Below, piece after piece: positions 1-64,000 of a DNA stretch of 64,000 bases. The stretch comes from Candidatus Latescibacterota bacterium (lineage in GTDB: Bacteria; Latescibacterota; UBA2968; UBA8231): assembly GCA_007136405.1 (NCBI GenBank), contig SLHA01000021.1, forward strand, positions 1 to 64,000. Reading direction: 5' to 3'. The notes below the pieces were generated by a model. That model was not told the origin of the DNA, searched no databases, and worked only from the letters and a program-made list of their open reading frames with translations. Positions within the stretch are counted from its first letter, which is position 1. Every line of letters starts with the position of its first letter. The translations under genes and the position numbers were made by a program.

Positions 1-27
1 ACTGACGCGGCAGCAAGCAACACACAG

Positions 28-103
28 GGGGCAGTAGCTCAGCTGGGAGAGCGCGGGCTTTGCAAGCCTGAGGTCGGCGGTTCGAACCCGCTCTGCTCCA
101 CCA
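28..103 (+). tRNA. tRNA-Ala (anticodon TGC)
   Basis: A 76-base cloverleaf ending in an encoded CCA. The acceptor stem pairs GGGGCAG (28-34) with CTGCTCC (93-99), with one G-U pair, and A100 is the discriminator base. The anticodon loop TTTGCAA (59-65) places TGC at 61-63, and the T-loop GTTCGAA is intact. It decodes GCN alanine codons. Such a tRNA often sits in an rRNA spacer, but no rRNA is visible on either side here. Confidence 0.97.
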
Positions 104-127
104 TACCATGATCCAACAGGTTCCAAG

Positions 128-163
128 AAAAGCCTGTAAGTCATTGACCTGCAGGCTTTTTCT
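128..163 (+). terminator. Intrinsic terminator after tRNA-Ala
   Basis: The stem AAAAGCCTG (128-136) pairs with CAGGCTTTT (152-160) and runs into a T tract. It lies 25 bases after the tRNA CCA end and is correctly oriented to end the tRNA transcript. Confidence 0.8.
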
Positions 164-492
164 GTGTTTGGACCGTCTGTTGTTGTCCATAGCGTGCCGC
201 TGGTATCCGGGGGTATTTGGGGGTACAAAGCTGAAACTCGGGACAACGGCGTCTCGCCATATGGTGCTTCACCGCCACCAGGACCGGCTGTTTGAGCCCA
301 CCTCTCCTCTGGAACCACACGTTGATCGCTCAGAAGCGCTTGAATATGAACAGCTTGGAAACTAACTTCATAGTGACCATTGGTCGATCTCCTTGCCCCC
401 TGCAGGGGCGGCTCGAATGTCGAGTGCACCAAGCCTGATATAACGACCTTTGGTCCTGCTATCGTTTTCGGGCTTGCGTGCATCTCTCCTCC

Positions 493-715
493 CCCAATAG
501 ACAAAAAAGCTCTGCAACCGGGGCCTCAGCTGGGCACCACATGACGTCGATTACCGGCTCCCCGGCGTGGAGGATTACGGAAAGATCCATTATTGTCTGT
601 TCTGGAGGGGGGGGATCTGCAGATCAGCAACGAGCGCGACGCGCCGCGGGATCCGCTTTATTTCGAGGCGGCGCGTGACCTGGCCACACTGGGCAAGGGC
701 CGGGTGATGCTGGAT
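493..715 (+). pseudogene. Decayed gene fragment, function unknown
   Basis: After a TAG, the reading frame from about 493 gives a protein-like stretch (LCNRGLSWAPHDVDYRLPG, then EDYGKIHYCLFWRGG). At the 8-base G run around 604-611 it must shift frame to continue as DLQISNERDAPRDPLYFEAA, then RDLATLGKG. It stops making sense where the 25-bp repeat array starts. No start codon with a ribosome-binding site and no recognisable family were found. The best reading is a gene remnant broken by a homopolymer indel and truncated by a mobile element. A chance open stretch cannot be excluded. Confidence 0.25.
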
Positions 716-733
716 GCGGCTATCACTCCAGGA

Positions 734-876
734 GGCGCCATTACACCGATCAACGCCTGGCACCATGGTGCCGATCTCGCCCTGGCTCCATTACGCCGGT
801 CAGCGACTGGCGCCATTACGCCGGTCATCAGCCGGTGCCATGACTCCGATCTCGCAATGGCTCCATATGAGCGGTC
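734..876 (-). repeat. Six-unit 25-bp periodic array, IS21-like element end
   Basis: Six degenerate 18-base units (plus-strand consensus GGCKCCATTACRCCGGTC) start at 734, 759, 784, 809, 834 and 859, exactly 25 bases apart, with 7-base non-conserved gaps. On the minus strand the unit reads GACCGGYGTAATGGMGCC. Established knowledge: IS21-family elements carry multiple short tandem repeats at their ends as transposase binding sites, and this pattern resembles them. No istA/istB gene is nearby, so this would be a solitary left-over end. The units are too short, with gaps too short, for a CRISPR array. Confidence 0.55.
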
Positions 877-1033
877 ACTAACCAAAACTGCCATCTCGCG
901 CACCTCTGCCGTCAACCTGCTGACCGACGTCGTTACAGGTGTTTGATCCGCCCTCTCCCTTCATTAGCTTTACCAGCCTTCGAGCCCGCAGTAGTTGCAC
1001 TGTGAGGAGACATCCAGCCACTGGCCCGCCCGG

Positions 1034-1159
1034 TCATTCCGCGAAGGCAGCCTTGATGTCGGCCCATGAGTTGGACTGCACCGCGGTAGGCGTGAGATCG
1101 ACACCGGCCTCGTACACCAGATGCACGAAGCGTTGGTTGCTGCCGTCTTGGACATTCAT
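1034..1159 (-). CDS. Possible small ORF (41 aa), hypothetical
   Basis: An ATG at 1159 is preceded at 5 bases by GGAAG and opens a 41-codon frame (MNVQDGSNQRFVHLVYEAG..., ending WADIKAAFAE) closed by TGA. The peptide has normal soluble-protein composition. It lies in a gene-poor stretch with mobile-element debris, has no recognisable family and no neighbour to support it, and may be a fragment of a larger lost gene. The rest of the 900-1338 region shows no convincing coding frame. Confidence 0.25.
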   Translation of the reverse strand: MNVQDGSNQRFVHLVYEAGVDLTPTAVQSNSWADIKAAFAE

Positions 1160-1338
1160 GACTACTTCCATCGGTGTTTGGTTGTCCAACTATTGACGCC
1201 AAATTCCAGCATGTTCGACGTCAGGATGTCCGAATATTTCGGTTGTATTTCCTGTGACGTCAGCAGCATATCTTTGTCTTTCAGGTGGTCTACAGTGTCC
1301 GGCGCAGCCGTGAATAGAGAGGCATTGGCCTTTGTCTG

Positions 1339-1405
1339 CCCCGCGAAGCTGCTTCCGTAAGCTCACCGGCTGATAACGGGAGAAAATACATCTGTCGCCA
1401 TTTCA
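1339..1405. repeat. Dispersed repeat, copy A
   Basis: About 67 bases that closely match copy B at 2932-2999 (shared core GGCTGATARCGGGAGAAAA followed by TAMATCTGTC). It ends on the stop codon of the FGE lipoprotein gene. Copy B ends against the stop codon of the next minus-strand gene. On the minus strand it contains a GGCGACAGATGTATTTTCTC motif. Confidence 0.6.
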
Positions 1406-2281
1406 AGGCGTCCTCAATAAACGGGCGCCGTTGAAATTGAAGCCATAAGCCGGTGTGTCGGCGCGGCGAGCCGCCGACCGCGTGTTGTTCGGGTAGCTGC
1501 CAAAAAAGCCGCCGCGGAACACCCGGATGCTACCCCTGGAAGGCCCCTGCGGGTCCACCTGGGCCTCATCCGAATAAGACCCGTACCACAGCAGGGAGCC
1601 ACTGAACCAGTCCTGCACCCACTCTTGCACGTTGCCGTGCATGTCATACAGACCCCAGGGGTTCGGCAGCTTCGTGCCCACCGGCTGGGCATACCGCAAC
1701 CCCGCGTCCCAGGCATTGGCGTAGTACCACGCGTAGTCTCCCAACTGCGCCTCGTCGTCCCCGAAAGACCAGCGCGTGGTGGTCCCAGCCCGGCAGGCAT
1801 ACTCCCACTCCGCCTCTGTCGGCAGGCGGTAGACCTCCGCGCCCGCATGGGCGTTGAGCTGGGCGATCAGCTGCTGCACATCATCCCACGAAATAAACAC
1901 CGCCGGGTGCCGGGGGTGGTCCCGCACGTAGATTATTCCGGACCACGGCGTCGTCCCCATCACTGCCTGCCACTGTTCCTGGGTGATCACGTACTTCCCC
2001 AGCCAGAAGCCCCGACTGATGGTCACCTCGTGTTGCGGACCCTCGTTGTCGTATCGTCCCGGCTCCGTATCCGTCGACCCCATCATAAACGTCCCCGGCT
2101 CGATCCAGACGAACTCCATGGGGACGCCGTTGGGCAGAGAGAAGGTACGCACCTCGCCGGCCTCGGGGAGTTCCGGACCCGTCGGACCCTTGTCGTTGTC
2201 ACCGCAAGATGGGGCCAGTATCATCAAAAGCGACACTACAGGTACGGCCCTGCGTCTGGTTACGTTCCACCCAGATAGCAT
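1403..2281 (-). CDS. FGE/SUMF1-family lipoprotein
   Basis: The ATG at 2281 was chosen because GGAGG lies 5 bases upstream; it gives 292 aa. The N-terminus has basic residues, a hydrophobic run and lipobox LAPSC, then an Asp/Gly/Pro linker, so it should be a lipid-anchored exported protein. The remainder is a formylglycine-generating-enzyme/sulfatase-modifying-factor (C-type-lectin-like) domain: FVWIEPGTFMMGS, GPQHEVTISRGFWLGKYVIT, RLPTEAEWEYACRAG, LYDMHGNVQEWVQDWF, VFRGGFF and a C-terminal GARLLRTP. Many family members are not enzymes but ligand-binding or uncharacterised lipoproteins, and no sulfatase is nearby. The terminal GARLL replaces the common GFRL. The stop codon lies inside a dispersed repeat, so the last residues may have been altered by it. 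Confidence 0.9.
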   Translation of the reverse strand: MLSGWNVTRRRAVPVVSLLMILAPSCGDNDKGPTGPELPEAGEVRTFSLPNGVPMEFVWIEPGTFMMGSTDTEPGRYDNEGPQHEVTISRGFWLGKYVITQEQWQAVMGTTPWSGIIYVRDHPRHPAVFISWDDVQQLIAQLNAHAGAEVYRLPTEAEWEYACRAGTTTRWSFGDDEAQLGDYAWYYANAWDAGLRYAQPVGTKLPNPWGLYDMHGNVQEWVQDWFSGSLLWYGSYSDEAQVDPQGPSRGSIRVFRGGFFGSYPNNTRSAARRADTPAYGFNFNGARLLRTP

Positions 2282-2674
2282 CACGACCTCCACTCTTATT
2301 GTCTGTCCTTCCCGCTCATTAATCAACGCGGACAGTGAACCGTTCGAGGGTCCGGAGACCTGGTCTGGCCCCTCTCCTGTGGATCGTCATCCCGCCCCGC
2401 GTACGCCTGCTATCATGCCGCTAACCGGCATCGTAATACATAGTTAATCTACCCTCTTCCCCATCGTAAGCGGGTTGTCTGATAGGATGGACCCAGATTA
2501 CAGCTTTGTGTATGGGCACAGTCCACCTGGACATACGTCCCGATCACCTCGTAAGCGGATCTACTGTGCGGATTATCCAGAGGATGCAGCCGGTTTCCTA
2601 GCACAACCGGTCAACCAGACGCCCGGAACCGATCACTGGCGCAGTCTTTCAGTGCTCGAATCCTGGCTTCGAGA

Positions 2675-2771
2675 GCGTCTACGCCCAACGCCTGCGTTTA
2701 GCCCTGGAGCATCATTCACCTATGGAATACGAGCAACTCTATAAACACAAACACACCACACAGAACCCATA
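2675..2771 (+). pseudogene. IS3-family transposase OrfB, C-terminal remnant
   Basis: The frame VYAQRLRLALEHHSPMEYEQ followed by L, a Lys/His-rich tail and TAG matches the extreme C-terminus of IS3-family OrfB integrases, where RxHxALxxxSPxEYE is typical. The catalytic DDE core is absent; sequence upstream (2282-2670) shows no recognisable integrase frame. It is followed after 50 bases by an OrfA start, so the two ends of IS3-type elements abut here. Confidence 0.6.
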
Positions 2772-2800
2772 GCGAACTGCCCCGCGGTTGCCGGAGACTG
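2772..2800 (+). mobile_element. Probable IS3-type left terminal end
   Basis: GCGAACTGCCCCGCGGTTGC followed by CGGAGAC lies just upstream of the OrfA fragment, where the left terminal repeat of an IS3-family element would lie. It looks like the TGAACTGCCCC-type ends seen in this family, although the leading TG is GC here. No matching right end was found in the window. Confidence 0.4.
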
Positions 2801-2822
2801 CATTACTTGAGAGAATGGAGAT

Positions 2823-2966
2823 ATGGAAATACGCCAGCAGTATTCAACGGAAGTGCGCGAGCGGGCGGTTCAAGGGATCAAGTGGCCACCGTGCGGGGTT
2901 AAGTCCACCGTCGTCTTGCGCAGCGGCGAGGGCCCGCGAAGCCACCCCCGTGAACTCATCGGCTGA
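2823..2966 (+). pseudogene. IS3-family transposase OrfA, N-terminal remnant
   Basis: The ATG at 2823 opens MEIRQQYSTEVRERAVQ, the characteristic N-terminal helix of IS3-family OrfA (xYSxEVRERAVRxV). Homology ends after about 17 residues and the frame closes after 47 aa inside dispersed repeat copy B. The rest of the helix-turn-helix and leucine-zipper region is missing, so the fragment is non-functional. Confidence 0.65.
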
Positions 2967-2999
2967 TAGCGGGAGAAAAATAAATCTGTCCCCTTTTCA
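2932..2999. repeat. Dispersed repeat, copy B
   Basis: Second copy of the roughly 67-base repeat seen at 1339-1405, about 80% identical by eye. On the minus strand it contains AAAAGGGGACAGATTTATTT. It ends one base before the stop codon of the prenyltransferase gene and overlaps the tail of the OrfA remnant, which links this repeat to transposon activity. Confidence 0.6.
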
Positions 3000-3872
3000 T
3001 TACATCCCGTAGTATACCAGCACACTGACCACCAACCACAGCAGCATGTCAACTTGCAGAGGCCGGTCTGTCCAGATGACCTGGGTGGGACTCTCACCCG
3101 CGCCCGTCCGGTACACCAGGTACAGATAACGCAGGATGCCGTACAGCACGAACGGGATGCTCCACTGCATGCTGCGGCCGGTTCCCTCTCCGGCTGCGCC
3201 CAGGCCGATCGCATACAGGGCATAGCAGACCAGGGTCGCCGATGTGAAGATGGCAATCACCTGGTCCAGGAACGGCAGGCTGTATTCGTCGAGGATGGCC
3301 CGGTGCTCCCGGGCCTGCCCGGCCAGCGTGACGATCTCCTGACGACGTTTGACCGCAGCCAGAAAGAGAGCCAGCGAGAATATGCAGACGATGAACCAGG
3401 GCGACATGGGAACCCCTATCGCCACCGCGCCGCCGACGGCACGCAGTAAAAACCCGGTGGCGACCAGGATAATGTCCAGCAGGACCACCCGTTTCAACCG
3501 GAAGGAATAGGCCAGGTTTATACCGGCGTAGACGAGCGCAATAAGACCGAAACCGGCATTCAGCAGAAAGGCGCCGGCAAGCCCGGCCGCCAGTAGACCG
3601 GCAGCCCAGCCCAGCGCCACGCGCTTGTCCAGAATACCTGCGGCAATCGGGCGTCTGCACTTTACCGGATGCCTGCTATCCTGATCGGCATCGGCCACAT
3701 CGTTGACGAGGTATACCGCGCTGCTGATTACGCAGAAGCAGGCCACTGCGGCCAGGGCCAGGGCCACAAAGGATGGCGTAAACAGGTGCTGCGAAAAAAC
3801 CAGTGCAGGCAGGACGAAAGCGTTCTTGATCCACTGGCGTGGACGCATGGAGATCAACAGCGGAGAGAGCAT
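3000..3872 (-). CDS. UbiA-family prenyltransferase (decaprenyl-phosphate phosphoribosyltransferase-like)
   Basis: This 290-aa multi-spanning membrane protein has about eight to nine hydrophobic segments. The first Asp-rich motif NDVADADQDSRHPVKCRRPI (near residues 57-76) fits the NDxxDxxxD magnesium-diphosphate site of UbiA prenyltransferases. The second conserved region includes AVKRRQEI and SLPFLDQ. The N-terminal RPRQWIKN and the VKCRRPIAAG stretch are typical of the subfamily that transfers phosphoribosyl to decaprenyl phosphate (Rv3806c-like) rather than of quinone-pathway enzymes. The exact substrate is inferred. No clear ribosome-binding site precedes the ATG, and an in-frame TGA 27 bases upstream limits alternatives. 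No partner epimerase is adjacent. Confidence 0.85.
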   Translation of the reverse strand: MLSPLLISMRPRQWIKNAFVLPALVFSQHLFTPSFVALALAAVACFCVISSAVYLVNDVADADQDSRHPVKCRRPIAAGILDKRVALGWAAGLLAAGLAGAFLLNAGFGLIALVYAGINLAYSFRLKRVVLLDIILVATGFLLRAVGGAVAIGVPMSPWFIVCIFSLALFLAAVKRRQEIVTLAGQAREHRAILDEYSLPFLDQVIAIFTSATLVCYALYAIGLGAAGEGTGRSMQWSIPFVLYGILRYLYLVYRTGAGESPTQVIWTDRPLQVDMLLWLVVSVLVYYGM

Positions 3873-4040
3873 CAGCAGCGGCTCATTCTGCTTGAATCAT
3901 ACCAACGGCTCCGGGTTGACAACACGAAACGCTCCATCCAGTAAGCCAGCGTTCACCGTGGCCTCGCGTGTTGTATTGAGACCGGCTCGCCTGATCAACC
4001 GCGCGAGTTGCGACTTCGCACCACCATCGCTTGGGCTTGT

Positions 4041-4069
4041 GCGGCAAGCGGGTTGCTACCCGCTGCCGC
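4041..4069. other. Stable hairpin in the divergent intergenic region
   Basis: GCGGC-A-AGCGGGT pairs with ACCCGCT-GCCGC around a TGCT loop, a 12-bp stem with one bulge. It has no T tract on either side. It lies in the 363 bases between the divergent prenyltransferase (ends 3872) and the gene at 4236. Nothing else was identified in that gap. Confidence 0.45.
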
Positions 4070-4235
4070 GACCCCTAACTTCGTCATGAATTAGGTGCGT
4101 ACCGTCGTTTACCGCAAGAGAAGTCAGGTGTGTCATAGCGCTTCCTGCAGGATCCGTGGGTGGGATGTGCGTCAGGTTGCCACATGATCGCCTTGATTGC
4201 GGCTCACCCGCATGGTAGCCGTCGGCCGGAGGGAT

Positions 4236-4727
4236 ATGCTGCCAGTGCTCGCTGGATGTGCCATCGCAGCCGGTACCATGATCCTGGTTATGGTGCTGAT
4301 CAGCCTTCAACGCCGTCGCCGGCTTATCCGTCTACGCCTGGCCGCGGGGCAACAGTTTCTCCTGGAGGATGAGATCACCCACTGCTGCAACCAGCTTGCC
4401 CAACTGGACACCGGTGAACTGGAACAGTCACGCGAGACCGCCAGTCAGGCTCTGGCTCAGATACAGATCGCCCTGGTGGAACGACAGGTCCATTTGATGG
4501 TCGGTGAAGAGTTGCTGCAGCTGCTGGATCGCCGGGTCGGCCGCCTGAACAGGCTCCTCACGGATGGAGCCGTAGCCGAGTCCGCGGTGCCGGAGGCCGA
4601 ACAGCGTACGCCAGCCAGGTCCGGCAGATACGGGCCGGGATCATCCCAGCCACCGGCCAGGCGCAGTCAACTGGAACGGATGCTGCGCGACCGGATCAGT
4701 CAACACCGTCGAACCTTGGGGAACTAA
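4236..4727 (+). CDS. Hypothetical membrane-anchored helical protein
   Basis: The start ATG at 4236 lies just after GGAGGG. An earlier in-frame ATG at 4212 or TTG at 4197 lacks such a signal. The 163-aa product has one N-terminal transmembrane helix (LAGCAIAAGTMILVMVLISL) followed directly by RRRRL, which predicts a cytoplasmic C-terminus. Next comes a Leu/Gln/Glu-rich, probably coiled helical region (residues about 40-115) and a Pro/Arg/Ser-rich tail. No family was recognised. It stands alone on the plus strand, convergent with the translation operon, so neighbours give no clue. Confidence 0.55.
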   Translation: MLPVLAGCAIAAGTMILVMVLISLQRRRRLIRLRLAAGQQFLLEDEITHCCNQLAQLDTGELEQSRETASQALAQIQIALVERQVHLMVGEELLQLLDRRVGRLNRLLTDGAVAESAVPEAEQRTPARSGRYGPGSSQPPARRSQLERMLRDRISQHRRTLGN

Positions 4728-4825
4728 CCCTCTGGTTGGCCGGCAGGACGCATCAAGGCTACGCATCCGTCCGCTCCGTTCCAGGCCGGCAGAAATATCC
4801 TCTGCTAGCGTGACCTGGCCGCGGC

Positions 4826-4860
4826 GAAAAAAGCCTCCTGCTCATCGAGAGCAGGAGGCT
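4826..4860 (-). terminator. Intrinsic terminator of the rplM-frr operon
   Basis: A perfect 12-bp stem, AGCCTCCTGCTC (4832-4843) with GAGCAGGAGGCT (4849-4860), encloses a 5-base loop. On the minus strand it is followed by a run of six T. It sits 35 bases beyond the frr stop, correctly oriented to end the operon. Confidence 0.92.
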
Positions 4861-4894
4861 GGCGTGAGCCGGATGACCAGGACCCCCCCTGGTC

Positions 4895-5455
4895 TCAGAC
4901 TTCCATGATTTCAGCTTCTTTGTGCTTCACCGTCTCGTCTACCTTGCCGACGTATTCATCCGTGAGTTGTTGAATCGCCGTCTTGGTATGGCGCGAATCA
5001 TCTTCCGAGATCTCCCCTGCCTTCTCTGCTTCCTCCAGCAGATCGATCCCTTCACGGCGGGCGTGGCGCACGGCTACGCGTGCTTCCTCGCCGCGCTGAC
5101 GGGCTATCTTGGCAATCTGGTGACGACGTTCCTCCGTGAGATCCGGTATGGGTAGTCGGATCACGGTGCCGTCATTGGAGGGATTCAGCCCAAGCGATTT
5201 GTCCGCCAGTATGGCCTTTTCGATCAACGGTATGACTTTGGCTTCCCACGGCTTGATGACAATCAGGCGAGGCTCCGGAACGCTGACGGATGCAGTCTGG
5301 TTCAATGGAGTCGGCGTGCCGTAGTAATCCACCTTGACGTGATCGAGCATTGCAGCAGAAGCCCGTCCCGTGCGTATACCGGCGAGGTCCCGCCGCAGGG
5401 CCTCGATAGCCTTATCCATGAGCTCTCTGACATCCTGGAGGATTTCTTCGACCAT
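4895..5455 (-). CDS. frr: Ribosome recycling factor
   Basis: The 186-aa product has the usual RRF length (about 185) and matches end to end: an N-terminal helix with the IRTGRAS signature, VDYYGTPTPLNQ, the domain II region (SVPEPRLIVIKPWEAKVIP), then LPIPDLTEERRHQIAKIARQ and a long C-terminal helix bundle. It splits post-termination 70S ribosomes with EF-G so that subunits can be reused. GGGAG lies 9 bases before the ATG. It is the last gene of the translation operon and is followed by a strong terminator. In many bacteria pyrH lies between tsf and frr; here only 81 bases separate them. Confidence 0.98.
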   Translation of the reverse strand: MVEEILQDVRELMDKAIEALRRDLAGIRTGRASAAMLDHVKVDYYGTPTPLNQTASVSVPEPRLIVIKPWEAKVIPLIEKAILADKSLGLNPSNDGTVIRLPIPDLTEERRHQIAKIARQRGEEARVAVRHARREGIDLLEEAEKAGEISEDDSRHTKTAIQQLTDEYVGKVDETVKHKEAEIMEV

Positions 5456-5536
5456 GAACGTTTACTCCCGTGCAGGGCGTGCTGCCATATCGATATCAGT
5501 GGCTTCTTGCTGAAAAAAGCCTGTCCGGCGGACGGA

Positions 5537-6133
5537 TCACTCGCCCAGACGGAAGCAGCTGAACCGCCGGATCCGGATTTTCTCGCCGATTCTGGCCGTA
5601 ATCTCGGTCAGCAGATCCTGGACAGTCTTGTCAGGGTCCTTGACAAAAGCCTGTTCCAGAAGACACGCTTCCTGGTAGAATTTCTCCATCCTGCCGTTGA
5701 CGATTTTCTCTGCGATATGCTCCGGCTTGCCTTCGTTGGCGGCCTGTTCCATGAAGATGCGGCGCTCGCGCTCCACGGTATTCTCCGGTACCCCCTCACG
5801 ATCAACAGCCACCGGTCGGGAAGCGGCGATATGCATGGCCAGATCCTTGGCAAACTGTTGAAAATCATCTGTCCGTGCGACGAAATCGGTCTCGCAGTTA
5901 ACCTCCAGCAGCACGCCCAGCCGGCTGCCTGGATGGATGTACGATACGACGAGTCCTTCAGTCGCTTCCCGCCCGGCTCGCTTTTCAACCGCCGACAGTC
6001 CCTGCTTGCGCAGGTAGTCGACCGCTTTCTCCAGATCACCATCTGTCTCCTGCAGCGCCTTCTTGCAGTCCATCATACCGAGCCCCGTACTTTCACGGAG
6101 CTGCTTGACCGCTTTTGCCGTTATCTCAGCCAT
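5537..6133 (-). CDS. tsf: Elongation factor Ts
   Basis: Nucleotide exchange factor for EF-Tu. The 198-aa protein is the short single-core form. The N-terminal UBA-like domain carries VKQLRESTGLGMMDCKKAL, followed by the core motif LLEVNCETDFVART, which contains the TDFV segment contacting EF-Tu, then AMHIAAS. The C-terminal helices include FVKDPDKTVQDLL. GGGGAAG precedes the ATG by about 7 bases. It lies between rpsB and frr in the same direction. Confidence 0.98.
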   Translation of the reverse strand: MAEITAKAVKQLRESTGLGMMDCKKALQETDGDLEKAVDYLRKQGLSAVEKRAGREATEGLVVSYIHPGSRLGVLLEVNCETDFVARTDDFQQFAKDLAMHIAASRPVAVDREGVPENTVERERRIFMEQAANEGKPEHIAEKIVNGRMEKFYQEACLLEQAFVKDPDKTVQDLLTEITARIGEKIRIRRFSCFRLGE

Positions 6134-6196
6134 ATAGAGCTTCCCCGCACGATATAAGGTTCATCTGCTGGTGCCAACCAGCACCGTACTCTCTAT

Positions 6197-7012
6197 TTAT
6201 CTACCTGTGGCAACCGGAGCAGCGGCGTTGTCCTCTACCTGCGCCTGGTCCGAAGCCGGCAGACCGGTACCCGCCGCAACAGCCTCGCCTTCATCCTTTT
6301 CCTCATCAACCCGCCCTTTGGCTTCCTCTGCAGCCATCCGCCCCTCAAGAGCTGCATCCGCAATCAGCTGGGTGATCAGTGAAATGGACCGCAGGGCATC
6401 GTCATTGCCGGGTATGGGATAGCTGACGCATTCCGGATCACAATTGGTGTCCACTATGGCCACCGAAGGAATGGACAGTTTTGCCGCCTCCCGCACGGCG
6501 ATGTGCTCCTTCATGACATCGACGATATAGACCAGTCCGGGCAGGCCGCCCATCTTGCGGATACCGATGAGGTTACGGGTCAGCTTCTCCCGCTCCTTCT
6601 CAAGAAGCAAGACTTCCTTCTTCTTGAGTTTGTCATACGTGCCATCTGTGGCTATTCCATCCAGATGATCCAGATGGCGTATGCTCTGCCGAATGGTCTG
6701 CCAGTTGGTGAGCATGCCGCCGAGCCAGCGTTCGGTGACGTAGAACTGGCCGCAACGCTCGGCTTCCTGTTTGACGATATCCGCAGCCTGTCTCTTGGTC
6801 CCGACGAACAGGATGGAACGCCCGGCCTTGACCGTGTTGTATACGGCTTGACAGGCTTCCCGGACACGATGCACGGTTTTCTGCAGATCTATGATGTGGA
6901 TCGCGTTGCGTTCAGTGAAGATGAAGGGTTTCATTTTGGGATTCCACCTGCGGGTCTGATGCCCGAAATGGGTCCCGGCCTCCAGCAAATCACGGATGGC
7001 GACTTCAGTCAT
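6197..7012 (-). CDS. rpsB: 30S ribosomal protein S2
   Basis: The 271-aa product carries the family signature throughout: LLEAGTHFGHQTRRWNPKM, IFTERNAIHIIDL, LFVGTKRQAADIV, WLGGMLTNWQTIRQS, GLPGLVYIVDV and the C-terminal SIPSVAIVDTNCDPECVSYP and IPGNDDALRSI. The final 45 residues are an Ala/Glu-rich, probably disordered extension, so the protein is longer than the usual 225-255 aa. AGGAG lies 6 bases before the ATG. A long inverted repeat in the 170-base leader might be regulatory. Confidence 0.98.
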   Translation of the reverse strand: MTEVAIRDLLEAGTHFGHQTRRWNPKMKPFIFTERNAIHIIDLQKTVHRVREACQAVYNTVKAGRSILFVGTKRQAADIVKQEAERCGQFYVTERWLGGMLTNWQTIRQSIRHLDHLDGIATDGTYDKLKKKEVLLLEKEREKLTRNLIGIRKMGGLPGLVYIVDVMKEHIAVREAAKLSIPSVAIVDTNCDPECVSYPIPGNDDALRSISLITQLIADAALEGRMAAEEAKGRVDEEKDEGEAVAAGTGLPASDQAQVEDNAAAPVATGR

Positions 7013-7069
7013 GCTGTACTCCTGTTCTGGATGGTGTTGATCCTCCGCCCTCCTCTACTGCACACGGAA

Positions 7070-7127
7070 TTCCTGCAGTCACCGCGCTGGAAACCGACCA
7101 GCCGTTCTTGTTCAGCCACTGCAGGAA
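7070..7127 (-). other. Inverted repeat in the rpsB leader
   Basis: TTCCTGCAGT (7070-7079) and ACTGCAGGAA (7118-7127) form a perfect 10-bp inverted repeat around 38 bases, in the 170-base gap between rpsI and rpsB. In the minus-strand mRNA it would fold upstream of the rpsB ribosome-binding site. Leaders of rpsB are often autoregulated by S2. This hairpin is a candidate for such a structure but does not match a motif I can name. Confidence 0.4.
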
Positions 7128-7182
7128 CACCACCGCATGCATCAGAGAGCGTGTGTGATTGACATCAGGATGGCATACCTGA

Positions 7183-7584
7183 TCAGCGTTTGGAGAACTG
7201 GAACCGCTTGCGAGCCCCCGCCAGACCGTACTTCTTGCGTTCCTTTTCCCGCGGATCACGCGTCAGGAATCCGGCCTTCTTGAGAGAGCTGCGCATGTCA
7301 GGATTGTACTTCACCAGAGCACGGGCGATACCCAGGCAGGCAGCACCGGCCTGTCCGCGCAACCCGCCTCCCCTGGACGAGATGTGAATATCAAAGGTAT
7401 CCCGGGTTTCGGTCAGTTGAAGGGGCTGAACCAGTATCATCTCCAGGGCGTCACGCCGCAGGTAATCCTCGATATTGCGGCCATTGATATAGATCCGACC
7501 CGCTCCCGGCATCATGCGGACACGCGCCACAGAGGTTTTGCGGCGCCCGGTTGCTTCCAGTCTCTCTTCTTCTGGCATGTTCAC
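7183..7584 (-). CDS. rpsI: 30S ribosomal protein S9
   Basis: The 133-aa product shows the S9 pattern: ATGRRKTSVARVRMMPGAG, IYINGRNIEDYLRRD, the GGGLRGQAGAACLGIARALV segment, and the diagnostic basic C-terminus LTRDPREKERKKYGLAGARK then RFQFSKR, which reaches the P-site tRNA. It follows rplM by 27 bases, the conserved rplM-rpsI pair. The ribosome-binding site is weak and translation may be coupled to rplM. Confidence 0.98.
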   Translation of the reverse strand: MNMPEEERLEATGRRKTSVARVRMMPGAGRIYINGRNIEDYLRRDALEMILVQPLQLTETRDTFDIHISSRGGGLRGQAGAACLGIARALVKYNPDMRSSLKKAGFLTRDPREKERKKYGLAGARKRFQFSKR

Positions 7585-7611
7585 TCAGTTCGTCGTGGCG
7601 GTAGAATGACG

Positions 7612-8052
7612 TCAGGCCCTGATCTCCAACTCCACGGGCTGCTGCGCCGTATGACGGTGTTCGGCACCGGCGTACACCCGCAGCTTCTTGAAGATCATGC
7701 GACCCAGCTTGTTATGGGGCAACATGCCCCAGACAGCCTTCTGTATGATACGTTCAGGATGCTTCTGCATCAACTCTGGATAGCCAATGGAGCGAATGCC
7801 CCCCGGATGCCCCGTGTGGCGGTAGTACACCTTGTCCACCGCCTTGTGGCCGGTTACCCTGACCTTGCTGGCATTGATGATGATAACGTGGTCACCCACA
7901 TCCGCATACGGGGCGTAACAAGGTTTGTGCTTGCCGCGCAGGACCTGGGCGACCTCCGATGCCAGCCGGCCCAGAACCTTATCACGGGCATCTACGACAT
8001 ACCATTGCTTGACGATGTCGGTGGATTTTGGCGCATACGTCTTGTCGTTCAT
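7612..8052 (-). CDS. rplM: 50S ribosomal protein L13
   Basis: The 146-aa product matches L13 along its length: [40 protein letters not shown], the [15 protein letters not shown] motif and [20 protein letters not shown]. It is an early-assembly 23S rRNA binding protein. It is the first gene after a clear promoter at 8133-8161 and heads rplM-rpsI-rpsB-tsf-frr. Confidence 0.98.
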
Positions 8053-8132
8053 GATGTTTCCCGCGTAAAGATACCAGATTGCTCAGTTCCACGCCGTTGC
8101 CTGGATGTTTCCTGTTTTCAGGTAAGAGTGGA

Positions 8133-8161
8133 AATTTAACTCAGTAACAGACCACTGTCAA
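8133..8161 (-). promoter_or_regulatory. Sigma-70-type promoter for rplM operon
   Basis: On the minus strand TTGACA (8156-8161) and TAAATT (8133-8138) are separated by 17 bases, in the gap between ispDF and rplM. The predicted transcript has a leader of about 75 bases before the rplM ATG. Confidence 0.7.
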
Positions 8162-8243
8162 GCATCCCCCCGGCCTGTGGCCGGCCCGCTCCTCAGAGAA
8201 ACGCAGCGGTGTCGTTTCTAAGAAGGTGTCATCATTAATCGCG

Positions 8244-9458
8244 CTAACCGGTAATGGGACAGTCCACCAGCGCCACAGCCTGGGCCGCAATACCTTCTTC
8301 GCGGCCCACAAACCCCAGGTGTTCGGTGGTGGTAGCCTTGACCGATACCCGGTCGGTGGGCATCTGCAACGTTCCGGACAGCACCTCCACCATGGCGGGC
8401 AGATGGCAGGAGAGTCTGGGACGCTGAGCGGTCAGAATGGCATCCACATTGACGATACGCGCGCCGCGCGCCGCCAGGCGCTCCCATGTCTTCCGCAACA
8501 GTTCGATACTGCGAATACCCGCATAACGCTGATCCGTGTCCGGAAACAGGCGACCGATGTCGCCCTCTCCCACGGCCCCCAGCAGAGCGTCGATCACTGC
8601 GTGGGTGAGCACGTCAGCATCGGAATGCCCGGCCAGGCCGCGCTCGAAGGGAATGCTGATTCCTCCCAACACCAGAGGCCGGTCTGGCACCAGGGCATGG
8701 ACATCGTATCCCTGTCCGATACGCAGCGCCGTTGCTGCCATTCCGTGCTCCCTGTTCAGCTGGAATTCGGCCCACTCCAGGTCTTCCCGGGTGGTGATTT
8801 TCAGATTGCAGGCATCGCCGGGCACCAGTTGCACCGGACGTCCCATCTGTTCGACCAGCATCGCATCGTCGGTAGCAATGGGCCTGTGGCCGGCAGATTC
8901 ATGCGCCGCCAGCAGCCAATCCCGACGGAAGGCCTGCGGTGTCTGTGCCTTCCAGAGGCGGGAGCGATCCAGGGTGCAACGGATTACCCGTCCGTCGCTT
9001 TGTTTGATGGTTTCGGTGACCGGCAGCGCGGCAACCGCCGCACCGTGTAGCCGGGCGGCGTGCGCCACCCGCTCTACCAGCGCCGGCGTGACAAACGGAC
9101 GCACGGCGTCGTGCACGACGATGATATGATCACTGGATTGCGTCTGCCGCATTCCAGCGCGCACCGAAGCCCAGCGCTCGCACCCGCCAGGCACGATAAC
9201 CCGCAACTTGCTGAAGCGTTCCCGGCTGACTCCTGCCCGGGTGCACAGTTGCATGTCCTCAGGGCGCACGACAACGATGATGGCGCCGATGGCCGGGCAC
9301 GACTGGAGACGGTCAAGAGTATGCACGATCACCGCCTGCCCCAGCAGCGGCAGATATTGCTTGGGCTGGGATGCCGCCATGCGGCTGCCCGTTCCCCCGG
9401 CGGGAACGATGGCGGCGGCATTCGCGGCGGCATTCGATGGTTGAGAGGTTTCTTTCAC
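8244..9458 (-). CDS. ispDF: Bifunctional IspD/IspF (MEP isoprenoid pathway)
   Basis: A 404-aa fusion. Residues about 14-240 are IspD (MEP cytidylyltransferase): AIVPAGGTGSRMAASQPKQY, VHDAVRPFV, AQTPQAFRRDWL and TDDAMLVE. Residues about 246-404 are IspF (MECDP synthase): RIGQGYDVHALVPDRPLVLG, the zinc-binding DVH and HSDADVLTHAVIDALLGAV, the GRLFPDTD loop and KATTTEHLGFVGREEGI. It carries out two non-consecutive steps of isoprenoid precursor synthesis; ispE is not in the window. The start is a GTG at 9458 overlapping the queA stop as GTGA, which indicates translational coupling. Such fusions are known in several proteobacterial and other lineages. Confidence 0.97.
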   Translation of the reverse strand: MKETSQPSNAAANAAAIVPAGGTGSRMAASQPKQYLPLLGQAVIVHTLDRLQSCPAIGAIIVVVRPEDMQLCTRAGVSRERFSKLRVIVPGGCERWASVRAGMRQTQSSDHIIVVHDAVRPFVTPALVERVAHAARLHGAAVAALPVTETIKQSDGRVIRCTLDRSRLWKAQTPQAFRRDWLLAAHESAGHRPIATDDAMLVEQMGRPVQLVPGDACNLKITTREDLEWAEFQLNREHGMAATALRIGQGYDVHALVPDRPLVLGGISIPFERGLAGHSDADVLTHAVIDALLGAVGEGDIGRLFPDTDQRYAGIRSIELLRKTWERLAARGARIVNVDAILTAQRPRLSCHLPAMVEVLSGTLQMPTDRVSVKATTTEHLGFVGREEGIAAQAVALVDCPITG

Positions 9459-10480
9459 AATATCAACATGGCATCGCCGTAACTGTAGAACCGGTACCCG
9501 GCGGAGATGGCCTGGGCGTACGTCGACAACAGTTGTTCACGCCCCACCAGCGCCGCCACCAGAAGCAGCAGGGACGATCCAGGCAGGTGAAAATTGGTGA
9601 CCAGTGCATCCACGGCTGCGAACTTGTACGGAGGATAGATATATTTGTCCGACCACCCCTGCCAGGCCTGGACCCGGCCTGTCTGCGCGGCTGCGGTTTC
9701 CAGTGTGCGCACCACCGTCGTGCCCACGGCGATGATGCGCCCTCCGTTGTCCCGACAGGCGCGGATACGCGCCGCATCCTCTGCGTCCAACTCGCAGTAT
9801 TCGGCCTCCAGGCGATGCTCTCGAGGGTCTTCACAGCGTATTGGAGTAAAGGTGCCGGGACCGACATGCAATAGGGCATGCACGATGGTGGTGCCTCCCG
9901 CGGCTATGCGCGCGAGCAGATCCTCGGTAAAATGCAGGCCAGCGGTGGGCGCCGCCACGGCGCCCGGATCCCGCGCGAAAACGGTCTGATAACGGTTGTC
10001 GTCCAGCGGCTCGGGCGCCCGGCGGATGTACGGGGGCAGCGGTACCCTGCCATACTCGGCCAACCGGGCTTTCACATCGGGCGTATCGAACCGGAGGCGA
10101 ATGCGTCCTTCCGCAGCCGGGGCCAGCACCGTAGCCGCCATGCTACCATCACCGAACTCCAGCCGCGTTCCGGGGTGCAGCCTTTTTTGTGGCCTCCCCA
10201 TGGCAATCCACTCGTCACCGGTGTTGCGGATGAGCAACACCTCTACCGGCGCGCCCCCCGGCTGCGAGCGCCCCAGCAGCCGGGCCGGTATGACCCGCGT
10301 CCGATTGACCACCAGTACATCGGCAGGCCGCAAGTATGCGACGATGTCGGCGAAACGACGATGCTGGATTTTGCCGCTGCGCCGATGCAGCACGAGGAGC
10401 CGCGACTGATCCCTGGCAGGCGCAGGATGCTGGGCAATCTGCCCTGCCGGCAGGTCAAAATGGAAGTCGCTCAGTTTCAT
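9455..10480 (-). CDS. queA: S-adenosylmethionine:tRNA ribosyltransferase-isomerase
   Basis: QueA makes epoxyqueuosine in tRNA from 7-aminomethyl-7-deazaguanine. The start at 10480 gives 341 aa beginning MKLSDFHFDLPAGQIAQHPA, the family N-terminus; the 21 codons upstream are non-coding. Conserved blocks are VLVVNRTRVIPARL, PLPPYIRRAPEPLDDNRYQT, AAPTAGLHFTEDLL, HVGPGTFTPIR and VDALVTNFHLPGSSLL. Its stop overlaps the ispDF start by 4 bases, so the two are one transcription unit. Confidence 0.97.
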   Translation of the reverse strand: MKLSDFHFDLPAGQIAQHPAPARDQSRLLVLHRRSGKIQHRRFADIVAYLRPADVLVVNRTRVIPARLLGRSQPGGAPVEVLLIRNTGDEWIAMGRPQKRLHPGTRLEFGDGSMAATVLAPAAEGRIRLRFDTPDVKARLAEYGRVPLPPYIRRAPEPLDDNRYQTVFARDPGAVAAPTAGLHFTEDLLARIAAGGTTIVHALLHVGPGTFTPIRCEDPREHRLEAEYCELDAEDAARIRACRDNGGRIIAVGTTVVRTLETAAAQTGRVQAWQGWSDKYIYPPYKFAAVDALVTNFHLPGSSLLLLVAALVGREQLLSTYAQAISAGYRFYSYGDAMLIL

Positions 10481-10772
10481 ACAGGCCGATGCCAGCATCT
10501 TGCGGGAAGGGTACACCGGAGCGGTTCCCGAACGGGAGCCCATGCGCCGGATTCCCGCCGAGGCAGGACCACGCGCTGAACTGAGCGGCGATTTCCCGGC
10601 TCGCGGTATGGGGGTGAAGAAGAGAAATTAGCGACGCCAGGATCCGATGTCAAAGGCACCGTCCAACAGCGCGAATCCGCACCCGGGCGAGACGCATGCG
10701 TGGACGCGCCGCTGCCGCGGCTGCGTGGCTGCAACGCTTCGGTGGCTGCGCGGTTCCGGCCGGTGGCCGGTG

Positions 10773-10809
10773 TGGGGCGTCCTGATTTGGGGCGTCCTGA
10801 TTTGGGGCG
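10773..10809. repeat. Short tandem repeat (15-bp unit, 2.5 copies)
   Basis: TGGGGCGTCCTGATT occurs at 10773-10787 and 10788-10802, followed by a partial third copy, TGGGGCG. It lies in the 362-base gap between queA and the hydrolase-like gene. Nothing else was identified in that gap. Confidence 0.7.
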
Positions 10810-10842
10810 GGGGCTGCGCGAGGACCTGCTGCGCCGCCAGTC

Positions 10843-11685
10843 TCACAGTTCTTCCTCCAGCCAGAGAAGGATTTCACGCAGTACAGCCGGATGCCGCTCG
10901 ATCAACTCCAGACCGTGGGCGCTGGAGCCCGGGACGACATGGACCCGTGCCGGAGCGGCCGTAGTGGCTTTCAACGACCGGGAAAAATCAAGATAGCTCA
11001 ATACCGTGCCGGCGTCGTCATCGAGCCGGATGATGTCGTTCTCTGCCACGATGAACAGAATGGATTCCGGGGTAAAGGGATCTATGCCGGCACCCACCAC
11101 CACGGGCCGGAGCCCGTCGAGCTGCCAGAGACCCGGTGACATGGATATGGCGGTGCTGACCCGGCCCGGAAAGGCTCCCTTGCCGACATAGGCGCTATTC
11201 CCCCCGAGGCCTGAGCCCACCAGGGCAACCCTGGACGCGTCCAACTGCGTCTGCCTACTCAGCCAATCCAGTGCGGCCAGCACGTCCCGGTGGTTGACTT
11301 CCAGATCCTGCAACACGGGAAATGCACGGCCCCCGGGCAGCGGCGTGGCACCGTGCCCGCGATGATCCAGCGCGATGACGGCATAGCCGGACTCGAGCAG
11401 ATCGACGAACAATGTAGTGGATGTCAGCCAGTCGTATTTGTTACCGTCCAGGTCATGCAGCAGAATCACGACCGGCACCCTGCCGGTTGCCGCCGGGGTA
11501 CCCCAGACCGCACTCACCGGGATACCATCCAAAGCGGTGAACACGACCTCGTGGACCGGATACATACGCCCGTCCCCAGGAGCATAACCCGGACCGGTGA
11601 GGTTCAGTTCATCATCATCGCCGCACGCCACGAGCAGACTGGCAACCACGAGCATCGAGAGCAGGCCGGAGCCCTTACTGATCAT
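10843..11685 (-). CDS. Alpha/beta-hydrolase-fold lipoprotein lacking the usual nucleophile
   Basis: The ATG at 11685, with AAGGA upstream, gives 280 aa. A signal peptide ends in lipobox LLVAC followed by GDDDELN, so it is an exported lipoprotein. The rest is a dienelactone-hydrolase/Xaa-Pro-peptidase-like alpha/beta hydrolase: VVILLHDLDGNKYDW (oxyanion region), IALDHRGHGAT, a nucleophile elbow VALVGSGLGGNSA, acid region FIVAENDII and histidine region GSSAHGLEL. In the elbow the position normally occupied by Ser (GxSxGG) is Gly (G-S-G-L-G-G), while candidate Asp and His are retained. It may be catalytically dead or use a different residue. It has its own promoter, divergent from the ABC gene. 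Confidence 0.85.
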   Translation of the reverse strand: MISKGSGLLSMLVVASLLVACGDDDELNLTGPGYAPGDGRMYPVHEVVFTALDGIPVSAVWGTPAATGRVPVVILLHDLDGNKYDWLTSTTLFVDLLESGYAVIALDHRGHGATPLPGGRAFPVLQDLEVNHRDVLAALDWLSRQTQLDASRVALVGSGLGGNSAYVGKGAFPGRVSTAISMSPGLWQLDGLRPVVVGAGIDPFTPESILFIVAENDIIRLDDDAGTVLSYLDFSRSLKATTAAPARVHVVPGSSAHGLELIERHPAVLREILLWLEEEL

Positions 11686-11843
11686 ACACGCGTCCTTCGA
11701 TTGGCGCAGACCGGCGCTCCAGGGTAAACCCCGCAGCGCCGGCAGACGTTGGCTGACTGCAGGCTGTGTCGGACGCCACCGGCGTACCAGGGCGCTCCAG
11801 CGTGACGCCACAGGCGCCCACGAGTCGGTTCCTCCACATCGTT

Positions 11844-11871
11844 AGTATACCCCATACGGCCGCCAGGTCAA
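11844..11871 (-). promoter_or_regulatory. Sigma-70-type promoter for the hydrolase-like lipoprotein
   Basis: On the minus strand TTGACC (11866-11871), a 16-base spacer and TATACT (11844-11849) lie 158 bases upstream of the lipoprotein ATG. Confidence 0.6.
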
Positions 11872-11882
11872 AACCAGTTCGC

Positions 11883-11911
11883 TTGACCCCCTGCAGCCGG
11901 CCGTGTATCCT
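11883..11911 (+). promoter_or_regulatory. Sigma-70-type promoter, probably leaderless, for the double ABC ATPase
   Basis: TTGACC (11883-11888), a 17-base spacer and TATCCT (11906-11911) end only 7 bases before the ATG at 11919. Transcription from it would begin at or beside the start codon, so the message may be leaderless. No ribosome-binding site is seen before that ATG. Confidence 0.5.
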
Positions 11912-11918
11912 CTCGTCC

Positions 11919-13697
11919 ATGATCGAAACCACAGGGGTACGATATCGTTATCCAACCGGCACACCGGCGTTGGATGGGGTTTCCGTGCGGATCCGCGCCG
12001 GTGAATACGTCGCCATGATGGGGGCCAACGGTTCCGGCAAGACTACCCTGGCCCGTTGTCTCAACGGCCTGCTGGTGCCCCAGGAGGGAGAGATCCGGGT
12101 TGACGGCCTGTCCACCAACCGTGCCGGAGACATCTTTCGACTGCGCGAAAAGGTCGGCATGGTCTTTCAGAATCCGGACGATCAACTGGTGGCTGCCAGC
12201 GTGGAGACGGAGATCGCCTTCGGTCTGGAGAATCTGGGAGTCCCCCGCCCGCAGATGCTGACCCGGGTTGATGAGGCGCTGGCTGAGTTCCGGCTGGAGT
12301 CGATTCGCGCCTACCCCCCGCATCAGCTGTCCGGCGGCGAAAAACAACGTGTGGCCGTCGCCGCAGCCATGGTCCTGCGCCCGGCGTATCTCGTTCTGGA
12401 CGAGCCCACGGCCTTGTTGGACCCGCGTAGTCGGCAGGACGTCCTGGAGCTGTTGCGGACGCTGTCGGCAGAACACGGCATCGCGGTCATCCATATCACC
12501 CAGAAGCCTGAGGAAGCAGCCTGCGCCCAGCGCCTCATCATCATGGACGCAGGCCGTATCCACGCCGACGGTACACCTGCCAGCGTGTTCAACGACTACC
12601 ATGACCTGCAGAATCTGGGACTGGATGTCCCCTTCCCTCTGAAGTTGGTCCAGGCTCTGAGCCGCGGCGGAATCGATCTTGCGGGAACCCCCAGCCAGCG
12701 GCTGGATGACACCTGGCTGCTGCAGCAGCTGAAAGCGCGACTGACACAACCGCTGGATCCAGCGGCCGACCGAACGCCGCAGGCGGCGCCGGACAAGATG
12801 CGCACCGAGGATCTGGGCTACACCTACGGTCGGGGTCTGCCCACCTGCAGGACGGCTCTGGACGGTGTTTCGGTCGGCCTGCCGGCAGGCAGCATCACGG
12901 CACTGCTGGGCCCCAGCGGTTCGGGCAAAACGACGCTGGCGCAACACCTCAATGCACTGCTGAAACCGGATCGCGGTCGCGTATTGCTGGACGGCCGCGA
13001 TCTCTGGTGCCAACCCCTGCCGCGCATTCGCCAGCGGGTCGGCCTGGTCTTCCAGTTTCCGGAGATGCAGCTGTTTGCCGACACCGTAGCCGCTGATGTA
13101 GCATACGGCCCCCGGAACCTGGGCTGGAACGAGCCCAAGGTACAGGACGCGGTGCAGCGGGGCTTGAGCGCGGTCGGTCTGGCGCTGGACCTTTTTGGCG
13201 ATCGCTCGCCCCTGGCTCTGAGCGGTGGCCAGAGACGTCGCGTCGCACTGGCGGGCATACTGGCCATGGATCCGGAGGTGCTCGTGCTGGACGAGCCCAC
13301 CGCCGGCCTGGATCCCCGGACCGCCGCAGATATGACCGCCATCCTCGCCAATCTGGCCGGGGCCGGGAAAACCATCCTGCTGATCACCCACGATATGGAT
13401 CAGGTCGCGGCTCTTGCCGCCTGGGTTGCCGTGCTGGTCAACGGCCGTATGGTGCTCGAGGGTGCCACGCGTACCGTGCTCGCGGCCCCAGGTTTTCAGC
13501 AGCAAAGCGGTCTCGAGCTGCCGTCGGTGCTGCGCTTCGCCAGCAGACTCTGCCAGCAAGCCGGAATCGAACCGACAGCTTGTCTCACCCTGAACGAGTT
13601 GGTGACGGCCGTGCTACGCTCGGCTGGAGCACCATCACCAGTCATGAACCTTCAAACCGGGAGGTCAACGTGCCCTGGTCAACCGACAGTCTGCTGA
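11919..13697 (+). CDS. Double-domain ECF/CbiO-type ABC transporter ATPase
   Basis: A 592-aa protein made of two complete ABC ATPase domains. Domain 1 has Walker A GANGSGKTT (about residue 38), Q-loop VFQNPDDQL, signature LSGGEKQR and Walker B YLVLDEPTALLDP. Domain 2 (from about 300) has GPSGSGKTT, VFQFPEMQLF, LSGGQRRR and VLVLDEPTAGLDP. The FQNPDDQ and FQFPEMQLF Q-loops mark the energy-coupling-factor EcfA1/EcfA2 (cobalt, vitamin uptake) group, here fused in one chain. No EcfT or substrate-binding S gene is adjacent, so the substrate is unknown. Its 3' end overlaps the pyrC start by 28 bases. The start ATG was chosen where the domain begins (MIETTGVRYRYP). Confidence 0.92.
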   Translation: MIETTGVRYRYPTGTPALDGVSVRIRAGEYVAMMGANGSGKTTLARCLNGLLVPQEGEIRVDGLSTNRAGDIFRLREKVGMVFQNPDDQLVAASVETEIAFGLENLGVPRPQMLTRVDEALAEFRLESIRAYPPHQLSGGEKQRVAVAAAMVLRPAYLVLDEPTALLDPRSRQDVLELLRTLSAEHGIAVIHITQKPEEAACAQRLIIMDAGRIHADGTPASVFNDYHDLQNLGLDVPFPLKLVQALSRGGIDLAGTPSQRLDDTWLLQQLKARLTQPLDPAADRTPQAAPDKMRTEDLGYTYGRGLPTCRTALDGVSVGLPAGSITALLGPSGSGKTTLAQHLNALLKPDRGRVLLDGRDLWCQPLPRIRQRVGLVFQFPEMQLFADTVAADVAYGPRNLGWNEPKVQDAVQRGLSAVGLALDLFGDRSPLALSGGQRRRVALAGILAMDPEVLVLDEPTAGLDPRTAADMTAILANLAGAGKTILLITHDMDQVAALAAWVAVLVNGRMVLEGATRTVLAAPGFQQQSGLELPSVLRFASRLCQQAGIEPTACLTLNELVTAVLRSAGAPSPVMNLQTGRSTCPGQPTVC

Positions 13698-14956
13698 TCC
13701 GCGGTGGTCGCGTCATCGACCCCGCCAACGATGTGGACGACCTCCTGGACCTGCTCATCGATAAGGGTACCGTCGCGACGCTAGGCAGGAACCTTGGCGC
13801 CCCTGCGGGCACTCCGGTATACGAGGCCGCAGGCCTTATCGTCGCTCCCGGGTTCATCGACGCTCACGTGCACCTGCGCGAACCCGGCTTCGAGGCCAAG
13901 GAGACCATCGCTACCGGAACGGCCGCAGCGGCATCGGGAGGCATCTGCGCCGTGGTGGCCATGCCCAACACGGTGCCGCCACCGGACTGTGCCGCCCATC
14001 TGCGGATGGTCACGACCAGGGCAGCTGCCACCGGAACGGTACGCGTTTATCCGTTGGGTTGTATCACCCGCGGCCGCGAGGGTCGCCGGCTCGCACCGCT
14101 GGACAAACTGGCGCGGGCCGGAGCCGTCGGGTTTTCGGATGACGGGGACCCGGTCACCGACCCGGACCTGATGCAGGCAGCACTGGCGCAAGCACGCACT
14201 CTGGGCCTGCCCCTGTCCCCGCACGAGGAACTCACGCCCGGGCGGAACGCTGGCCCGGAGGCGGCTCCGGCCTTCCATGGAGCTTCACCGGAGGCCGAAG
14301 AAGGCATGATTGCCCGTGACCTGGAGTTGGTGCGGCTGACCGGCGGCCATCTGCACGTAGCTCACGTCAGCACCGCACGAGGCGTGGCGCTGATACGAAG
14401 AGCTCGCGAAGCAGGTCTCCCGGTGACGTGCGAGGCCACGCCGCATCATCTCACGCTCACCCAGGAGGCCCTGACCCGCCATGGCTCCAACGCCAAGATG
14501 AATCCACCTCTGCGCACCAGCCGGGACGTCGAGGCTTTGTGCCAGGGACTGCGTGACGGCAGCATCGATGTGATTGCCACAGACCACGCGCCACACACAG
14601 AGGCAGAGAAGGCTCTGCCGCTGGATCAGGCCCCATGTGGCATTGTCGGTCTGGAAACGGCCGTAGGTCTGACCCTCACCCATCTCGTCCATGCTGGAGC
14701 GCTGGATCTGAAAACCGCTGTCGACCGGTGGTCGCGACAACCGGCGCGAATCTTCGGCCTGCCCGGGGGGCGTCTGAATCCGGGATCCCCGGGGGATGTG
14801 ACGGTTCTCGACCTGGAGCGGGAATGGACGGTGGACCCGGAGCGTTTCCGCTCCAAGGGCCGCAACACGCCATTCGGCGGCTGGCCGTTGCGCGGAAAAG
14901 CCGTCGCCACCATCGTTGGCGGATGTATCGTTTTCCAGGACAGCACCAACGGTTGA
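13670..14956 (+). CDS. pyrC: Dihydroorotase
   Basis: A GTG start at 13670, preceded at 5 bases by GGGAGG, gives 428 aa. The protein belongs to the long class I (PyrC/allantoinase-like) amidohydrolases, which interconvert carbamoyl aspartate and dihydroorotate in pyrimidine synthesis. The metal-binding motif FIDAHVHLREPG, then AMPNTVPP, SDDGDPVTD, the HVAHVS and EATPHHLTLT histidine motifs, KMNPPLR and the IATDHAPHT aspartate are all present. It is translated from within the end of the ABC ATPase gene (28-base overlap), suggesting cotranscription. Confidence 0.95.
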   Translation: MPWSTDSLLIRGGRVIDPANDVDDLLDLLIDKGTVATLGRNLGAPAGTPVYEAAGLIVAPGFIDAHVHLREPGFEAKETIATGTAAAASGGICAVVAMPNTVPPPDCAAHLRMVTTRAAATGTVRVYPLGCITRGREGRRLAPLDKLARAGAVGFSDDGDPVTDPDLMQAALAQARTLGLPLSPHEELTPGRNAGPEAAPAFHGASPEAEEGMIARDLELVRLTGGHLHVAHVSTARGVALIRRAREAGLPVTCEATPHHLTLTQEALTRHGSNAKMNPPLRTSRDVEALCQGLRDGSIDVIATDHAPHTEAEKALPLDQAPCGIVGLETAVGLTLTHLVHAGALDLKTAVDRWSRQPARIFGLPGGRLNPGSPGDVTVLDLEREWTVDPERFRSKGRNTPFGGWPLRGKAVATIVGGCIVFQDSTNG

Positions 14957-15079
14957 ACCGGGGGTGCCGCCCCAACCTCGTCATCGAGCCCCATATACTG
15001 TCATGCATCGTGATACGCTCAGGCGGGCCCGATACGCTTCAGCGAGCGGTCAGGGGGCCGGCATTCAGCGACTGAGAAT

Positions 15080-15106
15080 GGCAAGACAGGGCCGCCCTGG
15101 CTTGCC
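15080..15106. terminator. Hairpin between convergent pyrC and rnhB-yraN
   Basis: GGCAAGACAGGGC pairs with GCCCTGGCTTGCC at 12 of 13 positions around one central base. It is placed between the two convergent stop codons, as expected for a bidirectional transcript end. There is no clear T tract on either strand. Confidence 0.5.
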
Positions 15107-15120
15107 CTGCCCCCCGCAGG

Positions 15121-16482
15121 TCAGGCCTGAAAGGCGTCCTGCCAGTGTTCGACCCGCGGAATCGGCCCGCTCAGATCCACGGCAAGCACATCGAAACGGC
15201 AGGCCTGGTCTACCGCGGTCCGGTGCTGAACGAAGTGCCTGGCCGCCCGGATCAACCGCGTCCGCTTGTCGTGATCTACCCGTTCCTCGGGCCGCCCCAG
15301 CGAGACGGTGGCCCGCGTCTTGACTTCCACGAAGACCAGCTCGCCGGCACCCTGCGTTACCAGATCGATCTCTCCTCCGGCAGCCCGGTACTGCCGCGCC
15401 AACACCCGGTAACCCGCATCTTCAAGCTGTTGAGCGGCCAGTGCTTCACCGCGAGCACCGACAGCCGACAGACGCGCTTGCGCCCGTTTGTACTGACTCC
15501 GCAATGTCTCCAGCTGCCCCGGTTCCAGCACGTGGCTTGCACCCCGGATGGCCGTACCCAGACGTTGCAGGTCCTGCAGTGAGGCACAATGCCGCAGTTG
15601 CTCGTGGAAATAGCGGCAGGACCGCTCGCCGCCGGTGCTGAGCGCCTGAGCGACGGGAGCGAAGGATCGCCGGTGCAGCGGACAGGGACCGTATCTCTGC
15701 AGTGCCTCGAGATGCTGAGCGCTGCCATAGCCCTTGTTGCTCGCAAAACCATAGCAGGGATGCTCCTCATGGTGCTTCACCATGAGCCGATCCCGGTATA
15801 CCTTGGCGACCACAGAGGCGGCAGCGATGCACAAACAACGGGCGTCACCGTCTACGACGACGGTTTCCGGCCAGCCGGATCCCGGCTCGGTATTGCCATC
15901 GACCAGCACCTGCTGCGGTTCCACGGCCAACTGGCCCAGTGCCATGCGCATCGCCAGCAGCGAGGACTGACGGATGTTGATCCGGTCGATGTCCCCGGCT
16001 TCTACCGTGCCCAGGCCCACATCCACCGCACTGGCGCGGATCTGAGCATCCATCTGCGTCCGGTGGGCCGCTGTCATTCTTTTCGAGTCGTCCAGCCCTT
16101 TCGCCCGCCACTCCGGTGGCAGAATCACCGCCGCTGCTACCACAGGACCGGCCAGGCAGCCGCGTCCCACTTCGTCGACGCCGGCAACAGCGACCAAGCC
16201 ACGGCCCCAGTACCGTCGCTCCATCCGCAGCATCGCTTCCAGGCGATCTGCTTCGGCGGATTCCCGGGCCAGCTCCCGCCGGCGCCGCACCGCCAGCTGG
16301 CGCACCCCGGCACGCGGATCGGATTCCAGCAGTGCCAGGACGGTGTCATCGGCGCCGATCTCCGGCATGAAACTGCGGATCTGGGTTATGCTCAGCCGCG
16401 ACACTCGCTGCCCGGTAAGCGGGACGGCCTGACCCGGTTCCAGGGAACGCATGTCATCGCGATTAGTCTTCTTTGTTGACAC
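15121..16482 (-). CDS. Ribonuclease HII fused to a YraN (UPF0102) nuclease-fold domain
   Basis: A 453-aa protein with a GTG start and GAGG 8 bases upstream. Residues 1-95 are an N-terminal helical extension. Residues about 96-290 are RNase HII (RnhB), which nicks RNA in RNA-DNA hybrids: VAGVDEVGRGCLAGPVVAAA supplies the first Asp and Glu, QVLVDG the next Asp, and ASVVAKVYRD the fourth; KGYGSAQHLEAL and GPCPLHRRSF follow. Residues about 335-453 are a YraN/UPF0102 domain of the endonuclease-like fold: ARGEALAAQQLEDAGYRVLA, GGEIDLV, LVFVEVKTR and RFDVLAVD, containing the D-ExK-type residues. rnhB and yraN are commonly neighbours; here they are one polypeptide. Confidence 0.95.
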   Translation of the reverse strand: MSTKKTNRDDMRSLEPGQAVPLTGQRVSRLSITQIRSFMPEIGADDTVLALLESDPRAGVRQLAVRRRRELARESAEADRLEAMLRMERRYWGRGLVAVAGVDEVGRGCLAGPVVAAAVILPPEWRAKGLDDSKRMTAAHRTQMDAQIRASAVDVGLGTVEAGDIDRINIRQSSLLAMRMALGQLAVEPQQVLVDGNTEPGSGWPETVVVDGDARCLCIAAASVVAKVYRDRLMVKHHEEHPCYGFASNKGYGSAQHLEALQRYGPCPLHRRSFAPVAQALSTGGERSCRYFHEQLRHCASLQDLQRLGTAIRGASHVLEPGQLETLRSQYKRAQARLSAVGARGEALAAQQLEDAGYRVLARQYRAAGGEIDLVTQGAGELVFVEVKTRATVSLGRPEERVDHDKRTRLIRAARHFVQHRTAVDQACRFDVLAVDLSGPIPRVEHWQDAFQA

Positions 16483-16503
16483 TGCGTGGACCTCGTGTAT
16501 ATT
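16476..16503 (+). promoter_or_regulatory. Strong sigma-70-type promoter
   Basis: TTGACA (16476-16481), a 16-base spacer and TATATT (16498-16503) give a near-consensus promoter for the gene at 16618. The -35 box overlaps the first codons of rnhB-yraN. The leader would be about 108 bases. Confidence 0.75.
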
Positions 16504-16617
16504 GGGCCGGCAGTGCTCTTATGGATACACCCTGGCCTGATTTCGAGGAGCCCAACCGGCGTGGCGCCTGACCTCGGAAGTAGACTGACAGGCCCCACTA
16601 ACGACAGGAGAGATACG

Positions 16618-17223
16618 ATGAAGCGTGGTATGGCTCTTCTCATAGCACTGCTTCTGGGCCTGCAACCCGTCGTGTCCGTGGCCCAGCAGCACGGTGCGCA
16701 AGACGTCGAGGCCCGGATATACCTGACCGATGGCACGGTAGTTCAGGGGTACCTGGTCGACCGTGCGAGCGACCTGATCATCGTCCGGGTGGACTCGGAG
16801 ATCTTCACGTTCGAACCCGGAGAAGTCAGTAACATCGTGACTATAGAGTCCCTCGGTGCCGCGGCCCACACAGAGGAATACCTGGAGTTTCCGTATATCA
16901 GTTTTCTGGGTGGCACAGCCGCCTTCGGGCTGCTGTCGTGGCTGCAGTTCGACCGCGCCGGCGACAAGCGTGACCGGGCCGATGTCAACATCATGGCGGC
17001 AGAGGGACTGAGCCCGGAAGCGGCCGCACCGCTGCTGAAGAAGGCCGATGACCTGAATGACGACGCGGATACGGCCGCCCTGCTGGGATGGGGCGCCGCC
17101 GCGCTGGCCGTCGGCAGCCTGGGCGTGGCGCTCATACCGCGGCGGGCCGAGCGGCGTGTCTTTCCGGCTCTGAGCATGTCCTCCACGGGAGCGCCCCAAC
17201 TCATGGTCCAGGTCCAATTCTGA
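16618..17223 (+). CDS. Hypothetical exported membrane protein with Sm-like N-domain
   Basis: The start ATG has AGGAG 8 bases upstream and gives 201 aa. A Sec signal peptide (MALLIALLLGLQPVVSVAQQ region) is followed by a short beta domain (IYLTDGTVVQGYLVDRASDL, then IIVRVDSEIFTFEPGEV) that resembles LSM/Sm-like or 'DGTVxxG' lipoprotein folds. Two hydrophobic helices follow (YISFLGGTAAFGLLSW and ALLGWGAAALAVGSLGVAL) with an acidic helical segment between them. The end returns to short polar beta sequence. No named family was recognised. It is a single gene with its own near-consensus promoter and a hairpin after the stop, which suggests substantial expression. Confidence 0.8.
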   Translation: MKRGMALLIALLLGLQPVVSVAQQHGAQDVEARIYLTDGTVVQGYLVDRASDLIIVRVDSEIFTFEPGEVSNIVTIESLGAAAHTEEYLEFPYISFLGGTAAFGLLSWLQFDRAGDKRDRADVNIMAAEGLSPEAAAPLLKKADDLNDDADTAALLGWGAAALAVGSLGVALIPRRAERRVFPALSMSSTGAPQLMVQVQF

Positions 17224-17231
17224 TGCTTTCG

Positions 17232-17266
17232 CCCAGGCCTCGGCCGGCATGCGGCAGAGGCCTGGG
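17232..17266. terminator. Hairpin between two convergent genes
   Basis: CCCAGGCCTC (17232-17241) pairs perfectly with GAGGCCTGGG (17257-17266), 8 bases after the upstream stop codon and 35 bases from the stop of the opposite-strand gene. There is no strong T tract. Confidence 0.5.
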
Positions 17267-17301
17267 CTGAATTCTCGCCTCGCCTAAACGCGGCCACCCA
17301 G

Positions 17302-18471
17302 TCAAGCCCGCGTCTGACTGCGGCGACGCAAGGCCACCTCCTCTTCCAGAGCTCGGATCCGCATGGTCTGCAGTTGCACCAGGTCGGCATAAATTCGGGC
17401 TCTCTTCTCCTGCATGTCCATAGCCTGCCGCAGGACATCCAGGTGAGCCGCCACCCGTTCGAGTTCAGCGGCTTCGCCGGTATCGTCGCAGGCAACGCCG
17501 TTGCCGCCGTCACGCAAAGGGGAAGCGGTGTCTCTCAACTGCTGCCGCAGCTGAGCAATCCGCTTGTCCAGATCCTGGTCGTCTTCCTGGCTATCCGGCG
17601 ACATGGGTTGTTCGCACTCCTGCAGCGCACGCGCGAAGCTACCCTGTTGCCAGCCGTTGCGCCGATTGCGGCGCAGCGCCAGCAGCGCGACGCTCAACAG
17701 CACGGCGGTTCCCAGGACTGCAGCGGCGTACCCCAGAAGCTGGCTCATCACCCAGTACCGTTCATCCCCCGGTCCATCGGACTCCACCGGCGCAGGCGGT
17801 TGCCAGTCCATGCCCTGCGCCAGCGTGGCATACTTGCGCGCACTGTCTGCCTGGCCGCTGGCTCTGTACAGCTCTGCCAGATCCGCGTACACCCGGCGCG
17901 TCTCGCCGCCCTGAGCCAGAACCCGTTCCAGCATCCGCCGGGACTCGTCGAACTGTCCCAACCGCCGGTATGCCGTCGCTGCGTGGATCTGTGCTTTCTG
18001 ATAGCGCGAATCCGCGGCAGGTACCAGCAGAAACTGTTCCACTGCCTTCCCGTGCTCGCCCTCCAGTTCGTACTGAAGACCGCGAACAAAGGGACGCACA
18101 ACCGGCCGTTCGGCCGCGGACGGGGTATCCGCATCCGCTGGCGTTGCGCTGACGGGCCGCACCAGCTCCGAGTGGACCCAGCCGGACCGTCCGTCCGGTA
18201 GACGGATCCGCAGCCATTCGTCCTTGCGGCCGAGGCGCTCCACTTCCTGGCCCTGCTCCAGTACGGCGATGCGTTCGGACTGCACCGTTGCGTCCGCCCG
18301 GATGCTCACCTGTGCACGCGCCATGATCACGGCGGAACCCGCGGCCGCAGGGTCTGCCGGCGAGTAGAACAACACGGCCAGCATGGCGATCCATACGGAT
18401 CTTTGCGGCTGGTTGCGGCAGCGACTTGCTGCCGCCAAACCGGCGCAGTCTTCTGGTCCGGCGCTAATCAT
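17302..18471 (-). CDS. SH3-domain, TPR, transmembrane and coiled-coil protein
   Basis: A 389-aa protein of unknown function. An N-terminal hydrophobic segment (about residues 26-45) probably acts as signal or anchor. A bacterial SH3 domain follows (about 48-105: [39 protein letters not shown]), then two or three TPR-like helical repeats (about 130-220). Next are a transmembrane helix ([18 protein letters not shown]), an acidic linker and a C-terminal coiled coil ending [11 protein letters not shown]. This predicts periplasmic SH3-TPR and a cytoplasmic coil. The ATG overlaps the aroQ stop by 8 bases, so it is the last gene of the hrcA operon. Confidence 0.75.
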
Positions 18472-18916
18472 CCCGATGCTGCTTCAAATGGTTTGCCAAC
18501 GCCCGCAACCCCAACACATAGGAGTACGGTCCAAATCCGCAGACCTGTCCGACGCACACCGGTGCGATCACGGACCGGCGCCGGAACGACTCCCGCGCGT
18601 GCACATTCGACAGGTGCACCTCGACTACCGGCAACCCGACTCCGGCAACAGCATCGCGGACGGCCAGGCTGTAATGCGTCAAGGCACCCGGATTGAGGAC
18701 GATCCCAAGGGCCCAGGTCCGGGCTTCCTGGATGAGATCGACGATGACCCCCTCGTGATTGGACTGTCGCGACCGAACCCGCAGGCCCAACGCCGCCGCT
18801 TCCCGGGCCACCATAGTGTCCACGGCCTCCAGCGTTGCGCATCCGTAGATTTCCGGTTCACGAATTCCCAGCAGGTTCAGATTGGGTCCATGCAGGATCT
18901 GTATCTCACCAGGCAT
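18464..18916 (-). CDS. aroQ: Type II 3-dehydroquinate dehydratase
   Basis: The ATG at 18916 ([17 protein letters not shown]) was preferred to one 6 codons upstream because the family begins here and a G-rich ribosome-binding site precedes it; it gives 150 aa. It catalyses the third step of the shikimate pathway. Seen motifs: [17 protein letters not shown] (with the catalytic Arg and Tyr), [45 protein letters not shown] and the C-terminal [11 protein letters not shown]. Other aro genes are not in the window. Confidence 0.96.
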
Positions 18917-18940
18917 ATCCCCCCCTTCCTTCATGCGGAC

Positions 18941-19681
18941 TCACACGGTTGCGCCCCGTAGGGCCGCCTGGTGCATGACCAGGGCTGACAATACCGCACA
19001 GGCGGTTTCTACCCGCAGTATGCGACTACCCCAGGAAAAGGCGACGCCACCGGCCGCTTCCACCGCCAGGCGTTCTTCAGGAACGAACCCCCCTTCGGGC
19101 CCGACGAACAGTGCCAGCGGCCGTGATGGCAGGCACCCGAGGACAAGCTCCAACGGTTCTCCAGTCGCGTCCGGCGCTGCCATCACAAGCTGCCTGCATT
19201 CATCCTGGAGGGCCTTCAGCACCTGCGGAAGCTTCGCGGGCATATGCACAGCCGGCATACGACTGCGACCGCACTGTTTCACCGCTGCGCGCGCCACTCG
19301 CCGCCAGCGTTCCACCTTGGCGGCCGAATCAGGCCGGACGACACTCCGTGCCGCAACCAGAGGGCGAATGCTGTCCACTCCGACCTCGGTGGCCTTCTCT
19401 ATGATCTCGTCAAACAGCTGCCCCTTGATTAGGGCCGGAACCAGGCATAGACGCACCGCACTTTCGCCCCAGTCTTTCCACCGTTGGCTGATGGTGCACC
19501 GCGCCGTGTCGACGTCGAACGAGACTACGGTGACCTCATACCGCATACCGCAACCATCCACTACCCAGACCCGGTCTCCGGTACGGATTCGGCGCACCTT
19601 GCGCAGGTGATGCGCTTCGGTACCACGCAGCATGAGTTCGTCGGCGGAGACGTCCGCCGGATCTACCCAGAAACTGGGCAC
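18941..19681 (-). CDS. rsmE: 16S rRNA m3U1498 methyltransferase
   Basis: A GTG start at 19681 (VPSFWVDPADV) fits the usual RsmE N-terminus and gives 246 aa; an ATG 12 codons earlier lies deeper inside prmA. The N-terminal PUA-like domain has EAHHLRKVRRIRTGD. The C-terminal SPOUT domain has PALIKGQLFDEIIEKATEVG, KQCGRSRMP, LFVGPEGGFVPEE and the knot region SWGSRILRVETAC. It methylates U1498 of the small subunit RNA with SAM. Its start overlaps the end of prmA, a frequent pairing. Confidence 0.95.
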   Translation of the reverse strand: MPSFWVDPADVSADELMLRGTEAHHLRKVRRIRTGDRVWVVDGCGMRYEVTVVSFDVDTARCTISQRWKDWGESAVRLCLVPALIKGQLFDEIIEKATEVGVDSIRPLVAARSVVRPDSAAKVERWRRVARAAVKQCGRSRMPAVHMPAKLPQVLKALQDECRQLVMAAPDATGEPLELVLGCLPSRPLALFVGPEGGFVPEERLAVEAAGGVAFSWGSRILRVETACAVLSALVMHQAALRGATV

Positions 19682-20574
19682 CGACCACCCTGGGCTGCCG
19701 CAGCGATGCAGATCCACTCGCCTTCCCGGTACACCTGTTGCACCACCATGCCCGCGGCCTGTACCTGCCGGGTGAAACCGTCGCGCTCACGGTTCAACAA
19801 ACCGGACAGCAGCACCACTCTACGAGCCTGCCGGGCCATCTGCGGCAACAGTGGCTGGAGCACCCCACTCTCTATATTGGCCATGATGAGATCAAAGAAA
19901 CCGGGCACGGATGAATCCAGCGCCCCAACGCGAACGGTCACCCGGTTGTCGTCCAGACCATTGAGCGCAAGATTCTCCCGGGCATTGTCGATGGCCTGCG
20001 GGTCCACATCGAGCCCCAACACCCTCTCAGCACCCAGGTTCAGCGCGGCCAGCGACAGTATGCCACTACCCACTCCCAGATCGAGACATGAATCACCCGG
20101 TGTCAACCATTCCTCCAGCGCACGCAGGCACAACCGCGTGGATTCATGTCCACCGGTACCGAAAGCCATCTTGGGATCGATCAGAATAGCGAACTGCGGT
20201 GGCCGCACGGCAACCGGAATCCAGGGCGGCTGGATGACCATTCGTTCCGTGGCCCATACCGGCTTGTAGAACCGCCGCCAGGCGGCGTTCCAGTCCTGCA
20301 GAGGCACCGCGGTGACCGTCATCTCCTCGCCGGGGCGCGGCGCAGGTAAAACCTGGGCAAGGCTGGCACAGATGGGCTGTAGCGGGATTGTGGCCGGGAA
20401 ATACGCGGTAATGGAGACCATGGCACCCGCCTCGTCCGTCTGCAGACCGCAACTGCCCAGCTCAAAACAGGCATCTGCCACGTCATCCGCTTGTTGACGG
20501 GGAACCGTGCACTGGATGCAGTGCCATTGGCGTATGTTTGTCGATGTACCGGCCACAGCGTAAAGATAGCGCAA
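19663..20574 (-). CDS. prmA: Ribosomal protein L11 methyltransferase
   Basis: About 303 aa, with N-terminal substrate-recognition domain and C-terminal Rossmann SAM domain: MAFGTGGHESTRLCLRALEE, CLDLGVGSGILSLAALNLGA, GLDVDPQAIDNARENLALNG and the NPPY-like IMANIESGVLQPL. The GTGxHxTT motif of PrmA is clear. The start is uncertain: TTG at 20574 is the first possible, GTG at 20556 is an alternative, and neither has a good ribosome-binding site. The dnaJ-to-prmA-to-rsmE order is common in bacteria. Confidence 0.95.
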   Translation of the reverse strand: MRYLYAVAGTSTNIRQWHCIQCTVPRQQADDVADACFELGSCGLQTDEAGAMVSITAYFPATIPLQPICASLAQVLPAPRPGEEMTVTAVPLQDWNAAWRRFYKPVWATERMVIQPPWIPVAVRPPQFAILIDPKMAFGTGGHESTRLCLRALEEWLTPGDSCLDLGVGSGILSLAALNLGAERVLGLDVDPQAIDNARENLALNGLDDNRVTVRVGALDSSVPGFFDLIMANIESGVLQPLLPQMARQARRVVLLSGLLNRERDGFTRQVQAAGMVVQQVYREGEWICIAAAAQGGRCPVSG

Positions 20575-20663
20575 CGTCGTTCACAACGCTAAGACCCAGC
20601 CGCAACCCGCCGGTTCTCTCCAGGCACTCGAGCGCCTGCCGGCCCGGGGCACCGTGGCGCGCC

Positions 20664-21482
20664 TCATCCGCGGGCTGGCGCATCCTGAGGCTGCGGATGG
20701 CAAACGGTCAGGCGCGCTGCCAGCGTTTCGGCCAGGTGGGTGAAGAGGGGGTGCCGGGGTTCTGTCGCGACGACATCAGGCTGCACGGCTGCACCGATCT
20801 GGCCGATGGCCGTATTTAGGGGAATCTCGGCCAGGAGTTCCAATCCCAGCCGCCCGGCCGTGTCCCGTCCGCCTCCATGAGCGAAGACCTCGTGCCGTTC
20901 GCCGCAATTCGGACAGATGAAGTAGCTCATGTTCTCCACCATGCCGAGGACTTCCACATCAACCGCACGAAACATGGCGATGCCCCGCTCCACGTCCTGC
21001 AGTGCGACGTCCTGCGGTGTGGTGACGATGACGGCCCCGGTCAGGCCGATCACCTGACAAAGCGTTAGCGTCACGTCTCCGGTACCCGGAGGAAGGTCGA
21101 TGATCAGGAAGTCCATCGGGCTCCACGCCACCCGGCCGAGGAAATGCTTCATGGTGCGGGCAAGCATCGGACCGCGCCAGCTCACCGGTTGGCCGGTCCC
21201 GGCGACGAAACCGATGGACATGAGTTGGACGCCATCCTTCCAGACCGGCAGGATCCGGCCATCCGCAGCGGCGCCGGGTGACTGCCGGACGTCCATCAGC
21301 AGAGGCAGGCTGGGTCCGTATATGTCGCCATCCAGCAGACCGGTGCGATAACCGCATCGGGCCAGTCCCAGAGCGAGCTGGGCGCTGATGGTGGATTTAC
21401 CCACACCTCCCTTGGCACTGGCTACGGCCACGACGCGAGCATCGGCCAGGACCTGGGCATATACCGACGAATCTGGCACCAT
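20664..21482 (-). CDS. mrp: Mrp/ApbC/NBP35-family Fe-S carrier P-loop ATPase
   Basis: The ATG at 21482 with AGGGG 4 bases upstream gives 272 aa. The deviant Walker A VASAKGGVGKSTISAQLA, GLLDGDIYGPSLPLLM, the switch VSWRGPMLARTMKHFLG, IIDLPPGTGDVTLTLCQ and the scaffold-type CPNC motif (NMSYFICPNCGERHEVF) identify an Fe-S cluster carrier of the Mrp family. The N-terminal DUF59/MIP18 domain found in longer members is missing. It follows dnaJ by 85 bases in the same operon. Confidence 0.95.
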   Translation of the reverse strand: MVPDSSVYAQVLADARVVAVASAKGGVGKSTISAQLALGLARCGYRTGLLDGDIYGPSLPLLMDVRQSPGAAADGRILPVWKDGVQLMSIGFVAGTGQPVSWRGPMLARTMKHFLGRVAWSPMDFLIIDLPPGTGDVTLTLCQVIGLTGAVIVTTPQDVALQDVERGIAMFRAVDVEVLGMVENMSYFICPNCGERHEVFAHGGGRDTAGRLGLELLAEIPLNTAIGQIGAAVQPDVVATEPRHPLFTHLAETLAARLTVCHPQPQDAPARG

Positions 21483-21567
21483 AGGACCCCTGGCCCTGTT
21501 TACGGGTATCTTGGTTCGCGTTCTGTGTGCCGGCAGCCGGGATGGACGGGAGCTTCCGGACCACTTA

Positions 21568-22713
21568 TCAGGAACTGAAGGCTTCGCGCATCTTTTCCAG
21601 GAAACCCTTGCCCTCCCGGTCCGCACGCTTCTTGTCGAGCTCTCCCAGTTCCTCGAGCAGTTCACGTTCCCGACTGCTCAGCTCCTGCGGCGTCCATACC
21701 ATCACCTGGACGAGTTCATCTCCCACACCGCGTCCATCCACATCCGGAATACCCTTGGCGCGCAACCGGAAGACGCGTCCGGACTGTGTCCCGGCCGGTA
21801 TCTTCATACGCGCCTTGCCGTTCAGCGTGGGTACCTTCACGTCGTCGCCCAGAGCCGCCTGGCTGAAGTTGATCGGCAACCGATAGATGACATCATTGCC
21901 ATCACGTGTGAACTGCTCGTGTGCTTTCTCTTCGATGAAAACGAGACAGTCACCGGCAGGACCACCGCGCGGGCCGGCTTCTCCCTGGCCGCGCAAGGGG
22001 ATATAGTTTCCCGAACGGACTCCGGCGGGGATGCGGACGGTCAACGTGGTCTTGGCACGAGTCCGCCCATCACCGCGGCACTCCGGGCACGGGTCCGTAA
22101 CCGTGGAGCCCTCGCCGTTGCAGGCCGGACAGGCAGTAACCGTCACCGACTGACCGAAAAACGAGCGCGACACCTGCTGCACCTGCCCCATACCGCCGCA
22201 GGTGGAGCAGGTCTGTTTGGAGCTGCCGCGGGCGGCGCCGCTGCCGTCACAGGCGGAGCACCGCTCGAGCCTGTTCAGGTTGATTTTCTTCTCCACCCCG
22301 GCGGCGATCTCCTCCAGGGTCAGCTCCACCGCGATCTTGAGATCACGGCCAGCCGGTGGCGAAGCCGGACCCCGGCGCGAGCGTCGCCCACCACCGAAAA
22401 AGCTGCCGAACAAATCGCCGAACAGATCCTCGAAATCTCCGGCATGGGAGAAGTCCGACCACTGAAACCCGTCGCGGCCAAAGGTGTTCTCCAACCCACG
22501 ATGGCCGAAGCGGTCATATTGCGCCCGTTTCTCCTTGTCGCTGAGCACTTCGTAGGCTTCAGACGCCTCCTTGAAACGTTCTTCAGCCTCACGGTCCCCA
22601 GGATTCTTGTCGGGATGATCTTTGACAGCCAGTTTGCGGTAGGCACTTTTGATGTCCGCGACGCTGGCATCCTTGCTGACACCAAGAACTTCGTAGTAAT
22701 CTCGTTTGGCCAT
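21568..22713 (-). CDS. dnaJ: Chaperone DnaJ
   Basis: A complete 381-aa type I Hsp40. The J domain (residues 1-70) has the HPD motif within [14 protein letters not shown] Gly/Phe region follows. The zinc-binding region has four CxxCxGxG repeats ([32 protein letters not shown]), and the C-terminal substrate-binding domains follow. It delivers substrates to DnaK, whose gene is not in the window; normally it would be expected between grpE and dnaJ or nearby. Confidence 0.98.
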
Positions 22714-22744
22714 GTTGTCTTTCTTGTTGCAGTCGGCGTCCGCC

Positions 22745-23386
22745 TCACTGATCCGACTTGCTGACGATCACACGTGCCGGCTTGACGACCTTGTTGTTGA
22801 GCATGTACCCCTTTTCCATTTCCTCCATCACGGTTGCCGGCGGATGATCACTGGTATCCAGTTCCATCATGGCTTCGTGCAGATTGGGGTCAAAGCGCTG
22901 ACCGACAGCCTCTATAGGCTGTAAACCATACCCCGACAGCACATCCAGCATCTGCGTCCGAATCAACTCCACCCCCTGCCGCAAAGCGCCACCATCCGAA
23001 TTCTCCTGCGCCAGGGCACGGTTCAGGTTGTCAATCACCGGTGCTATCTTGAGAAGCACATCCCGCAGGGCATCTTCCCGTGCTTCGATACGTACCTTGG
23101 CGGTACGCTTACGAAAATTGTCCAGTTCAGCAGCAGCGCGCAGGAACCGGTCGTAATTCTCCTCAGCTTCCGCCTGTGCCTCCTTGAGAGCGACTTCCAG
23201 GTCTCCATCTTGCGGCGTATCCGCCGTATCGGCAGGGTGCATTTCGCTGCCGGTATCCTTGTCCTGTGCGGTCGCTTCCGGTGAGGCCTCAGGACCGGCA
23301 GCAGGGTCCGTCCTGGTGCCGGCGCAGGATGCTGCCTCCTCCGTACTGCTATCCGTGTGGTCTGCCTTGGACTTTTTACCGATCAT
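22745..23386 (-). CDS. grpE: Nucleotide exchange factor GrpE
   Basis: The ATG at 23386 with GAGG upstream gives 213 aa. A long acidic, Thr/Ala/Asp-rich N-terminal tail (about 65 residues) is followed by the dimerising helix ([20 protein letters not shown]), the helix bundle and the beta-wing: [19 protein letters not shown] and [20 protein letters not shown]. GrpE releases ADP from DnaK. It lies between hrcA and dnaJ. Confidence 0.97.
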
Positions 23387-23442
23387 CGATGCCCTCGTAC
23401 ATGCTTTCAGGGTGGTAGGCGTAGCCGTGATTGTGCCGGGCG

Positions 23443-24471
23443 TCAACCCGCCAATGCTGCGGCCTGGTCGGCCGCGGCACTGACCAGGTTGACCAGCCGG
23501 CCATATGGCATCCGCGTGGGTCCGATTATGCCAATGACCCCATGGGCGCCCGCGACTTCATAACTGGATGTCACCACGCTGCACATGCGCATGGCCGCAG
23601 CCCGGTTTTCCCGCCCGATGGTGATGACCATCCCATGGCGGCTGCCGAGCAGGCGGGCAAGCTCCTGCCGGCGCTCGACCAGTGCCATCAATGCGGCAAC
23701 CTGCATGGGATCGTGAAATTCCGGCTTGAGGCATATGTTATGCGTCCCAGCCACATGCAACTCCGCTCCGTTGGGTGCAGTCAAGTCCTCTATGTGCCGG
23801 GACACCGCTTGTATGAGCTGAGGGCCGGCGAGCCGATCGAGCTCGACCAGCCGTGCCTGGACGGAACCGCGGATCTCTGCCAGGGTCAAACCAGCCAGAC
23901 GTTCGTTCAGCAACCGGCTAACCGTCTCCAGGTCACGGCTGGCTGTCTGCGCATCCGCTTTGATTACCAGGCTGCGGACCAGCCCATGGCGAATGGTGAC
24001 CAGCAGCAGAATACGGCCACCCTCCAGACCGACCAGCTCCAGCCGCTGCAGGACACCTTGTTCGAAACAGGGTGCCATCACCACTCCGAGTTGATGCGAG
24101 ACATCACCGAGGACGTGGGCCAGTTGAGCCAGAATCTCCTGAAAGCCGCCCTCTTGCAGGTGTTCCCGCAGGGCTTCTGCCAACCGGGTGTCCTCGGTAT
24201 CCTCCGCGAAACCACCGTCCCGCATACGCTGAGCCACATACAGACGGTAGCCTCTATCCGTAGGTATACGACCCGCCGACGTATGCCGCTGCTCTGCCAG
24301 TCCTTTTTCCTCCAGGCGCCCCAATGTCGCCCGGACTGTGGCCGAGCTGATACTCAGGCCGCTCCGGCGACACAACGTGCGCGACCCCACCGGCGCCCCG
24401 GTCTCCACATGCGCCTCGACCAGAGCGTGCAACACCTGGCTTTCGCGCTCTGTAAGGATTTTGGCATTCAT
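23443..24471 (-). CDS. hrcA: Heat-inducible transcription repressor HrcA
   Basis: The 342-aa product has an N-terminal winged helix (LTERESQVLHALVEAHVETG, then GSRTLCRRSGLSISSATVRA and LEEKGLAEQRHTSAGRIPTD), then the GAF-like domain and the C-terminal IGPTRMPYGRLVNLVSA motif. HrcA represses hrcA/grpE/dnaJ/dnaK and groE operons at CIRCE inverted repeats. No canonical CIRCE is visible in its own upstream region. It is the first gene of the heat-shock operon, and the ATG has no obvious ribosome-binding site. Confidence 0.97.
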   Translation of the reverse strand: MNAKILTERESQVLHALVEAHVETGAPVGSRTLCRRSGLSISSATVRATLGRLEEKGLAEQRHTSAGRIPTDRGYRLYVAQRMRDGGFAEDTEDTRLAEALREHLQEGGFQEILAQLAHVLGDVSHQLGVVMAPCFEQGVLQRLELVGLEGGRILLLVTIRHGLVRSLVIKADAQTASRDLETVSRLLNERLAGLTLAEIRGSVQARLVELDRLAGPQLIQAVSRHIEDLTAPNGAELHVAGTHNICLKPEFHDPMQVAALMALVERRQELARLLGSRHGMVITIGRENRAAAMRMCSVVTSSYEVAGAHGVIGIIGPTRMPYGRLVNLVSAAADQAAALAG

Positions 24472-24509
24472 GGCGTTGGTGTGTGTCCGTAATCAAAGCT
24501 AGCTAACTA

Positions 24510-24537
24510 ATGATAAAACCGACAGATGCGATGTCAA
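24510..24537 (-). promoter_or_regulatory. Promoter of the hrcA operon
   Basis: On the minus strand TTGACA (24532-24537), a 16-base spacer and TATCAT (24510-24515) lie just upstream of hrcA. The predicted start region overlaps TTAGCTAGCT, a short palindrome. TTAGCACTC-N9-GAGTGCTAA (CIRCE) is not present. Confidence 0.65.
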
Positions 24538-24546
24538 GGGGGCCGC

Positions 24547-25506
24547 TCAAGGCAATTCCGGACAGGCCTGCATCAAGGGCTTCACGAGGGACGCGTCGAC
24601 CGGTCGACCGAGTTGCCTCCAGGCCAGCAAAGCTGCGCCCATAGCCGGCGGTAGCAACGGTTGCCGCCGCGACACGTTGACGCCCGACCGCGCGGTCTCC
24701 CGGGCCACGACCGGCCATATGGCGTCCGGACCGCGGAACAATCCGCCCGCGCAGGCCACCGGTACCATGCCGTCCATGGACAGACTCCTGACTACGGCGA
24801 CCACCTGGCGACCCAGAATGTTCCCGTGGTACTCGACGATGTCCGCGGCGACCTCGTCCCGCGCAGCGGCTTCCAGGACATGCGGCGCCAGGGACGCGAT
24901 CCGGTCCCGGTCCATGCTGCCCGAGTACAGCATACCGACGAGATCGTCCCAATGATCCAGGTCCAGATCTTCCTGCAAGGACTGGGCCAGTGCCGTGTTC
25001 CGGCCCCACCCGTCACGAGCTCGAAAAACAGCCCTCAATCCATCCAATCCGAGCCAATACCCGCTACCCTCGTCACCCAACAACGGTCCCCAGCCCCCGG
25101 CCCGGGCCTCCGTTCCGTTGGCCTGTTTGCCCATGACGATGGAGCCCGTTCCGGCAATGACGATGAGCCCGGCCTGGCCGCCATGCGCTCCCTCGAGCGC
25201 AGCTCTGGCGTCTGTAACCACGGAGACTCGGACTGCCCAGCCATGCTCCTGCACGAGCTGGACGATTTCGCGTTGCTCGCGTTCCCGTCCGGCGCCTGCC
25301 AGCGCCAGCGTCAGCGAAACAGGAACCGAGCCGGGATCGACGTCCATCCGCTCGAACATGGAAGGTACGAGCCGCACCAACCCCTCCCTGCCGATCATCT
25401 GGTAATTGCCGGTGCTCCCCACAGTCCATCCATGGATGCTCCCGGCATCCGTAAGCGCGATACCCCGTGTCCGCGTGCCGCCTCCGTCCAGTCCCACCAC
25501 CACCAT
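24547..25506 (-). CDS. BadF/BadG/BcrA/BcrD-type sugar kinase (N-acetylglucosamine kinase-like)
   Basis: The ATG at 25506 (GGAGAAGGA upstream) gives 319 aa. The ASKHA ATPase fold is clear: phosphate-1 VVGLDGGGTRTRGIALTD, GNYQMIG, LALAGAGRERE, phosphate-2 IVIAGTGSIVMGK, WGPLLGDEGSGYWLGLDGLR and adenosine motif ACAGGLF. The GDEGSGYWLG and GTGS pattern fits the eukaryote-type GlcNAc kinase branch, which phosphorylates amino sugars from cell-wall or chitin recycling; substrate is inferred. It sits alone between the hrcA operon and the flagellar block. A TTGACA 40-45 bases upstream of the ATG could be its -35 box, but the -10 is poor. Confidence 0.85.
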   Translation of the reverse strand: MVVVGLDGGGTRTRGIALTDAGSIHGWTVGSTGNYQMIGREGLVRLVPSMFERMDVDPGSVPVSLTLALAGAGREREQREIVQLVQEHGWAVRVSVVTDARAALEGAHGGQAGLIVIAGTGSIVMGKQANGTEARAGGWGPLLGDEGSGYWLGLDGLRAVFRARDGWGRNTALAQSLQEDLDLDHWDDLVGMLYSGSMDRDRIASLAPHVLEAAARDEVAADIVEYHGNILGRQVVAVVRSLSMDGMVPVACAGGLFRGPDAIWPVVARETARSGVNVSRRQPLLPPAMGAALLAWRQLGRPVDASLVKPLMQACPELP

Positions 25507-25553
25507 GGGATCCTTCTCCCTGTAACAGCCCTCACGGCCGCACGGTGTCAACC

Positions 25554-25606
25554 GCCTTCCGGATTGGCCAGACGGCTCCAACAACAAACGGAGCGATACG
25601 GAAGGC
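25554..25606. other. Two-tier hairpin between flgM and the kinase gene
   Basis: GCCTTCCG (25554-25561) pairs with CGGAAGGC (25599-25606), and an inner GCTCC (25575-25579) pairs with GGAGC (25590-25594). It lies 50 bases after the flgM stop, where the flagellar transcript would end, but has no T tract. Confidence 0.35.
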
Positions 25607-25655
25607 ATCGCCCCGCTGGACTCCAAACGAACCGCGAATACCGGTCAAGCCACCA

Positions 25656-26111
25656 TCACGTCAAGGTGTCCAACACCCGTTTGGCAATCTCTTGACGCAC
25701 TGCCGCATCCTCGTAGAATCCTTCGCGCACCCGCGCTGCCGCCTGCTGCACGCTCTCCGAACGCGTATCCGGAACGCTTTGCAGTTCCTCCCGGGCGCCA
25801 TGGACCCGGGCCGAGTCCGCGCCAACATCCCGCATGGCGCCTGCTTCGAGCATGCTGGCCGCTATCTGCTGCCGCACCTGCGGCGAGTTGTAATAGGACG
25901 ACCGCACCCGTTCGCGCAACTCGTCGATCCGCGCGCTGCTGGCCTCAGGGGCCGTGCGGGCGGCTTCCGCCAGTTCATGCACATCCGATGCCTCAGGCGT
26001 CAGCTCCAGGCTGTCGCCAACCTCTTCTGTGCCTTTTCTGATGCGGGATGAAGAACCACGCGGCTCACTCTGGGGGAGCTGGGGCTGCGAAGAAATCCCG
26101 TCGACTTGCAT
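25656..26111 (-). CDS. flgM: FlgM-like anti-sigma-28 factor with duplicated helical segment
   Basis: The 151-aa product contains a FlgM-type region: DSLELTPEASDVHELAEAAR, then RIDELRERVRSSYYNSPQVR and QQIAASML, the part that binds sigma-28 (FliA). A second copy of the last helices follows (SVQQAAARVREGFYEDAAVR, QEIAKRVLD), making it about 50 residues longer than typical FlgM. The N-terminus is Ser/Gln/Pro-rich and probably disordered, as expected for an exported FlgM. It is the last gene of the flagellar block, after fliS and the FliT-like gene. sigma-28 (fliA) itself is not in the window. Confidence 0.75.
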   Translation of the reverse strand: MQVDGISSQPQLPQSEPRGSSSRIRKGTEEVGDSLELTPEASDVHELAEAARTAPEASSARIDELRERVRSSYYNSPQVRQQIAASMLEAGAMRDVGADSARVHGAREELQSVPDTRSESVQQAAARVREGFYEDAAVRQEIAKRVLDTLT

Positions 26112-26282
26112 CAGACCGACTCTCGTGCCAAGGGTGTTTGCCGCGGCCGGTCACTCCAGTTCACTGGACGGCCGGAGAACGGAATACGCAGAGGTTTTCT
26201 CAGAACGCGGACGATCCCAAGTTCACCCATCCTGCGGAGGAATATACGAGAAATGGTCCTTCAGGCCAATCGTGTCACAGAT

Positions 26283-26747
26283 TCATCGAATACCGTCGAA
26301 CAGACGGGATGTCCGTTCACCCCGGGCCTGAAGCGCACGCTGGCCGTACCGGCGAACCGCCCGGGAACCGGAATCCAGCAGTCGCAGTTCCTCTCGGGCA
26401 GCCGCCAGCAGACGCTGGGCCGATTCCTGGTTGCGTTCCTGCAGGCGCTGGATCTGGCCTATCAAATCACACAGATCCCGGCGACGCCGGCACACATCCT
26501 GGGCCTGCTCGCCCCCCCTCCGCATGTTTTTCTGACGTACACGAATGCGATCCATGAGCCGGCGCATGCGGACAATAGAACGCTCGAGAGCCGGCAAGTC
26601 ATCCTGGTCTATGCAGGCCTCCTGTTCCAGGCTCAATGCGTGTAATGCTTCAAAGTCGGCGTATTCTGCCTCCAGCAGTACCAGATGCGGGTGTCTCGCA
26701 TTCTGTTCCATGGGGTTCCGGATTGGTTCCATAGGCGTGTTCGGCAT
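26283..26747 (-). CDS. FliT/FlgN-like flagellar export chaperone
   Basis: A 154-aa, almost wholly helical protein (ADFEALHALSLEQEACIDQD, LPALERSIVRMRRLMDRIRV) with the Leu/Glu/Arg pattern of FlgN/FliT chaperones, which keep late flagellar subunits unfolded for export. Its place directly after fliD-fliS is the classical fliT position, so FliD would be the likely client. Sequence conservation in this family is low and the assignment rests largely on context and helical character. FlgN for FlgK/FlgL is encoded separately at 41666-42169. Confidence 0.6.
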   Translation of the reverse strand: MPNTPMEPIRNPMEQNARHPHLVLLEAEYADFEALHALSLEQEACIDQDDLPALERSIVRMRRLMDRIRVRQKNMRRGGEQAQDVCRRRRDLCDLIGQIQRLQERNQESAQRLLAAAREELRLLDSGSRAVRRYGQRALQARGERTSRLFDGIR

Positions 26748-26797
26748 CCGGCAGAACTCGATGCGTGTATCGCGTTCTGCTCCATCAGGACTTGGGC

Positions 26798-27235
26798 CTA
26801 TCCGGTCAGGGTGACGCCGGCCGGCTGGTCCGCCTGCTGGTCTGCACCGGCTTCCCCCGAGACCACGCTTTCCCAGGCCGCGAGCAGTCTCGTCAGCAGC
26901 GTGTTGATCTCTTCGACGATCTTCCTGTCCACCTGCAAATTTGCAGCGATCAGACGGCGGTAGGCGTAGAGGTAGAGGCGCTGCAGATTCAGGGCTAATT
27001 CATTACCGTCATCCAGCATCTGTTGATCGAGCGCAAAAAGCAGCTCCAGAACGATATCCTGAGCCCGGATCAACGCATTGCCCTTGCCCTCCATATCGCC
27101 CTGATCGATGTGACTCACGGCCAGGTTGAGGTTGCGAATCGCACCCTGGTAGAGCATGACGATCAGCTTGCCCCGGTTGGCCGTCTGTATCTGCACCTGA
27201 TTGTATTGCCTGGATCCGATTCGCCGCATACTCAT
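26798..27235 (-). CDS. fliS: Flagellin export chaperone FliS
   Basis: The 145-aa product has the FliS signature: YNQVQIQTANRGKLIVMLYQ, GAIRNLNLAVSHI, NALIRAQDIVLELLFALD, NLQRLYLYAYRRLIAANL and a C-terminal helix ending in an Ala/Gln tail. It binds the flagellin C-terminus in the cytoplasm and prevents premature polymerisation. GGGAAGGG lies upstream of the ATG, and a second ATG two codons in is an alternative. The gene starts 45 bases after fliD. Confidence 0.95.
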   Translation of the reverse strand: MSMRRIGSRQYNQVQIQTANRGKLIVMLYQGAIRNLNLAVSHIDQGDMEGKGNALIRAQDIVLELLFALDQQMLDDGNELALNLQRLYLYAYRRLIAANLQVDRKIVEEINTLLTRLLAAWESVVSGEAGADQQADQPAGVTLTG

Positions 27236-27280
27236 CAGCTGATGCCCTTCCCTGCGTCCAATCGCCCCCGCGGACGACTG

Positions 27281-30200
27281 TCAGCCACTGTTGTTCATCA
27301 AGCCTGCCAGTTGCGCGGACAGGAAATTGGCCTGGGATTGCATGGCCGCGATGGCCCCCTCCAACGCCGAGAACCTCCTGACCAGGCTGATCCGGTATTG
27401 CTCCACCCGGCGTTCGGTGTCGGCGATACGGTTGTCCAGGTTTCGAATGGTCGAATCTAGCGCGTCGGTGCGGTTTTTCAGCGTGCCGTCATAATGATCG
27501 GTGATCGACTGCAGCGTATCATGCAACTGCCGTGCCACACCGTAAGTCAGTTTGACCATGCCCCGGTCCGTCCCAGTCTGATCCAATTGGTGTTGTTCCA
27601 GAGCCACGCGCACCGAGAGTCCGTCCGTGGTTTCGTTGCCGCTGGCGCCGGTGAGGATGCGGCCAAGGCCTTCCGCGGGTTCTCCGTTGATGGTACCGGC
27701 CACGTCGACACCGAGGTAATCGCCTGCTGCCAATCCCAGAGCGGGTGGACTCTCCAGCACGGTAAAACCATGGGCACTTCCGTACCCACTATGTTCCAGT
27801 ACGAGTCGATCGCCTTCCCGGGAGGCGCGGAGTTCCACACCATAGCGTCCGCTGACCTCTGACGCCAGACTGCCGAAGCTGACACTACCCCCTCCTTCAT
27901 TGCCCTCGATAAGTGTTACAGACAACTGACTGGTACCCAATTGGTTATCTGATACAAGAAGGCGTCCCTCGGCATCTATGGAAGCACTCACGCGACCGCC
28001 AAAGGCACGCCGAATCTCGTCCAGCAGATCACCGATTGTGGTGGTGTCCGGAGCCTCGATCCGAAAAGTGCGGCTGACGCTGGTACCGTCATGAGTTGTG
28101 CCATTGATGCGTATGGTGTCACCCGCTTTTGATTCTGCACCGAAGATACCGGCAAAAGTGGTCGATGCTGTGACCGGGGTTGAGCCATCGGTAGTGTTGG
28201 CCAGGCTGGAACGTCGTACTGCGGCGATGTCGGAGCTGGTGGCAGCGTTGATCTGCCCGACGATGGTTTCCAGGGAAGCACCGGCCTCCAATTCGACAAT
28301 CACCGTCTGGTTGGTGGCCCGGTCCCGAAGCGTCAGCGTCCGATCTTCGGCCAGCGCACCGGTGAACTCCTCCGAGCCCATCAGAAAACCTCTGGTGGCG
28401 GCCCGAGTGATCTCGACCGCGTATGCACCAGCCTGCGTCCGACTGCTGCTGGAGAGAAAGGTGATGCCATCGTCGGCGGTGGTTCCCTGAGCCACGAAGA
28501 TTTTTTTCACGGCGGAGAGGTTCTCGGCGAGGGCCTGATCGAGCCGTTCCTCGTTCACACCGAGGCGTCCATGCCGGTCGAAGGACAACCCTACCAGCAC
28601 CAGAGCATTGTACTCGTCATCCAGGCCCGCGATCTCTCCTGTCATGACGGCACGCAACTGCGACTGCAGTGTCAACAGGGTCACATCGCCGGACAGTGGC
28701 CCTGCCGATTTCTTCTCCTCGACGTATACGAACTGCTCGTTGATCAGATCCATCGCTTTGTTGTAATCCGCTACGAAGGTCTGGATCCGTTGCCGCAGCT
28801 CTCGCGTATCATCACGGGTCACCGTCACATTGACAAGGTGTCCAGGTTCCGCCTGCTGTAGATCCAGGGTAACGCCCTGGACGGCATCCGAAATCGTGTT
28901 GGAGTCACGCGACAGCATGATGCCGTTGATCGCTATCTGCGCGTCACGGCCGGCCTGCAACTGGGAGGAACGGGCGTTGGTGCCCCGCCGGGTCACGGAC
29001 ATCGTGCCCAGATCGAGGCTGCCGTCGCCCTCGTTGTTGACGCGCAGGTTGGCGGTCAATCCGCTCTGCCCGGCCTGCTCGTCGACCACGACCACACGTC
29101 CGTGGCTGTCTACACTGGCACTCACCTGGCCGCCGAAAGTCTGCTCGATCGCACTGAGCAGATTCTGCAAGCGCAGGTTCGGGCTGGATATGGTGAAAGT
29201 TGCGGCAACCTGGTCACCGGCGTGGTTGGTGCCCTGGATGGAAATGGTGTCTCCGGCCTGTACTCCGGCTCCGACAATCTCGGAAAAGCGGGTCTCGGCC
29301 GTCATGGCCACAGGCGCGCTCAGCAGACCCAGGGTTTCCAGTACCCCGCCGTCTTCGACCAAATCCGTCGTACCGTCTATCTGCAGCTCGTAGCCTCCAT
29401 CCAACTCGTTGATGGTGGCCGTAACCCCTGCAGGCGCCGCGGCGTTGATCTTGTCGCGCATCGATTCCAGCGAATCTGTCTCCAGATCAAGGGCGATCCA
29501 TGCACCGCCGATGCTCACCATGCCACTATTCACGGTGCCGGTCATAGCGCCGATGGAATCCTGGTCGCTGGCAAATGTGGCGGTCCGGGCGCCCCCCTCT
29601 ACCGGATTGACCAGAGTACCGACCTGCTGGTTGGCGACATTGCCGGTGAGGACCTGGTGTACTGCGGCAAACGTGTTGTTCGTGCCAGCCAGAACGCCCA
29701 GGGTCTGCAGGACATTGTTGCTGTCTTCCAATTCACGGGTTCCATCGATCCGCAGACGGAATTGCGCCTTGCCCTCGGCATCCGTATCGCGCACCACCGT
29801 GGCGACCACGCCGTGGAGATCGACATCATTGATGCGTGTCTGTATATCGGTCAATGTGTCCGACGCCAGATCGATATCGATCTCGGCGCCCCCGATTCGC
29901 ACGCTTCCGGCCGGAGCGTTCCCCAGGCCCAGCAACAAACCTACGGCGGTAGCCGTGCTGGCGTACCGGTCACTCTCCACCCCGGTCACCATGGGAGTCG
30001 CGAGGGTGCCGTCGCTGAAGATACCCAGGGCCTCCAGGATACCACCGTCGTCGATGAAAGTCGTGGTGCCCTGTACATCCAGGTGATATCGAGTCAGGCC
30101 GTCGAGCGCATCCGATGAGATGGTGGCCTGGACTCCGGCGGAGGCCGCGGCGTTGATCTTGTCCCGGACCGATTCCAGCGTGTCCGCAGCCAGATCTACC

Positions 30201-30943
30201 GCGATCTGCCGATTGCCCACGGTGATCGTTCCGGCGGGCGGCGACATCAGACCGACAAGGCTTCCAATGGTCTCGTCCGCAGCCAGAAAGCCGTCACTTC
30301 TGGCGCCATTCTCGAAGGCGTTCTTGATGGTGGTGTTGCTGGACAGGAATCCCAGCGCCTGCAGCACGTTGGCCGTGCTGGCATCCTTGAGGTCGAAACC
30401 TTGGGCGCCGACCTTGTCCGCTGAGAGGATGAGGCGGTTGTCGCTGGCGTTGACCGAGAGCACCTGGGCCGACACACCGGCGTTTGCCGCGTTGATCCTG
30501 TCGCGCAGATCGAGCAGTGTGTCCGACTCTTCCAGCCGGACGCCCTGGCCGTTGATGACGAATTCACCACTGATGTGTAGCGGTGCGGAAACAGCACCCA
30601 GAGACCGCGAGGACAGCCGCCTCGCCTCTGCCAGGTTGTGCACCTCAACCGTGAAACCACCGGCTGCGGCCTTGTTGTCAGCCGACACGCCGATCCTGTC
30701 CGGAGCAGAGGATAGCGCCTGAACCACGCTGAACAACTCGTCTTTCTGCAACTGCGCCACAGATTCCTTCAGGGACAGCAGACTCGAGTTGATCGTCTGT
30801 ACGGCACTTTTCCTGCCCTCCAGCTCGAGCTGCTGGTTCTGCATCATGACGATGGGGCGCCGTTCGATGTCGACGAGTTGCTTGATGATCGCATCCGAGT
30901 CCAACCCGGATCCCAGGCCGGAAAAGGTAATACCGGTAGACAT
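27281..30943 (-). CDS. fliD: Giant flagellar filament cap protein FliD
   Basis: FliD caps the growing filament and folds incoming flagellin. The ends are standard: N-terminus ITFSGLGSGLDSDAIIKQLV and EGRKSAVQTINSSLLSLKES; C-terminus TDALDSTIRNLDNRIADTER and QANFLSAQLAGLMNN. At 1,220 aa it is about twice the usual 450-650. The extra length is repeats: four flagellin-IN-like modules at about 122-201, 224-310, 332-419 and 461-542 (each with xxDTLxxxRDxINAA and ending xxLxxLGxLS), and two copies of another module at about 551-645 and 929-1027 (xAGDTIxIxGTxHxG, xFGGxVSASxDxxGRxxV). GGAG precedes the ATG. It lies between flaG and fliS. Confidence 0.95.
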   Translation of the reverse strand: MSTGITFSGLGSGLDSDAIIKQLVDIERRPIVMMQNQQLELEGRKSAVQTINSSLLSLKESVAQLQKDELFSVVQALSSAPDRIGVSADNKAAAGGFTVEVHNLAEARRLSSRSLGAVSAPLHISGEFVINGQGVRLEESDTLLDLRDRINAANAGVSAQVLSVNASDNRLILSADKVGAQGFDLKDASTANVLQALGFLSSNTTIKNAFENGARSDGFLAADETIGSLVGLMSPPAGTITVGNRQIAVDLAADTLESVRDKINAAASAGVQATISSDALDGLTRYHLDVQGTTTFIDDGGILEALGIFSDGTLATPMVTGVESDRYASTATAVGLLLGLGNAPAGSVRIGGAEIDIDLASDTLTDIQTRINDVDLHGVVATVVRDTDAEGKAQFRLRIDGTRELEDSNNVLQTLGVLAGTNNTFAAVHQVLTGNVANQQVGTLVNPVEGGARTATFASDQDSIGAMTGTVNSGMVSIGGAWIALDLETDSLESMRDKINAAAPAGVTATINELDGGYELQIDGTTDLVEDGGVLETLGLLSAPVAMTAETRFSEIVGAGVQAGDTISIQGTNHAGDQVAATFTISSPNLRLQNLLSAIEQTFGGQVSASVDSHGRVVVVDEQAGQSGLTANLRVNNEGDGSLDLGTMSVTRRGTNARSSQLQAGRDAQIAINGIMLSRDSNTISDAVQGVTLDLQQAEPGHLVNVTVTRDDTRELRQRIQTFVADYNKAMDLINEQFVYVEEKKSAGPLSGDVTLLTLQSQLRAVMTGEIAGLDDEYNALVLVGLSFDRHGRLGVNEERLDQALAENLSAVKKIFVAQGTTADDGITFLSSSSRTQAGAYAVEITRAATRGFLMGSEEFTGALAEDRTLTLRDRATNQTVIVELEAGASLETIVGQINAATSSDIAAVRRSSLANTTDGSTPVTASTTFAGIFGAESKAGDTIRINGTTHDGTSVSRTFRIEAPDTTTIGDLLDEIRRAFGGRVSASIDAEGRLLVSDNQLGTSQLSVTLIEGNEGGGSVSFGSLASEVSGRYGVELRASREGDRLVLEHSGYGSAHGFTVLESPPALGLAAGDYLGVDVAGTINGEPAEGLGRILTGASGNETTDGLSVRVALEQHQLDQTGTDRGMVKLTYGVARQLHDTLQSITDHYDGTLKNRTDALDSTIRNLDNRIADTERRVEQYRISLVRRFSALEGAIAAMQSQANFLSAQLAGLMNNSG

Positions 30944-31033
30944 CCATCGCTCCAGTTCTTCAGCCCCTCAGGCCGGCTCCCTACCCGGTTGCCGGTACAA
31001 AGACGCAGGCCCGAAGTTATACAGCAGCAAACT

Positions 31034-31405
31034 TCAGGCCTGAGCGTCGAACAGTAGTCCGACGATCTGTTTCACGCTCACATTGGCGTCCAGTATCTGC
31101 TGGGGAGGTATCTGTTTGATCAGCTCTCCGGTTACTGAATCCGTGATGATGACCACGAGCATCCCGCTCGCATCATCCACAGTTACGGAAAATCTTTCCT
31201 TCATCTGCCTCAACGTGTCGTTGATCCGTGCAGCGATCGTTTCCACCTGTTGCCGCCGCGCCGGACCGTCGTCATCCACATGGCTGATGCCATTCGTAGC
31301 ATCTACACCCATCGCACTACGCTGCATATTCCGCTGCGCTGGCTCGATGCCGGGCTCACCGGGGATCGTCTGCCGATCACTGAGTTTCACCAGTCCATGT
31401 ATCAT
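31034..31405 (-). CDS. flaG: FlaG-family flagellar protein
   Basis: A 123-aa protein whose C-terminal half is FlaG-like: MKERFSVTVDDASGMLVVII, DSVTGELIKQIPPQQILD. The N-terminus is polar and variable. FlaG proteins influence filament length in several flagellates; the mechanism is unclear. It sits in its usual place between flagellin and fliD, 90 bases before fliD. Confidence 0.85.
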   Translation of the reverse strand: MIHGLVKLSDRQTIPGEPGIEPAQRNMQRSAMGVDATNGISHVDDDGPARRQQVETIAARINDTLRQMKERFSVTVDDASGMLVVIITDSVTGELIKQIPPQQILDANVSVKQIVGLLFDAQA

Positions 31406-31501
31406 GCCACCTCACCCCTCGCGGAGGCGTGTACCGCAGGCAGAACGCGTTACCTCATTGCATCTCCTCCAGCGTGAAGCGTTGGGTCAGGAGGCGAATG
31501 A

Positions 31502-31531
31502 CGTGGCGCGGTGTCTCACCCCCGCGCCACG
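31502..31531. other. Strong hairpin after flagellin gene 1
   Basis: CGTGGCGCGG (31502-31511) pairs perfectly with CCGCGCCACG (31522-31531) around 10 bases. It lies 36 bases beyond the flagellin stop at 31568. Without a T tract it may be an mRNA 3' stabilising structure or a weak terminator that lets some transcription reach flaG-fliD. Confidence 0.5.
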
Positions 31532-31567
31532 GTTCCTATGAGCAGACTGACCTTGGACTGAAGCACT

Positions 31568-32728
31568 CTACTGCAGCAAAGCCAGCGCGTTCTGCGGCTG
31601 CACATTGGCTTGTGCAAGCATGGCGGTTGCCGCCTGCGCCAATACCTGCGCCCGGGTGTAACTGGTCACCTCCGCGGCGATGTCGGCATCGCTGATCGAG
31701 GCCTCCGAAGCCTGGATGTTCTCGATCGCGTTTTCCGTGTACGCCATGGTGAAAGCCAGACGGTTCTGGAGAGCACCCAGGTCACCACGCTGCTGCGCTA
31801 CCACCCCGATGGCCTTGTCGACGGACGTGATGGCACTGCGCGAGGTGGTGAGGGTAGCCACCGATGCCACCCCCAGATTCAGATTGGCTCCGGTGGCCTG
31901 CATGTCCGTGATACTCACCTCGATGCGGTTGAAGGCCTGGTCCGTAGGGCCTACCTGAAACGAGCCGCCGGTACCGGGCTCGATGACGATGGTCTGACCA
32001 TCCAGATCACCGTCGGTGTAGGAACCTGCAGCGCTGGCGACATCCTCCCCCGCCAAAGTCAACTGCACGCCCAGGCGATCGAAGTTGGCCACCACCTGGG
32101 TTCCGGTGGCAACGGATCCACCATCGAGTATCGTTCCCACGCTGATGGTCTGTGTCACGATGCCGTTGCCCAGGGTGATCTCGTTGTCTGCCGCCTGGTC
32201 CACGAACGTGTACGTGCCGGCGCTGGCGCCCGATATCCTGACGTCAGTGACGCCGCTGGCAGGACTCTCCGTGATCACCGTCGACACATCACTGACCGTG
32301 TTCCCGTACCCCGTCAGGAGGGTATGGTTGTTGTAGGTGGTAGCCTGGGCGATGCGGTCGATTTCCTGCGACAGCTGGGAAAATTCAGCCTGTATGGAAG
32401 CGCGGTTGCCGTCGTTGACCGTGCTCGAGGCCGACTGAGTGGCCAGTTCACGCATGCGGATGAGGATGGCGTTGATCTCGTTCAGCGATCCTTCAGCCAC
32501 CTGGATGAGATTCGATCCCTGCTCGGCGTTCAACACGTTCATCCGCAGCGAGGCAATATCGCCCCGCATGCCTTCCCGCACCGAGAGGCCGGCGGCATCA
32601 TCCGCGGCACGGTTGACCCGCAGCCCGGAAGCCAGACGCTCCAGATGCAGGTTCAGTGTTTTCTGATTCTGGTTCAGATTCCGCCTGGCGTTGAGGGCGG
32701 AGATGTTGTTGTTCACTCTAAGCGTCAT
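31568..32728 (-). CDS. Flagellin paralogue 1
   Basis: Filament subunit of 386 aa with the conserved D0/D1 ends: N-terminal NNISALNARRNLNQNQKTLN, LERLASGLRVNRAADDAAGL, RGDIASLRMNVLNAEQGSNL; C-terminal ALQNRLAFTMAYTENAIENI, then QASEASISDADIAAEV and AMLAQANVQPQNALALLQ. The surface-exposed middle (about 165-285) is moderately long and variable. GGAGG lies 9 bases from the ATG, and the leader from the sigma-28-like promoter is about 175-190 bases. Confidence 0.97.
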   Translation of the reverse strand: MTLRVNNNISALNARRNLNQNQKTLNLHLERLASGLRVNRAADDAAGLSVREGMRGDIASLRMNVLNAEQGSNLIQVAEGSLNEINAILIRMRELATQSASSTVNDGNRASIQAEFSQLSQEIDRIAQATTYNNHTLLTGYGNTVSDVSTVITESPASGVTDVRISGASAGTYTFVDQAADNEITLGNGIVTQTISVGTILDGGSVATGTQVVANFDRLGVQLTLAGEDVASAAGSYTDGDLDGQTIVIEPGTGGSFQVGPTDQAFNRIEVSITDMQATGANLNLGVASVATLTTSRSAITSVDKAIGVVAQQRGDLGALQNRLAFTMAYTENAIENIQASEASISDADIAAEVTSYTRAQVLAQAATAMLAQANVQPQNALALLQ

Positions 32729-32914
32729 GTAGTCGAACCTCCGTGTTTAGCTGTCCGAAGTGGCATCCATGCCTGGTGCTTCGCATGCCGTTCCCCAACG
32801 ACACGCATAACCCGATCGATCAACCATGAACCCCGCAGCACTGTGTGATTCGCTCACCTCCTTGTCCGGCGTCACCATCCTTGATCCCGAGCCCTGGGAG
32901 AGTATTGTATTCTA

Positions 32915-32942
32915 CTATCGGCACTGAAAGGACTGGGCTTTA
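32915..32942 (-). promoter_or_regulatory. Sigma-28-type promoter of flagellin 1
   Basis: On the minus strand TAAAG (32938-32942) and GCCGATAG (32915-32922) match the FliA consensus TAAAGTTT-N11-GCCGATAA with the spacing one base longer. It is the only such signal in the 351-base flagellin 2-flagellin 1 gap. Confidence 0.7.
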
Positions 32943-33079
32943 ATGATTTTGCCATACCCAGGCCACCTTCGGGAGGCATCTTCCCATCCTCCGGCATACC
33001 GCTCCAGCACCATTGTACCGCATCAGGCCGCCATGGATAGCGGCAGCACCATCACCCAGCTGGAGGAAGCGGCCGTGAA

Positions 33080-34252
33080 TCATTGCAGCAATGTCAAAGC
33101 CGACTGCGGTGTCAACTGGGCCTGACTGAGCATGGCGGTCGCAGCCTGTGACAGAATCTGAGACCGGGTAAAACGTGTAATCTCAGCAGCGATGTCGGCA
33201 TCGCGCACCGCAGCCTCTGAATTCGTGTTGTACTCGATCGAATTACCCGTGAAACCGATCGTGTGCTGCAGACGGTTCATCGCAGCACCGAGGGCGCCAC
33301 GCTGGTTGGAGACGGTCTCGATGGCCTGATCGATCCTTGCGAGGGAGGCCCGAGCGCCGGCCCGGGTACTCAGCGAAATCCCGTTCAGATTCAGCGTGGC
33401 ACCGCTGGCTCGCATGTCACTCATGCTGAGTTCGATCCGGTCGGCGGCAACATCACTGGCGCCCACCTGGAACGACCCCCTGGTGGCTACTTCCACCTGC
33501 AGCGTTGCACCGTCCAGATCGCCCTTGACGTAGTTGCCCGGCGCATCGGCGACACCGTCGCCCACCAGAACCACCTGTACACCCAGCCGGTCGAAATTCA
33601 GCACAGCAGTCGTCCCTACGGCCACCGCGTCATTCCGGTCGAGAAGGGCGCCAATGCTGATCGTCTGGCCGATGGTACCGTTGGTCAGCGTTATCAGACC
33701 GTCAGCAGCTGAATCCGTAAAGGTGTAGGTTCCGGCCGGCAGGCCGGAGACTCTGACTCGGCTCACTCCCGTGGTCGCGCTGGCACTGATCGCGGTGGAC
33801 GCCACAGGGTCGACCTGATTGCCGCAACCGGTCAACAGAACCGTGTCGTTATATACGGTCGAATGAGCGATTCGATCGATCTCCTGCCGAATCTGGTTGA
33901 CCTCGGCCTCGATCGACTCACGGTTCCTATCGTTGACCGTACTGCTGGACGCCTGCACGGCCAGCTCGCGCAACCGGAGGAGCTTGGCGCTCACCTCGTT
34001 GAGCGCTCCTTCCGCCACCTGAACCAGATTCGCACCCATTACGGCGTTGCGAACCCCCATGCGCAAGCCCGAGATCCGGGCACGGAAGCCCTCGGATATG
34101 CTAAGGCCTGCAGCGTCATCGTCGGCAGCAGTGATGCGCAGACCGGATGACAGGCGCTGCAGACGAGTATTGAGATCCCGGTTGGTCGCGGACATGTGCC
34201 GCCGAGTGTTGATGGCGGCCAGATTGTTGGAAACGTTGAGGGCAACGGCCAT
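33080..34252 (-). CDS. Flagellin paralogue 2
   Basis: A 390-aa flagellin: NVSNNLAAINTRRHMSATNR, LQRLSSGLRITAADDDAAGL, RISGLRMGVRNAVMGANLVQ, C-terminal AMNRLQHTIGFTGNSIEYNT and AMLSQAQLTPQSALTLLQ. It is the most divergent of the three: NAVMGANL replaces the NAEQGTSL type, and NSIEYNTNSEA replaces ENAIENIxAxES. A single Cys is seen in LLTGCGNQV. AGGGAGG lies 7 bases before the ATG. It has its own sigma-28-like promoter. Confidence 0.96.
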   Translation of the reverse strand: MAVALNVSNNLAAINTRRHMSATNRDLNTRLQRLSSGLRITAADDDAAGLSISEGFRARISGLRMGVRNAVMGANLVQVAEGALNEVSAKLLRLRELAVQASSSTVNDRNRESIEAEVNQIRQEIDRIAHSTVYNDTVLLTGCGNQVDPVASTAISASATTGVSRVRVSGLPAGTYTFTDSAADGLITLTNGTIGQTISIGALLDRNDAVAVGTTAVLNFDRLGVQVVLVGDGVADAPGNYVKGDLDGATLQVEVATRGSFQVGASDVAADRIELSMSDMRASGATLNLNGISLSTRAGARASLARIDQAIETVSNQRGALGAAMNRLQHTIGFTGNSIEYNTNSEAAVRDADIAAEITRFTRSQILSQAATAMLSQAQLTPQSALTLLQ

Positions 34253-34360
34253 AACTCATCCTCCCTGTCACCTGGCTGTGCTGGTGTCACACAGACTCCG
34301 CGTAGTCGAGCCCGCACATTGATATCAATTGATACCACTTGACACCGCTACTTACTACTT

Positions 34361-34387
34361 GTATCGACCAGGTCCAGGCACTCTTGA
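34361..34387 (-). promoter_or_regulatory. Sigma-28-type promoter of flagellin 2
   Basis: On the minus strand TCAAG (34383-34387) and GTCGATAC (34361-34368) fit the FliA consensus with one mismatch in the -35 core, two mismatches in the -10 (G-T-CGATA-C) and exactly the consensus spacing. The ATG is about 105 bases downstream. Confidence 0.6.
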
Positions 34388-34415
34388 GTACTATCTGCCA
34401 CCCTCGTCCATCATA

Positions 34416-35852
34416 TCACTGCAGCAGCTGGAGCGCTGTCTGCGGCAAGGCGTTGGCCTGAGCCACCATGGCTGTGGCCGCCTGCGTGAGGATCTGACTG
34501 GTGGTAAAGGAAGAGATCTCGGCCGCCATATCGGCATCACGTATCGCCGATTCCGCCGCCGACAGGTTCTCGATGGCGTTTTCCAGATTGGCCATGGTGT
34601 AGCTCAGGCGATTCTGCACGGATCCCAGTTCGCCGCGCTGGCGGGTCACCGCCAGAATCGCGGTATCGACACGCGAAATGGCCGCTCTGGAGCTTTCCTG
34701 GTTGGCCACGGACAGCCCCGACAGATTCAACAACGGACCGCTGGCCCGCATGTCGCCGATGCTCAGCTCTATCCTGTTGGATGCCGTTTCGTTGGGCCCC
34801 ACCTGCAGGGTGCCGCCCGTCCCGGGCTGGATGACGATCTGTTTACCGTCAAGGCGTCCGTCGATAAAGACGTTGGCATTCACCAGACCCAGGATATCGC
34901 TCATATCGTTGACGAGATGGCCCGCCGTTTCGATCTGCACCTCGTCCAGGGCAGCCTCATACCTGGCCGACCCGGGCGGCGACATGCCGGAGAGAACCGT
35001 ATCGAGCTGCACGGCGATGTCGCTCAACGACGCGCCGGGTGGAATGGCCGCTACTTCGTTGCCGATGACGATATTTCCGCCCGCTCCGCCATCGGCAGCC
35101 TGGCTTTTCAGTTTTGTCCCGTCGGCGTCGACACCCGCTCCGATCAGCGTGATCTGCACGCCCAGGCGGTCGAAGTTGGCCACGATAGTGGTGCCGGTGG
35201 CCACGAGATTGCGGTCGGCGTCCCGGTCGAGTGCAGTACCCAGATCGATGGACTGCTTGAGGATCGTCCCGTCCGGCTGCGTCACCGACAGGGTAATCTG
35301 GTTGTCGTCCGCACGGAGGTCTTCGAACTGGTAAACCCCGGGGATCGCTCCGGAGACTCCGACTTCGCTCACCCCGGAGAACCCGTCGAGGGCAGTGGAA
35401 AGCTGGCTGTCCTGGGCGACGGTGTTGCCGAAGCCGGTCAGCAGGATCTGATCGTTGTAGGTCGTCGACAGGGCGATGCGATCGATTTCCGCCGCCAGTT
35501 GGTTGAACTCGGCCGACAGCCCCTCCCGGTTGGCATCGTTGATCGTGGAGTTGGACGATTGAACCGCCAGCTCGCGCATGCGCCGGAGCATGTTGTTTAC
35601 TTCGTTGAGCGAACCCTCCGCCAATTGGATCAGGCTGGTTCCCTGTTCCGCATTGCGCACCCCCTGACGCATGCCCAAAATCTCCGCACGCATCCCTTCC
35701 GACACCGACAGACCAGCCGCATCATCGGCTCCACGGTTGATCCGCAGCCCCGATGACAGACGTTCGACCCGCTTGGTGAAGTCGGCGCTGTTGGCGTTGA
35801 GATGCCGCTGCGCATTGATGGATGTGATGTTGTTACCAAGGCGTATCGGCAT
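34416..35852 (-). CDS. Flagellin paralogue 3 (largest)
   Basis: The ATG at 35852 has AAAGGAGG 6 bases upstream and gives 478 aa; codons further upstream are non-coding. Conserved ends: NNITSINAQRHLNANSADFT, VERLSSGLRINRGADDAAGL, RQGVRNAEQGTSLIQLAEGS; C-terminal SVQNRLSYTMANLENAIENL and TAMVAQANALPQTALQLLQ. The central D2/D3-like domain (about 170-370) is nearly 100 residues longer than in the other two flagellins, with an acidic segment. It is the promoter-proximal flagellin and the only one with a sigma-54-type promoter. Confidence 0.97.
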   Translation of the reverse strand: MPIRLGNNITSINAQRHLNANSADFTKRVERLSSGLRINRGADDAAGLSVSEGMRAEILGMRQGVRNAEQGTSLIQLAEGSLNEVNNMLRRMRELAVQSSNSTINDANREGLSAEFNQLAAEIDRIALSTTYNDQILLTGFGNTVAQDSQLSTALDGFSGVSEVGVSGAIPGVYQFEDLRADDNQITLSVTQPDGTILKQSIDLGTALDRDADRNLVATGTTIVANFDRLGVQITLIGAGVDADGTKLKSQAADGGAGGNIVIGNEVAAIPPGASLSDIAVQLDTVLSGMSPPGSARYEAALDEVQIETAGHLVNDMSDILGLVNANVFIDGRLDGKQIVIQPGTGGTLQVGPNETASNRIELSIGDMRASGPLLNLSGLSVANQESSRAAISRVDTAILAVTRQRGELGSVQNRLSYTMANLENAIENLSAAESAIRDADMAAEISSFTTSQILTQAATAMVAQANALPQTALQLLQ

Positions 35853-35959
35853 GACAGACCTCCTTTGTCGCCGGCCTATGGGGCCCAGGTCGCCAGGCCC
35901 GGATACCTTGCCTTCCGGCCCGCGCACGCCTGCCGGAATGGCTTTGCTGGAGACCGTTA

Positions 35960-35976
35960 AGCAATCCGCATGCCAA
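35960..35976 (-). promoter_or_regulatory. Sigma-54-type promoter of flagellin 3
   Basis: On the minus strand TTGGCATGCGGATTGCT fits the RpoN consensus YTGGCACGRNNNTTGCW: the -24 GG and -12 GC are exactly 10 bases apart and TTGCT is intact. The ATG lies about 97 bases after the predicted start. It lies in a 352-base gap with no other feature identified. A sigma-28 site was not found there. Confidence 0.75.
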
Positions 35977-36204
35977 CCACCCAACAGCAGTCGAAAAACA
36001 CATCTAACATGTTGTCTTTTTGTTACTTATAACGACACTTCGACCGGCTTGCACGCAACGTTGGGGGGTGTGATGGAGAGGGTGGGGAAAAAACGCGAAC
36101 GGAGGTGGAAATGATTGCCTTGTAACCGGGAAAGCAATCGCGCCTCGATGAGCAGGATGGCCACCGCGACCGGGACCTACCAACTCAGTTACGGCCTGAT
36201 CCGC

Positions 36205-38193
36205 TCATCCACCAAGCTGGCGCTGCTGATCACGGCACATGCGGGCGGCTGCGGCGACTCCCAGGCGTTCATAGCAGTCCCCCAACCGGCCGAAAACGAC
36301 CGCATCTCCCGGGTGCGCTTGCAGCAGCATTTCAAAGCGGCTGATGGCCTGCCAGTAAACGCCACGGGTGTAGTACAGTTCACCCAGCGCCCGGTGTGCG
36401 GCCCGGGCGTCTGCATCCAGCGCCGCTGCCGCCAGCAGAGCCAGCTCGGCACATCTAGCCAGATTGCGCCGCAGCAGTTCCGCGCCCAGACGCAGCAGCG
36501 TACGTGCCGTGCCGGAAGCCGAATCCATCTCAGACTCGATATCCGGGAAACGTGCGATGATCTCGCTGGCCAACCCGTGCGTCGCCGCTGCGTCACCACC
36601 GACGGCTTGCACCACCAGCAACCCCAGGTCGATGTCGAGCAGTTCCGCCCGGCGCTGCCGCACCTGTTCGAACCACGCTCCGGCCTCCGCATACCGTTCC
36701 TGCTCCAGCAACAGATGCGCCAGGTTGGCGCGCGCCTCGACGCCGTCAAGGTCGTGTTCCAGGGCCTCCCGGTACAGTGTCTCCGCGCGTGCGAAATCGT
36801 TTTTCTTGCGGGCAATGTACCCCATGTTGAGCCGCGCCGGCGTTTGCTCCGGATCTTGTTGCACGACCGCAGCAAAGCACGCCTCGGCCTGTTCCAGCTC
36901 GCCTTCGTTCAGCAGCAGGGCTCCCAGGTTGAAAAGATGCTGCAGGTTGCCGGGATCGATCGTCCTGGCCTCCTCCAGCGCCTGGCGAGCCCCCACATTG
37001 TTTCCCTGCTGTTGGCACAGTTCCGACACCAAACCCAATGCCTGGCTCCTGCGGGGGACCGGCACCTGCGCTGCCTGCCGGAACGAGTGCTCCGCCCGTG
37101 ACAGTTCCTCACGGCCCTGATAGGCTTGACCGGCCAGTATATGGGCGGAGTACAGCATCTCATCGTAGTCGAGTGGGAAAAAGGTCGGTTGGCGGCCCGT
37201 GGCCGGTACGGACAGCGCATAGGGCAAAGCGAGATCGTATTCTGCGCGCCGCACCAACACCTCGGCCAGTGACAGACGGGTCAGGACATAGTCCGGATCT
37301 TCCCGCTCAGCCCACCGCATACAATGCAGTGCTGCATCCAGATCCCCCAGTTTGAGATAGGTGCGTCCCAGAAAAAGCAGCGCGGTGGTGTAGACCACGT
37401 AATTCCGCTCCGCAAGGCAGCGACTGTCATAGATGATTCGCCGGTACTCCGCCTCGGCTTGGCGCAGCTGTCCGGTCGTGTGATAGATCAGGGCCACGTG
37501 GGAACGCACGATATAGTTGTCGGGATGAGCGACCAACCAGCGCTCCATGATCGCCAGGTACCGCTCCTTCTTGGCTTTCACGATGCCCACCGTCGGGTAC
37601 CCCGTGTGCAGCACCCGGATGTCCGTCGGCACCAGACTGATGCCCAGGCGCGTCAGTGACGGGGTGACCTGCTCGTGCACGGGCAACTCGAATTCCACAC
37701 CCGGACGGTTGGGGAACAATCTCAGCTGCAGGCATGAGACGCGTTCATAGCCTTGATCGTCCAGAACGAAGAAATATCCCCGAGGCTGCCCGCGAGATAG
37801 CAGATGGCGTATCTTGGCGTGCTCGTTCGATGGCAGCACGTCATCGGCGTCCAGCCACATGATCCAGTCGCCGGTAGCCAGCTCCAGAGACCTGTTGCGC
37901 GCCGCCGCGAAATCGTCACACCAGGCGAAGTCGGCCAGGCGAGCTCCGTATTGCTGCGCCAGCGCTCTGGTGCCGTCACGCGACCCCGTGTCGACGACGA
38001 CGATCTCGTCCACCAATCCCGCCACGCTGTCCAGGCAGCGCCCCAACCGCTTCTCCTCGTCACGAACGATCATGCACAGCGACAGACGCGGACGCGAATC
38101 GTCCCTCGCGGTTGCCGGTGAGCCCCGATCCGCCGCGGTTGCCGGTGACGATGCGGGACCGGTGGCTCGGTCTGCTACCTTAACGGTGGCCAT
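36205..38193 (-). CDS. Family-2 glycosyltransferase with long TPR array; candidate flagellin glycosyltransferase
   Basis: A 662-aa protein. After a low-complexity Ala/Ser/Asp N-terminus (about 35 residues) comes a GT2 domain: SLCMIVRDEEKRLGRCLDSV, GLVDEIVVVDTGSRDGT, FAWCDDFAAARNRSLE and the metal-binding WIMWLDADDVL. From about residue 230 to the end there are about eight to ten TPR-type helix pairs (for example QLRQAEAEYRRIIYD and NLGALLLNEGELEQAEACFA). TPR arrays in glycosyltransferases usually bind the protein acceptor. The gene starts 13 bases after csrA and is followed by the flagellin genes, so flagellin is the likely acceptor. The sugar is unknown. Confidence 0.85.
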   Translation of the reverse strand: MATVKVADRATGPASSPATAADRGSPATARDDSRPRLSLCMIVRDEEKRLGRCLDSVAGLVDEIVVVDTGSRDGTRALAQQYGARLADFAWCDDFAAARNRSLELATGDWIMWLDADDVLPSNEHAKIRHLLSRGQPRGYFFVLDDQGYERVSCLQLRLFPNRPGVEFELPVHEQVTPSLTRLGISLVPTDIRVLHTGYPTVGIVKAKKERYLAIMERWLVAHPDNYIVRSHVALIYHTTGQLRQAEAEYRRIIYDSRCLAERNYVVYTTALLFLGRTYLKLGDLDAALHCMRWAEREDPDYVLTRLSLAEVLVRRAEYDLALPYALSVPATGRQPTFFPLDYDEMLYSAHILAGQAYQGREELSRAEHSFRQAAQVPVPRRSQALGLVSELCQQQGNNVGARQALEEARTIDPGNLQHLFNLGALLLNEGELEQAEACFAAVVQQDPEQTPARLNMGYIARKKNDFARAETLYREALEHDLDGVEARANLAHLLLEQERYAEAGAWFEQVRQRRAELLDIDLGLLVVQAVGGDAAATHGLASEIIARFPDIESEMDSASGTARTLLRLGAELLRRNLARCAELALLAAAALDADARAAHRALGELYYTRGVYWQAISRFEMLLQAHPGDAVVFGRLGDCYERLGVAAAARMCRDQQRQLGG

Positions 38194-38206
38194 GGGATTC
38201 GGGCAA

Positions 38207-38443
38207 TCAGCTGCCGGATTCTTTCAACGCCTGACTCAAGCGGCTGAGCGCCGAGGAGTCGCCCGCGGCAGCGAGTTCGTTTTCTTTCTTGATGCGTTCA
38301 TAGACTTCTCCCCGATGTATCGACACATCACCCGGCGCATCGATTCCGAGACGAATCTGCCGCCCCTGCATCTCCAGGACAGTGACGCGTATCTCACTTC
38401 CTATGACGATACTTTCACCCGCTTTGCGCGTTAGTACCAGCAT
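38207..38443 (-). CDS. csrA: Translational regulator CsrA
   Basis: The start MLVLTRKAGESIVIG at 38443 gives 78 aa, the usual size is 60-75. RNA-binding residues of strands 1 and 5 are present (LTRK and RLGIDAPGDVSIHREE-type, here RLGIDAPGDVSIHRGEVYER), followed by an Ala/Ser-rich tail. CsrA blocks flagellin translation by binding GGA motifs at the ribosome-binding site. Immediately upstream is fliW, its antagonist. Confidence 0.97.
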   Translation of the reverse strand: MLVLTRKAGESIVIGSEIRVTVLEMQGRQIRLGIDAPGDVSIHRGEVYERIKKENELAAAGDSSALSRLSQALKESGS

Positions 38444-38501
38444 CCTGATCTTCCCTGACAGTTGGCGGATCCGGTAGCTGCCGGCAACCTCGGTCCGTAT
38501 T

Positions 38502-38957
38502 TCACCTGTCCCGCCCGGCGGCCACCAGCCGGTGCCTGGTGTGATACCGGTCATCCACCAGAATCATTTGCTTGGCCAGCATGGAATCCGTGTTGATGCA
38601 TACGGGGCCTTTGAGGTTGACGGTAACATCCTCGGTTCTTTCGCTCAACGTCACCAGAGCGTACAGCGAGAGCTGCTCCGCCCGGCTCACGTCCAACCCG
38701 GCCATATCCTCCGGGTTGATCGCCGGGTCGTAGTCCGGCCAGACCAGCGTGGGATCCACCAGGACGAAGCCCAACCGAGGCTCTTCCAGCGACAACAGAC
38801 GCATGAAGGGATGTTCTTCCTCCGCCTCCACGATCCCGTACACTCTGAAGCGTTCGAATCCGGGCAGCCCATGCGGAAACGTGACGACAGCGGAACGGTC
38901 GATACTCACTCGACCGAAACTCGCGTTCTCGAAGATGATCTTGTTCGATTCAGCCAT
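38502..38957 (-). CDS. fliW: Flagellar assembly factor FliW
   Basis: The ATG at 38957 has GGAGAAGG upstream and gives 151 aa. Family motifs: TFPHGLPGFERFRVYGIV, FMRLLSLEEPRLGFVLVDP, SLYALVTLSE, VTVNLKGPVCINTDSMLAKQ (written in part) and a C-terminal YHTRHRL. FliW binds flagellin in the cytoplasm and, when flagellin is exported, is free to sequester CsrA, relieving flagellin translation. The flgL-fliW-csrA order is widely conserved outside gammaproteobacteria. Confidence 0.96.
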   Translation of the reverse strand: MAESNKIIFENASFGRVSIDRSAVVTFPHGLPGFERFRVYGIVEAEEEHPFMRLLSLEEPRLGFVLVDPTLVWPDYDPAINPEDMAGLDVSRAEQLSLYALVTLSERTEDVTVNLKGPVCINTDSMLAKQMILVDDRYHTRHRLVAAGRDR

Positions 38958-39032
38958 TTCACCTTCTCCTGAAGCGGCCACCAGGCTGCAGGCCGTTCCG
39001 GCCCGTGAGCGCAGTGCGCGCTAACAGGATTT

Positions 39033-40145
39033 CTAGAGATAATCCATCAAGGTTCGCGACATGAGGGCGCTACTGGACGCAAGGGCGGCCTGCAGGATGT
39101 CCTGCTCCTGACTCAGGTTGACCACCGTTGCGGCGATGTCCACAGCTTCGTTGTCGGCCAGGATGGACTTCATTTCCCCAGCCACGCGGTCCAGCATTCC
39201 ACGGGTGGACTCCAGGCGATGTACTCTTGAACCCACGGATCCCCGAACCGCTGAGAACCGGTCCCGCATTGACGCCAATTGCCCCAGCGTGCCACGCACC
39301 GCATCGGTGTCATTCTGCCGTAGGGCGTCTCGCAGCTCGATCAGCGCCGCAAACGGATTGGTCTGACGAACGGCATAGCGGTCGCGCATTTCCCGCAGAT
39401 GGGTACCGAGCTCGGGACTCATTTCATCTGTGTCCGGCGCGGTGGCGTCCAGAAAATTCGTCAATTCGTCAAGCGTGATACGCGCGTCATCACCGAATAA
39501 TTCGCGGAGTTTTTCTACATCGGTTGGCGCCAGGTGATCCGGGACTCTGCCCAGGGGGATGGTGATGGCTGGTGGATTGGAGAACACCTCCGGACCAGGG
39601 ACATTGACCGGCACGACGATCCCCGCGCCGATCTCGCGGTTGATGTCACCCTGGATATCACCGCTGGCCTCGACCCCGATGATGCTCCCGTCCGCATCAC
39701 GCCGGGCCACATATGGCGGCGCCGTGGTCCGGGTCCCGGAAAAGATATGGCTGCCAAGATGACGGCTCTCGCTCAGGGCCAGCGCATGCTCCAGAGACTG
39801 ATCTACCTGGTTGGCCATGGCCTGGCGTTGTGCGGCATTGTAGGTGCTGGAGGCTCCCTGTATGGCCAACCCTCTGGCTTCCATGAACAGCGTCTCCAGA
39901 TCGCTCAGAGCCTTCTCTGCCAGGCCCAGCCAACCGATGCCGTCCTGGATGTTCCTGTCGAACTGTTCGATATGGCGCAATTCGGAGCGCAGAGCCAGCG
40001 AACGCTGAACCGCTGCGGGATCGTCAGACAGTCTGTTGAGCCGGCTTCCCGAGGCCAGCTCGTTCTGAAAGCGAACCACACGCTGGTAGGAGCGATTCAG
40101 ATTGCTCACCAGGTTGCTTGCAGCCATCTGGGTTGTAACGCGCAT
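39033..40145 (-). CDS. flgL: Flagellar hook-filament junction protein FlgL (HAP3)
   Basis: A 370-aa flagellin homologue: N-terminal MRVTTQMAASNLVSNLNRSY, FQNELASGSRLNRLSDDPAA; C-terminal VDIAATVVNLSQEQDILQAA, then ASSALMSRTLMDYL. It joins the filament to the hook together with FlgK. GGGAGG lies 7 bases before the ATG. It lies between flgK and fliW. Confidence 0.96.
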   Translation of the reverse strand: MRVTTQMAASNLVSNLNRSYQRVVRFQNELASGSRLNRLSDDPAAVQRSLALRSELRHIEQFDRNIQDGIGWLGLAEKALSDLETLFMEARGLAIQGASSTYNAAQRQAMANQVDQSLEHALALSESRHLGSHIFSGTRTTAPPYVARRDADGSIIGVEASGDIQGDINREIGAGIVVPVNVPGPEVFSNPPAITIPLGRVPDHLAPTDVEKLRELFGDDARITLDELTNFLDATAPDTDEMSPELGTHLREMRDRYAVRQTNPFAALIELRDALRQNDTDAVRGTLGQLASMRDRFSAVRGSVGSRVHRLESTRGMLDRVAGEMKSILADNEAVDIAATVVNLSQEQDILQAALASSSALMSRTLMDYL

Positions 40146-40222
40146 CGATGTCCTCCCGGGAACCGTCCAGAATATACCGGTGGCTTCTGTCCGCCTGCAA
40201 GCCGACTCCGGTCTTCGCGGCG

Positions 40223-41647
40223 TCAGATATTCAATACGACCTGCATGAGCGTATCGATCATGGAAACGCTGCGTGCCGCGGCCTGATAGGCATGCTGGAA
40301 CATCACCAGTTGGGCGGCTTCGTCGTTGAGCGAAACCCCCTGTATGCTCTGCCGTCTGTTTTCCAGTTCCTGCGCGTAGAGGCGATGGTTCGAAGCCATG
40401 GTTTGTGCCGCCTGGCTACGCGTTCCCAGTTCACCAAGCAGTTGGGTGTAATACCTTTCCGGCGTAACCGTACCTCCGGCCAGCAGCCTCCGATCCCGCA
40501 ACTGGCTGATGGCCAGCGCCGCGGCGTTGTCCCCCGCATGCCCGTCGCCGGACACCGCGACATGGTCGAGATCGTCGAGAATGGCCTGATCCAGCGCAAA
40601 ACCGCTGGCCGTGGTTCCGTCGGCGGCGAAGAAGTCGATGCCGGTCGTGCCGTTGAGTCCATAAGCATTGCGATGGATGTCGTTGACCTCCCGGGTCAAC
40701 GTATAGGCGATGTCGTCCAGACCACGCAGGAGATCCGGCACCACGTCGTCACGCACCTCGAGCAGACCGCCGAGACGCCCGCCGCGCAGCTGCACCGGGG
40801 TGCGAGAATCGGAGAAATAGACTGTTGAAATCCCGGCATCGCCCGGCGCATTCCCGCGTACATGCAGGTGCACCATACGATCCCCGGTCAGGACATCATG
40901 ACCTCGGACCATCAAGGACACCTGACCGTCCTCGCGTTTCATAGCGCTCAGATCCATGTGCTCCGCCAGCTGTTCCACCAGTCGATCGCGCTGATCCTGA
41001 AGATCACCGGATCCACTGGCGTCAAACTGGCGGGCGGCAATCTGAGTGTTCAGCCCGGCCACCCGGTCCAACAGATCATTGATCGCGGCCACGGCATCCC
41101 GGATCTGCCGGTCCAACTGAAGGCGGGACTCCGTGAGCTGCGCCTGCAGGCTGTTCACCGTGCTGGTGAGAATCTGGCCTTCCTGGCGCACCACGGCTCG
41201 AGCGGCACCGTTGTCCGGCGCATTGGCCAGGTCCTGCCAGGCATTCCAGAAACGGCTGAGGGAGCCGCTGACGCCGATACCCGACGACTGGTCGAACACC
41301 GCACCTGCCTCGCTGGGTCCCGGTCCGGCGGGTTCATTGAACAACGCTTCGATGCCTTTCAGGGTTGTCTCCAGCGCCTCCCACTTGCCCAGCACCTGGT
41401 TCTGCACCAGCACCTGCGCATCGACGAAAGCATTGCGCTGGCGTTCGATGCTGGCGGCATCCGCTCCGGTGCCTATGCCCCCAAGCGTTCCCGAAACAGC
41501 GCTTTCAAGGTTCACCCGGCGGCGCGAATAACCGGGAGTATTGGCATTGGCGATGTTGTGGCCTGTGGTGTTGATGGCCACCTGCTGTGCCTGCAGGGCG
41601 CGGCGGCCGATCTCCAGGCCGTGGTTGGCTGTCGAGGTAATTGCCAT
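40223..41647 (-). CDS. flgK: Flagellar hook-associated protein FlgK (HAP1)
   Basis: A 474-aa protein with rod/hook-type N-terminus (GLEIGRRALQAQQVAINTTG, HNIANANTPGYSRRRVNLES), the central pattern INDLLDRVAGLNTQI and RDRLVEQLAEHMDLS, and the C-terminus GVSLNDEAAQLVMFQHAYQA, then ARSVSMIDTLMQVVLNI. It is the first junction protein between hook and filament. FlgN, its export chaperone, is encoded directly before it. Confidence 0.97.
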   Translation of the reverse strand: MAITSTANHGLEIGRRALQAQQVAINTTGHNIANANTPGYSRRRVNLESAVSGTLGGIGTGADAASIERQRNAFVDAQVLVQNQVLGKWEALETTLKGIEALFNEPAGPGPSEAGAVFDQSSGIGVSGSLSRFWNAWQDLANAPDNGAARAVVRQEGQILTSTVNSLQAQLTESRLQLDRQIRDAVAAINDLLDRVAGLNTQIAARQFDASGSGDLQDQRDRLVEQLAEHMDLSAMKREDGQVSLMVRGHDVLTGDRMVHLHVRGNAPGDAGISTVYFSDSRTPVQLRGGRLGGLLEVRDDVVPDLLRGLDDIAYTLTREVNDIHRNAYGLNGTTGIDFFAADGTTASGFALDQAILDDLDHVAVSGDGHAGDNAAALAISQLRDRRLLAGGTVTPERYYTQLLGELGTRSQAAQTMASNHRLYAQELENRRQSIQGVSLNDEAAQLVMFQHAYQAAARSVSMIDTLMQVVLNI

Positions 41648-41665
41648 CGATCTGTCGCTTGCCTT

Positions 41666-42169
41666 TCAGACGGTCTGATTGAGCACCGTTCGTTGTCCCT
41701 GACCCCGCCGCACCCGTCCGAACTGACCATACATACCCGTGGCCGGTGAACCACCGGTGAGAATGTCAAGGCAGCGTTCGGTGTAGCGCATCGACTGCCG
41801 GATCAGAAAGGCGTTATGGTCGCTGACGCGACGAATACACTCGCCCAGTTCCCGCAGCACCGTTCGCATGCGCCCCAGTTCCTCGCCTCCCTCGCCTTGC
41901 AGCAGATCGACCAGACAGGCCAGGCTGGCATCTACCGGACCGTCTGACCGGGCCTGCGCCAGGCGCTGGACCCACTGCACCCGCCGTTGCTCGCACTGCC
42001 CGGCTTCTGCGGCCGTGCGTTCCTGCTCGGCAACACTGGCTTCTATGCCCGTCGCATCGTTATCGACGATGGCACGCTGCATCTCCTGCATCGATTCCAG
42101 AAGCCGGTTGAACAAGCGGATTTCATCGTTGATGATATCCACCAGCGTTTGTACGTCTGGATCGTTCAT
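41666..42169 (-). CDS. flgN: FlgN-type export chaperone for FlgK/FlgL
   Basis: A 167-aa mostly helical protein: VQTLVDIINDEIRLFNRLLE, SMQEMQRAIVDNDATGIEAS and a Glu/Arg-rich middle match the weakly conserved FlgN family. The position immediately before flgK-flgL supports the call. The C-terminal region (MYGQFGRVRRGQGQRTVLNQ) is the GxYgxxGrxxxxxxxxxxxQ motif common in FlgN/FliT-like and FlgM-adjacent proteins. Confidence 0.8.
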   Translation of the reverse strand: MNDPDVQTLVDIINDEIRLFNRLLESMQEMQRAIVDNDATGIEASVAEQERTAAEAGQCEQRRVQWVQRLAQARSDGPVDASLACLVDLLQGEGGEELGRMRTVLRELGECIRRVSDHNAFLIRQSMRYTERCLDILTGGSPATGMYGQFGRVRRGQGQRTVLNQTV

Positions 42170-42211
42170 CGCGGTTTCCTTCCTGTGGACACGCAGGCGA
42201 CAACCGAGCCC

Positions 42212-42625
42212 TCAGCCGGCGGTTCGATGCATGGGTGGCGCGTCGCTTCCCATTGGAACAGCAGCGCCTGGGCCCAACTCCATCTGCTGGCTCAACTGCC
42301 GGTACAGCAGATCGCTGATACTGCCAGTGGTCGTACTGCCAGCCAGCTTTCTGGCCCATTCCTCGTCCAGCATGCTCGTAAAGATCCTTGCGCCATGACT
42401 ACTGTCGACCAACCCCCCGTCGCCTACGGTCCGGCGCATGGCCGCCAGCATCTGCGTCAGGTAGACCGATTCGAATTCCTCCGACACCTGCTTCAATGCG
42501 GTGCGTATTCCTGCCGGATTGCCGCCGCTCATCCACTCCCGGATGCCTCGCGGCAGCGTGGAGGCCGCCTGGTGTATCGCTCCAACCGGCGCGGATGCCG
42601 CGGCGGCGATCGGTGGGCTCGTCAT
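42212..42625 (-). CDS. flgJ: FlgJ-type rod-binding protein (no muramidase domain)
   Basis: A 137-aa protein that corresponds to the N-terminal rod-capping half of FlgJ: ALKQVSEEFESVYLTQMLAA, MRRTVGDGGLVDSSHGARIF, TSMLDEEWARKLAGSTTTG and ISDLLYRQL. The peptidoglycan hydrolase half of enterobacterial FlgJ is absent, as in many phyla, so wall penetration needs a separate enzyme. It lies between flgI and flgN. Confidence 0.9.
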   Translation of the reverse strand: MTSPPIAAAASAPVGAIHQAASTLPRGIREWMSGGNPAGIRTALKQVSEEFESVYLTQMLAAMRRTVGDGGLVDSSHGARIFTSMLDEEWARKLAGSTTTGSISDLLYRQLSQQMELGPGAAVPMGSDAPPMHRTAG

Positions 42626-42646
42626 GGGACACTCCCGGTAACTCGG

Positions 42647-43768
42647 TTATTGAATGATCAACTCGGCTCTCAACGCCCCTGCCGTTTTGAGCGATTGCAT
42701 GATGGCGATGAGATCCCTTGGTGTCACCCCCAGAGCGTTCAGACTGCGTACCAGTTCACGCACGGTAGGCATGGCGCCCACATCGAACGAACTGATGATG
42801 GGATGCAACCGGTCCGGTTCTTCTTCCACTTCCACACCGAATCCCCATGGATCGTCGGCCGCCGGCCCGGGAATCTTGAGCTTGAGACCACCATGAGCCA
42901 GGGCTACCGCGGACACCGAGACATGCTCGCCGATGATGACCGTGCCGGTCCGCTCGTTGACCACGACCCGGGCCCTTACATCCGGGACTACCCGAATTTC
43001 CTCCAGCCTGGAAACGAACTCGACCATGTTCGCTGGTCTGCGCCGTTCCTCGTCGAGTGCGACGATCACCGTGGCCGGATCCACCGCCTGAGCCAATCCG
43101 GGCGCCTCGAAATGGGTATCGATCGCATCAGCGGTGCGAGCCGCCGTCGTCCAGTCTTCCTCGTACAACAGCAGGACCAGCTCGGGCTCGGTGTATTCCA
43201 GGCGCCGCACCTCCCGCGTGACGATTCCTCCGCCTGGAACGGCGCCTACGACACTGTGGTTCTTGCGCACTGCTCCGGGAGCTATGCCGCCCAGGTTGTA
43301 GCCGCCGATCGACAGGGGCCCCTGGGCAATGGCGTACACGCTCCCGTCCGGTCCCATCAGGGTGGACTGCACAAGAGTGCCGCCCTGCAACGAGCGGGCA
43401 TCCCCCAGAGACGCAACCTGAACATCGATCCGGGTGCCCTGGCGCGCGAAGGGCGGCAGCACAGCCGTCACGGTCACACCCGCCACATTGCGTACGCGCA
43501 GTTGGTTCGGCTCCACTGCCAGATGCATGTTGTGCATCATGTTCGCCATCATCTGGAAGGTGAAATCGGCCCGTCGACCGTCGCCCGTGCCTTCCAGACC
43601 GATGACCAGCCCGAGACCCGTAAGCGGCATCTCGTTGCCCATCTGCACCTGCGCCAGATCCTTGATCCGCACCTGGTTGTCCTGAGCCGTCACCGGTGGG
43701 GCGACCAACACCCTCAGCATGATGGCCAGCAACCCGGACCGATACCAACCGCCGGTCGTCTTCCGCAT
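42647..43768 (-). CDS. flgI: Flagellar P-ring protein FlgI
   Basis: A 373-aa periplasmic protein with a signal peptide (SGLLAIMLRVLVAPPVTAQ) and family blocks: VRIKDLAQVQMGNEMPLTGL, GLVIGLEGTGDG, ANMMHNMHLAVEPNQLRVRN, DVQVASLGDARSLQGGTLVQ, VVVNERTGTVIIGEHVSVSA and the C-terminal VRELVRSLNALGVTPRDLIA. It forms the bushing ring in the peptidoglycan and is diagnostic of a diderm. It starts 3 bases after flgH. Confidence 0.97.
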   Translation of the reverse strand: MRKTTGGWYRSGLLAIMLRVLVAPPVTAQDNQVRIKDLAQVQMGNEMPLTGLGLVIGLEGTGDGRRADFTFQMMANMMHNMHLAVEPNQLRVRNVAGVTVTAVLPPFARQGTRIDVQVASLGDARSLQGGTLVQSTLMGPDGSVYAIAQGPLSIGGYNLGGIAPGAVRKNHSVVGAVPGGGIVTREVRRLEYTEPELVLLLYEEDWTTAARTADAIDTHFEAPGLAQAVDPATVIVALDEERRRPANMVEFVSRLEEIRVVPDVRARVVVNERTGTVIIGEHVSVSAVALAHGGLKLKIPGPAADDPWGFGVEVEEEPDRLHPIISSFDVGAMPTVRELVRSLNALGVTPRDLIAIMQSLKTAGALRAELIIQ

Positions 43769-43771
43769 GGT

Positions 43772-44392
43772 TCAGAATACCCAGTTGATCAAGCGAACCA
43801 GCAGGCCCGGGCGCGTTCCATGGGTAACCGTTCCTCTGCCGGTATATTCGACGTGGAGATCAGCGATGCTGGACGAAAGCACGGTGTTGTCGCGCGAAAC
43901 AAAAGACGGATTCACGGAGCCGCTGAGATAGATGGCCTCTGTCTCCCCGTTGATCTTCAGCGTGCGTACCCCTTCAACGATCAGATCACCGTTGGGTCTG
44001 GTGTCCACCACCTGCACGGTAACACGGGCGCTCACATTGGCGCTGCGGGTGGTGGTGGCCTGTCCCGAGTACTGGTTTTTCACATCGCTCTGCATGGAAT
44101 GCAAAGGGATGAAACTCAGCAGATTATTGGCGTCGGCCCGGTCGCTGCTGATACCCAGCTGGTTCGACTTATCGCTGCTGGTGGAGCTCCGGTTCGTCGC
44201 CGAAGCGTTCTCGATGATGACGACTGTCAGGGCATCGCCTAGCCGGCGCGCCGTCGGATCGGCAAACAACGAGCCCGGCTGAGCCATGGACTCCTGACCG
44301 CGAAGCAGCAGCAACAGCAACGACAGGCCGATGATCCGGAGAACCATGACCGGTGCAGTACAGTATGCGGCACACGATGCGCGGGCGTACAT
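43772..44392 (-). CDS. flgH: Flagellar L-ring protein FlgH without a lipobox
   Basis: A 206-aa product; GAGGAG lies 8 bases before the chosen ATG. FlgH motifs are clear: SLFADPTARRLGDALTVVII, NASATNRSSTSSDKSN, the VQVVDTRPNGDLIVEGVRTL and INGETEAIYLSGSVNP segments, VSSSIADLHVEYTGRG-type (here LSSSIADLHVEYTGRG). FlgH is normally an outer-membrane lipoprotein. Here the hydrophobic segment (MVLRIIGLSLLLLLLRG) ends in a signal-peptidase-I-like SMA-Q site and no Cys follows, so lipidation is not expected. Confidence 0.95.
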   Translation of the reverse strand: MYARASCAAYCTAPVMVLRIIGLSLLLLLLRGQESMAQPGSLFADPTARRLGDALTVVIIENASATNRSSTSSDKSNQLGISSDRADANNLLSFIPLHSMQSDVKNQYSGQATTTRSANVSARVTVQVVDTRPNGDLIVEGVRTLKINGETEAIYLSGSVNPSFVSRDNTVLSSSIADLHVEYTGRGTVTHGTRPGLLVRLINWVF

Positions 44393-44466
44393 GCTGTTTT
44401 CTCCTCTGCTAGTTGCCTGAACTCGTTGCCTGAACAGCTGCTGGGTGTTTCAGGCGAGGACCGGCT

Positions 44467-45177
44467 TCAGTGCAGCACGATCCGCACTTCACCGGCGTCG
44501 ATCACCCTTCCCTGGACCACTGTCCCCGAGTCTGCATTGCGCACGCGGATGCGCTCACCGGGACCGCCATCCTGCAGGGCCACAGCCGTGGCGGTGACCC
44601 GCAGGTTGTGACTCACAACCGCCAGTACAACCGCGTCGCCGCGAAAAACCACCGGTACCGGTTCCGTGTGCGCGCCGCTGATCAGCTCCCCGGCCCGGAC
44701 ACTGCGGGTCAAGCGCAACCCCTCGATCTGACTGATGTCGGTGTAGATGCGGCCACGCGCGCTGGTGACGTCAACCTCCTTCAGGCCCACACCGTCCGGT
44801 GCGAGCGTGTCGCCACGGCGCATGCCGCCTCGGGCAACCAGCGCCGGGCGCCGATGGCGTATATCGGCGGTTACACTCGCTTCCTTCTCCGGTTGGCCGT
44901 CGACTAGCAGGCGTAGTCCCAGCACGGTCGGACCGGAGAGCGGCCGGTCGGAAAGCCGCACAATCTCGATCTTCGGTTCACCCGGGGTGACCAGTTCGAT
45001 GGGAACGCGCCAACGGGTGTGCACCTCCACACGGTGATTCTCCTCAAGCAGATCCGCCATCTCCTCGCGGACGAAGCGCTCTACTGAATGCTGCACAACC
45101 TCAGCGCAGATATGGCCGGCGGCGGCCGCCAGGCGTGTCGCCGTAAGGCCGATGAACAGGATTACCGCCAGTCGCAT
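44467..45177 (-). CDS. flgA: Flagellar P-ring assembly chaperone FlgA
   Basis: The start at 45177 (MRLAVILFIGLTATRLAAAA) was chosen because it opens a clear Sec signal peptide and gives 236 aa. The frame is open back to a GTG at 45282, 11 bases after flgG, which would add 35 polar residues. The C-terminal SAF domain is typical: RRPALVARGGMRRGDTLAPD, VRAGELISGAHTEPVPVVFR, GDAVVLAVVSHNLRVTATAV and GERIRVRNADSGTVVQGRVI. FlgA helps FlgI polymerise in the periplasm. Confidence 0.92.
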   Translation of the reverse strand: MRLAVILFIGLTATRLAAAAGHICAEVVQHSVERFVREEMADLLEENHRVEVHTRWRVPIELVTPGEPKIEIVRLSDRPLSGPTVLGLRLLVDGQPEKEASVTADIRHRRPALVARGGMRRGDTLAPDGVGLKEVDVTSARGRIYTDISQIEGLRLTRSVRAGELISGAHTEPVPVVFRGDAVVLAVVSHNLRVTATAVALQDGGPGERIRVRNADSGTVVQGRVIDAGEVRIVLH

Positions 45178-45293
45178 TCGATACACTTTCCCTGTCAAGC
45201 GCGTCTCCGCCGGCGTCATCTCCACAACCGACGGCGACGCGTCCGGCTCCGGACGTCTCGCGCCGAAGGACTGGATGACCACCGGCTCCCGCG

Positions 45294-46082
45294 TCAGCGT
45301 TTCAGGTTGTTGGCGTTGGCCAGCATCTCTTCCGAGGTCTGAATCGCCTTGGAGTTGATTTCGTAGGCACGCTGGGCCACGATCATGTTCACCATCTCAT
45401 CGACGATCTCGACGTTGGACAGCTCCAGAAACCCCTGAGTCAACTGGCCCAGTCCTTCCTCGGCTGGTACGCCTATGATCGGCAGACCGGAGGCCTGGGT
45501 TTCCAGCAGCAGGTTCCTTCCCAGACTGCGCAGGCCTGCAGAATTGACGAATCGCGCCAGCTCCAGCTGGCCCATGTCCTGGAAGTCGGACAGGCCTGGC
45601 AGCTTCACCGACACTACCCCGTTGGACGAGATGCTGATATCGGTGGCATCGGGAGGAATGATGATGTGCGGCTCGATGGCGTACCCGTCCGACGTGACGA
45701 TCAAACCGTCAGCGGACAGCTTCAGAGCGCCGTCGCGGGTATAGGCTGTGGTACCGTCCGGCAGGCTGACCTGCAGAAAACCATCTCCGTCGATGGATAC
45801 ATCCAGGGTATTGTGGGTAGCCATCAACGTTCCCTGGGTGAATATCCGCTGCGTGGCTACCGGACGCGTGCCGAAGCCTATCTGCAGTTCCACCGGTACC
45901 AGCGCGCCCTCGGCCTGGGTGGCTCCCGCAAGGCGTAACTGCTGGTAGAGCAGATCCTGGAATTCCAGCTTGCTCTTTTTATACCCGGTGGTATTCACGT
46001 TCGCCAGATTGTTGGCGATATTGTCCACGTTCATCTGCTGGGCGATCATCCCGGTCGCCGCGGTGTACAGCGCTCTACTCAT
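45294..46082 (-). CDS. flgG: Flagellar distal rod protein FlgG
   Basis: A 262-aa product of standard FlgG length: MSRALYTAATGMIAQQMNVD, NIANNLANVNTTGYKKSKLE, FQDLLYQQLR, the QIGFGTRPVATQRIFTQGTL block, LDVSIDGDGFLQVSLPDGTT and C-terminal LTQGFLELSNVEIVDEMVNM then IVAQRAYEINSKAIQTSEEM. AGGGGAG lies upstream. It forms the distal rod that crosses the P and L rings. Confidence 0.98.
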   Translation of the reverse strand: MSRALYTAATGMIAQQMNVDNIANNLANVNTTGYKKSKLEFQDLLYQQLRLAGATQAEGALVPVELQIGFGTRPVATQRIFTQGTLMATHNTLDVSIDGDGFLQVSLPDGTTAYTRDGALKLSADGLIVTSDGYAIEPHIIIPPDATDISISSNGVVSVKLPGLSDFQDMGQLELARFVNSAGLRSLGRNLLLETQASGLPIIGVPAEEGLGQLTQGFLELSNVEIVDEMVNMIVAQRAYEINSKAIQTSEEMLANANNLKR

Positions 46083-46112
46083 GGTTGTCGCTCCCCTCTG
46101 TCCGTCCGCCGG

Positions 46113-46904
46113 TCAGCCGACTCGTCCCACTTCGTTCACGGCCCGGTCAAGCGTGATGTCCTGCACCTGAATGGCCCTTGCGTCGGCCTCGTAGGCACGA
46201 TACATGTCGATCATCCGCACCATCTCCAGAACCGGCTCCACATTGGCCGCCTCCAGGTAACCCTGGACCACCTCGCACTCCTGTGCCGGTAGTTGCGGCG
46301 TAGCCGGATGCGGGATGTACAACCCGTCTCTGGACTTGCTCAACGGGGCCTGGTAGGGTGTCCGGGCTCTGGCCACAGGATCATCCAGTGCGGGAAACTC
46401 CACGATGCTCAGCTGTGCGATGACCACGTCCTCCCCCAGCTGAGCATCGCGTCCGCGCACCGTGCCTGTGGCATCGACGATCAGCGTGGCCAACGGCTCC
46501 GGGATGTGGATCTCGTCCCCGGTGGCGTCCAGGACAGGGTATCCCAGTGCATTGACCAGCAGACCCTCGGCAGAGCGGCTGAAGCTCCCGTTGCGCGTGT
46601 ACTGCACCCCCTCCGGGGTGCTCAGGGCAAAGAAACCGGGACCGTTCAACGCCATATCGAACCTACCGCCGGTGTGGCGCAGTTTGCCCTGGGTAAAATC
46701 GGTCCACATCCCCTCGATGCGATTGATCCGCCAGTCAGGGTAGTCGCCCGAGCGGCGCTTGACGGCTTGCCGCATCTCGCGCAGAAACAGACTGTCGCGT
46801 TTGAATCCGGGCACTTCCGCATTGGCCAGATTGTTGGCCATCGCCTCCTGGCGCGCCGCCTTGGACAGCATGCCGGATCCCGCTGTGTGCAGTCCTTCGA
46901 TCAT
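46113..46904 (-). CDS. flgF: Flagellar proximal rod protein FlgF
   Basis: A 263-aa rod protein of the FlgF/FlgG family: IEGLHTAGSGMLSKAARQEA, MANNLANAEVPGFKRDSLFL, the MALNGPGFFALSTPEGVQYT block and C-terminal QGYLEAANVEPVLEMVRMID then MYRAYEADARAIQVQD. The first position before flgG and the shorter central region support FlgF. It is the first gene of the nine-gene rod/ring/junction operon and has a sigma-54-type promoter. Confidence 0.92.
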   Translation of the reverse strand: MIEGLHTAGSGMLSKAARQEAMANNLANAEVPGFKRDSLFLREMRQAVKRRSGDYPDWRINRIEGMWTDFTQGKLRHTGGRFDMALNGPGFFALSTPEGVQYTRNGSFSRSAEGLLVNALGYPVLDATGDEIHIPEPLATLIVDATGTVRGRDAQLGEDVVIAQLSIVEFPALDDPVARARTPYQAPLSKSRDGLYIPHPATPQLPAQECEVVQGYLEAANVEPVLEMVRMIDMYRAYEADARAIQVQDITLDRAVNEVGRVG

Positions 46905-46975
46905 GCCTGGTAGACCCTGGTGACAGGATGGACGCTGTTATCGTGAACCGGCTGCCGACACTCCGGGCATGGTCA

Positions 46976-46992
46976 AGCAAGGCTTATGCCAG
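46976..46992 (-). promoter_or_regulatory. Sigma-54-type promoter of the flgF operon
   Basis: On the minus strand CTGGCATAAGCCTTGCT fits YTGGCACGRNNNTTGCW with GG and GC exactly 10 bases apart and TTGCT intact. The ATG of flgF is about 60 bases after the predicted start. It lies in the 312-base divergent gap between flgF and the CBM9-like gene; no clear promoter for the plus-strand gene was seen there. Confidence 0.75.
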
Positions 46993-47216
46993 CCGGCACC
47001 CGCTGCTCCATTTGCGCGACCGGCTCGCATATGGGAGCTATATTCCCGATCGTTGCAGCCGGGCGGGCATCAACCGGCGCATGGGCCTGCGGGAAAATTC
47101 TTCCATCATGCCGCCATGCCGTGTGTTGGTGTCTTCCTGCCTGGACCGGTTGCCGCTTGTTTCCGGTCTTAGTACATTGACCGGACGCCCCTGGCCTAGA
47201 CGAAGGAGACGAAACC

Positions 47217-48200
47217 ATGATCGAAATGCAGCGTCATATCAAGAAGATGCCAGCCGTGCTCGCCATGCTCGGAGTTCTGCTAGCCGTCGGTGGCGCGGCC
47301 GGTGAGAAAACCATGACAGACATGGGAGCGGTGGGTTTCTACGCGGTGCACCGGACACCCACGCCCATCACCATAGATGGCAGACTGGACGAACCGGCGT
47401 GGCAGTTTGCCGAACAGATCAATGGTTTCGAACGCATCTTGAGTGACTATGGACGCGTCGAGCATCCCACCCGCGCCAGGATGTTGTGGGATGATGACCA
47501 CCTGTACATCGGTTTCGCCGCCCTGGACCCGGACATCTGGGCTATTTACACGCAGAGAAACGATCCTCTGTGGACTGAGGAGGTGGTCGAGGTATTCATA
47601 GACCCGGACGGCAGTGGGAAGAATTACCTGGAACTGGAGGTCAACCCACTCAATGCCGTGGTGGATCTGAAGGTGGAACGCGCCTATCCCAGGTTACAAG
47701 CGTCGGTAGACTGGGATATCGCTGGCTTGCAGACCGCCGTGCAGATCTACGGTACGGTGAATGACTCGCTCAGCCGGGACTATGGCTGGACGGTGGAAAT
47801 CGCCATCCCTTGGACTGCCCTGGAAGGAGAGATCGACGGCGGACAGCGCCCGGAACCGGGAGACGAGTGGCGACTGAACCTGTACCGGATAGAGCGCACC
47901 GGAGGGCGCCGTCTCAAGGAGAACATAGAGGCGCTGAAAGCGGGTATTCCGCCGCTGGAGACAGAAAAAGACTCCATTCTAACCACGGTGATCGAGGTCC
48001 ACGGCTCGCCGGAATATCTCAGCGCCATGGAGCAGAACCGGGTGGATCAGATACGCGAGGAACTCGTCGAAATGCGTATGGAACTGGAAACGCTCCAGGA
48101 TTTGCACCACGAAAGGACGGAGTATACCGCATGGACACCTACCTGGCGCCAGGGCTTTCACCATCCGGAACGTTTCGGCGTCGTTCGGTTTGTCGAATGA
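47217..48200 (+). CDS. Exported CBM9-like (DOMON-fold) carbohydrate-binding protein
   Basis: The ATG has AAGGAG 8 bases upstream and gives 327 aa with a Sec signal peptide (LAMLGVLLAVGGAAG). The body is a family-9-like carbohydrate-binding module: PITIDGRLDEPAWQFAEQIN, ARMLWDDDHLYIGFAALDPD, EEVVEVFIDPDGSGKNYLEL, EVNPLNAVVDLKVER and WTVEIAIPWTAL, GDEWRLNLYRIER. About 60 C-terminal residues form a charged helix (VDQIREELVEMRMELETLQD) and then a WxxTW-RQGFHHPERFG tail common in secreted members. Polysaccharide binding in periplasm or outside is inferred. Its stop overlaps the next start (ATGA). Confidence 0.88.
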   Translation: MIEMQRHIKKMPAVLAMLGVLLAVGGAAGEKTMTDMGAVGFYAVHRTPTPITIDGRLDEPAWQFAEQINGFERILSDYGRVEHPTRARMLWDDDHLYIGFAALDPDIWAIYTQRNDPLWTEEVVEVFIDPDGSGKNYLELEVNPLNAVVDLKVERAYPRLQASVDWDIAGLQTAVQIYGTVNDSLSRDYGWTVEIAIPWTALEGEIDGGQRPEPGDEWRLNLYRIERTGGRRLKENIEALKAGIPPLETEKDSILTTVIEVHGSPEYLSAMEQNRVDQIREELVEMRMELETLQDLHHERTEYTAWTPTWRQGFHHPERFGVVRFVE

Positions 48201-48901
48201 CCCGCATGGCCCGCATCCAGCGGCTCGTTCGGTACACGCTGAACACGCTGACGCGGCAGCTGCTGATCATCGGGCTCTGGCCTCTCACGCATGCAGTGGC
48301 AGAAGCGGGCATCTGTGCAGCCTACTCGCCCGTTGCTGACGGCGGCATGATCAAGATCAGCGACTTCTGTGGCGCCCAATCACCCGCTGTTGACGCCGGT
48401 ATGGTCCAGATCGACGACTTTGCGATCGACCGCTACGCTTTCCCCAATCGTTTCGGTGAACCGCCCCGGGTCTGGGTCAGCTGGTACGAAGCCCAGGCTC
48501 TATGCCAGGAGCAGGGAAAACGCCTGTGCACCGGTCGCGAGTGGAGGCTGGCCGCAGGAGGTACGGAGGACTTCTTGTACGGTTACGCAGCGGAGTTTGA
48601 AAGCAGTCGCTGCAATACCCCATATTACCGGGACGGGGTATGGAAGAGAGACTACGGCCTGGCTGCCAGCGGCGAATTCCGCACCTGTCGCAGCCCGTTC
48701 GGTGTTCATGACATGATCGGCAATGTCTGGGAATGGACGGCGGATACCGCGCCGGAATCTACTGACTGGCGCGTCGTCCGCGGCGGATCGTGGTTCAACA
48801 GCGTCAACATGGCCAGGATCGACGTCGAATACTCGCGGTTCCTGACGCCTGACTACCGTCTGGACCTCATCGGCTTCCGGTGCTGCAAGGACCTTCGTTG
48901 A
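48197..48901 (+). CDS. Exported FGE/SUMF1-fold protein
   Basis: The ATG at 48197 overlaps the stop of the CBM9 gene as ATGA, giving 234 aa. A signal-like segment (TRQLLIIGLWPLTHAVAEA) is followed by a Cys-rich FGE-sulfatase domain: MVQIDDFAIDRYAFPN, WVSWYEAQALCQEQGKRLCT, GREWRLAAGG, SPFGVHDMIGNVWEWTADTA and WRVVRGGSW, ending IGFRCCKDL. It contains many cysteines, probably in disulfides. Just after the signal, two short near-identical stretches (CAAYSPVADGGMIKISDF and CGAQSPAVDAGMVQIDDF) form a tandem duplication. It is likely to act together with the CBM9-like protein. Confidence 0.85.
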   Translation: MTRMARIQRLVRYTLNTLTRQLLIIGLWPLTHAVAEAGICAAYSPVADGGMIKISDFCGAQSPAVDAGMVQIDDFAIDRYAFPNRFGEPPRVWVSWYEAQALCQEQGKRLCTGREWRLAAGGTEDFLYGYAAEFESSRCNTPYYRDGVWKRDYGLAASGEFRTCRSPFGVHDMIGNVWEWTADTAPESTDWRVVRGGSWFNSVNMARIDVEYSRFLTPDYRLDLIGFRCCKDLR

Positions 48902-49086
48902 CGTCGAACACAACGGCTCTGATGGTGCCGGTGATTCCCCCGCCTGGGGGCAGGAACACGACGGGCAGCGGCAGCGGCGAACCGTGAACAAGCCGGCAGC
49001 AGCCATTCGATCACCCCCACCCCTGTGTTCGGACCGGACTGGAACTATCGGGCCCATCCAGGGATGCAGTCAAGGAATCTGACAAG

Positions 49087-49698
49087 GTGCGCGACAAGAC
49101 CGCAACCTATCTCTTCGTTCTGGGGATGATCGTATCTTTTCCGGTGCTGCTGACCATCGGGTTGGCGGTGGTGAGCCGCAGCCATGAGCCCCCGGCATAC
49201 CGCGCTGTGTCCAACGGGCCTTTTACCGACGCAGCGGCATATGAGCCCACGACGCCGTCATCGCCCGCACGTTCCCTCACGGATCATCCCGTCGACGCGA
49301 TGCCCTGTCCAGCCGAGCCCCATGGCACGAACGCTGCGACCACGCATTCCCTCCCGGAAGCGGCCACCGTCACCCCGGTTACCGAGCCCCAGGATCGCCC
49401 TTCCGTCAGCCTCGATGCACAGACCACCATTCAACTGGCCCACATCAGGCAGTCATACCGTCAGCGCATCGACGAACTGGCGCGCCATCGCGACCGGGAT
49501 ATCGCTTTGCTGGCTCGCGGTCTCTCCGAGCTTCCGTCCAGTGATGCCGCGGAACTGGTCCGTGAGCTGGATGACGAACTCGTGGCCCGCGCGCTGCACC
49601 AGCTGGAAACCGAGCAGCGCCGGGCGGTGCTGGCCGCGTTTTCCCATGAACGCGGCCAACGCATCCAGCGCTTGATCAACCGCCTCGATCGCGGTTGA
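49087..49698 (+). CDS. MotE/MgtE-N-like membrane protein
   Basis: A GTG start with AAGGA 10 bases upstream gives 203 aa. One N-terminal transmembrane helix (YLFVLGMIVSFPVLLTIGLA) is followed by a Pro/Thr/Ala-rich linker of about 85 residues and a helical C-terminus: AHIRQSYRQRIDELARHRDR then LSELPSSDAAELVRELDDEL and VARALHQLETEQRRAVLAAF. The last part resembles the superhelical MgtE-N fold found in MotE, the periplasmic chaperone of the stator protein MotC. With a flagellar block nearby a motor or export role is plausible but motA/motB are not in the window. Confidence 0.6.
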   Translation: MRDKTATYLFVLGMIVSFPVLLTIGLAVVSRSHEPPAYRAVSNGPFTDAAAYEPTTPSSPARSLTDHPVDAMPCPAEPHGTNAATTHSLPEAATVTPVTEPQDRPSVSLDAQTTIQLAHIRQSYRQRIDELARHRDRDIALLARGLSELPSSDAAELVRELDDELVARALHQLETEQRRAVLAAFSHERGQRIQRLINRLDRG

Positions 49699-49775
49699 CC
49701 GCAGATTGACAACCGTTCGCCCAACGATTATTCGACTGATCCCCGATCAGCGTCCCCGAACACGGAAATGTGGTC

Positions 49776-50396
49776 ATGGCTTTGCTCAAACTGGCCCGTA
49801 TGGGTCATCCTGTACTCCGTCAACCTGCCCGTTCCATACCTGCCGGGCAGATGGACAACCCGGCACTGCAGCGCCTGATCGACGACATGGCCCTGACCAT
49901 GGTGGAGGACGAAGGCATCGGTCTGGCCGCACCGCAGGTGTTCCAGTCTGTCCGTCTGGTCGTCCTGGGCACTTCAGAGACGGCTGACACCGGCGGAACG
50001 ACAAATTCCCATACAGTACTCATCAACCCGGTCTGGCTTGAACGGACCGGTGACATGGTGGAAGATTGGGAGGGATGTCTCAGTCTACCCGGTCTGCGTG
50101 GTCTGGTGCCGCGCCACAACCTGGTACGCCTGCAGGCGCTGGACCGTTCCGGGCACAGTGTTCAGCTGGAGGCCGAAGGGTACATGGCCCGGGTGCTTCA
50201 GCATGAAATCGATCACCTGGACGGCATTCTGTATGTGGATCGCATGCCCGACCTGCGGCATCTGGCCTTCCTGGATGAGTTCCGGCGGTACTGGAGCGGC
50301 ACGCCAGCCGGTGCGGACCAGCGGCAAAAGACCGGGTGCAGTAGTCCGGAATCGGTGACAGGCGGTCAGGATAATGCTCAGACGAACTCGTCATAG
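49776..50396 (+). CDS. def: Peptide deformylase
   Basis: The ATG at 49776 (MALLKLARMGHPVLRQPARS) gives 206 aa; a GTG two codons earlier is possible. The three metal-site motifs are intact: EGIGLAAPQV, EGCLSLPGLRG and QHEIDHLDGILYVDRM. It removes the formyl group from nascent chains. The last 20 or so residues are a polar extension that overlaps the convergent glycosyltransferase by 19 bases. Confidence 0.96.
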   Translation: MALLKLARMGHPVLRQPARSIPAGQMDNPALQRLIDDMALTMVEDEGIGLAAPQVFQSVRLVVLGTSETADTGGTTNSHTVLINPVWLERTGDMVEDWEGCLSLPGLRGLVPRHNLVRLQALDRSGHSVQLEAEGYMARVLQHEIDHLDGILYVDRMPDLRHLAFLDEFRRYWSGTPAGADQRQKTGCSSPESVTGGQDNAQTNSS

Positions 50397-51490
50397 ATGG
50401 CCTCCAGCCGTTCCGCCTGACGCCGGGCGCAGTATTCTTGTTCCACATGCAGCCGTCCGGCCGCCCCCAGGCGTCCCCAGGCATCCGGATGGCGCAGCAG
50501 GAACAGGATGCAATCGGACAGGGCGGCAGCATCCCGCTCCGGAGCCAGCAGCCCGCTCTGGCCGTCGCGAACGTATTCCGGGATATCCGCGTGGTGCGTG
50601 GCCACCACGGGAATGCCGCAAGCCTGAGCATCGAGCAGGATAACCGGCGCGCCACCCTCGGTATCTCCGTCGGTCGCGGTCACACTGGGCTGCAGCAACA
50701 CATCACACTGCTGGAGCTCGGTGATCACCTGGCTGTAGGGCAGCATACCGCGCATGTGTATTCTGCCCTGCAGGTCCAGGTCGCGCGCCAGTTGCTCCAG
50801 TCCAGGCCGCTCGGGCCCATCACCGACGATCACCAGGCGGAAGGCCCATCCCTGGTCGCGCACCCGGGCCAGGGCTTCCAGGGCGTATCGTATGCCCTTT
50901 TTCTCGCGCAGCGCAGCACAAATGAGGAAACGGGGTTCAGGACTGGCGCGGCGTTCGGCGAAGCGCAGCCGGGTGAGATCCACGCCCAGATGGTTGATAC
51001 GGATTTTCTCCACTGGACAGCCGCAGTCCGCCAGGCGTTGCCGCATGGCACTGCCCTCCACCAGAAACGCTTCTCCAGCCACGAATAGACGCTCATACCG
51101 CCGCCGCCAGGACGGATCACGATGGTAATCGCTGGCATCGGCGCCGTAGAATGAGGTCAGCATGGGAAGGCCGCTGCCACGGCGAGCGCGCAGACAGCGC
51201 GCCCCTTCGTACCCGAAGTGAGCATGGATCAGCGCCGCTTTGCCCCGCTTGAGCCTGGCCGCATACAGGGGATACTCGCCGGTTGCCTTGCGGATCAACC
51301 GGTTGTAGATACGGAGCAGTCCCGGCAGCTGCGCGGCCGCATACAGCCGTGCCACCGGGAACTCGTCCAGGTTCGCGGTATCCTGCGCCAGCACCATGGG
51401 CTCATAGCGTCGTTGATGCGCGATCTGCGCATACAACCATACGCCATGCGTGTGCAGGTACAGTCCGGTGCAATGCGCGACGACAGGCAT
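50378..51490 (-). CDS. Family-4 glycosyltransferase
   Basis: The ATG at 51490 gives 370 aa. The GT-B fold is clear: N-terminal region with LIHAHFGYEGARCL and LTSFYGADAS; C-terminal nucleotide-sugar domain with HLGVDLTRLRF, FLICAALREKKGIRYALEAL, LVIVGDGPERPGLEQLARDL and the EGGAPVILLDAQACGIPVVA motif, where the second Glu of the EX7E pair is Asp. This pattern is that of colanic-acid/exopolysaccharide WcaL/AmsK-type transferases. The gene is alone on this strand; acceptor and sugar are unknown. Confidence 0.9.
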   Translation of the reverse strand: MPVVAHCTGLYLHTHGVWLYAQIAHQRRYEPMVLAQDTANLDEFPVARLYAAAQLPGLLRIYNRLIRKATGEYPLYAARLKRGKAALIHAHFGYEGARCLRARRGSGLPMLTSFYGADASDYHRDPSWRRRYERLFVAGEAFLVEGSAMRQRLADCGCPVEKIRINHLGVDLTRLRFAERRASPEPRFLICAALREKKGIRYALEALARVRDQGWAFRLVIVGDGPERPGLEQLARDLDLQGRIHMRGMLPYSQVITELQQCDVLLQPSVTATDGDTEGGAPVILLDAQACGIPVVATHHADIPEYVRDGQSGLLAPERDAAALSDCILFLLRHPDAWGRLGAAGRLHVEQEYCARRQAERLEAIYDEFV

Positions 51491-51789
51491 GGGCTTTACG
51501 ACCCGTTGTCTTTGTGCGAAGCTCTGCCCGGCACCAGCGATCAGACAGTATCGGTGACGCCGCCAAGGACCGCTCCGGCGCAAGATTCTGCCCCGTCCCG
51601 CTTAAGATAACTCCGCCCGTGCCGGACCTCAACGTCCCGGTATTGTGCCGGCACCGGCCGTGGCCTTTGATGGAGCGTGGCTCTATGCGGTCATTTGCCG
51701 GCATGGCCAGTCCGTGCCATATTGATCTGCCGGTCCGGGTGCGGACCTGGCAGTCATCGACTCACGACAAAAATTCACGGTACAGAGCT

Positions 51790-52272
51790 ATGCAAACGGA
51801 ACCGGTAATCCGGGAATACCATCCGGACGACCTGCCCGCGCTCAAACGCATCACGGCGTTTTGTTTCGAACCCGTCTCCATCGACCGCAACATCGAAGCG
51901 CGTTTCGGGTGCATCGGCGGTCGTGACTGGCGCTGGCGCAAGCTGCGGCACATCGATGACGATGTCGCCGGGGATCGTGCCCGGGGGGTATTCGTCCTGC
52001 AGGCGGATGACCAGGTTGTCGGTTACATCACCACCCGGGTGGACCGGGAGAGCAGGATTGGCGGAATCCCCAACCTTGCCATCCTGCCTGCCTATCAGGG
52101 CCGCGGTCTGGGTAAGCAGCTCATCCAGACCGCACTGGACTACCTGCGCGCGCAGAACATGGAATGCGCCAAGATCGAAACCCTGGTGCAGAACGAGGTT
52201 GGGGCCAGCCTCTACGTCAATATGGGTTTCGAGGAAGTTGCGCGTCAGATTCATTATTTAATGCGGTTATAG
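51790..52272 (+). CDS. GNAT-family N-acetyltransferase (RimI-like)
   Basis: A 160-aa single-domain acetyltransferase: IREYHPDDLPALKRITAFCF, FVLQADDQVVGYITTRVD, and the acetyl-CoA motif A IPNLAILPAYQGRGLGKQLI (QGRGLG), then ETLVQNEVGASLYVNMGFEE, the motif B NxxAxxLYxxxGF variant. The substrate is not predictable. It ends two bases before rpiA and is probably cotranscribed with it. Confidence 0.88.
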   Translation: MQTEPVIREYHPDDLPALKRITAFCFEPVSIDRNIEARFGCIGGRDWRWRKLRHIDDDVAGDRARGVFVLQADDQVVGYITTRVDRESRIGGIPNLAILPAYQGRGLGKQLIQTALDYLRAQNMECAKIETLVQNEVGASLYVNMGFEEVARQIHYLMRL

Positions 52273-52274
52273 AC

Positions 52275-52955
52275 ATGGAACAGCTGAAGGAACGAGCGGC
52301 ACAAGCGGCGGTGGAGAACATCCGTGATGGAATGGTGGTGGGACTGGGTTCGGGGAGTACGGCAGAATACGGTATCCATGCACTGGGTCGACGGGTGGCC
52401 GCAGGACTGCGTATCACCGCAGTACCCACTTCGGACGCTTCGGCAACGCTGGCGGCCGGCTATGGCATACGACTGGTTACTATGCAGGAAGCACCCATCA
52501 TCGATCTGACCTTTGACGGGGCTGACCAGGTGGATCCGCAGTTGAACCTCATCAAGGGGTTGGGCGGTGCGTTACTGCGCGAAAAAGTGGTGGCATCCGC
52601 CACCGAACGACAGATCATCGTCATCGATCCCGGTAAGCTGGTGGACCGCCTGGGCGGACCCGTCCCAGTACCGGTGGAAGTCATCCCGTTCGGGTGGTCA
52701 TTGGTGCAGCGCGTGCTGCAACAGCGTGGCATTCGTGCCGAACTGCGCCAGCTGCAGACCGGCCCCTATCTGACCGATAACGGCAATTACATCGTAGACT
52801 GCTTCTTCCCGCAGGGTATTCTTGATCCTGCCCGGACCGATACCGTCCTGAACAGCATTCCGGGGGTGGTGGAAAACGGGTTGTTCGTGGGCCTTGTCAG
52901 TGAGGTTATCGTAGGTCAGGAGCAGGGAGAGTGCCGCATCATCCGGCGCTCATGA
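52275..52955 (+). CDS. rpiA: Ribose-5-phosphate isomerase A
   Basis: The 226-aa product has the RpiA motifs GMVVGLGSGSTAEYGIHALG, VPTSDASATLAAGYGI, LTFDGADQVDPQLNLIKGLG, GALLREKVVASATERQIIVI and LTDNGNYIVDCFF. It interconverts ribose-5- and ribulose-5-phosphate in the pentose-phosphate pathway. The ATG lies 2 bases after the acetyltransferase stop without a separate ribosome-binding site, suggesting coupling. Confidence 0.97.
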   Translation: MEQLKERAAQAAVENIRDGMVVGLGSGSTAEYGIHALGRRVAAGLRITAVPTSDASATLAAGYGIRLVTMQEAPIIDLTFDGADQVDPQLNLIKGLGGALLREKVVASATERQIIVIDPGKLVDRLGGPVPVPVEVIPFGWSLVQRVLQQRGIRAELRQLQTGPYLTDNGNYIVDCFFPQGILDPARTDTVLNSIPGVVENGLFVGLVSEVIVGQEQGECRIIRRS

Positions 52956-53084
52956 TCCCGGCAACCCCCGTGTGGGCAAGATTCCCATATCCGCTTGTAA
53001 GGCCTCACACGGCCTCATACGCCCCGAGCGGCTTCCCGGACCTCCCGGACCGTGTCCGCCCAGGCCGACTGAACGGCCGGAAGA

Positions 53085-53837
53085 TCAGATCTCTTCCACT
53101 TTCCTGCGCTCCAGCCAACCGCGCAGCCCGTTGGGGAGCCGGATCAAAAGCCAGTCTTCCTGCTGTCGATCGATGCGCACCTTGGTGCCCTCATGCACCA
53201 GGAAAACCGGTGTCTGGCGCTCGTCCGGCCCGCTCCGGGCGCGCGCCTGCGGGTATATCACGATGGCCTCGGTTACCGTGTAATGATGGTACATGCGCGC
53301 CGACAGGACGACCGTGTTGACCAGTAAAAGGCTGCTGCACACGATGACCCCCGCCAGCCACCCCGAAGTCATCTGTCTGCCCCGGCGCAGCCAGACCAAT
53401 CCCAGCAGAAACAGGGCCAGCAACAGGGCACTGAAAGCCGCGCTGAGTTCATCGAGCGTCGGATGATGCAAGACTCTCGCCATGGCGGTATAGAAACGAT
53501 GCCCTGGCTCTGGATCTCGATCCCGTTTGATCGTCTTGGCGAAACGCAGATTGTGAAGAATGTCCGGGTCTCTGGGTTCAAGCCGGCGCGCCCGTTCGTA
53601 CCATAGAATGGCCTTGCCGAGTTCTCCGGATTTGAACCAGGCGTTGCCCAGGTTGTAGAACAGCCAGGCGTCCTCCATGCCTCCGGCGACGACCTCCAAA
53701 TACCGGTCGCGGGCCGCCTGGTATTCCCCCGCTGCGTATAGACTGTTGGCATGGTTGTACATGCTGAAGGCTTCCGAAGCGCCGGCGTCGGCACCGGCGC
53801 AAAACGACAGCAACAGTCCGAAAACCCCCGCCAGCAT
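53085..53837 (-). CDS. batE: BatE: TPR and SH3-domain membrane protein
   Basis: A 250-aa product. An N-terminal signal (MLAGVFGLLLSFCAGADA) is followed by a two-repeat TPR (YNHANSLYAAGEYQAARDRY, WLFYNLGNAWFKSGELGKAI, LWYERARRLEPRDPDILHNL), two transmembrane helices (about 135-155 and 165-185), and a C-terminal SH3-like domain (ARSGPDERQTPVFLVHEGTK, WLLIRLPNGLRGWLERRKVE). This order matches BatE of the 'aerotolerance' cluster. Its ATG overlaps the batD stop by one base (TGATG). Confidence 0.88.
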   Translation of the reverse strand: MLAGVFGLLLSFCAGADAGASEAFSMYNHANSLYAAGEYQAARDRYLEVVAGGMEDAWLFYNLGNAWFKSGELGKAILWYERARRLEPRDPDILHNLRFAKTIKRDRDPEPGHRFYTAMARVLHHPTLDELSAAFSALLLALFLLGLVWLRRGRQMTSGWLAGVIVCSSLLLVNTVVLSARMYHHYTVTEAIVIYPQARARSGPDERQTPVFLVHEGTKVRIDRQQEDWLLIRLPNGLRGWLERRKVEEI

Positions 53838-55672
53838 CAGATGACCTTCTCCAGTTGCGCAATCAGTCGTTTGGTCCGGTCCAGTGTCTGCGTCATTTCC
53901 GGCACGGTGGCGCTACCGCCGGAAAACCGGGCATAGTCGCACAGGTCCAGCAGCTCGCGCAGGGTGCGGCTCAGCTCTCCGGATACGCCCCGCTCGTGCA
54001 ATACCTGAACGCAGCGATCCTGCGTCAGCCCGGCCGCCGCCAGACTCAGCCGGTGCCCGACGAACGCCAGAACGGCCCGCTGGACCTCGGCATGGAAGCC
54101 CACGTTGTCTCCCGCAGCCAGGCGCTGGCGGGCTTGCCGAAGCCTGCGTTCGGCATCTCCCCGGGCCCGTCGGCGCCGCGCATAGGCGCCATCCGCCTGC
54201 ATACGCTGCTGGTGGCGCTGGTACAGCAGGGAACCGGCAAAACCCAGCGGCAACAGCGCCTGCGCCAACCAGAAACCAGGACGTGCATGCAGCCGCAGAC
54301 CGCCGCCCAGACGGTGTGCATCCGGCTTGATGTAGCGGATATCCGTTCCCAACGTCTCTATGCCACGGCCGATCCGCGGAGGACCGGAACGCTGGTCAGC
54401 CAGTTCCGCACCGTTGCTGTGGCTGCGCAGGCGCACAGGAGGCGATGTGAGCACGCGGTACCGGCCTCGATCCGGATCGAAGTAGGCGAACTGCACCGGG
54501 TCCAGGGCAAACTCTCCGGCTACCGCTGGTATCAGTATGAACTCGTAGGTTCGGCTTCCGCCGATCTTGCCGTTGGCCACGTGCCTGTCCGCCTGGACCT
54601 CGGGACCGAACCGCCGAATCTCCGGCGGCACCTGCACTGCGGGCGGCACGATGGCATCCGGGTTGCCCGTGCCCTCGATGGTGACGCGCAGGCTTACGGG
54701 ATCACCGACGGTTACTTCGGCAGGGTGCGACTCTACCTGCATGGAATAGCTGCCGACAGCCCCGGAAAAGCCGTCTGGTCGTCCCTTTTCCGGTAGACCC
54801 GATACCTCCAGGTGGATGGAGTCGCTCCGCACCACTACGGTCCGGGTAGCCCGTCCGAAGAACGCGTCATCGAAGACCCCATCCAGAGGCGAACCACGTC
54901 TCCCGGGACGCACCGGGACATCGCAGGATATCACCAGGGGATCGATCACATGGATACCGGCCCTGGTAGGGAACAAGGCAACCTGGCGCAGTGGCGCGAC
55001 GTCGAACGCCACGCCATCGATCACCTCACGCCGGCTCTGCAGTGACTGGGCGACGAACACTTCCTCCATCCAGAAACCAGAAAACGAAGGAACCTGGCGG
55101 AAACCTACGTTCTGCAATCCGGTTCGGAAGCACAGATCGTATTCGACGCTGATCTGCTGGCCGACGTACGCCTGCAGCCGGCTGGCTCTGGCGCGTACGA
55201 ACAAGGTATCGGCGAGACCGGTGGAACGGCGATCCGTCTCCTCATCCTGTGCCATGGTCTGGGGCGCATCGCTGGCTGCCACATCTACCACCAGGGCCTT
55301 GGTCTGGTACGTCTGCCCCTGGAGCTCCAGACTGGCCGGACCGATGAGGATCTTGCCGGTACGCCGCGGGTGCAGCGTATAGGTCAGTTCACGGATGTAG
55401 GTGAGTTCCTGCTGGAAGTTGACGATGCTGACGTTGGTGCTGGTACGTATCGAGGGTCCCTCGACCTGGAACTCCGACAGATCGATCTGCGGTGCCGGCA
55501 TGTGCTGCACCCGCTCAGTCGAACGAATGCTCAGGGTGAGTCTGAGGGGTTCCGACTGACGTATACGGGTTCTGTCCACCCAGGCCTCGAAATCGACATC
55601 GAGGCCGAGAACCGGACCGGGAATACCAAGACAAGTCGTCAATCCGAGGAAAATCACGATCCAGAGCGGCAT
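53837..55672 (-). CDS. batD: BatD: large periplasmic protein of the Bat operon
   Basis: The ATG at 55672, 4 bases after batC, gives 611 aa; a GTG at 55699 inside batC is an alternative. A signal peptide (MPLWIVIFLGLTTCLG) is followed by repeated Ig-like/BatD domains: FEAWVDRTRIRQSEPLRLTL, YIRELTYTLHPRRTGKILIG, YVGQQISVEYDLCFRTG and SYSMQVESHPAEVTVGDPVS. A transmembrane helix (FWLAQALLPLGFAGSLLY, about residue 480) and a cytoplasmic helical tail follow. It is thought to assemble with the VWA proteins BatA/BatB. Confidence 0.92.
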   Translation of the reverse strand: MPLWIVIFLGLTTCLGIPGPVLGLDVDFEAWVDRTRIRQSEPLRLTLSIRSTERVQHMPAPQIDLSEFQVEGPSIRTSTNVSIVNFQQELTYIRELTYTLHPRRTGKILIGPASLELQGQTYQTKALVVDVAASDAPQTMAQDEETDRRSTGLADTLFVRARASRLQAYVGQQISVEYDLCFRTGLQNVGFRQVPSFSGFWMEEVFVAQSLQSRREVIDGVAFDVAPLRQVALFPTRAGIHVIDPLVISCDVPVRPGRRGSPLDGVFDDAFFGRATRTVVVRSDSIHLEVSGLPEKGRPDGFSGAVGSYSMQVESHPAEVTVGDPVSLRVTIEGTGNPDAIVPPAVQVPPEIRRFGPEVQADRHVANGKIGGSRTYEFILIPAVAGEFALDPVQFAYFDPDRGRYRVLTSPPVRLRSHSNGAELADQRSGPPRIGRGIETLGTDIRYIKPDAHRLGGGLRLHARPGFWLAQALLPLGFAGSLLYQRHQQRMQADGAYARRRRARGDAERRLRQARQRLAAGDNVGFHAEVQRAVLAFVGHRLSLAAAGLTQDRCVQVLHERGVSGELSRTLRELLDLCDYARFSGGSATVPEMTQTLDRTKRLIAQLEKVI

Positions 55673-55676
55673 GGCA

Positions 55677-56441
55677 CTACCAGTCCTTCCCGCCGTCACC
55701 GCCCCCAGGCCTCCAGCGGTGACGCTGCGCCTGCCTGTCGCGGTCGATCAGGGCATCGAGCAGCTTCTCAGCGTCTTCTCTGTCGATCCCTGACCGCGTT
55801 TCCGGCACGGGTGGTTCCGCGTGGCCGTCCTTTGGAGTCTCCCGGTTGTCGTCATCCGATTCCTCCGGTGGCGGTTCGTGGACGGAATCCGGTTGCTGTT
55901 GGTCCTGACCTGTCTGTGGCGCCGCCGCTCCATCCGGTCCTTGCTCCCTGTCCCCCCCGGTGTCCTGGCCGTTCGTATCTTGTTGCTGTTGCTGTTGCTG
56001 TTGCTGGTCCAACAGTCGCAGAGCCAGCTCCAGGTTTGCTCTGGCGTCATCATCAGCGTCATCTGCCCGCAAAGCCGCACGGTAGGCCTCGACTGCTTCA
56101 TCCAGTCTATGCTGGGTCAGGTACACGGTACCCATGTTGTACAGCGCTGCGGCACGCAGTTCGGGCGCTGCCGCGGCAAGTTCGAACTCGCGTAACGCAT
56201 TTTCGGCGTCACCAAGTCTGAACAACACATCACCCAGGTTGAAATGCAGCTCGGGAGAGCCTGGTTTTTCCACCTGCGCCTCCCGGTACAGCTGCAAGGC
56301 TGCCTCGAACTGGCCCTTTTCGTACAATCTCAACGCTTCTTCAGCGCGCCTGGCAGCTGGATCGCCCACCGTGGCTCCCAAAAGCAGGACAGCCGATGCC
56401 GTCAGCGTCACGCCGCGCCATGACAACCATGAGTTGTTCAT
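55677..56441 (-). CDS. batC: BatC: TPR protein with poly-Gln and acidic tail
   Basis: The ATG at 56441 overlaps the batB stop as ATGA, giving 254 aa. A signal or anchor helix (LTASAVLLLGATVG) is followed by three TPRs (about 27-140: AEEALRLYEKGQFEAALQLY, LHFNLGDVLFRLGDAENALR, ALYNMGTVYLTQHRLDEAVE). Then come a run of nine Gln, an acidic Gln/Asp/Pro-rich region and a final EDAEKLLDALIDRDRQAQ helix, which is the characteristic BatC end. Confidence 0.88.
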   Translation of the reverse strand: MNNSWLSWRGVTLTASAVLLLGATVGDPAARRAEEALRLYEKGQFEAALQLYREAQVEKPGSPELHFNLGDVLFRLGDAENALREFELAAAAPELRAAALYNMGTVYLTQHRLDEAVEAYRAALRADDADDDARANLELALRLLDQQQQQQQQQDTNGQDTGGDREQGPDGAAAPQTGQDQQQPDSVHEPPPEESDDDNRETPKDGHAEPPVPETRSGIDREDAEKLLDALIDRDRQAQRHRWRPGGGDGGKDW

Positions 56442-57463
56442 GCGAATCGGCCTCGCCATTCCCGGGTTCGAGTGCGCCCGTCTCCCATCAGGACTTCGAC
56501 GAACAGACAGAGCAACGCCAGCGCCAACGGGATCTGATAGCGTTCGGTATACTCGGTCAACGGATGCGCGCCGAGGTCCTTCTTGTCCATGCTGTTCACC
56601 TGTTCGGCCAGCGCCGATATCTCGGCGCCCGCAAGCGTACTGCGGTAATACTCCCCATAGGCCGCCCGGGTCATCTCCTGCAATGTCGACTCGTCCAGTC
56701 TGGTTCTGACGGGGTTACCCGAAGCATCGCGATGGAAGCTGATGCCGCCATCCTCGCCATGCCTGGGAATCAATCCGCCGGCAGTCGAACCCAGTCCGAC
56801 GGCATAGAGCCGCACTCCGGCCGCAGCGGCAGATTGGGCCGCACCGACCGGATCATCTGTATGGCTCTCACCATCGGTGAACAGCACGATAGCCTTGTGC
56901 TGCCGATCGTCAGGATCAAAGCACTGCATCGCCACCCGGACCGCAGCTTCCACGGCCGTTCCCTGCACGGGAAAGGTCTCCGGATCCACCGTATCCAGAA
57001 ACATCCTTACGGCAGCGTGATCCAAAGTCAGCGGGCACTGCACGGCTGCCTTTCCGGCGAACAGCACCAACCCCACCCTGTGTCCTTCCAGTGCCTCCAG
57101 CAGGGCTCGTATCTGGAACAGGGCGCGGCCTATCCGGCTGGGCCGGACGTCCTCGGCCAGCATGCTGCGGGAAACGTCCAGCGCGATGACCACATCCACT
57201 CCCCGCTGTTCTACCACCGCCGGCCGGACACCGTATTGCGGACGCGTGAGTGCCAAAGCCAGAAACGACAGAGTCGACATCAGCAGTACCGCCCTGAATA
57301 CCTGCCTGCCGGTACTGCTGCCTGCCACGAGGCGCCGGGACATGGACCATGGGGCGAAACGAGCCAGCGCCCGCCGTCTGGCCACGAAACCGGCTGCCAG
57401 CAGGCCGCCGGCCAGCGGTATCAGCAGCAGCAACCAGAAGTTGACGGGCTCATCGAAAAGCAT
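56438..57463 (-). CDS. batB: BatB: membrane-anchored von Willebrand A protein
   Basis: A 341-aa product with two N-terminal transmembrane helices, a VWA domain with a complete MIDAS (VVIALDVSRSMLAEDVRPSR, then GTAVEAAV and LFTDGESHTDD) and a C-terminal helix (IPLALALLCLFVEVLMG). The TRPQYG motif before the VWA domain is typical of Bat proteins. It follows batA by 9 bases and overlaps batC by 4. Confidence 0.93.
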   Translation of the reverse strand: MLFDEPVNFWLLLLIPLAGGLLAAGFVARRRALARFAPWSMSRRLVAGSSTGRQVFRAVLLMSTLSFLALALTRPQYGVRPAVVEQRGVDVVIALDVSRSMLAEDVRPSRIGRALFQIRALLEALEGHRVGLVLFAGKAAVQCPLTLDHAAVRMFLDTVDPETFPVQGTAVEAAVRVAMQCFDPDDRQHKAIVLFTDGESHTDDPVGAAQSAAAAGVRLYAVGLGSTAGGLIPRHGEDGGISFHRDASGNPVRTRLDESTLQEMTRAAYGEYYRSTLAGAEISALAEQVNSMDKKDLGAHPLTEYTERYQIPLALALLCLFVEVLMGDGRTRTREWRGRFA

Positions 57464-57472
57464 GGCGGTTTC

Positions 57473-58477
57473 TCAGGGTATACGGCGAAACCGGGTATTG
57501 GCCAGCACCATTTCCAGCACGAGCATGAACAGGCCAGGCCATAGCAGATAGGCGAAACGCTCGGCGTAGTCGACGTGGACACTGCTGGTGACCTCAGTGG
57601 TCTCCAGTTGGTCGATCTCCTGGTAGACCGCTTCCAGGGTCTTCGCGCACACCGCCCTGAAATAGCGGCCACCGGTGCGCACCGCGACTTCCTCGAGCAG
57701 CTCTTCGTCGATTTCCACCTGGACGGTCCTGTAGCGCGTGCCAAAGATCCCCTGTACAGGCTGGCGTATCGTGCCTTCGCTGCCCACACCAACGGTGTAG
57801 ATGCGTATCCCAACAGCAGCAGCCACATCGGCCGCGGTGAGTGGCTCGATCTCGCCCGCATTGTTCACCCCGTCCGTAAGCAGGATGATAATCCTGCTGT
57901 CTCCTTCAGCGTCACGCAAACGGTTGCAGGCATTGATCAGAGCCATGCCGATGGCCGTGCCATCCCAGTCCCGATCGGCGATACGCACGTCAGCCAGGGT
58001 CCGGCGCAGCGCCTGGTAGTCGAGCGTCAACGGACAATGGGTAAAACTCTTGCCGGCGAAAACGACCATACCTATGCGGTCCCCGTTGCGTCCGGAGATG
58101 AAGTGGTCGATGACTTCCTTGGCGACTTGCAGGCGAGTCTTCTCGCCGCCGGCCAGATCATTGGCATTCATGCTGGATGATACATCCACCGCCAGAACGA
58201 TGTCCACACCTTCCGCCGACAGATGACGAACCTCCCGACCGAACTGAGGCCGTGCCATGGCGACGACAAGGCAAATCAGAGCGCCAAGCCGGAGTACGAT
58301 GAGGACGTGCCGAAACCGGGCACCCCATCGGACACCGGTCAGCTTGAAAACATGCAGGCTCGAATACCGTATGGAGCCGCAGCCACGACGTTCGACCAGG
58401 CGGTAACGGTACAGAACGTACGGCACCAGCAACAGTAGAACCAGCCATTCCGGCGTAGCGAATCGCCAGGACGCCAT
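57473..58477 (-). CDS. batA: BatA: membrane-anchored von Willebrand A protein
   Basis: The ATG at 58477 gives 334 aa. N-terminal helices (TPEWLVLLLLVPYVLYRY and VLIVLRLGALICLVVAMARP) precede a VWA domain with MIDAS DIVLAVDVSSSMNANDL, TAIGMALINACNRL and IILLTDGVNNAGEIEP; YTVGVGSEGTIRQP and a C-terminal helix (LLWPGLFMLVLEMVLANTRF) follow. It is a paralogue of the adjacent batB. Confidence 0.94.
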   Translation of the reverse strand: MASWRFATPEWLVLLLLVPYVLYRYRLVERRGCGSIRYSSLHVFKLTGVRWGARFRHVLIVLRLGALICLVVAMARPQFGREVRHLSAEGVDIVLAVDVSSSMNANDLAGGEKTRLQVAKEVIDHFISGRNGDRIGMVVFAGKSFTHCPLTLDYQALRRTLADVRIADRDWDGTAIGMALINACNRLRDAEGDSRIIILLTDGVNNAGEIEPLTAADVAAAVGIRIYTVGVGSEGTIRQPVQGIFGTRYRTVQVEIDEELLEEVAVRTGGRYFRAVCAKTLEAVYQEIDQLETTEVTSSVHVDYAERFAYLLWPGLFMLVLEMVLANTRFRRIP

Positions 58478-58481
58478 GCCT

Positions 58482-59495
58482 TCACGATCCTCCGACTCTG
58501 GTTTCCGGCCTGGCATCCGCAGCCGCCGGGCTCAGACCATCTGTCGTATCGCCCACAGCAGGCAGAGGCGAGACCATCTCTGCATCTATACGCTCAAGCA
58601 AGGAGATTCCTGCTTGTGGCGCCTGGCGCGCCGCAGGCAGTTCCGGCCGCATCCGGGCGAATTTCACCAGGTCCGCTGTGGACAGGAAATGCCGTATCCC
58701 GTCGATCAGCCCGGACGGGTCCTCCGGTTTCCGTGTGTGCAGTTGTGTGACGATCTCTTGCGTCGTCAGTTCCATGGCATCGATACCGAGCCGATGCTGC
58801 AGGAATGCGCGCAGGTTGTCGGCCAGCAGCGAGTAGTACTCCTTGTACCTGCCGCTTTCCAGCAGGCCCATATCAGCAATGCGGACGAATTCGGCGGCGT
58901 GATCCACGGGTGCGACAAACGTCGCAGTAGCCGCTGTCACCTCCCGGCGGCTCATCTTCCGGTGGATCAGTACGAGTACCGTGCCGAGTAGCGCCAGGCC
59001 GCCGCCGGCCACCCACCACAACGGCCAACCACCGGGTACCGGCACCGGTGGCTTGATATCGCGTGGCTCCAGGTCACCCTCCTTACGCACACCCAGCACC
59101 TCGACCGTAAGCGGGTGAGTACTGCGCACCACCGTGTCCCCAGCCGCGGTAACGAAGGAAATGGGAAGCGCCGCAAGGTTCTGCTCGCCCAGTCCCAAAA
59201 GCTGTATGCGGGCATCGAAGCGCCACACCTGTTCGCCCGCGACGCTCCCGGGAAGGCGTGTTTCGCTGATCTCCGGTTCCAGCCCGTGCAGCCAACTGTG
59301 TATGTCGGGCCGTTCAGGCTTTTGCCCGTCGCCGTAGTTCAACTGCAGGCGCACGGTGGCACGATCGCCCAGGGCAACCACATGGGTATCCAGTTGTGCT
59401 GTTACCGCCGGCAGTTCCGCCCCCGCTGATCCCGCTGCCAGCGAGAACACGCCGGCGAGAATCCATGACAGGAACCGGGACTGCTTCTGTGTCAT
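58482..59495 (-). CDS. DUF4381/BatD-like membrane protein of the Bat operon
   Basis: The ATG at 59495 overlaps the stop of the DUF4340 gene by one base (TGATG), giving 337 aa; the long open frame upstream is non-coding. Order: signal peptide (FLSWILAGVFSLAAGSAGA), a beta-rich periplasmic domain (VTAQLDTHVVALGDRATVRL), a transmembrane helix (WWVAGGGLALLGTVLVLIH) and a cytoplasmic helical domain (AAEFVRIADMGLLESGRYKE, YYSLLADNLRAFLQHRLGID). The layout matches the small BatD-like or DUF4381 proteins found before batA. Its function is unknown. Confidence 0.8.
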   Translation of the reverse strand: MTQKQSRFLSWILAGVFSLAAGSAGAELPAVTAQLDTHVVALGDRATVRLQLNYGDGQKPERPDIHSWLHGLEPEISETRLPGSVAGEQVWRFDARIQLLGLGEQNLAALPISFVTAAGDTVVRSTHPLTVEVLGVRKEGDLEPRDIKPPVPVPGGWPLWWVAGGGLALLGTVLVLIHRKMSRREVTAATATFVAPVDHAAEFVRIADMGLLESGRYKEYYSLLADNLRAFLQHRLGIDAMELTTQEIVTQLHTRKPEDPSGLIDGIRHFLSTADLVKFARMRPELPAARQAPQAGISLLERIDAEMVSPLPAVGDTTDGLSPAAADARPETRVGGS

Positions 59496-60919
59496 CACGG
59501 CTGAACCGAAGAGTAGTCCACGTCTGCACCGGTGGGCGAATCCGGGATGTCCGCCAGATCTTCCAGTATCAGATCCAGATCGGCGAAGTCCGCCAGATCG
59601 ATTCGGTACACCGTTGGATCCGTATCTATGCTTGCATAGACCGCCACGTCCGGATCGCCGGAAAAACGCACCGTGACGGCCACATCGTCCGTACCGCTGA
59701 GCATGTAACTCAACAGGAATGGGGCTTCCCGGTAACCAGGATCCGCAGGCTCCGCGAAACCATGGGCCTCGAGGCTCGTCAGGTCGCTCAGGAGACTCTC
59801 GATCTCCCACGACCGTACCGGCAAAGGCTCTGGCAGCTCCACGGACCAGACGCCATCGCTGTCCCGCACCAGGGCGACCGTGGGTTCGTCAGGCCGCTCT
59901 ATGGCGACGCGCGATATGGCCGTACGCTGGATCTGCAGCACGGTACGGTCGCGCAGATCCTTCAGCGACTGATCCAGATCACTCACCAGCAGATTGTCCA
60001 CCTCGAAAACGCGCTCCGAACTCATATCGCGGGCGAAATACCGTCCAGAAGGCGACTCACTACCGATACGCAGTCGTTTTTCAGCCCGCTCGGGTCCACT
60101 CAGCAACACGACTTCCAACGTGTGAGCCGGCTCCAATCCCAATGCCGTCAGGGCCTCGGGACTGATTTCATCCGGTTCGGCCACATAAGCCGCCACTTCG
60201 CCGTCCTGCAGCCTGCTGAGGATCCTGCGAACCGCCTCCGCATCCGCCCTGCCTTGTATGGGGCTGGTGATCTGCCAGGTCTCGTCATCCTGGTTGCGCA
60301 TAAGGGTGATGGTCTGCTCAGGACGGAGCAAACGGATCTCGGCCACCTGCCGCCGCTCGAACGGTAAAACGCGCCGGTCACGCAGATCGAATACGCCCTT
60401 GTTCAGATTGTCGAAACGCCAGGCCGGCACCACGAAGACCTCGGGATTGTCACCGTGGTGCTGCACGTACGTGTGGCTCTCGGTCGGTGAATCGTCACCA
60501 AAGGCCAGCGTGTCCAGGGTGCCATCATCCAGTTCCAGAGCAACGCGTAGTCGCGGCCTGTCCAGACCGTAACGCTCCAGATGGGCAGTGTTCCGGGTTA
60601 TTTCGGCACTGTCTGCAACCACACGTTCACGCTCGGATTCGCGCAGGGTGCGGAGGTATCGACTCAAGGCCTGCTGGTCGGCCCGATCGATCACCGGGTG
60701 CAGCAGGCGCCATTGATCGTCTATCCTCTCCAGGACCGCCACCGTATCACCGCGTTCGACAGTCAGCCGTTTCGCCGCCTCGGAGGGAAACGACAGCAGT
60801 TGCTTGGCCAGTCGGGCTTCTTCGGCCCGCCGCTCGCCTCCCCGGATTTCGTGCCAGTAGACAAAGGCGAGCAACGCCAGAAACACGCCCCCGATCATCA
60901 GGTTGGTACGGAGATTCAT
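59495..60919 (-). CDS. DUF4340-domain membrane-anchored protein
   Basis: A 474-aa protein with one N-terminal anchor (LMIGGVFLALLAFVYWHEI) and a long periplasmic region of DUF4340 type: KRLTVERGDTVAVLERIDDQ, WRLLHPVIDRADQQALSRYL, RVALELDDGTLDTLAFGDDS, then a repeat of the pattern (AEIRLLRPEQTITLMRNQDD, WQITSPIQGRADAEAVRRIL). DUF4340 proteins usually follow GldG-type genes, as here (16 bases). The role is unknown; a partner of the ABC/GldG complex is inferred. Confidence 0.88.
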   Translation of the reverse strand: MNLRTNLMIGGVFLALLAFVYWHEIRGGERRAEEARLAKQLLSFPSEAAKRLTVERGDTVAVLERIDDQWRLLHPVIDRADQQALSRYLRTLRESERERVVADSAEITRNTAHLERYGLDRPRLRVALELDDGTLDTLAFGDDSPTESHTYVQHHGDNPEVFVVPAWRFDNLNKGVFDLRDRRVLPFERRQVAEIRLLRPEQTITLMRNQDDETWQITSPIQGRADAEAVRRILSRLQDGEVAAYVAEPDEISPEALTALGLEPAHTLEVVLLSGPERAEKRLRIGSESPSGRYFARDMSSERVFEVDNLLVSDLDQSLKDLRDRTVLQIQRTAISRVAIERPDEPTVALVRDSDGVWSVELPEPLPVRSWEIESLLSDLTSLEAHGFAEPADPGYREAPFLLSYMLSGTDDVAVTVRFSGDPDVAVYASIDTDPTVYRIDLADFADLDLILEDLADIPDSPTGADVDYSSVQP

Positions 60920-60935
60920 GACCTATATCCCTTGC

Positions 60936-63900
60936 TCACTCGTCGAAAGTCGCACGGATCCATGCCAGAATGGCACTGTTGACCAGAAATACGGCGGCGT
61001 ATACCAGCTTGATCGTGTCGTGTGGTATGAACCAGAAACCGGCCCCTGCACTGAGCAGAGCCAGTGTCAGCGCCGGAGCCCGGACCCACCGGGCGCGCCG
61101 GTGGATACCATAGGCCACGGCTACGCTGATCATGGCAAGGACCAACAGGGTCTCTCCCGCGAGCCAGCTGGCTTCACTCTTGCGCACGACGCCGGTCACG
61201 AACAGGAAGCAGGCATTGGCGGCAAAACTGTACAGCAGCCAACTGATCGCGCCTTCCGCGTACGTACCGCACCCACGCCGCAGAACGACCACCAGTCCGG
61301 ACAGCGCTACGGCAAACGGCAGGATGAATACCGAGATCCACAGGATCACCTGGCCGGATGTGCCGACCAGGTTGATGGGGTTGTGCCGAGGTTGACGCGC
61401 GGGAATCTGGAGACGCTCCTCGTCCTCGCTCAGCCAGGAGAGGCTTCCCATCACCAGCTGGCCGTTGGCCTGCTGGCCGAAATACTGGTTGCTGGCAAAA
61501 TCAGCGTCACCGAACACGACCAGCCTGGCCCGTTGTCCGGGAGCCAGCGTCGAATCCGCATCGGCCTCGGCCGCGACGGCCAGGGACACCGGCCCCTGGA
61601 TATCCACTTCGGGATCGAACGAAACCTCGCCGCCGCCATCGCCGATGATCGGTGACAGATCGCTCTCCGCCCAGCTGCTCGGATGGGTTTGCGCCAACCG
61701 GACCACCTGTGGATTGCGGCTCCGGTCAGGGCCGGGTGACACCGAGCGGGCCAGCGGGAAAAAGCTCATGACCCCGCGGCCGATCCGTTCGGTGACCGGA
61801 TGTTCACCGTAGTCGAGCACCACAGGGACGGACACATCAGCCCCTATCATCTGTCCGAGACCACTCAGGTCGACCACGAAGTCATCACCGACAGCAATGC
61901 CGTATTCGGACAGCAGGGATTCAAGACCGGTTTCCGTTGCCGGTTGCAGCAGTATCAACGCGTGCCCGCCCCGGTCCAGGTGGTCTCGAACCGCGTCGAG
62001 TTCAGCGGCGGAAAAGGGCGTTCTGGGCGCCACCACCGCCAGCACATCGTGCCGCGGATCCAACTCGTCCACTCCGAGGGCAAAGTGGTCGACCACTTCC
62101 AGGTTCATGTCCCGCAGCCGGCCCCGCAGAATACTGTAGCCCGTCCCATCCAACTGGTTCAGCTGACCCTCGCCGTGGCCCGTGGTAAAACAGATGCGCT
62201 GGTCCTGAGCGTAGAGTGCCCGCCGCAGCGCATTGGTCAGGGCTTCCTCCGACTGCTCGGTGATGCGCTCTGTGCGGACAACCCCGGCGTCCTCCACTTC
62301 GATGATCGAAGTCCCTGCCTGGCGAATGTCATACTGCTCGACCAGCAATGCGTTGCGTTGGGGATCGACAAACTCGAAGTCCAGATTGCGCGCGTGGTAT
62401 CGGTACTCGGCCAGCAGATCCCGAAATCGTCTGCCGGCAAATTCACTGATGAAAGCCCTGACCTGCACGGACTGGCCGGTGTGTTTCAGTTCGTCCAGCA
62501 CCTCGACGGTCTGCGAATCCAGAGTGAACAACTTTTCAGCCGTCAGATCGATCCGATGGTGGTACCGTCCGGCCAGGAAGTTGACGGCGGCCACGGCGGC
62601 CAGCGTCAGGATCACACCCGCACCAGCCGTTCCCAGATCCGCGAAACGCCAGTTTCCCTTGCGGGTTACGACCAGCAAGCCGGCCAGCATAACGGTCAGG
62701 GGCATGAAGACCACGGTGATCCAGAATACCCAGCGTGCCTGGTTCGCGGTCAGGGAGATGGGGTTGTGGCCGGCCTGGCGGGGACGGATGGAGATCAGCC
62801 CCTCATCTTCCACCAGCCAGCTCGTCGCGTTCAGAGCCAGATCGCCGTTGCCCTGATAACCGAAATACTGGTCCGTGGCGAAATTGGCGTCACCGAAAAC
62901 GACCAGGCGAGCCCGAGCCCCGTCCGGTTCATGCAGCGCTTCGACCGCAACAGCGATCGGCACGGGGCCGGGGCGGTCCTCCCCTTCGTCCATGGTGACC
63001 GTGCGCTGGCCGTCTGCCGCCAGTACGCTGAGGTCCGTCTCCGCCCAGCTGTGCTGGCTGGTGTACACCAGCTCGACGCCGTCCAGCCCATCGCGACCCT
63101 CGGGCTCGAAACTGACCGAGCGGGCCAGGCGGAAAAAGGTCATCACACCGTGATGATTGCGGGTGATCGGATGCTCGCCGTACGAGGCGGCGATCGGCGT
63201 GGTGTAGTCCAGACCGAACAGGGATCCAATGCCGCTGGTGTCGATGACAAAGTCATCGCCCAGGATGATGCCGTATTCCGCCAGCAGCTCCTCCAGACCG
63301 GTAGGATGGCCGGGATCCAGCATGGCAAGCAGGGCTCCGCCGCGTTCCAGGTAACGACGTATGGCGTCGATTTCGTCGTCGAAAAAACGGGTGCGTGGAC
63401 CGGCGATGATCAACAGCGAGCAATCAGCAGGAACCGTGCCCTCCCGGGCCAGGAGCAGTGTATCTTCCAGGACATAGTCGATCTCCTGCAGTCGCTCCCT
63501 GAGCTGGCTCAAACTGCGTTGCTGCGGCCCGGTACCCACTTCTCCATGGCCGGCGGTCAGGTAGGCCTTCTCCTGCCGGTCCCGTATCACCCGCAGCATG
63601 GCGTTGGTGACATCTCTCTCTTCGAGCGTGGTCACCTGCTGTTCCCTGCTGCCGGACCGCACCACCAGGGTGTTGTACTGCGTGATGCCCTCCTGCCGGG
63701 CTCGTTCCGGAGCCCGATCAGGATCGATGATCTCATAGGAAAACCGCGGGCTGCGCACAGCGTATCCACGCAGCAGCAACTCGGCCTGATCGCTCTCTCC
63801 GGCACGCATGAAAGCCAGCACCTCGACGTCCCGTTCCAGACCACGCAGGGTCTGCACGGTCAGCCCGGAGAGGCTGTGCAGGCGACCTTCGGTCAAATCG

Positions 63901-64000
63901 ATGCGGTGCGGATACCGGTCGGCCAGGAAATTGACCATAACCACGATACCCAGCACCATGATGGCTCCCCAGAATGCATTGAGCCAGCGTCCGTAGTAGC
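60936..64000 (-). CDS. Tandem-duplicated GldG-type (ABC_transp_aux) membrane protein, 5' end cut by window
   Basis: The frame is open to the window edge: before the first in-window ATG (63959) it already reads YYGRWLNAFWGAI, the usual GldG start, so the true N-terminus lies outside. From that ATG, 1,007 residues contain two full GldG-like units. Unit 1 (1-430): VNFLADRYPHRIDLTEGRLH, YLTAGHGE, GDDFVIDTSGIGSLFG, SYGEHPITRNHHGVMTFFRL, FGDANFATDQYFG, C-terminal helix. Unit 2 (445-900): VNFLAGRYHHRIDLTAEKLF, FTTGHGEGQL, GDDFVVDLSGLGQMIG, DYGEHPVTERIGRGVMSFFP, FGDADFASNQYFG. Three more helices end the chain. GldG partners with an ABC ATPase/permease (gldA/gldF), expected beyond the window. Confidence 0.9.
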   Translation of the reverse strand, partial: YYGRWLNAFWGAIMVLGIVVMVNFLADRYPHRIDLTEGRLHSLSGLTVQTLRGLERDVEVLAFMRAGESDQAELLLRGYAVRSPRFSYEIIDPDRAPERARQEGITQYNTLVVRSGSREQQVTTLEERDVTNAMLRVIRDRQEKAYLTAGHGEVGTGPQQRSLSQLRERLQEIDYVLEDTLLLAREGTVPADCSLLIIAGPRTRFFDDEIDAIRRYLERGGALLAMLDPGHPTGLEELLAEYGIILGDDFVIDTSGIGSLFGLDYTTPIAASYGEHPITRNHHGVMTFFRLARSVSFEPEGRDGLDGVELVYTSQHSWAETDLSVLAADGQRTVTMDEGEDRPGPVPIAVAVEALHEPDGARARLVVFGDANFATDQYFGYQGNGDLALNATSWLVEDEGLISIRPRQAGHNPISLTANQARWVFWITVVFMPLTVMLAGLLVVTRKGNWRFADLGTAGAGVILTLAAVAAVNFLAGRYHHRIDLTAEKLFTLDSQTVEVLDELKHTGQSVQVRAFISEFAGRRFRDLLAEYRYHARNLDFEFVDPQRNALLVEQYDIRQAGTSIIEVEDAGVVRTERITEQSEEALTNALRRALYAQDQRICFTTGHGEGQLNQLDGTGYSILRGRLRDMNLEVVDHFALGVDELDPRHDVLAVVAPRTPFSAAELDAVRDHLDRGGHALILLQPATETGLESLLSEYGIAVGDDFVVDLSGLGQMIGADVSVPVVLDYGEHPVTERIGRGVMSFFPLARSVSPGPDRSRNPQVVRLAQTHPSSWAESDLSPIIGDGGGEVSFDPEVDIQGPVSLAVAAEADADSTLAPGQRARLVVFGDADFASNQYFGQQANGQLVMGSLSWLSEDEERLQIPARQPRHNPINLVGTSGQVILWISVFILPFAVALSGLVVVLRRGCGTYAEGAISWLLYSFAANACFLFVTGVVRKSEASWLAGETLLVLAMISVAVAYGIHRRARWVRAPALTLALLSAGAGFWFIPHDTIKLVYAAVFLVNSAILAWIRATFDE

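Follow-up and report, generated by a model that had tools for sequence, protein, structure and literature searches.

FlgM holds back the late genes of the flagellum until the hook is built, and its export couples hook completion to the expression of the filament genes. Work on FlgM has dealt with a protein of one module. The gene analysed here raises the question of whether a FlgM can carry its sigma-binding helices twice and, if so, what the second copy does. It lies in a window of 64,000 nucleotides (the whole stretch of DNA that was analysed). The initial annotation had noticed a recurring motif in it and proposed an internal duplication of the sigma-binding helices, giving a two-headed FlgM that could bind sigma-28 with altered stoichiometry or hold two sigma factors. 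Literature searches on FlgM duplication, FlgM paralogues, and FlgM in these phyla gave no description of a two-module FlgM among the matches listed; most subscription papers lay outside their scope.

The recurrence of the motif was borne out, and the similarity is wider than the motif. RVRSSYYNSPQVRQQIAASM starts at residue 68 and RVREGFYEDAAVRQEIAKRV at residue 127 of the 151-residue open reading frame (offset 59), and residues 30–89 align with residues 89–148 at the same offset, over 60 residues without a gap and with 28% identity. The ungapped BLOSUM62 score of this repeat (84) was reached by none of 1,500 shuffles of the whole sequence (best 52), and none of 10,000 shuffles of the second half reached the observed score at any of three cut points. 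The DNA identity between the copies (0.45) exceeds that of all 5,000 codon shuffles (best 0.433). By codon position, it amounts to 0.52, 0.58, and 0.25 for the first, second, and third, and Tandem Repeats Finder detected no DNA tandem repeats. Because the third codon positions have been randomised while the protein repeat was kept, the duplication is old and has been preserved at the protein level.

The full reading frame matches the Pfam FlgM family (PF04316) in two stretches, with 38.2 bits and thus above the cut-off of 25. It misses the cut-off of the NCBIfam equivalog TIGR03824 (28.5 versus 40.75 bits), a result that counts against the anti-sigma-28 reading favoured below, and we have therefore filed it in the FlgM family and not under this equivalog. 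A Pfam FlgM scan of the window's own genome gave 30.5 bits for the first half and 13.3 bits, below the cut-off, for the second. The second half alone exceeds this cut-off in relatives (34.9 bits in G046, 33.7 in G045, and 29.6 in G025). With a single-FlgM model made of six single-module FlgMs from the same class, the halves of the window protein score 36.3 and 35.8 bits, and all 32 halves of 16 proteins outscore every one of 640 shuffled halves (maximum 10.9 bits). On a second model, made of the E. coli FlgM and five FlgMs from the canonical slot, the two halves reach only 21.8 and 16.5 bits (the best shuffle scored 14.4), and 8 of the 32 halves stay below that shuffle; we have counted both results against the favoured reading. 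Judged by these profiles, both halves are FlgM homologues. The repeat, the two Pfam stretches, and the scoring of each half as FlgM support the proposed duplication of the sigma-binding helices.

Table 1. Features of the two-module flgM locus, in window coordinates.
Feature	Position	Strand	Basis
Two-module FlgM ORF, 151 aa, ATG start	25656..26111	(-)	Pfam FlgM and internal repeat
N-terminal tail (residues 1–29), predicted disordered, probable export region	26025..26111	(-)	pLDDT <50 at residues 1–9 and 11–34
DSLELT (residues 33–38), D-x-V-x-I/L-S-like FlgM segment, before module 1 only	25998..26015	(-)	Alignment column D33
Module 1 (residues 30–89); predicted helices 39–53, 55–70, 77–89	25845..26024	(-)	Repeat and predicted model
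Module 2 (residues 90–150); predicted helices 92–111, 116–129, 136–150	25662..25844	(-)	Repeat and predicted model
FlgN-like (chaperone-like) gene, 154 aa, directly upstream of two-module flgM	26283..26747	(-)	Pfam FlgN 26.9 bits, below cut-off 30.5
fliS	26798..27235	(-)	Pfam FliS 109.8 bits, NCBIfam fliS 93.7 bits
fliD, 1220 aa	27281..30943	(-)	Pfam FliD_N and FliD_C above cut-off
FlgN gene, canonical slot	41666-42169		
Rod-binding (FlgJ-type) gene	42212-42625		

The protein would thus run from a disordered tail through a complete sigma-28-binding unit (the D-x-V-x-I-S segment and three helices) to a second three-helix unit without the segment (Table 1). Column D33 is invariant in all 16 alignment rows, whereas the corresponding stretch of module 2 has no such segment. 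In the predicted model (pLDDT 70.9, pTM 0.25), six helices form two like triplets without a global fold, as expected if folding takes place upon binding to the partner. Foldseek returned no match for this model of pTM 0.25 (best E 9.4). A profile search of the PDB matched 9wsf and 1rp3 to module 1 only, which also counts against the favoured reading; its weak match of module 2 to a Pumilio protein (E 0.013) was taken as chance. Each module has the H3–H4 pair of known FlgMs (PF04316; E. coli b1071; Aquifex 1rp3/1sc5; 9wsf), with which the flagellar context is also shared. Residues 60–73 and 83–90 of the E. coli protein align to 59–72 and 84–91 in module 1 and to 118–131 and 143–150 in module 2. 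In Salmonella FlgM, a review describes M60–G73 and A83–A90 as helix-favouring parts that are essential for activity (PMC6275026). The window protein differs from known FlgMs by having two modules instead of one, by an H3–H4 loop two residues longer than in E. coli, and by the place of its gene behind fliD–fliS rather than beside flgN.

The gene belongs to a flagellar cluster, with fliD and fliS adjoining, and the genome encodes FliA; the place behind these two genes is found again in most relatives. All seven loci examined in family f1 have the order fliD, fliS, FlgN-like gene, two-module flgM, the last being placed at L115 by genome scan and not by tblastn. The genes fliD and fliS also precede it in four f3/f4 genomes, and in two f6 genomes they are followed by an ORF of 136–137 aa (without a Pfam family above cut-off) and then by the two-module flgM; FliS was confirmed by Pfam at both f6 loci. 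The contig of the f2 genome (G025) ends before the genes upstream, and outside the phylum fliS and fliD each lie just upstream in six of seven genomes. Hence, most two-module FlgMs sit behind fliD–fliS and not in the flgJ–flgM–flgN slot. In the window, the usual (non-defining) flgJ–flgM–flgN–flgK slot is empty of flgM, with the Rod-binding gene and flgN 42 bases apart. The single-module FlgMs of f2–f4 have no flagellar neighbours from the query set. The search for E. coli-type sigma-28 promoters gave no exact site, and the two-mismatch sites (3 and 3, versus 2.3 expected) were not above chance, which we have counted against the favoured reading; Rfam had no match in positions 24000–31500. The very long FliD contains five Flagellin_IN stretches, and sequence inspection showed three flagellin-like genes in tandem before fliD (31568–35984), kept in relatives.

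The scan for further copies took the window protein as query and covered 60 genomes, including the window's own (47 of the same class and 13 others of the phylum, apparently Latescibacterota). The window protein alone identified no relatives in a scan of genome contigs. The wider scan used an alignment of 5 rows, that of 16 rows being too variable for scanning. The two-module gene is present in 16 of the 47 same-class genomes, a count that takes in G004 (copy split over two contig ends) and G012 (second half frameshifted), and in 3 of the 13 further genomes (G048, G052, and G059). Outside the phylum, the repeat model found two modules in seven genomes of 38 public loci: three labelled Calditrichaeota (L086, L087, and L101), one labelled Delongbacteria (L095), and three without a placement (L082, L088, and L106). 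These loci were seeded from the family of the window protein and provide no census. The two-module FlgM thus appears to be a conserved fusion in the phylum and in some other bacterial groups. In G012:C336 (L014), module 2 continues in another frame, by assembly error or because the gene is broken, and on the same short contig (L077) FlgF/FlgG-like matches, not fliD, precede fliS.

The window's genome encodes exactly one FliA above the curated cut-off (269.5 bits; G000:C99). Such a FliA was found in 25 of the 60 genomes scanned, as a single gene in 24 of them, the window's genome included, and once in each of the seven genomes outside the phylum. The two-module FlgM and FliA co-occur: of the 47 same-class genomes, 13 have both, 3 the tandem gene only, 5 FliA only, and 26 neither (Fisher p 2.2e-5, uncorrected for kinship). 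In the window's family, G005, G009, G013, and G014 have FliA but show no tandem copy, and this counts against the favoured reading. The sole genome of the 60 with two FliA above the cut-off, G042 (C628 and C435; 281 and 211 bits), also has three FlgM-like genes.

We compared the columns of the two modules in 16 two-module proteins with the E. coli FlgM (b1071). The equivalent of E. coli L66 is V/L/I in all 16 first modules and A/T in 14 of the 16 second modules; that of I82 is I/V/M in all first modules and T/A in 11 of the second. The window protein has L65 and A124 at the former and I83 and I142 at the latter, and thus a small residue at one position only. R117, specific to module 2, is invariant in the 16 proteins. 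The initial annotation had named, as what would undo its proposal, a second segment that is unrelated and lacks FliA contact residues. The segment is related, and it lacks such residues in part: most second modules have small residues at two of the core hydrophobic positions. The heads are not equivalent, and the altered second copy suggests that the brake has been modified and not simply doubled. In a summed identity test, the same module was more similar across genomes than the two modules within one protein in 72 of 120 genome pairs. Between f1 and f2–4, like modules are 37.3% and 34.6% identical and unlike ones 22.1% and 29.7%; against the other class, the values come close to noise (like 21.7 and 23.6 versus unlike 20.5 and 17.0; like 25.7 and 22.9 versus unlike 23.1 and 17.4). 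A tree of the 44-residue module cores was set aside for its weak support.

Our best explanation, held with moderate confidence, is that the protein is an anti-sigma-28 factor in which module 1 would be the canonical clamp and module 2 a diverged accessory, most likely contacting the same FliA in a 1:1 complex. In its favour stand the FlgM homology of both halves, the single FliA above the cut-off in the window's genome, where no other FlgM was found, the co-occurrence with FliA in the class, and the one FliA in each of the seven genomes outside the phylum, six of which have a single FlgM by Pfam. Kept in the cell, it would sequester FliA and silence the late flagellar genes, and once the hook is finished it would be lost through the flagellar export gate. 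Module 2 would touch this FliA at further points and thereby strengthen or shape the wrap. A review of the crystal structure describes one FlgM encircling FliA and blocking both sigma2 and sigma4 (PMC4598750). Further contacts with one FliA are what an altered second helix unit would most simply add, and the asymmetry of the modules fits an asymmetric partner. RsiG, the c-di-GMP-armed anti-sigma of WhiG, is the product of an intragenic duplication, and in its twin-motif version it acts as a monomer on one sigma (PMC8325347). The likeness lies in the duplication of a helical unit within an anti-sigma of a FliA/WhiG-class sigma. RsiG differs by its c-di-GMP motif, E(X)3S(X)2R(X)3Q(X)3D, a search for which made up the comparison and which occurs in none of the 29 rows of the alignment, among them repeats of one protein. 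The two-module FlgM would be the second case, after RsiG, of duplication within an anti-sigma of this class, and its conservation in uncultured phyla would provide a natural experiment on how sigma domains and chaperones share the FlgM wrap.

Module 2 probably grips either the FliA that module 1 would hold or the chaperone FliS. The latter is reported, in Salmonella and Yersinia, to bind FlgM in a 1:1 ratio, at the FliA site or close to it, and to restrain FlgM export (PMC8306008, PMC8527033). FliS, whose site on FlgM lies close to that of FliA or overlaps it (PMC8306008), is the second good candidate. In that case, an export chaperone would dock on module 2, most likely FliS, whose gene lies two genes upstream, and one FlgM would hold FliA and FliS together without competition. 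The two-module gene follows fliS wherever fliS was detected (f1, f3, f4, both f6 loci, and six of the seven genomes outside the phylum), and module 2 has conserved residues of its own, such as R117, and its own small residues. However, the basis of this proposal is gene neighbourhood, and the region upstream varies (the FlgN-like gene in f1, another ORF in f6, and none detected outside the phylum), so that we consider it somewhat unlikely. It is similarly doubtful that jobs competing for one site in Salmonella have been split here, with module 1 on FliA and module 2 on FliS. If true, the two-module FlgM would be a bridge reporting the status of the flagellin chaperone directly to sigma-28.

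An arrangement of two working heads with one FliA each (1:2) strikes us as unlikely. Both halves are FlgM homologues, the predicted model gives both modules a common three-helix pattern, and their column conservation is correlated (Spearman 0.46, p 0.007, 33 positions), but module 2 systematically has Ala/Thr at the equivalents of L66 and I82 and is without the D-x-V-x-I-S segment. It is quite improbable that the second copy is a tolerated relic of little function. It is the more diverged copy, with the lower Pfam score in the window's genome, yet its columns vary about as little as those of module 1 (mean entropy 1.63 versus 1.51 bits) and less than the tail (1.89) and the linker (1.94), the nucleotide identity of the copies persists at codon positions 1 and 2 and not at 3, and the second module has been retained across two classes. 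Finally, the suggestion that the heads bind two different sigma factors found no support and is highly improbable: other partners exist in the window's genome (about eight further sigma-70-type genes, 99–120 bits on the FliA model), but FliA-positive genomes nearly always have one sigma-28 gene, and the sigma gene near the tandem gene of f6, considered as a further FliA, was rejected because it encodes a primary-type sigma with region 1.2.

In the window's genome, neither Pfam nor the single-FlgM model of the phylum finds an FlgM other than the two-module gene. Outside the phylum, Pfam finds one FlgM in six of the seven genomes, in an open frame of the tandem gene's length; in G063 it finds none and misses the tandem gene, so the absence of other FlgMs is limited by the Pfam model. 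A single-module FlgM accompanies the tandem form in G025, G035, G042, G045, G046, G048, and G052, and the tandem form therefore need not be the main anti-sigma in these seven genomes. The f1 genomes gave no single-module FlgM of this kind. Twelve of the 25 encode a protein of 65–70 aa with FlgM-like H3–H4 and invariant ERLLWI and RRAG (L134–L143; e.g., L136 4970–5179, + strand), which escapes the Pfam FlgM model. In f1, it occurs together with FliA in 11 genomes, alone in 1, and is absent from 2 with FliA and 11 without (p 2e-4, a weak match in G004 being scored as absent). The window's genome (86.7% complete) has none even at E 10, except for the tandem gene itself. After this protein was found, we rejected the idea that the tandem gene is the only FlgM-like gene of f1: as far as these searches reach, the gene seems to be the sole FlgM of the window's genome, which does not hold for the family. 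L030, taken for a broken tandem copy, is the 65–70-aa protein. In the three loci examined, polysaccharide export and Wzz-type genes precede this protein, and a malate/lactate dehydrogenase gene lies nearby, its identity tested in L136 only. G042 also carries a short additional FlgM-like ORF immediately upstream of its tandem gene (L017 929–1210, + strand); it scores 12.4 bits on Pfam FlgM, below the cut-off, and 47.7 bits on the repeat model.

Follow-up and report, generated by a model that had tools for sequence, protein, structure and literature searches.

A Gld-type ABC transporter module set inside the MoxR-Bat operon of Latescibacterota, and its recurrence in Calditrichota

In nearly all of the sampled Latescibacterota that carry a Bat operon, a four-gene ABC transporter module (GldA-GldF-GldG-DUF4340) is linked to that operon, and in Calditrichota the same four genes are found at another site within it. 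This linkage is real, old and recurrent, and it is not obligatory, since solo Gld-DUF4340 operons and Bat operons lacking Gld genes both exist. It is best described as two known modules that have been joined more than once, a new combination and not a new protein system. Because the ABC module sits within a MoxR-Bat operon in two phyla and at different sites, the arrangement suggests that two widespread and poorly understood envelope machines cooperate.

The window analysed here is a stretch of 64,000 nucleotides, bases 1-64000 of a 122,103-base contig; its edge falls within the cluster, and the genes beyond base 64000 were read from the same contig (Table 1). The cluster comprises twelve genes, all on the minus strand, in the order MoxR-DUF58-GldA-GldF-GldG(tandem)-DUF4340-orfX-BatA-BatB-BatC-BatD-BatE, with the Gld part embedded between DUF58 and orfX and hence inside the Bat operon. 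An earlier note on this DNA had described Gld-type ABC genes and Bat genes as joined in a single cluster, and this part of its reading holds; the envelope complex that it read from the linkage is taken up below as a proposal. The eight genes it had placed in the window are all present there on the minus strand, and the gldA, gldF, DUF58 and moxR genes it had proposed to look for past the window all lie in the next 4 kb; its reading covered eight of the twelve genes. Likewise, the short overlaps and gaps it reported are seen: single bases are shared between BatE and BatD and between DUF4340 and orfX, BatC and BatB overlap by 4 bases if BatC begins at the ATG at 56441, and gaps of 4–16 bases separate BatD from BatC, BatB from BatA, BatA from orfX and DUF4340 from GldG. 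The widest gaps are those between DUF58 and GldA (148 bases) and between MoxR and DUF58 (72 bases), and elsewhere the genes overlap or lie at most 16 bases apart. As to a promoter or terminator between the Gld and Bat parts, none stands out: consensus matches resembling either are no more frequent within the cluster than in shuffles. A division into two operons by such sites was set aside on this ground, which falls short of proving a single transcript.

Table 1. Genes of the cluster, listed from the BatE end; positions above 64000 are those of the contig
Gene	Position	Strand	Features
BatE-like	53085..53837	-	signal peptide, TPR, two TM helices, C-terminal bacterial SH3; Pfam TPR_11 5e-11, SH3_3 1.5e-6
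BatD	53837..55699 (start maybe ATG at 55672)	-	PF13584 E 1.1e-28, two stretches
BatC	55677..56459 (start maybe ATG at 56441)	-	TPR protein; Pfam TPR_11 3.7e-13
BatB	56438..57463	-	membrane-anchored VWA, MIDAS DxSxS; VWA_2 7.6e-19; TM helices
BatA	57473..58477	-	Aerotolerance N-terminal domain (PF07584) and VWA with MIDAS; VWA 1e-18, BatA 9.2e-10
orfX	58482..59495	-	signal peptide, one Ig-like sandwich, one TM helix, cytosolic helical bundle (model); no Pfam match of its own
DUF4340	59495..60919	-	PF14238 E 1e-48; one N-terminal TM helix, three repeated domains predicted outside
Tandem GldG	60936..64000, on to contig 64166 or 64199	-	PF09822 E 4.4e-50, two stretches
GldF, ABC-2 permease	64168-64962	-	past window edge
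GldA, ABC ATPase	64946-65935	-	past window edge
DUF58	66084-66983	-	8e-81
MoxR AAA+ ATPase (PF07726)	67056 to ~68060-68225	-	AAA_3 2e-63; head of the cluster, with DUF58

Every sequence feature examined marks the cluster as a genuine MoxR-Bat operon: MoxR and DUF58 stand at its head, BatA and BatB have VWA-MIDAS domains, BatC is a TPR protein, BatD carries PF13584, and BatE is a TPR/SH3 protein that closes the cluster in relatives too. The DxSxS motif of the MIDAS is kept in every aligned relative of BatA and of BatB (15/15 in each case) and in 12/13 of DUF58, the Walker motifs of MoxR are intact here and in nearly all aligned relatives, and the best NCBIfam match of BatA is the BatA of Leptospira. 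BatD consists of a signal peptide, tandem BatD (DUF11-like) domains and a helical C-terminal part; a search for relatives of it among solved structures found none. In the Bat (Bacteroides aerotolerance) operon described from Bacteroides and Leptospira, MoxR, the VWA proteins BatA and BatB, a TPR protein and BatD are clustered in the same way (PMC3557215), whereas here the four-gene ABC module is set inside. NorQ/NorD, RavA/ViaA and other MoxR-VWA pairs also combine a MoxR-class AAA+ ATPase with a cytosolic VWA partner; the present cluster differs from them in having three VWA proteins, two of them membrane-anchored, and an ABC transporter.

The embedded module is composed of an ABC ATPase, an ABC-2 permease and an ABC_transp_aux (PF09822) protein, in this order, followed by DUF4340. 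Among curated families the three ABC genes match GldA, GldF and GldG best, in each case under the cut-off of the NCBIfam equivalog (318.7 against 402.6 bits for GldA, 164.3 against 288.5 for GldF and 111.9 against 389.9 for GldG); the genes are therefore GldA/F/G-like and should not be named gliding genes, and the phenotypes known from Flavobacterium may not transfer. Compared with the transporter of gliding Bacteroidota (TIGR03522, TIGR03518, TIGR03521), with which it shares the A-F-G subunits, the module here is followed by DUF4340, has a tandem GldG in the window's family and is linked to Bat and not to gliding genes. The Walker motifs and ABC signature of GldA are intact in nearly all aligned relatives, and its top matches among solved structures are lipid-moving ABCA proteins, the closest stand-alone bacterial ABC ATPases including NosF. 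The named relatives that GldF brought up assign the window to Candidatus Latescibacterota, and the NCBI records of some of them say Gemmatimonadetes.

GldG is a clean internal duplication of two complete GIFT/ABC_transp_aux units whose halves are identical at 183 of 442 residues. In a tree of the halves, all N halves from the window's family (f1) form one clade and all C halves another, and GldG was therefore duplicated once, at the base of f1. The tandem form was accordingly rejected as a hallmark of the linkage, since other families carry one GldG at the same place. The GIFT domains match IFT52 structures, and GldG matches DUF4350 at 5.7e-13. The model of DUF4340 has a mean pLDDT of 93, and relatives of this protein among solved structures, sought by sequence and by fold, were not found. 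Both GldG and DUF4340 are predicted to be membrane-anchored with their large domains outside.

The remaining gene, orfX, is the protein that the earlier note had called DUF4381-like; the window's copy has no Pfam match, relatives at the same position match DUF4381 weakly and PF13584 just over its cut-off, and orfX is on these grounds best read as a short BatD paralogue. Its AlphaFold model has a mean pLDDT of 78 and a pTM of 0.39, so that the arrangement of its domains is unsure; the best PDB matches in a fold search are generic Ig-like domains, and there is a weak resemblance to the Leptospira family LB_053 (E 0.005).

The conservation of this arrangement was followed in 64 Latescibacterota genomes from ten families, all of which have DUF4340 and 54 of which have BatD. 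By a hand tally checked on selected regions, the Gld and Bat parts are linked in 51 of the 54 BatD-bearing genomes: in 40 of them BatD and DUF4340 share a contig and are no more than ~9 kb apart, and in another 11 the link to orfX/BatA or to MoxR/DUF58 is seen at contig ends or after a split. Our estimate of chance linkage at ~9 kb in a 5 Mb genome is ~0.4% per genome. The twelve-gene order is identical in f1 and f4 and contig-limited or near-identical in f2, f3, f5, f7 and f10, and it is kept although GldF identity drops to ~49%. Chance adjacency was therefore rejected, as the order recurs in other families across the phylum, and so was an assembly artefact, as the same order appears in many independent genomes, including the single-contig G018 and G063. 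The three BatD-bearing genomes left outside the linked set are G034, in which MoxR-DUF58-orfX-BatA (L049) has no Gld genes in between, G012, which is rearranged (L061), and G022. In f6, f8 and f9 BatD is absent and the Gld-DUF4340 module stands alone (L213, L214, L215, L218).

In Calditrichota, reached via locus L092 and sampled in 40 genomes, the same four genes occupy the other side of orfX, in the order orfX, GldA-GldF-GldG-DUF4340, BatA. A hand tally finds the linkage in ~26 of the 40; Bat and DUF4340 are both present and unlinked in 7 (G099, G100, G109-G113), Bat is present with no DUF4340 detected in 4 (G088, G089, G101, G108), and these classes cover all but 3 of the genomes. Bat operons free of Gld genes were seen at five Calditrichota loci, in addition to G034 of Latescibacterota. 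The six-genome phylum of G065 has both modules, and linkage was looked for there and not seen. At the sampled loci of Acidobacteriota, Nitrospirota, Nitrospinota, Aminicenantota, Methylomirabilota, Desulfobacterota and others, GldA-F-G-DUF4340 forms a solo four-gene operon; the sampling did not extend to phyla such as Bacteroidota, Gemmatimonadota and Zixibacteria. In f10, Calditrichota and G065, DUF58 is separated from the next genes by one for a TPR lipoprotein with weak similarity to SurA, which would fit a role in protein folding or assembly.

It is informative to consider these arrangements in light of the phylogeny of the module. In a tree of GldA and GldF, the embedded modules fall into two separate clades, one of Latescibacterota (support 91/98) and one of Calditrichota (100/100), the latter joining the solo module of G065 and then Acidobacteriota. 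Constraining all embedded modules to one clade costs 26.5 log-likelihood units (AU test p = 0.016), and the GldG tree gives a similar picture in which only the long-branched f7 pair leaves the Latescibacterota group. Since the embedded modules form two clades and one clade is rejected, two recruitments of the Gld module into the Bat operon are favoured by these trees, and a single origin is disfavoured. The two arrangements differ only in the side of the Gld genes on which orfX lies, and a single ancient fusion, after which orfX moved and solo copies were released or transferred, therefore keeps a lower but real probability.

Independent occurrence of the two halves, which the earlier note held would count against its reading, is thus found in part, in the solo operons and Gld-less Bat operons, alongside a linkage that is conserved and recurrent. 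Its term "undescribed system" is too strong in that every part belongs to a known family, while the combination itself is seemingly undescribed: among open-access papers on GldG with DUF4340, DUF58 or Bat, we found nothing on such linkage in bacteria. A related system is archaeal. An operon type with a GldG-like (DUF4350) protein, a MoxR-type ATPase and vWA and Ig-like proteins was predicted in 2015 to encode a secretion or membrane-remodelling complex (arCOG01314 system; PMC5898192), and at the level of domains the same combination is seen here, where a GldG with a DUF4350 match shares an operon with MoxR and vWA genes. The Ig-like proteins of the cluster here are BatD and orfX, and those of the archaeal set are S-layer-type membrane proteins (arCOG02884 and kin). 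The published description of the archaeal system has no ABC ATPase/permease pair, no DUF4340 and no Bat set, and that system is likewise only predicted.

Our favoured interpretation, offered tentatively, is that the products of the cluster are functionally coupled as one inner-membrane machine for the maturation or assembly of envelope proteins. The results in its favour are the twelve-gene order kept across families, the same four Gld genes at another site of the Bat operon in a second phylum, the two embedded clades of the GldA and GldF tree and the intact MIDAS, Walker and ABC signature motifs; gene content, conservation and folds are likewise observed, whereas the details of topology and the substrate belong to the proposal. 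It also draws on several precedents, namely the NorQ/NorD system, in which a MoxR ring remodels a membrane protein by way of a VWA MIDAS (PMC9976466), the instability of the GldJ lipoprotein in F. johnsoniae mutated in gldA, gldF or gldG (PMC9870892) and the archaeal complex, as well as on the fit of the SurA-like TPR lipoprotein. In the cytosol, the MoxR AAA+ ring would use DUF58 as a soluble VWA adaptor and so work on the helical tails that BatD and orfX have there. Across the membrane, BatA and BatB would contribute their VWA/MIDAS domains, BatD and orfX their Ig-like domains, GldG its two GIFT domains and DUF4340 its rod; a rough charge count places the BatA and BatB VWA domains outside, the orientation of VWA and GIFT domains being read from rough hydropathy and charge. 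GldA would hydrolyse ATP and GldF relay the movement to GldG and DUF4340, such that a second motor would drive the envelope side, with BatC (TPR) and BatE (TPR-SH3) as candidate scaffolds. Two motors would thereby serve a single periplasmic assembly, whose physical contacts and direction of work are part of the proposal. The most likely substrate would be a lipoprotein or surface protein of the envelope or outer membrane in need of ATP-driven release or folding; the operon genes include no substrate gene pointing to a target. It is also possible, and we suggest it with greater reserve, that the Gld-type ABC module and MoxR-Bat form a single dual-motor envelope machine, AAA+ ring and ABC ATPase together, that was assembled independently in the two phyla. 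Each half occurs alone, which counts against a single machine in that neither needs the other for its basic function.

The same observation speaks for a simpler view that we consider somewhat unlikely, in which each module is an envelope machine of its own and the two sets of genes came together because both are needed under the same conditions, without a shared complex: either module is found alone in many genomes, and the phylum of G065 has both, with no linkage seen. Against mere co-regulation, the Gld genes are internal to the Bat operon and not terminal, at two different sites in two phyla, and their order is retained in nearly all Bat-carrying Latescibacterota. We regard as improbable a machine for maturing metal cofactors or metalloproteins, which would draw on the resemblance of both motors to metal-loading systems, NorQ/NorD being the mechanistic model for MoxR-VWA pairs and NosF, of the copper-maturation system NosDFY, being among the solved ABC ATPases that GldA matches; the lipid-moving ABCA proteins rank above NosF, the cluster has no metalloenzyme gene, and GldG and DUF4340 showed no metal-binding feature. 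Least probable of all is an accessory of gliding or type IX secretion that picked up the Bat genes, as might be supposed from the Gld names of the best curated matches, given that those matches score well under their cut-offs, that the cluster yielded no gld or spr secretion gene, and that the same four-gene module stands solo in Acidobacteriota, Nitrospirota and Desulfobacterota, where type IX secretion is not known. Nonetheless, a type IX connection keeps some plausibility, because SprA-type proteins, the one type IX component searched for, occur in 60 of the 64 Latescibacterota genomes (SprA_N, a type IX translocon family; fragmentary in the window's own genome).

Bat proteins are known for phenotypes in aerotolerance and stress, and GldA, GldF and GldG for phenotypes in gliding and GldJ stability, and we know of no agreed molecular job for either set. 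The repeated insertion of one operon into the other is genetic evidence that both act on the same thing, and it points to specific protein pairs, GldG or DUF4340 against BatA, BatB, BatD or orfX. If it is true, a dual-motor machine would mean that two gene sets with no assigned biochemical role have a job in common.

Two genes on the MoxR strand lie immediately upstream of MoxR, beyond the edge of the window, one for a TPR (YfiO-like) lipoprotein and the other of FmdB type (see table), and both are possibly members of the MoxR unit. Another gene, with weak similarity to BatD and its short paralogue orfX, immediately precedes MoxR in Calditrichota and in genome G121.

Family f7 of the Latescibacterota carries a protein of ~250 aa between DUF58 and GldA, of which the L151 copy, when searched, had no Pfam or NCBIfam match. 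After DUF58, family f10, the Calditrichota and the genome G065 have a TPR-containing lipoprotein that weakly resembles SurA. In two Calditrichota whose Bat cluster lacks the Gld genes, this cluster includes a gene for a possible outer-membrane beta-barrel protein that has an acidic linker. In the rearranged cluster of loci L061 (genome G012) and L219, BatE comes directly after DUF4340 and BatD lies on a separate short contig, an arrangement that may be either a real rearrangement or an assembly error.

Elsewhere in the window's genome there is another GldG-like protein of the tandem type, 1116 aa long and accompanied by separate copies of GldA and GldF (L143), and genomes G034 and G029 have additional paralogous GldA-F-G sets (L145, L146); these extra sets fall outside the clade of Gld modules embedded in Bat operons. 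SprA-type proteins, of the type IX secretion translocon family and mostly about 2000 aa long, are present in 60 of the 64 Latescibacterota genomes, including families that lack Bat.

Coordinates of the accessory and paralogous genes
Feature	Position	Remarks
TPR (YfiO-like) lipoprotein, 168 aa	L003:8180-8686	contig from 68180; MoxR strand
FmdB-type zinc-ribbon gene	L003:8779-9099	contig up to 69099; MoxR strand
Gene preceding MoxR	L182:16861-17838, L200:6891-7889	
f7 protein	L151:14236-14997, L153:14721-15512, L155:16395-17162	
TPR lipoproteins after DUF58	L148:11207-12175, L181:5409-6416, L176:10964-11914	
Possible beta-barrel gene	L190:7178-8068, L193:10883-11806	
Second tandem GldG-like set	G000:C41:34000-53000	window's genome
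SprA-type protein	G000:C2:1-1371	window's genome
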